Source of the DNA: a virus | Virus record (IMG/VR): IMGVR_UViG_3300010148_002987 | Span: 1-20,353 of that record | DNA length: 20,353 nucleotides | Strand: one strand, 5' to 3' | Part shown: positions 1-20,353 of the stretch, piece by piece | Position numbering within the stretch: the first letter of the stretch is position 1 | Layout of the letters: each line of letters opens with the position of its first letter | Notes under the pieces: generated by a model | The model's database searches: none | Told to the model about the DNA's origin: nothing | What the model saw: the letters and a program-made list of their open reading frames with translations, nothing else | Made by a program: the position numbers and the translations under genes

Positions 1-40
1 AAGGTGATGGATGATTTCTGCCGCGTAGTTTCCCTTACAC

Positions 41-127
41 GGTATCCATACCAAAGGCATCCATACCAAAGGGTATCCATACGACAGTATCCATACTACA
101 GTATCCATACCAAAGGGTATCCATACC
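41..127. repeat. Array of six imperfect palindromes, GGTATCCATACC type, spaced 14-16 bp
   Basis: Copies start at 41, 56, 72, 86, 100 and 116. Each is the inverted repeat GTAT-CC-ATAC, usually with an extra complementary base pair on the flanks. Copy 2 has one change (GCAT), and copies 4 and 5 begin with A instead of G. The separators are short A/G-rich or ACA stretches. Half-sites follow at 147-153 (GCATACC) and at 184-189 (GGATAC). Iteron-like arrays of this type are binding sites for a dimeric protein, such as a repressor, a replication initiator or a terminase. Which of these binds here cannot be told from the sequence. Confidence 0.85.
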
Positions 128-222
128 ACCTGGACGGAAAAGAAAAGCATACCGTGCGCGCGCGTCGATTGGTTTTTCAAACGGATACGCTTAGCATAAC
201 ACGAAAGGCATGTCGCATATTA

Positions 223-266
223 GGAGAGCTACTAGTAGGAGAACTGTTAGTAGGTGTCTGTAGGTA
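223..266. repeat. 15-bp tandem repeat, two good copies and one degenerate
   Basis: GGAGAGCTACTAGTA (223-237) is followed directly by GGAGAACTGTTAGTA (238-252), matching at 12 of 15 positions. A degenerate third copy begins GGTGTCTGTAGGTA (253-266). TGTAGGTA at 259-266 recurs at 311-318. The function is unknown. The 15-bp unit length is close to the spacing of the palindrome array upstream. Confidence 0.6.
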
Positions 267-432
267 AGTAACACCGGGGGGCGGGGGTCTGGAACCGGTA
301 GGGCTGTCTGTGTAGGTATACATAAACACCGCTTCAAAAAAATAGCATCCCCATGGCCTCCCGCGGTGCAACTTCTGTCCCAAGGTCAACCTTATTTATG
401 GAAACTAAGAAGTGTTAAGTGACGCTTATAGG

Positions 433-475
433 ACTACTTTTAATAAGCAGATACTAACATACTACTTTTAATAAG
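433..475. repeat. Direct repeat pair ACTACTTTTAATAAG
   Basis: A 15-base sequence occurs identically at 433-447 and 461-475, with start points 28 bp apart. The second copy ends seven bases before a TTGACA hexamer. Two identical sites about 2.7 helical turns apart just upstream of a promoter candidate would suit an activator or repressor operator. This role is inference from position only. Confidence 0.65.
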
Positions 476-482
476 TAAAGTA

Positions 483-511
483 TTGACAGACCTAATAACA
501 TACCATGTAAT
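483..511 (+). promoter_or_regulatory. Sigma70-like promoter candidate for the terminase operon
   Basis: A perfect TTGACA at 483-488 is followed after 17 bp by TGTAAT at 506-511, one mismatch from TATAAT. Transcription would begin near 518, just upstream of the ATG at 525. This makes the ATG at 525 a better start for terS than the in-frame TTG at 483, which lies in the promoter itself. The host's sigma factor preference is unknown. Confidence 0.5.
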
Positions 512-524
512 ATTAGAATTGCTA

Positions 525-1061
525 ATGAATGAGTTATCTAAATCAATCGAAGAGACTGTAAATAATCAATTACTACAAGCTCAAGAGAGAGCCGATAAAC
601 GTGCTTTATGTATAAGAAAGCCTGATAAGTGGCGCAAAATTGCGACCTGTTTAGCAGACCCAGCTACTTGGACGCACCAGAAGATATGTAAAGAGGTTTC
701 TACGAGTCACCATACGATACATAAAGTGATTCGTGAACTTGCTGGATCACTCGAGGAGTTTAGGAAGTATCAAGCGACTAGGGGTGAGATTGTGGTTGAC
801 ATGCTTGACCAGGCTAAGATCGACAAGTTGAACAGGATTCTGGAGACTGAGGGTAAATTTGATGAGAAGGATGCTAAGTCGCTGAAGGAGCTGTCAGCGG
901 CTAGTGGTATTATACAGCAGAGGGTGAATAGGTATCACGGAGAGGCTGATAAGATCATTAAGACCGAGGGTCCAGCAGAGGAGGATTACGAAGACTATTT
1001 AGATAGTCTTAGGCGTAAGCGCAAGGAGTTGATAATTGACGCTGAGGTGGTAGATGATTAA
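525..1061 (+). CDS. terS: Terminase small subunit (putative)
   Basis: This is probably the DNA-recognition subunit of the packaging motor, which binds the cos or pac site and hands the DNA to TerL. From the ATG at 525 it is 178 residues long. A helix-turn-helix segment spans about residues 50-71 (TWTHQKICKEV, then TSHHTIHKVIREL). It is followed by long charged helices suited to oligomerisation (about 75-150) and an acidic and basic tail ending in EVVDD. Small terminases share little sequence, so the call rests on the HTH, the size and the position: its end overlaps the TerL start by 8 bp. The frame is open further upstream to a TTG at 483, but that codon sits in the promoter candidate. No Shine-Dalgarno is evident. 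Another HTH protein is the main alternative. Confidence 0.75.
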   Translation: MNELSKSIEETVNNQLLQAQERADKRALCIRKPDKWRKIATCLADPATWTHQKICKEVSTSHHTIHKVIRELAGSLEEFRKYQATRGEIVVDMLDQAKIDKLNRILETEGKFDEKDAKSLKELSAASGIIQQRVNRYHGEADKIIKTEGPAEEDYEDYLDSLRRKRKELIIDAEVVDD

Positions 1062-2841
1062 CTTTGCCCAACACCCACTGGTTCCTGCTCCGAGCGAGGA
1101 AGAGCAGATATGGTTACTGGAGAATGACAGGGAAGCGTTCAAAAAGCTGTTAAACCTTCATAATCAAAGAGTTGAGCTATCTGTCTCTGACCCTCTGAAC
1201 CATGGATTTATCTTTCCTTCTTGGCGTCGTGTGCTTGATATGGCGGACAAGTGGATGGAGGTTTTCGCCTTTGGTGGGAACGGCAGTTCAAAGACGCGAA
1301 TTATGGCATGGCTAGTTGCCCTAGCTATTAAGCATAACCCTGGTGCTAAGATATGGATGTTCGCTCAGGACGACAAGGCATCTGTAAATATCATACAACC
1401 AGAGGTTTACAAATATCTGTCAGCTATGTTTGGCAGTCAGCATAAGACTCAAAATGGCGGCTACTTCAAGTATAGCCCAGCCAATGGTTTCACGGATTCT
1501 AGGGCATTCTTTGACTTTGAGGATGGAACGGAGTTCAGAGAGTTGCACTTTGGAACCTATTCTCAGTTCGAGAGTAATCGAGCTAAGTTCGAGGGTTATG
1601 AGTATGGTAGTCGCCAGCCAGGAGACATATTCATTCCAGAGCAAAAATTCAGCTATGGGGGCATGGACCTGACTATCCCAGAGTGGAGAGGTAAGCTGAA
1701 TATTGGGGCCACATTTGACGAGTATCTGGAGAATGGGGATATGTATAATACGATTACATACCGCCTTCCTAGACGTGGAGCCTTTGTGTTTAATGGATTT
1801 ACCCCTATTGATCACATGACTCCCTTCGTAGCAGATAAGATCAAGGGCAGTAGAATCACTGAGAAGATCGCCACAAACCCAGACGTATTCGATCACTCTT
1901 CCGGCGAACCTAAAGAGGTTGAGTGGGTAAGGGAGAAGCGAAACAGCGACAAGCACCCAAAAGCTGGGGTAGGTATGGTCTTTTTCCCATCTAGGCACAA
2001 CCCCTGGGCTGGGGAGGAGAACATGATTGTCCTTCACGGCCACAAGAGTTTGAAGGAGCGTCTAGTGCGCTTTCATGGCATTCCTGGAGATGTGATGACA
2101 TCTTTGTTCCCTAAGTTCAATTTAGACCTCAATGTAATGAGTGAGGACGAGCCGAACTGTATAGGTATGAAGTTCCCAGACATTTCAGACCGCAAGAAGT
2201 TCACAACTTGGCATATCGTAGACCCTGCTGATAACCGAAATGACTTCATGCTTTGGGGCGCTTGTGACAAACAGCGCAATGTTTACATCCGTAGAGAGTG
2301 GCCAGACCGCGACATGTATGGGGAGTGGGCAGTATTCGGAGATCCTAGGTGGAAACCTGGGCCCGCTACAAAGAAGATACAGCTTGGAATCAAAGGATAC
2401 ATCGAGCTATACGCTGAGATTGAGAAAGAGCTTGGTATTGAGCCATTTGAGCGCGTAGGAGACTCTAGGTTTTTTGCCCATAAGCATAGACAGGGGGAGA
2501 CAGTTAGCGATCTCTTCGAGGAGTTTGCAGATCAAGGGTGCGATTTTGTGCCCTCGGACGGTAGAACCGAAGAGATAGGCATACGAGCCTTAGACGAATG
2601 GTTTGACTGGAACGACGGTATAGAGCCAGACGCAGCTAATAAACCTCAAATCTATATCCACAAGTCCTGTGGAAACCTAATAGAATCTATCCTAACCTAT
2701 GGGCGCAAGGGTAAGTTCGATGAAGCACTTAAAGACCCCTTAGATTGCCTCCGCTACTTTAGACTGGTGGGAGCTGGAGAGGGGCCAGAACACTATGAGC
2801 CAGACGCATTTGAGTCATCTGGGGAGACGTGGGGATACTAA
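1054..2841 (+). CDS. terL: Terminase large subunit (packaging ATPase and nuclease)
   Basis: This is the motor that pumps DNA through the portal into the prohead and cuts the concatemer. It is 595 residues, a usual length. The N-terminal ATPase shows Walker A GGNGSSKT at residues 74-81, a Walker B region NIGATFDEY with the Asp-Glu pair at 222-223, and a coupling segment FNGFTP around 246-251. The C-terminal RNase H-fold nuclease shows three acidic positions: Asp390 in WHIVDPADNRND, Asp470 in ERVGDSR, and Asp564 in KDPLDCLRY. The start overlaps terS by 8 bp and has a GAGGTGG Shine-Dalgarno-like sequence just upstream, one of the few in the window. All motifs are intact, so the protein should be active. 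The type of DNA end it generates cannot be told by eye. Confidence 0.95.
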   Translation: MINFAQHPLVPAPSEEEQIWLLENDREAFKKLLNLHNQRVELSVSDPLNHGFIFPSWRRVLDMADKWMEVFAFGGNGSSKTRIMAWLVALAIKHNPGAKIWMFAQDDKASVNIIQPEVYKYLSAMFGSQHKTQNGGYFKYSPANGFTDSRAFFDFEDGTEFRELHFGTYSQFESNRAKFEGYEYGSRQPGDIFIPEQKFSYGGMDLTIPEWRGKLNIGATFDEYLENGDMYNTITYRLPRRGAFVFNGFTPIDHMTPFVADKIKGSRITEKIATNPDVFDHSSGEPKEVEWVREKRNSDKHPKAGVGMVFFPSRHNPWAGEENMIVLHGHKSLKERLVRFHGIPGDVMTSLFPKFNLDLNVMSEDEPNCIGMKFPDISDRKKFTTWHIVDPADNRNDFMLWGACDKQRNVYIRREWPDRDMYGEWAVFGDPRWKPGPATKKIQLGIKGYIELYAEIEKELGIEPFERVGDSRFFAHKHRQGETVSDLFEEFADQGCDFVPSDGRTEEIGIRALDEWFDWNDGIEPDAANKPQIYIHKSCGNLIESILTYGRKGKFDEALKDPLDCLRYFRLVGAGEGPEHYEPDAFESSGETWGY

Positions 2842-2845
2842 TATT

Positions 2846-3238
2846 ATGAGACCAAAAGAACTAGCAGAAGAGTTGGGCGTAACCGCAATGCAGGTTGGGC
2901 GAGTTAGAGCAAGGCTTGGCCTGCCAAAGGGCGAGCTTTCAGAGGCAGAGGCTGACATGGTTCGGTCTGAGTTTGGAGAGAATGTCGAAGACATTGGACC
3001 TAAGTTCTGTATGGGTAAAGTCAAGTTTGCCCAGCGAGGCAGCCGGCAAGTTGGCGTTCGCCTAGAGGATGGCTCATTAGTCAGAGCTTTTATACCCCTT
3101 GGGACGGATTGCACAGAAATGTTAGAAAAGAAGCTAAAATGGGAGTATATTGATTATGAAGGAGAAAGATACTACAGACACGCAGGACTATCAGCAAAAA
3201 CTTGGTCGGCTATGTCGAGACAAATTAAAAACATCTAA
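2846..3238 (+). CDS. Small HTH-like DNA-binding protein of the packaging module
   Basis: This is a 130-residue protein of unknown function. The N-terminus, residues 3-25 (PKELAEELGVTAMQVGRVRARLG), has the pattern of a helix-turn-helix that reads DNA. The remainder (about 50-130) alternates charged and hydrophobic residues and includes an aromatic stretch WEYIDYEGERYYRH. The start was set at the ATG at 2846, four bases after the TerL stop and preceded by ACTAAT. An in-frame upstream start at 2795 would overlap TerL and lacks any support. Placement between terL and portal suggests a packaging accessory or a late-gene regulator. This is inference, and I do not recognise a named family. Confidence 0.75.
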   Translation: MRPKELAEELGVTAMQVGRVRARLGLPKGELSEAEADMVRSEFGENVEDIGPKFCMGKVKFAQRGSRQVGVRLEDGSLVRAFIPLGTDCTEMLEKKLKWEYIDYEGERYYRHAGLSAKTWSAMSRQIKNI

Positions 3239-3428
3239 ATCCATCGAAGCTTGGACTGCGCATGAGTGGTTTATCTCTAGGTTGTTCGGCGATAGCGAGC
3301 CGATGTCAGCCTACGAAATAGCCAACAGGTGCGGCCATTCTTCCAAATATAGCGTCAATACGAGGCTCAATGAATACTATAAAAAAGCTCGTTGTATATC
3401 GGCTGGTATAATCTCTGACAATGGATGA
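3156..3428 (+). CDS. Small winged-helix-like protein overlapping its neighbours
   Basis: This is a 90-residue unknown from the ATG at 3156. A TTG six bases upstream is the other start in the same frame. The first 83 bases overlap the preceding gene in another frame, and its stop overlaps the portal start by 8 bp, so translation is probably coupled through the trio. The segment at residues 50-85 (MSAYEIANRCGHSSKYSVNTRLNEYYKKA) resembles a winged-helix or HTH unit in which a protein recognises DNA. The N-terminal third is polar and rich in Lys, Asp and Thr. A DNA-binding packaging or regulatory role is inferred. The long overlap makes the exact start uncertain. Confidence 0.6.
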   Translation: MKEKDTTDTQDYQQKLGRLCRDKLKTSKSIEAWTAHEWFISRLFGDSEPMSAYEIANRCGHSSKYSVNTRLNEYYKKARCISAGIISDNG

Positions 3429-5532
3429 TTACATCAAGGGCCTAACATACGCCGAGGATACGCCCAACCTTCAGTCTATATCAGAAGCGTATCACCGAGA
3501 TACCAATGATAACTCGTCTACTTGGGACGTTATGGGCGACAACTTCGACCAAGTTCGTTGCCAGTGGCCAGGTAAGTCTCGAAATCAGAGAAAGAATGCA
3601 GTAGATGCCAAGCCTTGGCGCGGAGCTTCAGACGTAGAGGTTCCAGTCATTGAGCCAAGAAAAGATCGACTCGTAGCCCTAATGATGAACGCTGTTCACC
3701 AAGGGAATTGGAATGCTTTACCGGTATCTTCCGACGATACGGAAAATGCTGCATCTCAGGGCGACTTTTTGCGATGGATGATGGACTGCTGGATTCCAGA
3801 CGCCTACGAAGAGCTGGAACTATCTGCCCATAACTTTGTTGAGAAGGGTGTCGCAGCAACTTTTTGCGGCTGGAAAAAGGAACGTCGCACACAGATTGAA
3901 CGCTTCGACCTAGAAGAAATAGCTCTTGATGGTCCAGATGGTATTGTCTTAGCTGAATTTCTGTCTGACGAGGCAAATGAAGAAGCGATTATTCTCCAGC
4001 TTCAAAACGAGTTTGACTTCGTAGATGAGACTATTGCTAAGAAGGCGCTAAAGCAGCTAAGAGAGGAGGGATTTGCAGACCTCCCAGTAGCTAAGGGCGA
4101 CATAGATCACCCAATCATTCAGGGCAAAGACCCTGGAGCTGACATTATTTTACCTCCTTATGCGATGTCGTGTAAGGATTTAAACCGCTTCCACGTTCGA
4201 CACTTCCTCACATCTGCCGAAATCTTGGCTAACGTTCAGTCTCAAGACTGGAATGAAGATTGGGCAGAGGACATGGTAGAAAACCACATGGGCGTCACCC
4301 AAAGAGAGATTGACGGAGACTACTCAGACCGTAACTCATACGCCTCAAACCGGCGAGCCCATTCATTAGACATAAACTCTAAAGACGCCCCAGACCTAGC
4401 GGAAGTTGTAGAGAGCTACATTAAGCTAGTGGATGAAGACTCTGGGGCAGTGGGGATCTACCGCTGTATTTGGAGCCCTAAGCAGGTAGCTACTAAGCGA
4501 TTTGAGCAATACTACGCTGTGTATGACTTGATGAATGGACTCTCCGAGTTTCCATTGTCACTTACGCCGTATATGCGAGATACTAAGCGCATCTATGATG
4601 TGAGGGCGTTACCTGAGCGCCTACGGGGAAATCAGCGCATGTCTAAGGTAGCTCGTGACACGACCATTGACCAGTTCTCATTGGCTGTAAATCCGCCACG
4701 CACTCACCCATCTGGCCGCCCACCACCCGTCTGGGGCTCTGGGGCTAAATACCCAGTTCGTCGAGGAGAAGAGAACTCATATCAAACCTTAGATATTCCT
4801 AATACTCGCAGAGAGGGCGTAGACCTTGAGCGATTCTTGAATGAGGAGGCCGACTACATTACTGGCCTAAACGATGGCGATCCGTCTTCCCTCGCATTGC
4901 AGCAGCATTTCATAAACCGTTGGTTATTACACGTTTCCGAAGTTGGCCGCTTATGCTATAAGAACTTCCAGAAGCTCTACGATGGTGAAGATATATTCTT
5001 CCGCGTAACCAACAGTGCTAACGCTCAGACAATTTCTAAGTCCACTAGCCAAGATGAGCTAGATTTCAAGATTGTGTTCGACACTCGTCTCAGCAATCCC
5101 GACTACGTTCAGCAAACCATCCAGGCCCTTGTTCAGCTCAAAGCTGGCAACACTGACGGTAGCTATAACAACCGTGAGATTGATAGCATCACTGCTTACC
5201 TCCTTGTTCCTCAGTTTGCTTCTAGGTTTGTTAGAAACCCAGGAGAGGTTGAATCTGAGATTCTCAAGGGAGTATCGGAAGACTTAGCAGCTATCTGGTC
5301 TGGCCAACAGGTTGGAGCGCGTGACGAGGGTGCGGCAATTGCACTTGAATACATCAATACAAGCTATCTACCTAAGCAATCTACACAGACTAGGTTGCAG
5401 GTTGACCCAGAGTATGCCCAAAATATGGAGCTATATATAGGTCAATATCAGATGCAAATTGAGCAACAAAAGAACGTGGTAAGGGGCCGTCTAGGAACGG
5501 AAGCCGCTGAACTACAAGGAGTTAACCAATAA
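3421..5532 (+). CDS. Portal protein
   Basis: This is the dodecameric ring at the unique capsid vertex through which DNA enters and leaves, and which nucleates head assembly and the tail. At 703 residues it is in the size range of P22-type and other short-tailed phage portals. The segment at residues 65-78 (PWRGASDVEVPVIE) matches the conserved N-terminal feature of that portal type, where a Trp-x-Gly-Ala-Ser turn precedes a hydrophobic strand. A mid-region of mixed sheets and helices follows. A C-terminal helical stretch (about 660-703, rich in Gln and Glu) would form the barrel. It overlaps the upstream gene by 8 bp and the downstream gene by 1 bp. The position directly after the terminase module supports the call. 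Confidence 0.9.
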   Translation: MDDYIKGLTYAEDTPNLQSISEAYHRDTNDNSSTWDVMGDNFDQVRCQWPGKSRNQRKNAVDAKPWRGASDVEVPVIEPRKDRLVALMMNAVHQGNWNALPVSSDDTENAASQGDFLRWMMDCWIPDAYEELELSAHNFVEKGVAATFCGWKKERRTQIERFDLEEIALDGPDGIVLAEFLSDEANEEAIILQLQNEFDFVDETIAKKALKQLREEGFADLPVAKGDIDHPIIQGKDPGADIILPPYAMSCKDLNRFHVRHFLTSAEILANVQSQDWNEDWAEDMVENHMGVTQREIDGDYSDRNSYASNRRAHSLDINSKDAPDLAEVVESYIKLVDEDSGAVGIYRCIWSPKQVATKRFEQYYAVYDLMNGLSEFPLSLTPYMRDTKRIYDVRALPERLRGNQRMSKVARDTTIDQFSLAVNPPRTHPSGRPPPVWGSGAKYPVRRGEENSYQTLDIPNTRREGVDLERFLNEEADYITGLNDGDPSSLALQQHFINRWLLHVSEVGRLCYKNFQKLYDGEDIFFRVTNSANAQTISKSTSQDELDFKIVFDTRLSNPDYVQQTIQALVQLKAGNTDGSYNNREIDSITAYLLVPQFASRFVRNPGEVESEILKGVSEDLAAIWSGQQVGARDEGAAIALEYINTSYLPKQSTQTRLQVDPEYAQNMELYIGQYQMQIEQQKNVVRGRLGTEAAELQGVNQ

Positions 5533-5762
5533 TGGAAAAGCCAACACTCGAAGAAGCAACCGAAAACCTATCTAGGCAAAACCCAGACTGGGAAGTGTTC
5601 CTAGAAGGTTTTAAGGATATGCGAGAGCAAGAGTTTTCAGCACTTAGCGAGTTCAACTACGGAACCTCAAGAGATCCGAGGGACTACTGGCAGATCATGG
5701 GTAAAATGCTGGCCTACCAGGACATTTACTCCCAGCTAAAAAGCGTAACTGCTTCTCAGTAA
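5532..5762 (+). CDS. Small helical protein between portal and scaffold
   Basis: This is a 76-residue protein of unknown function, starting with an ATG that overlaps the portal stop by one base (TAATG). It is hydrophilic, probably mostly helical, with a cluster of aromatic residues (FNYGTSRDPRDYWQIMGKMLAYQDIY, in two parts around residues 38-65). It has no signal peptide, membrane segment or Cys. Small proteins at this position in short-tailed phages are commonly unassigned. Translational coupling with the portal suggests roles in head assembly or packaging. This is inference. It is the last gene before a short intergenic region with a promoter candidate. Confidence 0.7.
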   Translation: MEKPTLEEATENLSRQNPDWEVFLEGFKDMREQEFSALSEFNYGTSRDPRDYWQIMGKMLAYQDIYSQLKSVTASQ

Positions 5763-5770
5763 AGCTCGTT

Positions 5771-5789
5771 GTATAACTTGTGTTATACT
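5771..5789 (+). promoter_or_regulatory. Perfect palindrome overlapping an extended -10 promoter candidate
   Basis: GTATAAC (5771-5777) and GTTATAC (5782-5788) are perfectly complementary around a TTGT centre. The right arm overlaps TGT-TATACT (5781-5789), an extended -10 element (TGn followed by a near-consensus -10). No convincing -35 is present, which is typical of extended -10 promoters. A second inverted repeat, CCAAATA (5790-5796) with TATTTGG (5813-5819), follows and reaches to within five bases of the scaffold start codon. The site lies in one of the few real gaps of the window and could drive the scaffold-capsid-decoration genes. The palindrome could be an operator or an RNA hairpin. 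Confidence 0.45.
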
Positions 5790-5824
5790 CCAAATAACGG
5801 AACTCCAACCGATATTTGGTGATT

Positions 5825-6922
5825 ATGATAAACGACACATTGACCGCTAACTCCGAAAGCGGAATACAAGATTCGGAGCAGACAGTCAGTCCAATGGACC
5901 TTATAAAACGGGGGCTAGGATCTGAGAGTCAAATTGCAGAAGAAACTGCGGAAGCTGAAGACCCCGTAGCGGGCGAAGCGACTGAAGTTCAAGAAGATAC
6001 TGGCGAAAGTCAGGAATCGGAGCCCGATCAGGGCGAAGAGTCTTCAGAACCTGAAGGAGGCGGTGACAATGTAATAGATGTTCTTTCACAGTTTGATTAC
6101 GACTCGCTTACTGACGACACGGCTAAAGAGCTAGGGAAATGGTTTTCCGAGCATTTAGGCGAAAAAGCATCATCCTTCTTTGAAGGTTCCAATAGTGGAG
6201 CTGGGAAGGACATTGCTAAGTGGCGCAATAAGTATCGAGACTCTGAGGCAGAGATTGAATCCCTAAAGAAGCAGCTAGGTAAAGCTACGGAAAACTTATC
6301 CCCCAGCACTAATATCTACTCTAAAGTCACAGACGAAAAAGAGCTTGATAAGATTGAGGAGGCTAATGAGCAAAGTATTAAGGAAGCTATGAGATTTTTG
6401 AGTAGCGGAGACGAATACTACGAGCTAGACGGAAAAGACTTCGATCGGGAAACAATCGGAAAATGGCTACAAACCTACCTTGAACAGCAGAAGGCAATTC
6501 CACTCCAAAGACAAAATCTAAAAGAACTAAGTGGAGTAAATGGCATTCAGCAGAAAGAGATAGACAAAGCCAAAAAAGAACTGTCTTGGTTTAACGACGA
6601 CGAAAGCGAACTCTACGGTGAATATAAGAGCAAGGTGGACGATCTAAACATCGACCTCATTGCCCAAGTGTTTCCCAAAGAGGCAGCCAAGTTGAAGCGC
6701 ATTACAGCTCACGCTGTAAACTCGATGAAGACTAAGGAAGCCCCAAATATCTCACTCAAGAGACGCGCACCCGCTGCGCTAGGCACTAAGAGTTCTGGGG
6801 CAACTACTCAGCGTAAGACGAATAACACAAAGCTAAAGATGCGAAATCAAGCGATGTCTAATATCAATTCTGGAAAGGCAACAAAAAACGATGTGCGTAA
6901 CCTAATCGCCAGCGCGATCTAA
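5825..6922 (+). CDS. Scaffolding protein (putative)
   Basis: This is the internal chaperone that guides capsid assembly and is then lost from the head. It is 365 residues from the ATG at 5825; upstream TTG and GTG codons in frame lie inside an inverted repeat and are less likely. The composition is typical of the role: a very acidic, disordered N-terminus (about residues 15-85, Glu/Asp/Gly/Ser), a helical middle with coiled-coil character (about 115-295), and a basic C-terminus (about 310-365, Lys/Arg/Asn) such as scaffolds use to grip the capsid protein. The location, directly before the major capsid gene, fits. Scaffolds diverge quickly, so the call rests on composition and position. No protease motif was seen, so scaffold and protease do not appear fused. 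Confidence 0.8.
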   Translation: MINDTLTANSESGIQDSEQTVSPMDLIKRGLGSESQIAEETAEAEDPVAGEATEVQEDTGESQESEPDQGEESSEPEGGGDNVIDVLSQFDYDSLTDDTAKELGKWFSEHLGEKASSFFEGSNSGAGKDIAKWRNKYRDSEAEIESLKKQLGKATENLSPSTNIYSKVTDEKELDKIEEANEQSIKEAMRFLSSGDEYYELDGKDFDRETIGKWLQTYLEQQKAIPLQRQNLKELSGVNGIQQKEIDKAKKELSWFNDDESELYGEYKSKVDDLNIDLIAQVFPKEAAKLKRITAHAVNSMKTKEAPNISLKRRAPAALGTKSSGATTQRKTNNTKLKMRNQAMSNINSGKATKNDVRNLIASAI

Positions 6923-6949
6923 CTAGAAAAACTAATATAATTAAATAAA

Positions 6950-7924
6950 ATGGCACAATCAAACGTATTTGATACTACTAATCCAGGAAGCGCAGTTTCC
7001 AATGCTGAAGACCTCACTCGTGGGGCTTACATCATTGATACTACGATTACCCCTGTTTACGCAATGCTCGACAAAGTGCGAGCTACTAACTACTTCCACG
7101 AATGGACCGTTGACGAGCTAGATACTCCTCGCGCAGACGGTGTTGATTTCGGAAGTGATGCTACCGTCAAGGAAGACGCTTTTGAAGGTCAAGAGCGTGT
7201 GGGTAACTACATTCAGAAAGAGCGTCGAGTCCCTGCTGTTACAACTGAGCAGGAGCGGGCAGATGCAGCAGGCGGAGTCAACTTCATCAATGCTGTTGAG
7301 AAGTCTCTGAAGAATCTTAACCGTGACACCGAGAAAGCTATCCTTTCGGATAACACTCTAAACGGCAGCGGTCCACGTCCAATCGCAGAAGGTCTTGCTA
7401 AGACGTTATCTGGCAGTTCCGACATCTTCGGAGCCAACTACCAAGTTCCAGCAGGCAGCCGAAAGGATGCAACTGCTGTAACACAAGACGGTGTAGATGA
7501 CATCCTTCGCAGCATCTTTGATGAGTCCGGAGAGATGGCAAATGTCACAGTCTTTGGCGCTTCTGGATGGATGCAGGACTTCAATGGCGCTACGATGAAC
7601 CTAAGCTCTTCGAGCGAACAGTATCGCACGACCGTTAACCTTAATGGTGAAGACAATGAACTAGACTTCCAAATCCGCGTCTACCAAGGCCAGCATGGAA
7701 TGATCAAGGTTGTTGACCTTAACTCTAAGTGCTTGAATGACACTGTGAACAAGGATGAGGCTTACTTCATCAACACGGACTACGCCTGCATTGCAGAGTA
7801 TGGCCCACTCGAAAACCTATCGCTCCCTAATAACGGAGCAGGTAAGAGTTCTGCTATCTCTCGCTGGTTCACTCCTGTTGTTAAGAACCCTCGCGCACAC
7901 GGTTTCTGGGCTTCCACATCGTAA
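6950..7924 (+). CDS. Major capsid protein, HK97 fold, SU10/DUF5309-like
   Basis: This is the main head shell subunit, 324 residues. The N-terminus (DLTRGAYIIDTTITPVYAML, residues 21-40) followed by a Trp-containing strand (HEWTVDEL) and an acidic EG segment matches the pattern I associate with the SU10-type capsid family (DUF5309). A long helix at about 108-135 (GGVNFINAVEKSLKNLNRDTEK) would be the spine helix. An axial domain follows (FGASGWMQDFNG, about 200-211). The C-terminal half shows strand-rich features, ending in the conserved-looking YGPLENLSLP and a W-containing tail. The start has no Shine-Dalgarno, but ACTAAT at 6931-6936 and an AT-only leader precede it. It follows the scaffold by 27 bases. 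Confidence 0.9.
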   Translation: MAQSNVFDTTNPGSAVSNAEDLTRGAYIIDTTITPVYAMLDKVRATNYFHEWTVDELDTPRADGVDFGSDATVKEDAFEGQERVGNYIQKERRVPAVTTEQERADAAGGVNFINAVEKSLKNLNRDTEKAILSDNTLNGSGPRPIAEGLAKTLSGSSDIFGANYQVPAGSRKDATAVTQDGVDDILRSIFDESGEMANVTVFGASGWMQDFNGATMNLSSSSEQYRTTVNLNGEDNELDFQIRVYQGQHGMIKVVDLNSKCLNDTVNKDEAYFINTDYACIAEYGPLENLSLPNNGAGKSSAISRWFTPVVKNPRAHGFWASTS

Positions 7925-7936
7925 TAATAAATAAAT

Positions 7937-8374
7937 ATGTCCAAACTAACAGGAATCGAAAAAGACGCTAGTTTTACCAATTTGGTAAAAATTGGCTACC
8001 AAGATCTCATCAACGCTGGAGACGGCGGAGAAATTGTAATTGCTACTATCCCAGCTAATGGTGCGGTAGAACTTGTCGGAGTCGCAAAGACTGAAGAAAT
8101 TGTAGGTTCTTCCACATTGTTTGCAGAGGTGGGGGTAGATGGAACAGCGGATGGGCTAATTGCAGCCTTTGACGTTGGCGCTCAAACTGCCCCATTGTTT
8201 AACACTGGTGGTTTGTTTACGACTGCTGGAACATCTGAAGCTGTGAGCATTGTTGCCGCAGGGGCAGATCCAGTTGACGTAATCCTTACAATTACAGATG
8301 CTAACATTGCAAATCTAACCGCAGGTGAAGTCACAGTGGGGGCGCGAGTCCTCGATCTTGGCCGATTCGGTTAA
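7937..8374 (+). CDS. Head decoration-like small structural protein (putative)
   Basis: This is a 145-residue protein directly after the capsid gene, a position usual for decoration or cement proteins that bind the outside of the head. It is Ala/Gly/Thr/Val-rich with alternating hydrophobic residues, so probably a beta barrel or jelly roll, and has no Cys or Trp. It ends GARVLDLGRFG. It has no signal peptide or membrane helix. The leader is TAATAATAAATAAAT directly before the ATG, without a Shine-Dalgarno. A strong terminator follows 10 bases after the stop, so this is the last gene of the high-output capsid unit. I do not recognise a named family. A head fibre is the alternative. Confidence 0.65.
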   Translation: MSKLTGIEKDASFTNLVKIGYQDLINAGDGGEIVIATIPANGAVELVGVAKTEEIVGSSTLFAEVGVDGTADGLIAAFDVGAQTAPLFNTGGLFTTAGTSEAVSIVAAGADPVDVILTITDANIANLTAGEVTVGARVLDLGRFG

Positions 8375-8384
8375 TAATTAACAT

Positions 8385-8420
8385 GGCTGGGTGGCGTAGC
8401 TTCCACCCAGCCTTTTTATT
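8385..8420 (+). terminator. Intrinsic (rho-independent) terminator
   Basis: GGCTGGGTGG (8385-8394) pairs perfectly with CCACCCAGCC (8403-8412) across an eight-base loop and is followed by TTTTTATT. The 10-bp GC-rich stem plus U-tract is a textbook intrinsic terminator. It comes right after the capsid and decoration genes, and the next gene's ATG (8421) begins at the first base after this run. Terminators after the capsid gene are known in T7-like phages, where they lower the expression of downstream tail genes. Confidence 0.92.
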
Positions 8421-8780
8421 ATGGATATATCTACTCAAAATATTGCAGACCTAAACGCTACAGAAGTAGCGGAATCAATGGGACTAACTCGCGAGCAAGC
8501 AGACCGTCAGGTAGAAGCTTGGTGGCCTATAGCTTTCGAGAAGGCTAAAAGAGAGGTTTCCAAAATGCGTGAGCGAGTCACTGAGAACGCTTACAAAGAT
8601 AGCAAATTAAAGCCAGCATACGGAACCGAGATCGGTCGATTCTCTGGCCGAGAGTGGCGCTGGTTACAGTCTCAGTATCCTGGGTTTGAGAACGACTGGG
8701 ACTTTATGTGCTGCTACCAAAAATATACTGGTCAAGACCAATTCTTGGCTGCCCCAGATAAAGCATTTTTCAAAACATGA
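8421..8780 (+). CDS. Unknown protein at the head-tail junction
   Basis: This is a 119-residue protein that I do not recognise. Residues 10-60 look helical and charged (EVAESMGLTREQADRQVEAW, then FEKAKREV). The C-terminal half is aromatic (GREWRWLQSQYPGFENDWDF) with two adjacent Cys (MCCY). Its ATG stands directly at the end of the terminator U-tract, so there is no room for a conventional leader unless transcripts read through or start inside. Its stop overlaps the adaptor start by 4 bp (ATGA), a sign of coupled translation. A head-completion or internal virion role is inferred from position only. Confidence 0.7.
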   Translation: MDISTQNIADLNATEVAESMGLTREQADRQVEAWWPIAFEKAKREVSKMRERVTENAYKDSKLKPAYGTEIGRFSGREWRWLQSQYPGFENDWDFMCCYQKYTGQDQFLAAPDKAFFKT

Positions 8781-9697
8781 GTTTAAGAACACGGACATGG
8801 GATAGGCTGCTAAAGACAATCAGCGGCAAGTTTGGACAAGATGTAGAAAAGTCTACCTACCTTGATCGTGTTCGGTATTCGATTAACCAAGCTGCCCTTG
8901 AGCTTCACGAATACTACAAATGGATGAGCAGATTCTTAGTTGTTTCAGAGCCAAGAACGGTTCTAAGAGGGCAAATAGAATCAGAAGAAAACTCATTTTA
9001 CGTTTACGGGGCTGGGACGCAGGACGTTAATGGACTTTACGTTCAAGACCCAAGCGGTGGAACTGGATTTAATTACGTTGGATTATTAAAAGAAGGTGAT
9101 ACGGTTAAGTATTACCTATATTACAGCAACAATGTATTAAAGTGGTTAATTGGAACTGTTCTGTATGACGAAGAGTTTGTCCTTTACAACTCTTCTTTTG
9201 ATACCGCAAGCCCATCTGAATCGACATGGGAAGTTCAAAGCTTAGGTGGACTCCCGGCAGAAGAGCCAGGCCCTATAGTCCAACAACTCTCTGAGATTGG
9301 GACAATGCTTCATGTAGATAGGTGCAACATCTATCAAGACAGGACTAGCGACCCAATTGAATTTTATTCCCAAGGCGGCTTCTACCCGCTTAATACTAAG
9401 AATGCTCCAGATATTGCATACTGCACGTATCAAAAGCCGTTGAATGTAGAGTATGGAGAGGGCGTAGACTTGGACATTCCAGAAGAAATGTTCAACTACA
9501 TGGTTCTATACGCGGTCAGAGACTTGCAGTTATCTCAGCGTCAGTCCAATCCCAATGCTTTGTATGGGGTTGTAACAGATCGTCAATTGCAATCTGCATT
9601 TGAATCGGTTGGGCAAACGGCAGACTACGAGCGAACAATCTCAAATGTAGCTATAAGAACCCAAACACACTTAAAAGAAGACAACACATTATACTAA
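8777..9697 (+). CDS. Head-tail adaptor-like protein with an inserted beta domain
   Basis: This probably joins the portal to the tail in the virion. The 306 residues form two halves of an adaptor: an N-terminal helical part (1-60, with YSINQAALELHEYYKWMSRF) and a C-terminal helical part whose segment LDIPEEMFNYMVLYAVRDL (232-250) matches the 'two-proline, then long helix' pattern of head-tail connector proteins. Between them, residues about 75-165 form a separate domain: GAGTQDVNGLY, then a Tyr-rich stretch, then LKWLIG, VLYN, a Ser/Pro segment ending ESTWEV, and GGLPAEEPGP. This reads like a small beta domain spliced in. The start overlaps the previous gene by 4 bp. A tail-tube role is the alternative. 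Confidence 0.65.
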   Translation: MSLRTRTWDRLLKTISGKFGQDVEKSTYLDRVRYSINQAALELHEYYKWMSRFLVVSEPRTVLRGQIESEENSFYVYGAGTQDVNGLYVQDPSGGTGFNYVGLLKEGDTVKYYLYYSNNVLKWLIGTVLYDEEFVLYNSSFDTASPSESTWEVQSLGGLPAEEPGPIVQQLSEIGTMLHVDRCNIYQDRTSDPIEFYSQGGFYPLNTKNAPDIAYCTYQKPLNVEYGEGVDLDIPEEMFNYMVLYAVRDLQLSQRQSNPNALYGVVTDRQLQSAFESVGQTADYERTISNVAIRTQTHLKEDNTLY

Positions 9698-9699
9698 TT

Positions 9700-9969
9700 A
9701 TGAGCGAATCAAGATACAACAATGCCCTAGATCATGGGCAAGGGGGCGGAACAGTTCTCACAACTAGCCAAGTTGACGGACAATTCGGTGGGCTAAAGAT
9801 TGTCACGGAAAGTGTCATTGCTTCTTGGACTACCAGCCTAGTAAACGGTGACGACTTAGTAGGCGTAACACTTTCAGCCGGAGACTACATTCCAGCCAGA
9901 TTTGATAGCATCACCCTTACCAGTGGTGTTGCAATTGCATACAACAGATACGGCGCAGGCAAAGTATGA
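9700..9969 (+). CDS. Small beta-rich virion protein (putative)
   Basis: This is an 89-residue protein with a polar Gly-rich N-terminus (HGQGGGTVLTTSQVDGQFGG) and a C-terminal beta pattern: DYIPARFDSITLTSGVAIAY at about residues 62-81. From memory, short proteins with such a 'G/R-F-x-x-I-x-L-T-S-G-x-x-x-A-Y' ending are common next to fibre genes in tailed phages, but I cannot name a family. It has no membrane segment. The start is preceded by ACTAAT with one base between, and its stop overlaps the LamG fibre start by 4 bp. Probably a small capsid or tail appendage. The function is not known. Confidence 0.65.
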   Translation: MSESRYNNALDHGQGGGTVLTTSQVDGQFGGLKIVTESVIASWTTSLVNGDDLVGVTLSAGDYIPARFDSITLTSGVAIAYNRYGAGKV

Positions 9970-11705
9970 TTGGTCTAGGTTTACCCCTCGGTTTAAAGAA
10001 CTACACCTTTGTTGCTGGCGGTGGGGGATTTCCCACCAACGGTCTAGTTTTCAACGGTGGAAACTTTGACGGAAGTTCTGATTTTGCCCCCGACCTTAGC
10101 GGAGAGGGCAATGATGCTATCCTGTATAGCGGCAGAGCAACTAGGCTTGATGGGGTAGGCGAATACATAGTGCTACCAGCGATGGGAACACCTGTCAGGA
10201 AGATTAAGGTTTTGGCTAGGGCAGATGCAGGTCAAATTCTAGGCGTTCAAACGGAGCCCCCCGGCGTATTACTTAACGTAACACAAACTCCTCCATTCAC
10301 TGGAGGCGTATGGCAAGAAGTTGAACTAGAGCTTGAGGTTACTTCAGGAGGCAATGCGCCTCTAGCTGGCGAGCTACGGTTAGGTTCTTCTATTTTTGGT
10401 TTCTTTGCTGGGGACATAGCGCGAGCTACCCTAGAGGATTTTTCTGGTAACGTCTTAGATGTCATCAACTTTAACAATCATGCAGACGTAGACGTAAACG
10501 GACTTAACGGTAAGCCCGTGATTTCGCTAAATGGTCGAATTGGTCGTCATGTAGGAGGCTTAGAGGTTATCCAAGAGGCAGGCGATATTGGAGGGCTTAC
10601 CCCACCTCAAGTGCTAGGGCTAGACTTTAATCAGTATCTGTATTTCAATGGGGTAGATACACAGATTGATTGCGGCGCTCCTTTAATTCCAGCAAATGGA
10701 GATTTTGTGCTTAGTGGTATATCTCAAACTTTTTATGATGGCTCCACTTTTGACGCGTTATTCTCACAATACTTTGATCCTCCGAGCGAAGGAAGATTTC
10801 TAGTAATCGCTAGAGATGGTAATCTTGGGCTGTTTATCGGTTCATCTTTAGGAAACGTCGAAATTGAATCATCGGGGGTAGATTTAACCCAGCCTTTTAA
10901 TTGGGAAGTTGAGCGATCAGGAGACACTTTTACATTACGTGTAAATGGGGTTGATGTAGGATCAGACACAAGAAACATTTCTATCTATCAAGGAAGAAAC
11001 TCTTTCATCGGCAGCGCGCCCACCGTTTCAAACAGTTATTTCGAGGGTATTAACCGAGTGTTCCTTGATGGTGTTCAGCTAACAGGCACAGAGTCAGGAA
11101 CCTTTGAAAACGTCTTAGTCCCCAAGGCGCTCACAGGCAACCTAGACGCGCTAGGCAATCCAATTGAAAAACCAAGGACTAGCAACACGTTCAACGCGGA
11201 TGATGTAGGCTATGCTTTAATTCCTGACAGCAATTCACTTGACGTTACAACTGAAGCAACATGGGTGTTTAAGGGCAATTTCCACGGGCCTGCCGTTAGC
11301 GAAAGTGAAGCAATGCTAGGCAAGTGGGGGCCGAGTTCTGGTGAGCGTTCGTTTCTGTTTACAAGAAGCGGCAGTAATCCTGATGATAATGAAATAAGGA
11401 TTGCACTTTCTTCTAATGGAACAGCTGTTCACAGGCAAGATTTTCAAACCATTGACGCAGACAGCTTATGGGTTGTTCGGTATGATGGGCCAAGCGGTAT
11501 CTTGAAAGTGGAACGCGATGGAGTTGAACTTGTCAGCCAAGACACAGTTGGAGCATTTCCTTCATCTTTACATGTAAGTAATATCCCCTTTTTTATTTGC
11601 GCTAACGGAGAAGAGGGAGATGTCATCAATTTAAGCTCAAGACCTACATCATCTATTAAGTTCTACAATCGCTACTTAACCGACGAGGAAGTGCAATCTC
11701 TGTAG
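9966..11705 (+). CDS. Tail fibre or spike with LamG/concanavalin A-like domains
   Basis: This is a 579-residue surface protein, likely a receptor-binding or adhesion component. The short N-terminal part (1-17) is followed by a Gly run (GGGG, 18-21). Then comes a degenerate LamG-like start (DLSGEGNDAIL, 43-53), with beta-rich sequence to about 200. A second domain (about 222-375) shows YLYFNGVDTQIDCG and FTLRVNGVDVGS. A third (about 415-579) shows YALIPDSNSLDV, LKVERDGVELVSQ and the typical LamG ending FYNRYLTDEEVQSL. Such domains fold as beta-sandwiches and often bind carbohydrate. It has few Cys and no signal peptide. It is translationally coupled to the gene before it. Which ligand it binds is unknown. 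Confidence 0.75.
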   Translation: MIGLGLPLGLKNYTFVAGGGGFPTNGLVFNGGNFDGSSDFAPDLSGEGNDAILYSGRATRLDGVGEYIVLPAMGTPVRKIKVLARADAGQILGVQTEPPGVLLNVTQTPPFTGGVWQEVELELEVTSGGNAPLAGELRLGSSIFGFFAGDIARATLEDFSGNVLDVINFNNHADVDVNGLNGKPVISLNGRIGRHVGGLEVIQEAGDIGGLTPPQVLGLDFNQYLYFNGVDTQIDCGAPLIPANGDFVLSGISQTFYDGSTFDALFSQYFDPPSEGRFLVIARDGNLGLFIGSSLGNVEIESSGVDLTQPFNWEVERSGDTFTLRVNGVDVGSDTRNISIYQGRNSFIGSAPTVSNSYFEGINRVFLDGVQLTGTESGTFENVLVPKALTGNLDALGNPIEKPRTSNTFNADDVGYALIPDSNSLDVTTEATWVFKGNFHGPAVSESEAMLGKWGPSSGERSFLFTRSGSNPDDNEIRIALSSNGTAVHRQDFQTIDADSLWVVRYDGPSGILKVERDGVELVSQDTVGAFPSSLHVSNIPFFICANGEEGDVINLSSRPTSSIKFYNRYLTDEEVQSL

Positions 11706-11708
11706 TAA

Positions 11709-11740
11709 TTGACAAACTAATAATAAAAAATACTTATATT
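11709..11740 (+). promoter_or_regulatory. Promoter-like gap upstream of the membrane cassette
   Basis: A perfect TTGACA (11709-11714) lies just after the fibre stop codon and is followed by an A/T-only stretch with TACTTA at 16 bp spacing or TATATT (11735-11740) at 20 bp spacing. Neither spacing and hexamer pair is ideal, so this is weaker than the promoter at 483. It is one of the few 38-bp gaps in the window and precedes the change from fibre genes to the membrane and lysis-like genes. Confidence 0.3.
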
Positions 11741-11743
11741 AAC

Positions 11744-12160
11744 ATGGCTAATATTTATATCATTTACTCCAGAGAAACCTTTGAGGACTTATCGCTTCCA
11801 GCTTGGGTGGCAAACGTTCATGGCTGGCCTGACGAACAGGTAATCCAGGAAGCTGACGAAGAGGCTGGAGAGGTGGAAATCTCTATGCCTTGGTCTTTAT
11901 CGGAAGGGTGTGAAACCTTGGGTCTTCTAGCTGGCAGTTGCATACCAGTCATCGACGACGGAGTAAATCTAATTAGATCAGACAAAGATAGCGCCACAGA
12001 CTTTGTATTGCCTTACGGATCGGTAGGTGGAGATTTTCATATGTGGATCAAATCTCTAGCTGACGCCAAACCAATAGCTTACGAAGCTTGCGTAAAATCT
12101 GTAAAGCAAACGCGAGACATTCTTATCTCTGAAGAAGACAACACTCCAGAACCTCTTTAA
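11744..12160 (+). CDS. Acidic unknown protein
   Basis: This is a 138-residue cytosolic-looking protein with no recognised domain, signal peptide or membrane helix. It is strongly acidic in the middle (EADEEAGEVEI, about residues 37-47). It has three Cys and a Trp-rich N-terminal half (WVANVHGWPDEQ), and ends EEDNTPEPL. It follows a 38-bp AT-rich gap with a promoter-like hexamer and is followed after three bases by the ORF of the lysine-rich micro-protein. An acidic protein beside a strongly basic one is suggestive of partnership, but that is speculation. The function is unknown. Confidence 0.65.
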   Translation: MANIYIIYSRETFEDLSLPAWVANVHGWPDEQVIQEADEEAGEVEISMPWSLSEGCETLGLLAGSCIPVIDDGVNLIRSDKDSATDFVLPYGSVGGDFHMWIKSLADAKPIAYEACVKSVKQTRDILISEEDNTPEPL

Positions 12161-12163
12161 CCT

Positions 12164-12316
12164 ATGAAAATGAAATACAAAACAAGCAAAAAACCTGTCT
12201 CTAAAAAGACAACTCCTGTATCAAAGAAGTCTTTTCCGTTAAAAAAGAAAACGGTCATGGTAAAGAAAAAGACTATTCCGGTTAAACGTAAAACCACTTA
12301 TGTGAAAAAGAAATGA
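12164..12316 (+). CDS. Lysine-rich heptapeptide-repeat micro-protein (50 residues)
   Basis: From the ATG at 12164 the frame runs to a TGA at 12314-12316. Residues 9-50 are exactly six seven-residue repeats without interruption: KKPVSKK, TTPVSKK, SFPLKKK, TVMVKKK, TIPVKRK and TTYVKKK. The consensus is (S/T)-x-P-V-(S/K)-K-K. Nearly half of all residues are Lys or Arg, and there are no acidic residues. The pattern recalls histone H1 tails and other nucleic acid-condensing basic peptides. It ends in a 4-bp ATGA overlap with the next gene, which argues that it is translated. Possible roles are DNA binding in the head, RNA binding, or an antimicrobial-like membrane-active peptide. The codons use AAA and AAG freely, and synonymous variation between repeats shows they are not recent DNA copies. 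Confidence 0.65.
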   Translation: MKMKYKTSKKPVSKKTTPVSKKSFPLKKKTVMVKKKTIPVKRKTTYVKKK

Positions 12317-12540
12317 AGGAAGAATGGATAAAGATAGTTGCGGTGTCCATAATCATCCCAATGGTGGGTGTTTGGTCTGCTACAACTGTCTTGAATCGGT
12401 CTGCCATTTCCGTGCTTGAAGAAAGAGTCAAGATGTCAGAGCAATTCGCGCTTGAGATGAGAGGAGACGTGAAGACGCTATTAACACAAAACGCAGCTCT
12501 CATAAAAGCAATGGAGACGTTAGAATCTTCTGCTGAATAA
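12313..12540 (+). CDS. One-TM coiled-coil membrane protein, holin or i-spanin candidate
   Basis: This is a 75-residue protein with a membrane helix at about residues 6-26 (IKIVAVSIIIPMVGVWSATTV) followed by a coiled-coil-like helix (about 32-72, VLEERVKMSEQFALEM and then VKTLLTQNAALIKAMETLE). This is the plan of an inner-membrane spanin (Rz type) or a small holin or antiholin. It is coupled to the lysine-rich protein by an ATGA overlap, and a lipoprotein gene follows one base after its stop, as in spanin gene pairs. The topology is uncertain because the charges flanking the helix are mixed. No Pfam family is recognised by eye. Confidence 0.6.
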   Translation: MKEEWIKIVAVSIIIPMVGVWSATTVLNRSAISVLEERVKMSEQFALEMRGDVKTLLTQNAALIKAMETLESSAE

Positions 12541-12541
12541 T

Positions 12542-12760
12542 ATGAAACTATTGCCGCTAATATCAATGATTTTGTTATCTGGCTGCGCCTCTAAAACAAA
12601 TAGGCTGCCAGAACCTCACTTTGTTTTACATGGCTATGTTACAAACAACGGTTTCATTCAGGTTATTGATACAAAAAGCGGCAATAGTTTAGCAGTTAAG
12701 TCCAACGTATTGTATGCGGAGGATGAGGAAGCTTTAGTGGAGGATTTAAAGAACAGATGA
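12542..12760 (+). CDS. Small lipoprotein, o-spanin candidate
   Basis: This is a 72-residue protein with a clear lipoprotein signal peptide: MK, the hydrophobic stretch LLPLISMILL, and lipobox LSGC with the lipidated Cys at residue 15. The mature part (about 58 residues) is polar, with a strand-like centre (HGYVTNNGFIQVIDTKSGNSL) and an acidic C-terminal helix (DEEALVEDLKNR). Outer-membrane spanins are short lipoproteins, usually proline-rich. This one is not proline-rich, so the call is tentative. It follows a one-TM coiled-coil gene, in the usual inner and outer spanin order, and its stop overlaps the three-TM gene by 4 bp. It could alternatively be a superinfection-exclusion lipoprotein. 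Confidence 0.6.
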   Translation: MKLLPLISMILLSGCASKTNRLPEPHFVLHGYVTNNGFIQVIDTKSGNSLAVKSNVLYAEDEEALVEDLKNR

Positions 12761-13281
12761 TACAGCTACTTTTACCACTACTTACCGCCCTGGCTGGTGG
12801 CGTGACGGGACTAATGGAGTCTCGGTCTGCCAATTCTGTAGAGTTAAAAAAGCTAGACAATGACAGAGAGCGAGACGCTATCTTAGCAGCTCAGGGGAAT
12901 ATAAAAGACTACTATGAGTCCAACACGAGGTCGGACGACCCAAAGCTTAATAAAATTCAACTATGGGGGTTTACTTATGAATCTTACAAATACGTTCAAA
13001 TACCTACTCGCCTGTATCAGTTTCGTGTTATGTGGCTGCTCACACTCGCCTATTGTTTCGTCGTCGGATGCTCCGTGCTTGGGGCAGACATCCCAATCTG
13101 GAGCTTCCCTGCGTCGCCCGACGCATACAAGTGGTTCAGCCTACTCGGATTCTCCCTTACTGAAGGAACTAAAACAAGCGTATATCAACTTACGCTCGGT
13201 GGTATTCTCCTCCCACTATTGAGCCCTTTCTTCTTCGCATTTACTCGATACGTCACAGGCCCAAGTCAATCAAAATTCTAA
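12757..13281 (+). CDS. Three-TM membrane protein, holin-like
   Basis: This is a 174-residue membrane protein. A hydrophobic N-terminus at 3-20 (QLLLPLLTALAGGVTGLM) is followed by a charged helical region (22-60, Lys/Asp/Arg/Glu). Two further hydrophobic segments lie at about 91-110 (VMWLLTLAYCFVVGCSVLGA) and about 145-164 (LTLGGILLPLLSPFFFAFTR). Three segments with a large soluble loop resemble holin-like proteins of phages and gene-transfer agents, which make lesions in the inner membrane at the end of the cycle. The neighbours (a one-TM protein and a lipoprotein) support a lysis cassette, but no endolysin is in the window. A second ORF with a lipoprotein signal is nested in it in another frame. 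Confidence 0.55.
   Translation: MIQLLLPLLTALAGGVTGLMESRSANSVELKKLDNDRERDAILAAQGNIKDYYESNTRSDDPKLNKIQLWGFTYESYKYVQIPTRLYQFRVMWLLTLAYCFVVGCSVLGADIPIWSFPASPDAYKWFSLLGFSLTEGTKTSVYQLTLGGILLPLLSPFFFAFTRYVTGPSQSKF
12977..13222 (+). CDS. Nested lipoprotein ORF, embedded o-spanin candidate
   Basis: This ORF of 81 codons lies wholly inside the three-TM gene in the +1 frame. It starts with MNLTNTF, has a hydrophobic core KYLLACISFVL, and a lipobox-like LCGC with Cys21. The mature part is Ser-rich (SHSPIVSSSDAPC, then SGASLRRPTHTSGSA) and ends in a helix-like LLKELKQAYINLRSVVF. In lambda, the outer-membrane spanin Rz1 is encoded in the +1 frame inside Rz, so a nested lipoprotein in a lysis region is a recognised arrangement. 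Against it: hydrophobic stretches often stay hydrophobic when frame-shifted, the lipobox has an unusual Cys at -2, and the upstream GGGGGT is only a weak ribosome site. The start at 12977 was chosen because it places the signal peptide at the N-terminus. Confidence 0.4.
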   Translation: MNLTNTFKYLLACISFVLCGCSHSPIVSSSDAPCLGQTSQSGASLRRPTHTSGSAYSDSPLLKELKQAYINLRSVVFSSHY

Positions 13282-13285
13282 AGCT

Positions 13286-13627
13286 ATGCAGCAATACAAC
13301 ATCTTAGGTAAGGTAAAAGGTGACACTTATAACGGTGTTCAGTTTCAATACATTAAGGACGGAGTGCCCGTAGACCTAACAGGTGCTGGTATTTTTATAG
13401 ATTTTAGGTATCCGAGGAAGACCGGGAAGCTAACAAAAGCCTTATCTGTCGGGAATGGCATAACAATAACTGACGCTGTAAACGGAGAGTTTAGGATCGA
13501 CCCTTTTGATTTGGTTGGCTTCGAGGTAAACAAGCACTACTATGACATTCAACTGGTTTTAGATGGTGCAACCAAGACGTATCTGGAGGGCTATTTAGAA
13601 GTAATTCAAGACGTAACTGTTGTCTAA
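13286..13627 (+). CDS. BppU-like beta-sandwich appendage protein (putative)
   Basis: This is a 113-residue protein whose pattern resembles the N-terminal domain of phage baseplate upper proteins (BppU_N): [16 protein letters not shown], then [15 protein letters not shown], a glycine turn region, [11 protein letters not shown], and [10 protein letters not shown] near the end. This domain is an immunoglobulin-like sandwich found at the base of receptor-binding or fibre complexes. It stops two bases before the next ATG, so it is likely co-translated with the collagen-like fibre and may be its anchor. In a short-tailed phage it would attach fibres to the adaptor or nozzle rather than to a baseplate. 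The resemblance is by eye only. Confidence 0.6.
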
Positions 13628-13628
13628 T

Positions 13629-16142
13629 ATGGAAACTGTTATTGTAAATATAACTGAAAACGATGAGAATGTAGTCGTAGAGGTTACAGAGTCTGATGAG
13701 CTTGTAGAGGTTATCATTTCCGAGCTAGGGCAACCTGGCGCACCTGGGCCACAAGGGCCTCAAGGTGATACGGGTCCTCAAGGTCCAATCGGCCCCACAG
13801 GTCCAACAGGAGCAGACGGTGCAGACGGCGCAACAGGTCCACAGGGTCCAATAGGTAACACAGGTCCAGCAGGTCCACAGGGCCCAAAGGGAGACACTGG
13901 AGACACGGGTAACATAGGTCCAATCGGCCCAACAGGGCCACAAGGGCCAGCAGGTGCGGACGGTGCAGATGGTTCCCAAGGTCCAGTAGGCCCACAGGGT
14001 GATAAAGGTGACACGGGGGATACAGGCGCCACAGGAGCTACGGGTCCTCAGGGGCCAATTGGTCCAGCAGGTGCAGATGGCGCAGACGGTCAAGATGGTG
14101 CAGATGGCGCTACGGGGCCACAAGGTCCAGCGGGAGATACGGGTCCAGCGGGGCCTCAAGGCGACAAGGGGGATACGGGAGACACGGGCGCTACAGGTCC
14201 ACAAGGTCCAATTGGTCCAGAAGGTCCAACAGCGGTAAGCACAGACGCAGACAATATAGCAGTCATCGGAACAGATGGTAAGATATTTGTTCCCCCTGGG
14301 ATTCCAGACTCTGGGAGCTTAGACCTTAGATACATATTTGCAGCCGCCACGAGTCCACAGGAGCCAACTCCTAACACATTGCAGACTAACAATGCTGACC
14401 CCGCGCTAGTAACTGAAATCTACCTCAGCACAACTGCATACCCAAACAGAAGTATAAGTAATATCTTAGAGCTTCTCAAAGAAGGTGACGCCATATATTT
14501 GCAGCAAAGCTCAGATGATAATGTTTTTATCAATGCCAACATCAATGGACCATCCGTAGATAATGGTTCATTTTTTACCGTCCCTGTTTCAATAGTTAGT
14601 TCAGGCGATCCGTTCAATATAAACTCATTCACTGACTTAATTGTTTACCACTCAGGCGGTGGCGGCGGCGGCGGAAGTGTAACCGAAGGTGATGTATTTT
14701 CAATTGCTGCTGGATCTACACTTGGGCTAGAGCAAGCATTGTTAGCTAATGCGGGGCAGCCAGGCAAGACCGTTTTAGCTGTTGGGTTTACAGATACGGG
14801 TAAAGTCCAGGGGACTAGCTTAGGAGAAGGAAATGTAGTTGAAGTTTATGCAAATGGCGCTGATTTTAATAATGGTGTTGTTCTGTATAGGGAATTTATG
14901 AATTTCGGTGAAACAATATGCTTCACAGGCTTAGGGTTAGGCGCAATTATTACAGCAAGCCAAGGTTTTTATGGATTCTGTGAGCAAGAGTCTGGAAACG
15001 ATATTTCACCAATGCCTCTATTAAGTTATGGGCTTTCATTTACAAGCACTTTCTTTTTCGCATTTAGGCAGTCTGAGAACTTACCTCCGGCCAACGCAAA
15101 TCAAGGTTGGGTTCATGTTGTAGCAGGCCCATTAAAAACGTCAGTTACACTAAAAAGAGGCACAGGTGTTGTTGTGGGTGGTCAAGAAAACATCGAGGTT
15201 GAGCCGTGGAGTTATTTAAGATTATTCACCAATGGCAATACAGAGTTTATCTTGGAGGCTACAAATCCAATAATGGCCTGTATAGCCGCAAGAATGGATA
15301 ACGATGGTTCTGGTAGATATTCTGACAGTAGGTTGATAATGCCATTGACAAATGACGGCATTACTTGGCCTCGCTCTGGTAATGTATCAGCGCCTTTCGA
15401 TAATACTTTGGTAAATTATTATGTTCGTGACGGTGCGACAGGTTCATTTGTCGTTTCGCCTGGGTCGCCAGTTGACTTTGATGGCTCGTCGGGCACAGGG
15501 GCAAATGATTCAGATTATGAGCCGGATGGCGCTACGAGGGTTAAAGCCGTAGGTTTAGTAAGTGCTTACAGCGGAGCAGATGGAGCAGGATCCGAAGCAA
15601 CGCCTCTAATGCCCACATCGGCCATGTCGCAAGTTGTGGCGCAACCTATTTTTATAAGAGATAGTGGAGACGGTGGCAATAGTGGCATCGCTATAGCTTC
15701 ACCCTATGAAGGAACAGCTAAAATATACGCATGGAATTTCACAACGGGCGAGTTAGATTTGGCTTATACGGTCCCATTGCTAAGAAACAAAGGCGGCACA
15801 GCAACAAGAAATGATCAGAATTTTCCAAGTTCCGGGCAAGTGGCAAATGAGGCAACAGTCGGAACGGTTCCATTAGTTGGGAATTTAAATCCAGGGCTCA
15901 TAATTGCAGATGTTCCTATTACGGTGGTTACTCAGAGTGATCTTAGACCTTCAGGCGGGTGGCCTTTGTTAAGAAGTCAAAATGGAACAACAACCGAAGC
16001 AATAAGAAACAATGACGACGAAACTCTATCACTAGGCATAACGCCAGATAGCTTAAAAGCGGAAATAACAGAGGGAACGGATGGGTTGCTATACAAAAGA
16101 ACCGTCGGTCCTGGCGGAGTTGAAACTTGGGAGCAAGCCTAG
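13629..16142 (+). CDS. Collagen-like fibre protein
   Basis: This is an 837-residue fibre. Residues 1-33 form a Val/Glu-rich strand segment, probably the anchor. Residues 34-201 are 56 uninterrupted Gly-X-Y triplets, with recurring GPQ, GPI, GAD, GDT and GDK triplets. Such repeats form a trimeric triple helix in bacterial and phage collagens. A long beta-rich region follows, with a seven-glycine linker (343-349, [11 protein letters not shown]) separating it from a 490-residue C-terminal region that looks like a globular or shaft domain with a Cys pair ([19 protein letters not shown]). The ATG at 13629 was chosen over a TTG at 13620 that overlaps the upstream gene. It probably acts in host contact. 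No chaperone or protease domain was recognised at the C-terminus. Confidence 0.85.
13728..14231 (+). repeat. Collagen-encoding DNA repeat (56 Gly-X-Y triplets)
   Basis: The stretch encodes 56 consecutive Gly-X-Y triplets. It is a nine-base-type repeat at DNA level, built from GGTCCA, GGCCCA, GGTGCAGAC and GACACG-like pieces. The run of five triplets [15 protein letters not shown] appears twice (triplets 30-34 and 48-52), so block duplication has expanded the array. The third codon positions vary, which indicates the array is not freshly duplicated throughout. Length change by recombination between repeats would stay in frame. Confidence 0.9.
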
Positions 16143-16167
16143 AACCTATAAGATATACTAATACGAC

Positions 16168-17457
16168 ATGTCAGAGCATAGAAGAAATGGTTTAATCATC
16201 TGGAACTCAGTCCCTACGATCCAGAAGCTTTACGCTGGACGGCACAGACTGCGCGTAATTTGCGAGCTTCCCGACAACAACACTGACTGGTATTTTGAGA
16301 ACAAAGATAATCTTCTTGCTGAGTTCGGGACTCTGAGTGAAGCGCCATTTAGCGACGACCCAGCTATCCCAGACGAGGGTCAGACTTGGCCCAATCAAAG
16401 GCTTGTCAGGCATGAAGTCACTTACTTCCCCCCAGACCCTACCCCAAAGCTCTCATTTGAGTATGAGGAGCTTACAGATCAATACGTGGAGTCCGAGTCG
16501 GAAAAGATAGATTACGACCTTAACGGGCTCCGCAGGGTGACTAGAACCCTGATTGCAATTGAGGGGACTGAATACAATAAGGACGTAGGTGTTGATAGCA
16601 TTGAGCATACAGCTCTGGGATACGGGACTGAAACCCTCTATCTAGCTTCAGTTTCTGAGCAGGCTAAGGATGACAATGAGAGCGGCTTTACCCTAATCAA
16701 GGAGGTTTGGTTACAGCCTGGAGTCATCCGAGAGTCTACTAGGACTGAAAGTGGCGGCTTAGTTTCCAAGTCAATTACCACTTGGTATGATGAGCCTAGC
16801 ATTTCTGGAGGAGCCGTTGAAAGCGTAGTCAAGGATAACGTAGAGGGCTTCAATGTTTGGACTGCATCGGTTAAAGAAAGGCTGGATGGCCAGCCCATTA
16901 CCGATGGGGTAGCTCAAGAATATGAAGGATACTTTGACTTTCAATACCCTGGAGTTGCCTCTGCATTTGTAAAAACTGGTTCATTTCCAGGTATAACTGC
17001 AAGGTTTTGCGGGGTCGCTCAAAGCCCTCCCATAACAACCCCTATACCGGCAACGGTTACTGTAAAGTATTTTACGGGAACAACCCCACCTGCTTTACAA
17101 GAAGATCTGTGGGCTCCTAGCAATTGGGCGCAATTAGATGCAACATGGATCAACGTTGAGGATCAACCAAGGTCTAAAGTTGAGGGGATTAGGGGCTATA
17201 GGGTTGGTCCAACTTCTTTATTAACTTTAACGTCTACTTCTAGCTCCATCGCCGCCCCATTTAATGAATTTGTTCCAGCCGGAAACACCGCCGTCATATC
17301 CTTAGCTGGAGGCCCAGAAAACCCAGAAGGAAACACTTACGTTATAAATGAGCCAAGAGCTGAATTTGCATTTTCAGACGAAGATGGAACTGAGTATTTT
17401 AGGTGGGTAGAAGTTATTGCAACGATACCAGCAGGTGGACCATCCGTTCCAATTTAA
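16168..17457 (+). CDS. Unknown structural-like protein
   Basis: This is a 429-residue protein that I do not recognise. It is polar, strand-rich and low in Cys, with many short Thr/Ser/Pro turns, several Trp, and no signal peptide or membrane helix. Features include an N-terminal basic stretch (SEHRRNGLIIWN), a central region with regular aromatic residues (TTWYDEP, YEGYFDFQYPG) and a C-terminal beta part (about 285-429, PATVTVKYFTG and onward). The start has ACTAAT five bases upstream. It lies between the collagen fibre and the poly-Gly protein, so it is probably another appendage component. A conserved enzyme fold was looked for and not seen. Confidence 0.65.
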   Translation: MSEHRRNGLIIWNSVPTIQKLYAGRHRLRVICELPDNNTDWYFENKDNLLAEFGTLSEAPFSDDPAIPDEGQTWPNQRLVRHEVTYFPPDPTPKLSFEYEELTDQYVESESEKIDYDLNGLRRVTRTLIAIEGTEYNKDVGVDSIEHTALGYGTETLYLASVSEQAKDDNESGFTLIKEVWLQPGVIRESTRTESGGLVSKSITTWYDEPSISGGAVESVVKDNVEGFNVWTASVKERLDGQPITDGVAQEYEGYFDFQYPGVASAFVKTGSFPGITARFCGVAQSPPITTPIPATVTVKYFTGTTPPALQEDLWAPSNWAQLDATWINVEDQPRSKVEGIRGYRVGPTSLLTLTSTSSSIAAPFNEFVPAGNTAVISLAGGPENPEGNTYVINEPRAEFAFSDEDGTEYFRWVEVIATIPAGGPSVPI

Positions 17458-17466
17458 AAACTAATT

Positions 17467-17775
17467 ATGGATTTATTTGAAAGAGACAGTCAAAGGCGTA
17501 ACGACTCGATTAAGTTTGGTCGAGAGTTAGATCCTATAGTATTCGAGAGGGAGAAAGAAACTAGGCTTCGAGAGTCTGACACTTCTATAGAGTTTAACAC
17601 TAAGATAGATACGTTTATTCAGCCAGAAGGCGGTGGCGGTGGCGGTGGCGGTGGCGGTGGCGGTGGCGGTGGAATCCCCGACGGCTTTCAACAGGAAGTT
17701 TTGGATATTGTAGATATTGATAACGGTCAAAATGTAGCCGGTCAGCGCGTATTTCTAACAAAGGGGGTTACATAA
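17467..17775 (+). CDS. Small protein with a 15-glycine linker
   Basis: This is a 102-residue protein. Residues 1-54 form a charged segment (MDLFERDSQRR, then FEREKETRLRE) that could be a helical anchor. Residues 55-69 are fifteen consecutive glycines. The C-terminal 33 residues (IPDGFQQEVLDIVDIDNGQN and on) form a small unit. A flexible poly-Gly arm between two short parts suggests a tether, perhaps attaching the neighbouring appendage proteins. The ATG follows ACTAAT by one base, and the stop lies one base before the next ATG. There are no Cys, no signal peptide and no recognised domain. Confidence 0.65.
   Translation: MDLFERDSQRRNDSIKFGRELDPIVFEREKETRLRESDTSIEFNTKIDTFIQPEGGGGGGGGGGGGGGGIPDGFQQEVLDIVDIDNGQNVAGQRVFLTKGVT
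17629..17673 (+). repeat. GGCGGT hexanucleotide tandem repeat (poly-Gly)
   Basis: Seven head-to-tail copies of GGCGGT (17629-17670) plus a GGA codon encode 15 glycines. A six-base unit is a multiple of three, so gain or loss by strand slippage keeps the frame and changes only the linker length. A similar but shorter run of GGC/GGT (14655-14675, seven glycines) lies in the collagen-like fibre gene. Confidence 0.9.
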
Positions 17776-17776
17776 A

Positions 17777-18352
17777 ATGCCTATACTAAGATATGGCCCT
17801 TGGGCTCAAACAAATTTTGACATAACAAGTGTCACTCCTTTGAATGAGATTACGGACTTCTCTAACGAGCCCCCTGCCCTTTCTGGACCTGTAAATATTG
17901 CCAACATTGACTGGCCTGACCAAAACTGGGGTGTTTTATTTAAAAAGTTGAGGTATGATGTCGAGTCTGATATTTATTTTTATGATTCTGGAGGGGTTGC
18001 AGAGCTGGGCGACACTATTTCTTTTACAGCATCTGAGGGCGGAGGAGACCAAATTCAAATCTTTCTATATTATCAGGCTGTGACTCAGTTTGACCTTCAA
18101 TTTGATTGGGAGTTTAAGATTGATCCACCTTTACCCGGTTTTTCTCCGGAAAATTTCTCGATTGGTTCTTACCGAACTATAGAAGACGGAGTGGAAATAG
18201 ACGCTTTTGATGAATTTGGAATAAGCGGGTCTGAGCAAATAACCCTACCAGCTTCAACTCTAGGCAGGGTGTTCATTGACGTTATATTTTCGTTTGGGGC
18301 TATCCCCGAAGAGTCAGTTGAGGTTTCATTTTCAGTTCCCGAACCAGAATAA
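17777..18352 (+). CDS. Unknown beta-rich acidic protein
   Basis: This is a 191-residue protein that I do not recognise. It is rich in Phe, Asp, Glu and Ser, with alternating strands (FDLQFDWEFKIDPPL; VFIDVIFSFGA) and a proline-containing N-terminus (PLNEITDFSNEPPALSG). It ends ESVEVSFSVPEPE. It has no Cys, signal peptide or membrane helix. It begins one base after the stop of the poly-Gly protein, so the two are probably co-translated and may act together in an appendage. A virion beta-sandwich is plausible, but that is inference. Confidence 0.65.
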   Translation: MPILRYGPWAQTNFDITSVTPLNEITDFSNEPPALSGPVNIANIDWPDQNWGVLFKKLRYDVESDIYFYDSGGVAELGDTISFTASEGGGDQIQIFLYYQAVTQFDLQFDWEFKIDPPLPGFSPENFSIGSYRTIEDGVEIDAFDEFGISGSEQITLPASTLGRVFIDVIFSFGAIPEESVEVSFSVPEPE

Positions 18353-18389
18353 TATTTAATAACAAAAACTCTAAATATAAGGAAAGCTT

Positions 18390-19844
18390 ATGGCACTAGA
18401 ATATCTAAAAAACATAGTAACGGCTCCAGCTAGGTTGGGTGCTAAACTGCCAGAGATTGGTGAGAAAATTGGCGAATTTGTCGGCAATGAGATTTATGGA
18501 ACTGGCTTGACCGCAGATGGCGAAAAGACCGGCAGAATGCTAGGCCCTAATAACATGGCTGCCAGCCCAACAGCGACACCTGTTCCAATGCTAGGAAATA
18601 CCCCGCAAGTGGCACCAGAAGTTTCTAACACTCCTACCCCGCAGGCGCAACAATTGTCTCAGCCTCAAGCTTTAGGTGGCGCACAAGATCAGGCAGCTCC
18701 CGTTCAGTTTGGAATGCAAGGCGGTTACACAAACCCCTTGGCGGCTGGAATTGAAATGCAGGGCGGCTCACTAGATTCAGCTCAGAACTTACAGGCCCTT
18801 ACGGCTCCAGAACCAATTCCTCAGCGAACCTCAACGGGTGGCAGTGGATTAACTACTGTGGGTGGAACACCTTTAGCTCAGTTTCTAAGTGGTGCGGCAA
18901 TCCCAGAGGCTGGGCTTGTAGCTGAAAGGCAATTAGCTGGTCGAGGGGAAACGTTGACACCCGAGCAATTCAACCAACTGTCAGCAGAAAGACAAAGCAG
19001 AATGGGTAGCCTATCTGAGCCTAGAGGCCCAGACAGCCGAGGATTGTCAATCAGGGATGCAAACGGTATGACGCAGGGCGATAGGCGCAATATTCTGAGA
19101 GAGCGGGGGATTGGCGGTAGCGCACAAGTTGCACTAGCTAGACAGATGGGTAATCAAGCTGGAGGGGGCACGATTAGACCTGAGATGAACCCGCAAGAGC
19201 AAGCAGATATCAAAAAAACCGAAGCTGAAACCGCAAAAATACTTTCATCAATTGAACAAAAGGGTGATGAAATTGGCTTGACTGAGGCAGATAAAGCTAG
19301 GGATAAGAAGTTTGGCGCAGAGCTGGCGCAATGGGAAATAAGTGGTCGCGCAAATACTCAGGCCAACATAGAGGCGCTTGATCAAATTGTAGACGGATTG
19401 GATTCCGGTCAAATTAACACAAGAGGGTGGGTTGATTCGCTTCCGTTTGCTCAAGATTGGGCGAGAGCTATTGTCAACCCAACTGGACAAGATGCGCTCG
19501 ATCGCGTCCGGGGGGTTGTTTTTCAGTCATTAAGGGAAACGCTCGGGGCTCAGTTCACAGAGCGAGAGGGCCAACGTTTCGTAGAAGCTTCTTACAACCC
19601 AAAGCTTGACGAAAAGCAAAACTCCCAGCGACTTAAAGATTACGCATCGAGGCTAAAAAGTGCGCAAGAAGCTAAAAACCAACAACTTGCATATCTTAAA
19701 TCGAATGGAACGCTCCAGGGATATACGGGCCAAGACCCAGAAAAAATTATGCTTTCGGGCTTGGAAGGCGAGAAAGATCAGTCACCAATAAAGGGGGATA
19801 TTGATGTTTTGACCGCCGCAGACGATATATTAGCGAATCAATAA
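18390..19844 (+). CDS. Ejection (internal virion) protein, putative
   Basis: This is a 484-residue protein, likely carried inside the head and ejected with the DNA. Residues 1-40 are amphipathic (LKNIVTAPARLGAKLPEIGEK), and about 55-150 are low-complexity Pro/Gln/Ala/Thr-rich. A mixed charged region runs to about 310. The C-terminal part (about 320-445) is helical and holds the segment LRETLGAQFTEREGQRF and ASYNPKLDEKQN. From memory this resembles a conserved region of DNA-transfer or ejection proteins of short-tailed phages. The start has an AAGGAAA Shine-Dalgarno-like sequence, unusual in this window. It is followed after one base by the next, partial gene, which looks like a second ejection protein. 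Confidence 0.65.
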   Translation: MALEYLKNIVTAPARLGAKLPEIGEKIGEFVGNEIYGTGLTADGEKTGRMLGPNNMAASPTATPVPMLGNTPQVAPEVSNTPTPQAQQLSQPQALGGAQDQAAPVQFGMQGGYTNPLAAGIEMQGGSLDSAQNLQALTAPEPIPQRTSTGGSGLTTVGGTPLAQFLSGAAIPEAGLVAERQLAGRGETLTPEQFNQLSAERQSRMGSLSEPRGPDSRGLSIRDANGMTQGDRRNILRERGIGGSAQVALARQMGNQAGGGTIRPEMNPQEQADIKKTEAETAKILSSIEQKGDEIGLTEADKARDKKFGAELAQWEISGRANTQANIEALDQIVDGLDSGQINTRGWVDSLPFAQDWARAIVNPTGQDALDRVRGVVFQSLRETLGAQFTEREGQRFVEASYNPKLDEKQNSQRLKDYASRLKSAQEAKNQQLAYLKSNGTLQGYTGQDPEKIMLSGLEGEKDQSPIKGDIDVLTAADDILANQ

Positions 19845-19845
19845 T

Positions 19846-20353
19846 ATGGCTACATTATACCAACTAAAGGAAGGGCTTGTGAAGGCCCACAGCGCAGGCA
19901 AGACGGAAGACGTAGAAGTTATTTCTGAGGCCATTAGACAGCACCCAACCTACCAAAAACAAGGCCAAGATGCCCTGAAGTTGGGCTTTGAGGCTTTAGG
20001 GGGAGATGAACGTAAGCAAGCAATAGCTAAAAGCACCGCACAGGCATTGGGCATTAAGCCCTCGGATCTGGACTCTGATCGCGGAATGGGCGTATGGGGG
20101 AGAACCAAACTGTCCTTCCAGCCAACCCAGCAGGACAAGATTAAGCACTTAGAAGATACCTACGGGAAAGAGAACTTACGCGGTGTAGACATTGCAGGAG
20201 ACGTTCAGTTTTTATATAGAGATGAGGACGAAACCCAAGGGAAGTGGAGGAGAGTTGACGAGCAGGGCGCTTCTCTTGCTGATTTCACTGCTGACATATT
20301 AGGCGCTGCCCCAGAGGTTGCGGGTGCTATTGCTGGTGGCGTAAAGGGTGCCG
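19846..20353 (+). CDS. Second ejection-type internal virion protein, partial (3' end beyond window)
   Basis: The ATG at 19846 opens a frame that stays open to the window edge (169 complete codons). The N-terminal region (LYQLKEGLVKAHSAGKTEDV, then SEAIRQHPTYQ) is helical and recalls the 'A-x-x-A-G-D' helices at the start of ejection proteins. A segment GVDIAGDVQFLYRDEDE is followed by GASLADFTADILGAAPEVAG, which begins a hydrophobic Ala/Gly-rich stretch that could be membrane-active. Large ejection proteins at this position often carry a lytic transglycosylase or a membrane-spanning channel. Neither can be judged in the part visible. It lies one base after the previous stop, so the two are co-translated. 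Confidence 0.6.
   Translation, partial: MATLYQLKEGLVKAHSAGKTEDVEVISEAIRQHPTYQKQGQDALKLGFEALGGDERKQAIAKSTAQALGIKPSDLDSDRGMGVWGRTKLSFQPTQQDKIKHLEDTYGKENLRGVDIAGDVQFLYRDEDETQGKWRRVDEQGASLADFTADILGAAPEVAGAIAGGVKGA

Follow-up and report, generated by a model that had tools for sequence, protein, structure and literature searches.

Tandem Lys-Pro repeats with (T/S)-x-P-V-K-K-like units occur in histone H1 and HU-tail type proteins. Among the tailed phages, T4 packs approximately 360 copies each of the small, basic internal proteins IPI-IPIII together with its DNA (PMC9026906). Basic proteins are nevertheless not known to play a large part in neutralizing the dsDNA of phages, as stated in PMC3281028. 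CsCl-purified virions of the cyanophage S-CREM2 yielded 4 unique peptides (4.1% coverage; PMC10665884, Table 3) of the protein ORF137, the end of which is a DUF6321 domain; these peptides may fall outside this domain. A different kind of small cationic phage product, the disruptins, has been described as short amphipathic helices (PMC12819732). Our literature search on lysine-rich micro-proteins of marine phages retrieved nothing pertinent.

The window analyzed here is the whole of a 20,353-bp IMG/VR record, and the capsid protein of this phage is of the SU10 type. Downstream of the capsid gene, it encodes a lysine-rich micro-protein (hereinafter the heptad peptide) followed by a set of membrane-associated proteins:

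6950..7924 (+): major capsid protein, SU10-type (PF17236, 1.4e-30)
12164..12316 (+): heptad peptide, 50 aa, a short N-terminus and 6 units of 7 residues
12313..12540 (+): 75-aa protein with a single, N-terminal TM segment followed by a helix (one-TM protein), in ATGA overlap with the heptad peptide gene
12542..12760 (+): small lipoprotein of 72 aa with the lipobox LLSGC, resembling outer-membrane spanins
12757..13281 (+): multi-TM protein, 174 aa, similar to holins in position and hydrophobicity but without a family match

The heptad peptide gene starts with ATG 4.2 kb after the major capsid gene, and the peptide contains 20 lysines and one arginine (21 K/R), with a pI of about 11. The reading of this ORF in the initial annotation, as 50 codons at 12164-12316 that specify no aspartate or glutamate and end with a TGA overlapping the next ATG (ATGA, at 12313), was borne out. 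The description of the peptide as six perfect heptapeptide repeats stands with respect to the register, because residues 9-50 divide into exactly 6 x 7, but not with respect to the units, which are imperfect and not identical: after the N-terminal MKMKYKTS, the peptide reads KKPVSKK, TTPVSKK, SFPLKKK, TVMVKKK, TIPVKRK, TTYVKKK. The formula (S/T)-x-P-V-(S/K)-K-K, which had been assigned to all six units, fully fits only unit 2 (1/6); unit 1 begins with K, units 4 and 6 lack the proline, unit 3 has L in place of V, and unit 5 has R in place of K, so that the lysine in position 7 is the sole invariant residue. The heptad peptide resembles the histone H1 and HU tails in its tandem (T/S)-x-P-V-K-K-like units but is not attached to a globular domain. 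Searches of Pfam and PDB detected no sequence relationship, the PDB yielding only chance matches (E 0.7-0.95); neither PHROG and Pfam profiles nor a tblastn search of phages at an E-value cut-off of 10 produced a match.

The periodicity of the heptad peptide is far beyond what its composition would yield. At lag 7, 20 of the 43 residue pairs are identical, compared to 8.6 +/- 2.2 in composition-preserving shuffles, none of which, out of 200,000, reached this value; when the best of lags 5-9 was allowed, 1 of 100,000 did. In a survey of 35,140 ORFs of 20-140 aa from 268 records (2.65 Mb), 886 of which were K/R-rich, the strongest lag-7 signals among the K/R-rich ORFs belonged to the heptad peptide and its positional equivalent in the related genome G001, and in the first 1.7 Mb scanned, only these two ORFs exceeded 37% lysine. 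A search for a tandem repeat at the DNA level within the ORF found none, and like residues in different units use the same codon in 17 of 55 cases, compared to 21.0 expected. The seven-residue period thus resides in the protein and not in the DNA, and the repeat did not arise by recent duplication of DNA or as a poly-A artefact.

Lysine-rich repeat ORFs upstream of corresponding one-TM genes, which the initial annotation had proposed to look for, were identified in two other loci, G001, the terminase of which is 74% identical to that of the window, and L316:

L005:1198-1287 (+): G001 equivalent of the heptad peptide, 29 aa, three heptads, matched by position and unit type
L316:691-780 (-): L316 equivalent, 29 aa, three octads, matched by motif scan and gene order
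L005:1290-1598 and L316:395-688: equivalents of the one-TM protein, matched by position

The G001 equivalent reads MKQVRKS, TKRVAKK, TTPIKKK, TTYIRKK, K, and its lag-7 signal was reached in 9 of 200,000 shuffles. The L316 equivalent reads MPLR, KTTYIKKK, PSTTIKKK, QPTIIQKKK, with a spacing of eight residues; its lag-8 signal was reached in 100 of 100,000 shuffles (p 0.003 for the best of lags 5-9). Because L316 was found by a motif search, its motif is not independent evidence, whereas its gene order is. Most of the matches in the three motif scans of viral contigs were unrelated K-rich tails, the informative ones being G001, L316, L166 and a set of micro-ORFs of the form MPYGKGTYG...KKTKPVKKKK.

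All three loci encode tandem units of 7-8 residues, each a cluster of lysines on a [ST]-T-x-[VI]-like spacer. The number and the spacing of the units differ (6 heptads in the window, 3 heptads in G001, 3 octads in L316), so strict conservation does not extend to the unit length of seven, but [ST]-T-x-[VI]-K-K-K-like units persist in the same gene position. This is the pattern, a conserved unit in variable copy number, that the initial annotation had specified as support for function. When compared in unit register, the window and G001 differ 10, 11 and 18 times at the first, second and third codon positions, respectively, and 7 of the 14 identical residues are written with different codons, as expected from constraint at the protein level. 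By sequence comparison, the heptad peptide appears to represent an unannotated family of repeat micro-proteins in a fixed gene position, a family defined by three diverged sequences of 29-50 aa.

The heptad peptide is probably a genuine product of a late gene. That the ORF is spurious might be suggested by its length of 50 aa, the lack of a Shine-Dalgarno sequence and the lack of a family match; we consider this extremely improbable given the periodicity, the three syntenic copies and the excess of third-position differences. Many other genes of the same phage also have no clear Shine-Dalgarno sequence upstream, so its lack here is no evidence against translation. The proposal that failure to detect the peptide by proteomics would refute its existence carries little weight: complete trypsin digestion would leave fragments of 6 residues at most, so ordinary tryptic virion proteomics is nearly blind to it. 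The heptad peptide thereby exposes a blind spot, as peptides of this kind are not easily detected when virion proteomics relies on trypsin.

The single-sequence structural model of the heptad peptide has no secondary structure (pTM 0.13), and its helical moment at 100 degrees is not above that of shuffles (p 0.28; p 0.06 for the G001 equivalent), so a multivalent unfolded polycation is the safest description. The peptide probably associates with DNA or with some other negatively charged molecule. Tentatively, and at somewhat less than an even chance, we favor the reading that it is made late as an unfolded polycation with DNA or RNA as its ligand and is perhaps packaged. Under this scenario, the peptide would be translated late in infection and stay unfolded. 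A short spacer of the [ST]-T-x-[VI] type would present approximately three lysines per unit, and the tandem arrangement of the units would allow multivalent binding of a polyanion, most probably a nucleic acid. The target could be the phage DNA, bound during packaging or inside the virion much as by the small basic internal head proteins of T4 or, alternatively, at a late stage of infection, the nucleoid DNA or RNA of the host. We propose that the number and spacing of units are free to vary because valency counts, not the fold.

Strong positive charge, the lack of acidic residues and the lack of a predicted fold are traits of protamine-like and internal proteins that the heptad peptide displays. 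It is small and basic as are IPI-IPIII of T4, but IPI is folded, the internal proteins carry a capsid-targeting propeptide, and there is no sequence relation between them and the heptad peptide. By our calculation, approximately 400 copies would offset 10% of the phosphates in a 42-kb genome; if packaged, the peptide would bear on how the charge of phage DNA is balanced. The best single outside pointer to its target is the detection of S-CREM2 ORF137 in virions, an indirect one, by analogy, as this protein belongs to another family and carry-over could account for its presence; since the sequence of the heptad peptide matches neither DUF6321 nor any other family, the result is not transferable by homology.

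An argument against DNA binding comes from the neighboring genes. In the window, G001 and L316, the heptad peptide gene lies directly upstream of a gene for a one-TM helical protein that is followed by a small lipoprotein gene, and this constant association fits a role at the envelope equally well. The one-TM protein of the window is modeled, from the single sequence, as one long helix (residues 2-74, pLDDT 94), and its predicted topology resembles that of inner-membrane spanins. The one-TM proteins of G001 and L316 are clearly homologous (E=6e-4), whereas the homology of the window protein, which is approximately 21% identical to either and was matched by position and topology, is weak. The lipoprotein of the window is 42% identical to that encoded at L005:1780-1956, and its match to a PHROG Rz-like spanin (E=0.003) is confined to the signal-peptide region. 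A search for related loci with the 174-aa multi-TM protein retrieved none. Within the gene for this protein, in another frame, we noticed by eye a candidate lipoprotein ORF (12977..13222, +; lipobox LCGC, MNLTNTFKYLLACISFVLCGC/SHS...), an arrangement that recalls the Rz/Rz1 nesting.

The main rival to nucleic-acid binding, which we consider possible but rather unlikely, is that the heptad peptide is a cationic component of a lysis cassette, produced late in the cytosol and freed when the holin opens, to act as a disruptin-like agent or a helper. It would bind LPS or anionic phospholipid and aid the rupture of the outer membrane by the spanin-like pair, and would then represent a new type of cationic helper in spanin cassettes. 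Phage-encoded cationic lysis peptides exist (PMC12819732), small basic ORFs of other phages lie near holin- or endolysin-like genes, and the cassette of the window includes, in addition to the one-TM and lipoprotein genes, a multi-TM protein. Like the disruptins, e.g., that of phiKT, the heptad peptide is small, cationic and encoded beside lysis-like genes, but with 4 prolines, a hydrophobic fraction of 0.28 and neither a modeled helix nor a helical moment above shuffles, it shows no sign of the amphipathic helix that defines disruptins, and we therefore do not assign it to them. Moreover, the spanin-like pair already present in the locus would make a disruptin redundant. The placement of the peptide at the head of a membrane cassette, as originally described, holds in all three loci but not as a general rule: among the 28 wider relatives, only 7 have small-TM ORFs in the vicinity of their basic ORFs, so that we rejected such adjacency as a general feature, and the one-TM neighbor is a trait of the close lineage.

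Conceivably, the peptide could be a host-takeover effector that binds the host nucleoid, RNA or ribosomes and is not packaged. Its composition and lack of a fold are compatible with such a role, as are the rows of similar basic micro-proteins in the unrelated phage L166; however, the gene resides in the block of virion and late genes and not in an early region, and we regard this as distinctly unlikely. Less probable still is that the ORF serves as a leader, in which the repeated lysine codons and the tight junction pace or couple the translation of the one-TM protein or, in a variant of this scheme, -1 ribosomal frameshifting on the terminal lysine codons fuses the two products. At each of the three loci, the one-TM gene occupies the -1 frame, which is open for 15-39 nt upstream of its ATG; the ORFs of G001 and L316 end with AAG AAA AAA and a stop codon, and that of the window ends with GTG AAA AAG AAA TGA. 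However, the same frame relation follows from ordinary coupling through ATGA or a 2-nt gap, slippery-looking runs of A are inevitable at a lysine-rich end, a search for a stimulatory structure nearby gave no clear candidate, and the conservation of residues between the lysine clusters points to the peptide itself. The slippery-looking A-rich ends (window 12302-12316; L005:1276-1287; L316 691-700, -) might permit a -1 frameshift fusion.

A search for related loci with the window terminase alone retrieved only L002; beyond G001, the terminases of L086 and a few short contigs are approximately 50% identical to that of the window, and that of phage C75C1 is approximately 40% identical. Small basic ORFs, defined by a net charge per residue of at least 0.2 and at least 15% lysine, thresholds chosen after examples had been seen, are present within 7.5 kb after the capsid gene in 28 of the 32 relatives that were kept after dereplication and extend at least 6.5 kb beyond this gene. 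On the coding strand within 10 kb downstream, 87 of 90 basic ORFs are found 2-8 kb past the capsid gene, with almost none upstream of it or on the other strand. Location inside the structural-gene block is general among the basic ORFs of the relatives.

Profile searches showed that these ORFs include families such as DUF6321 and DUF5754/DUF5872-like proteins. The DUF6321 protein of C75C1 matches 400 phage records, mainly of cyanophages and pelagiphages, the pelagiphage HTVC010P also encodes a DUF6321 protein, and an algal giant virus is also listed with DUF5754 and DUF5872 (PMC12085832). The DUF6321 (PF19846) profile did not match the heptad peptide or its G001 equivalent, and the similarity of the neighbor in L086 to DUF6321 (E=0.02) is below the cut-off. 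The heptad peptide is small, K-rich and encoded in the same gene block as these marine phage proteins, which in the relatives often contain conserved Cys and aromatic motifs but no heptads; it shares position and composition with them, with membership in none by sequence, and apparently takes up the spot at which its relatives have small basic proteins of other families.

It is possible, albeit unlikely, that a large group of uncultivated aquatic phages packages the products of islands of tiny polycationic proteins as a protamine-like, DNA-condensing set, of which the heptad peptide would be the most extreme form found here. Such a set would run contrary to the notion that tailed-phage DNA is neutralized essentially by ions and polyamines, and the pattern of small basic ORFs 2-7 kb after the capsid gene could be tested with one cultured relative.

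Several additional observations concern the wider set of phages. In L166 (7821-8911, -), five Lys-rich micro-ORFs (32, 96, 85, 95 and 52 aa) are lined up beside a one-TM coiled-coil protein that ends with KKKKK, with an intein-like domain nearby (9204-9644). In L188 (1942-3477; Synechococcus phage ACG-2014a), a 511-aa protein encoded near the small terminase gene contains several basic modules and a DUF6321 end, and looks like a fusion of the micro-ORFs that are separate in other phages. The sole relative of the portal protein in a search of genome contigs, L267, belongs to an Opitutae (Verrucomicrobiota) MAG bin, a weak hint at the host of the wider group, and ends before the heptad peptide region. 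In the window itself, the signals in a promoter and terminator scan were not above those in shuffles, and Rfam and tRNA searches yielded none; direct repeats of approximately 15 bp containing GTATCCATACCAAAG are located at 27-129, upstream of the presumed small-terminase gene, and might be iteron-like or regulatory, and a 102-aa ORF at 17467-17775 contains a run of approximately 15 glycines.
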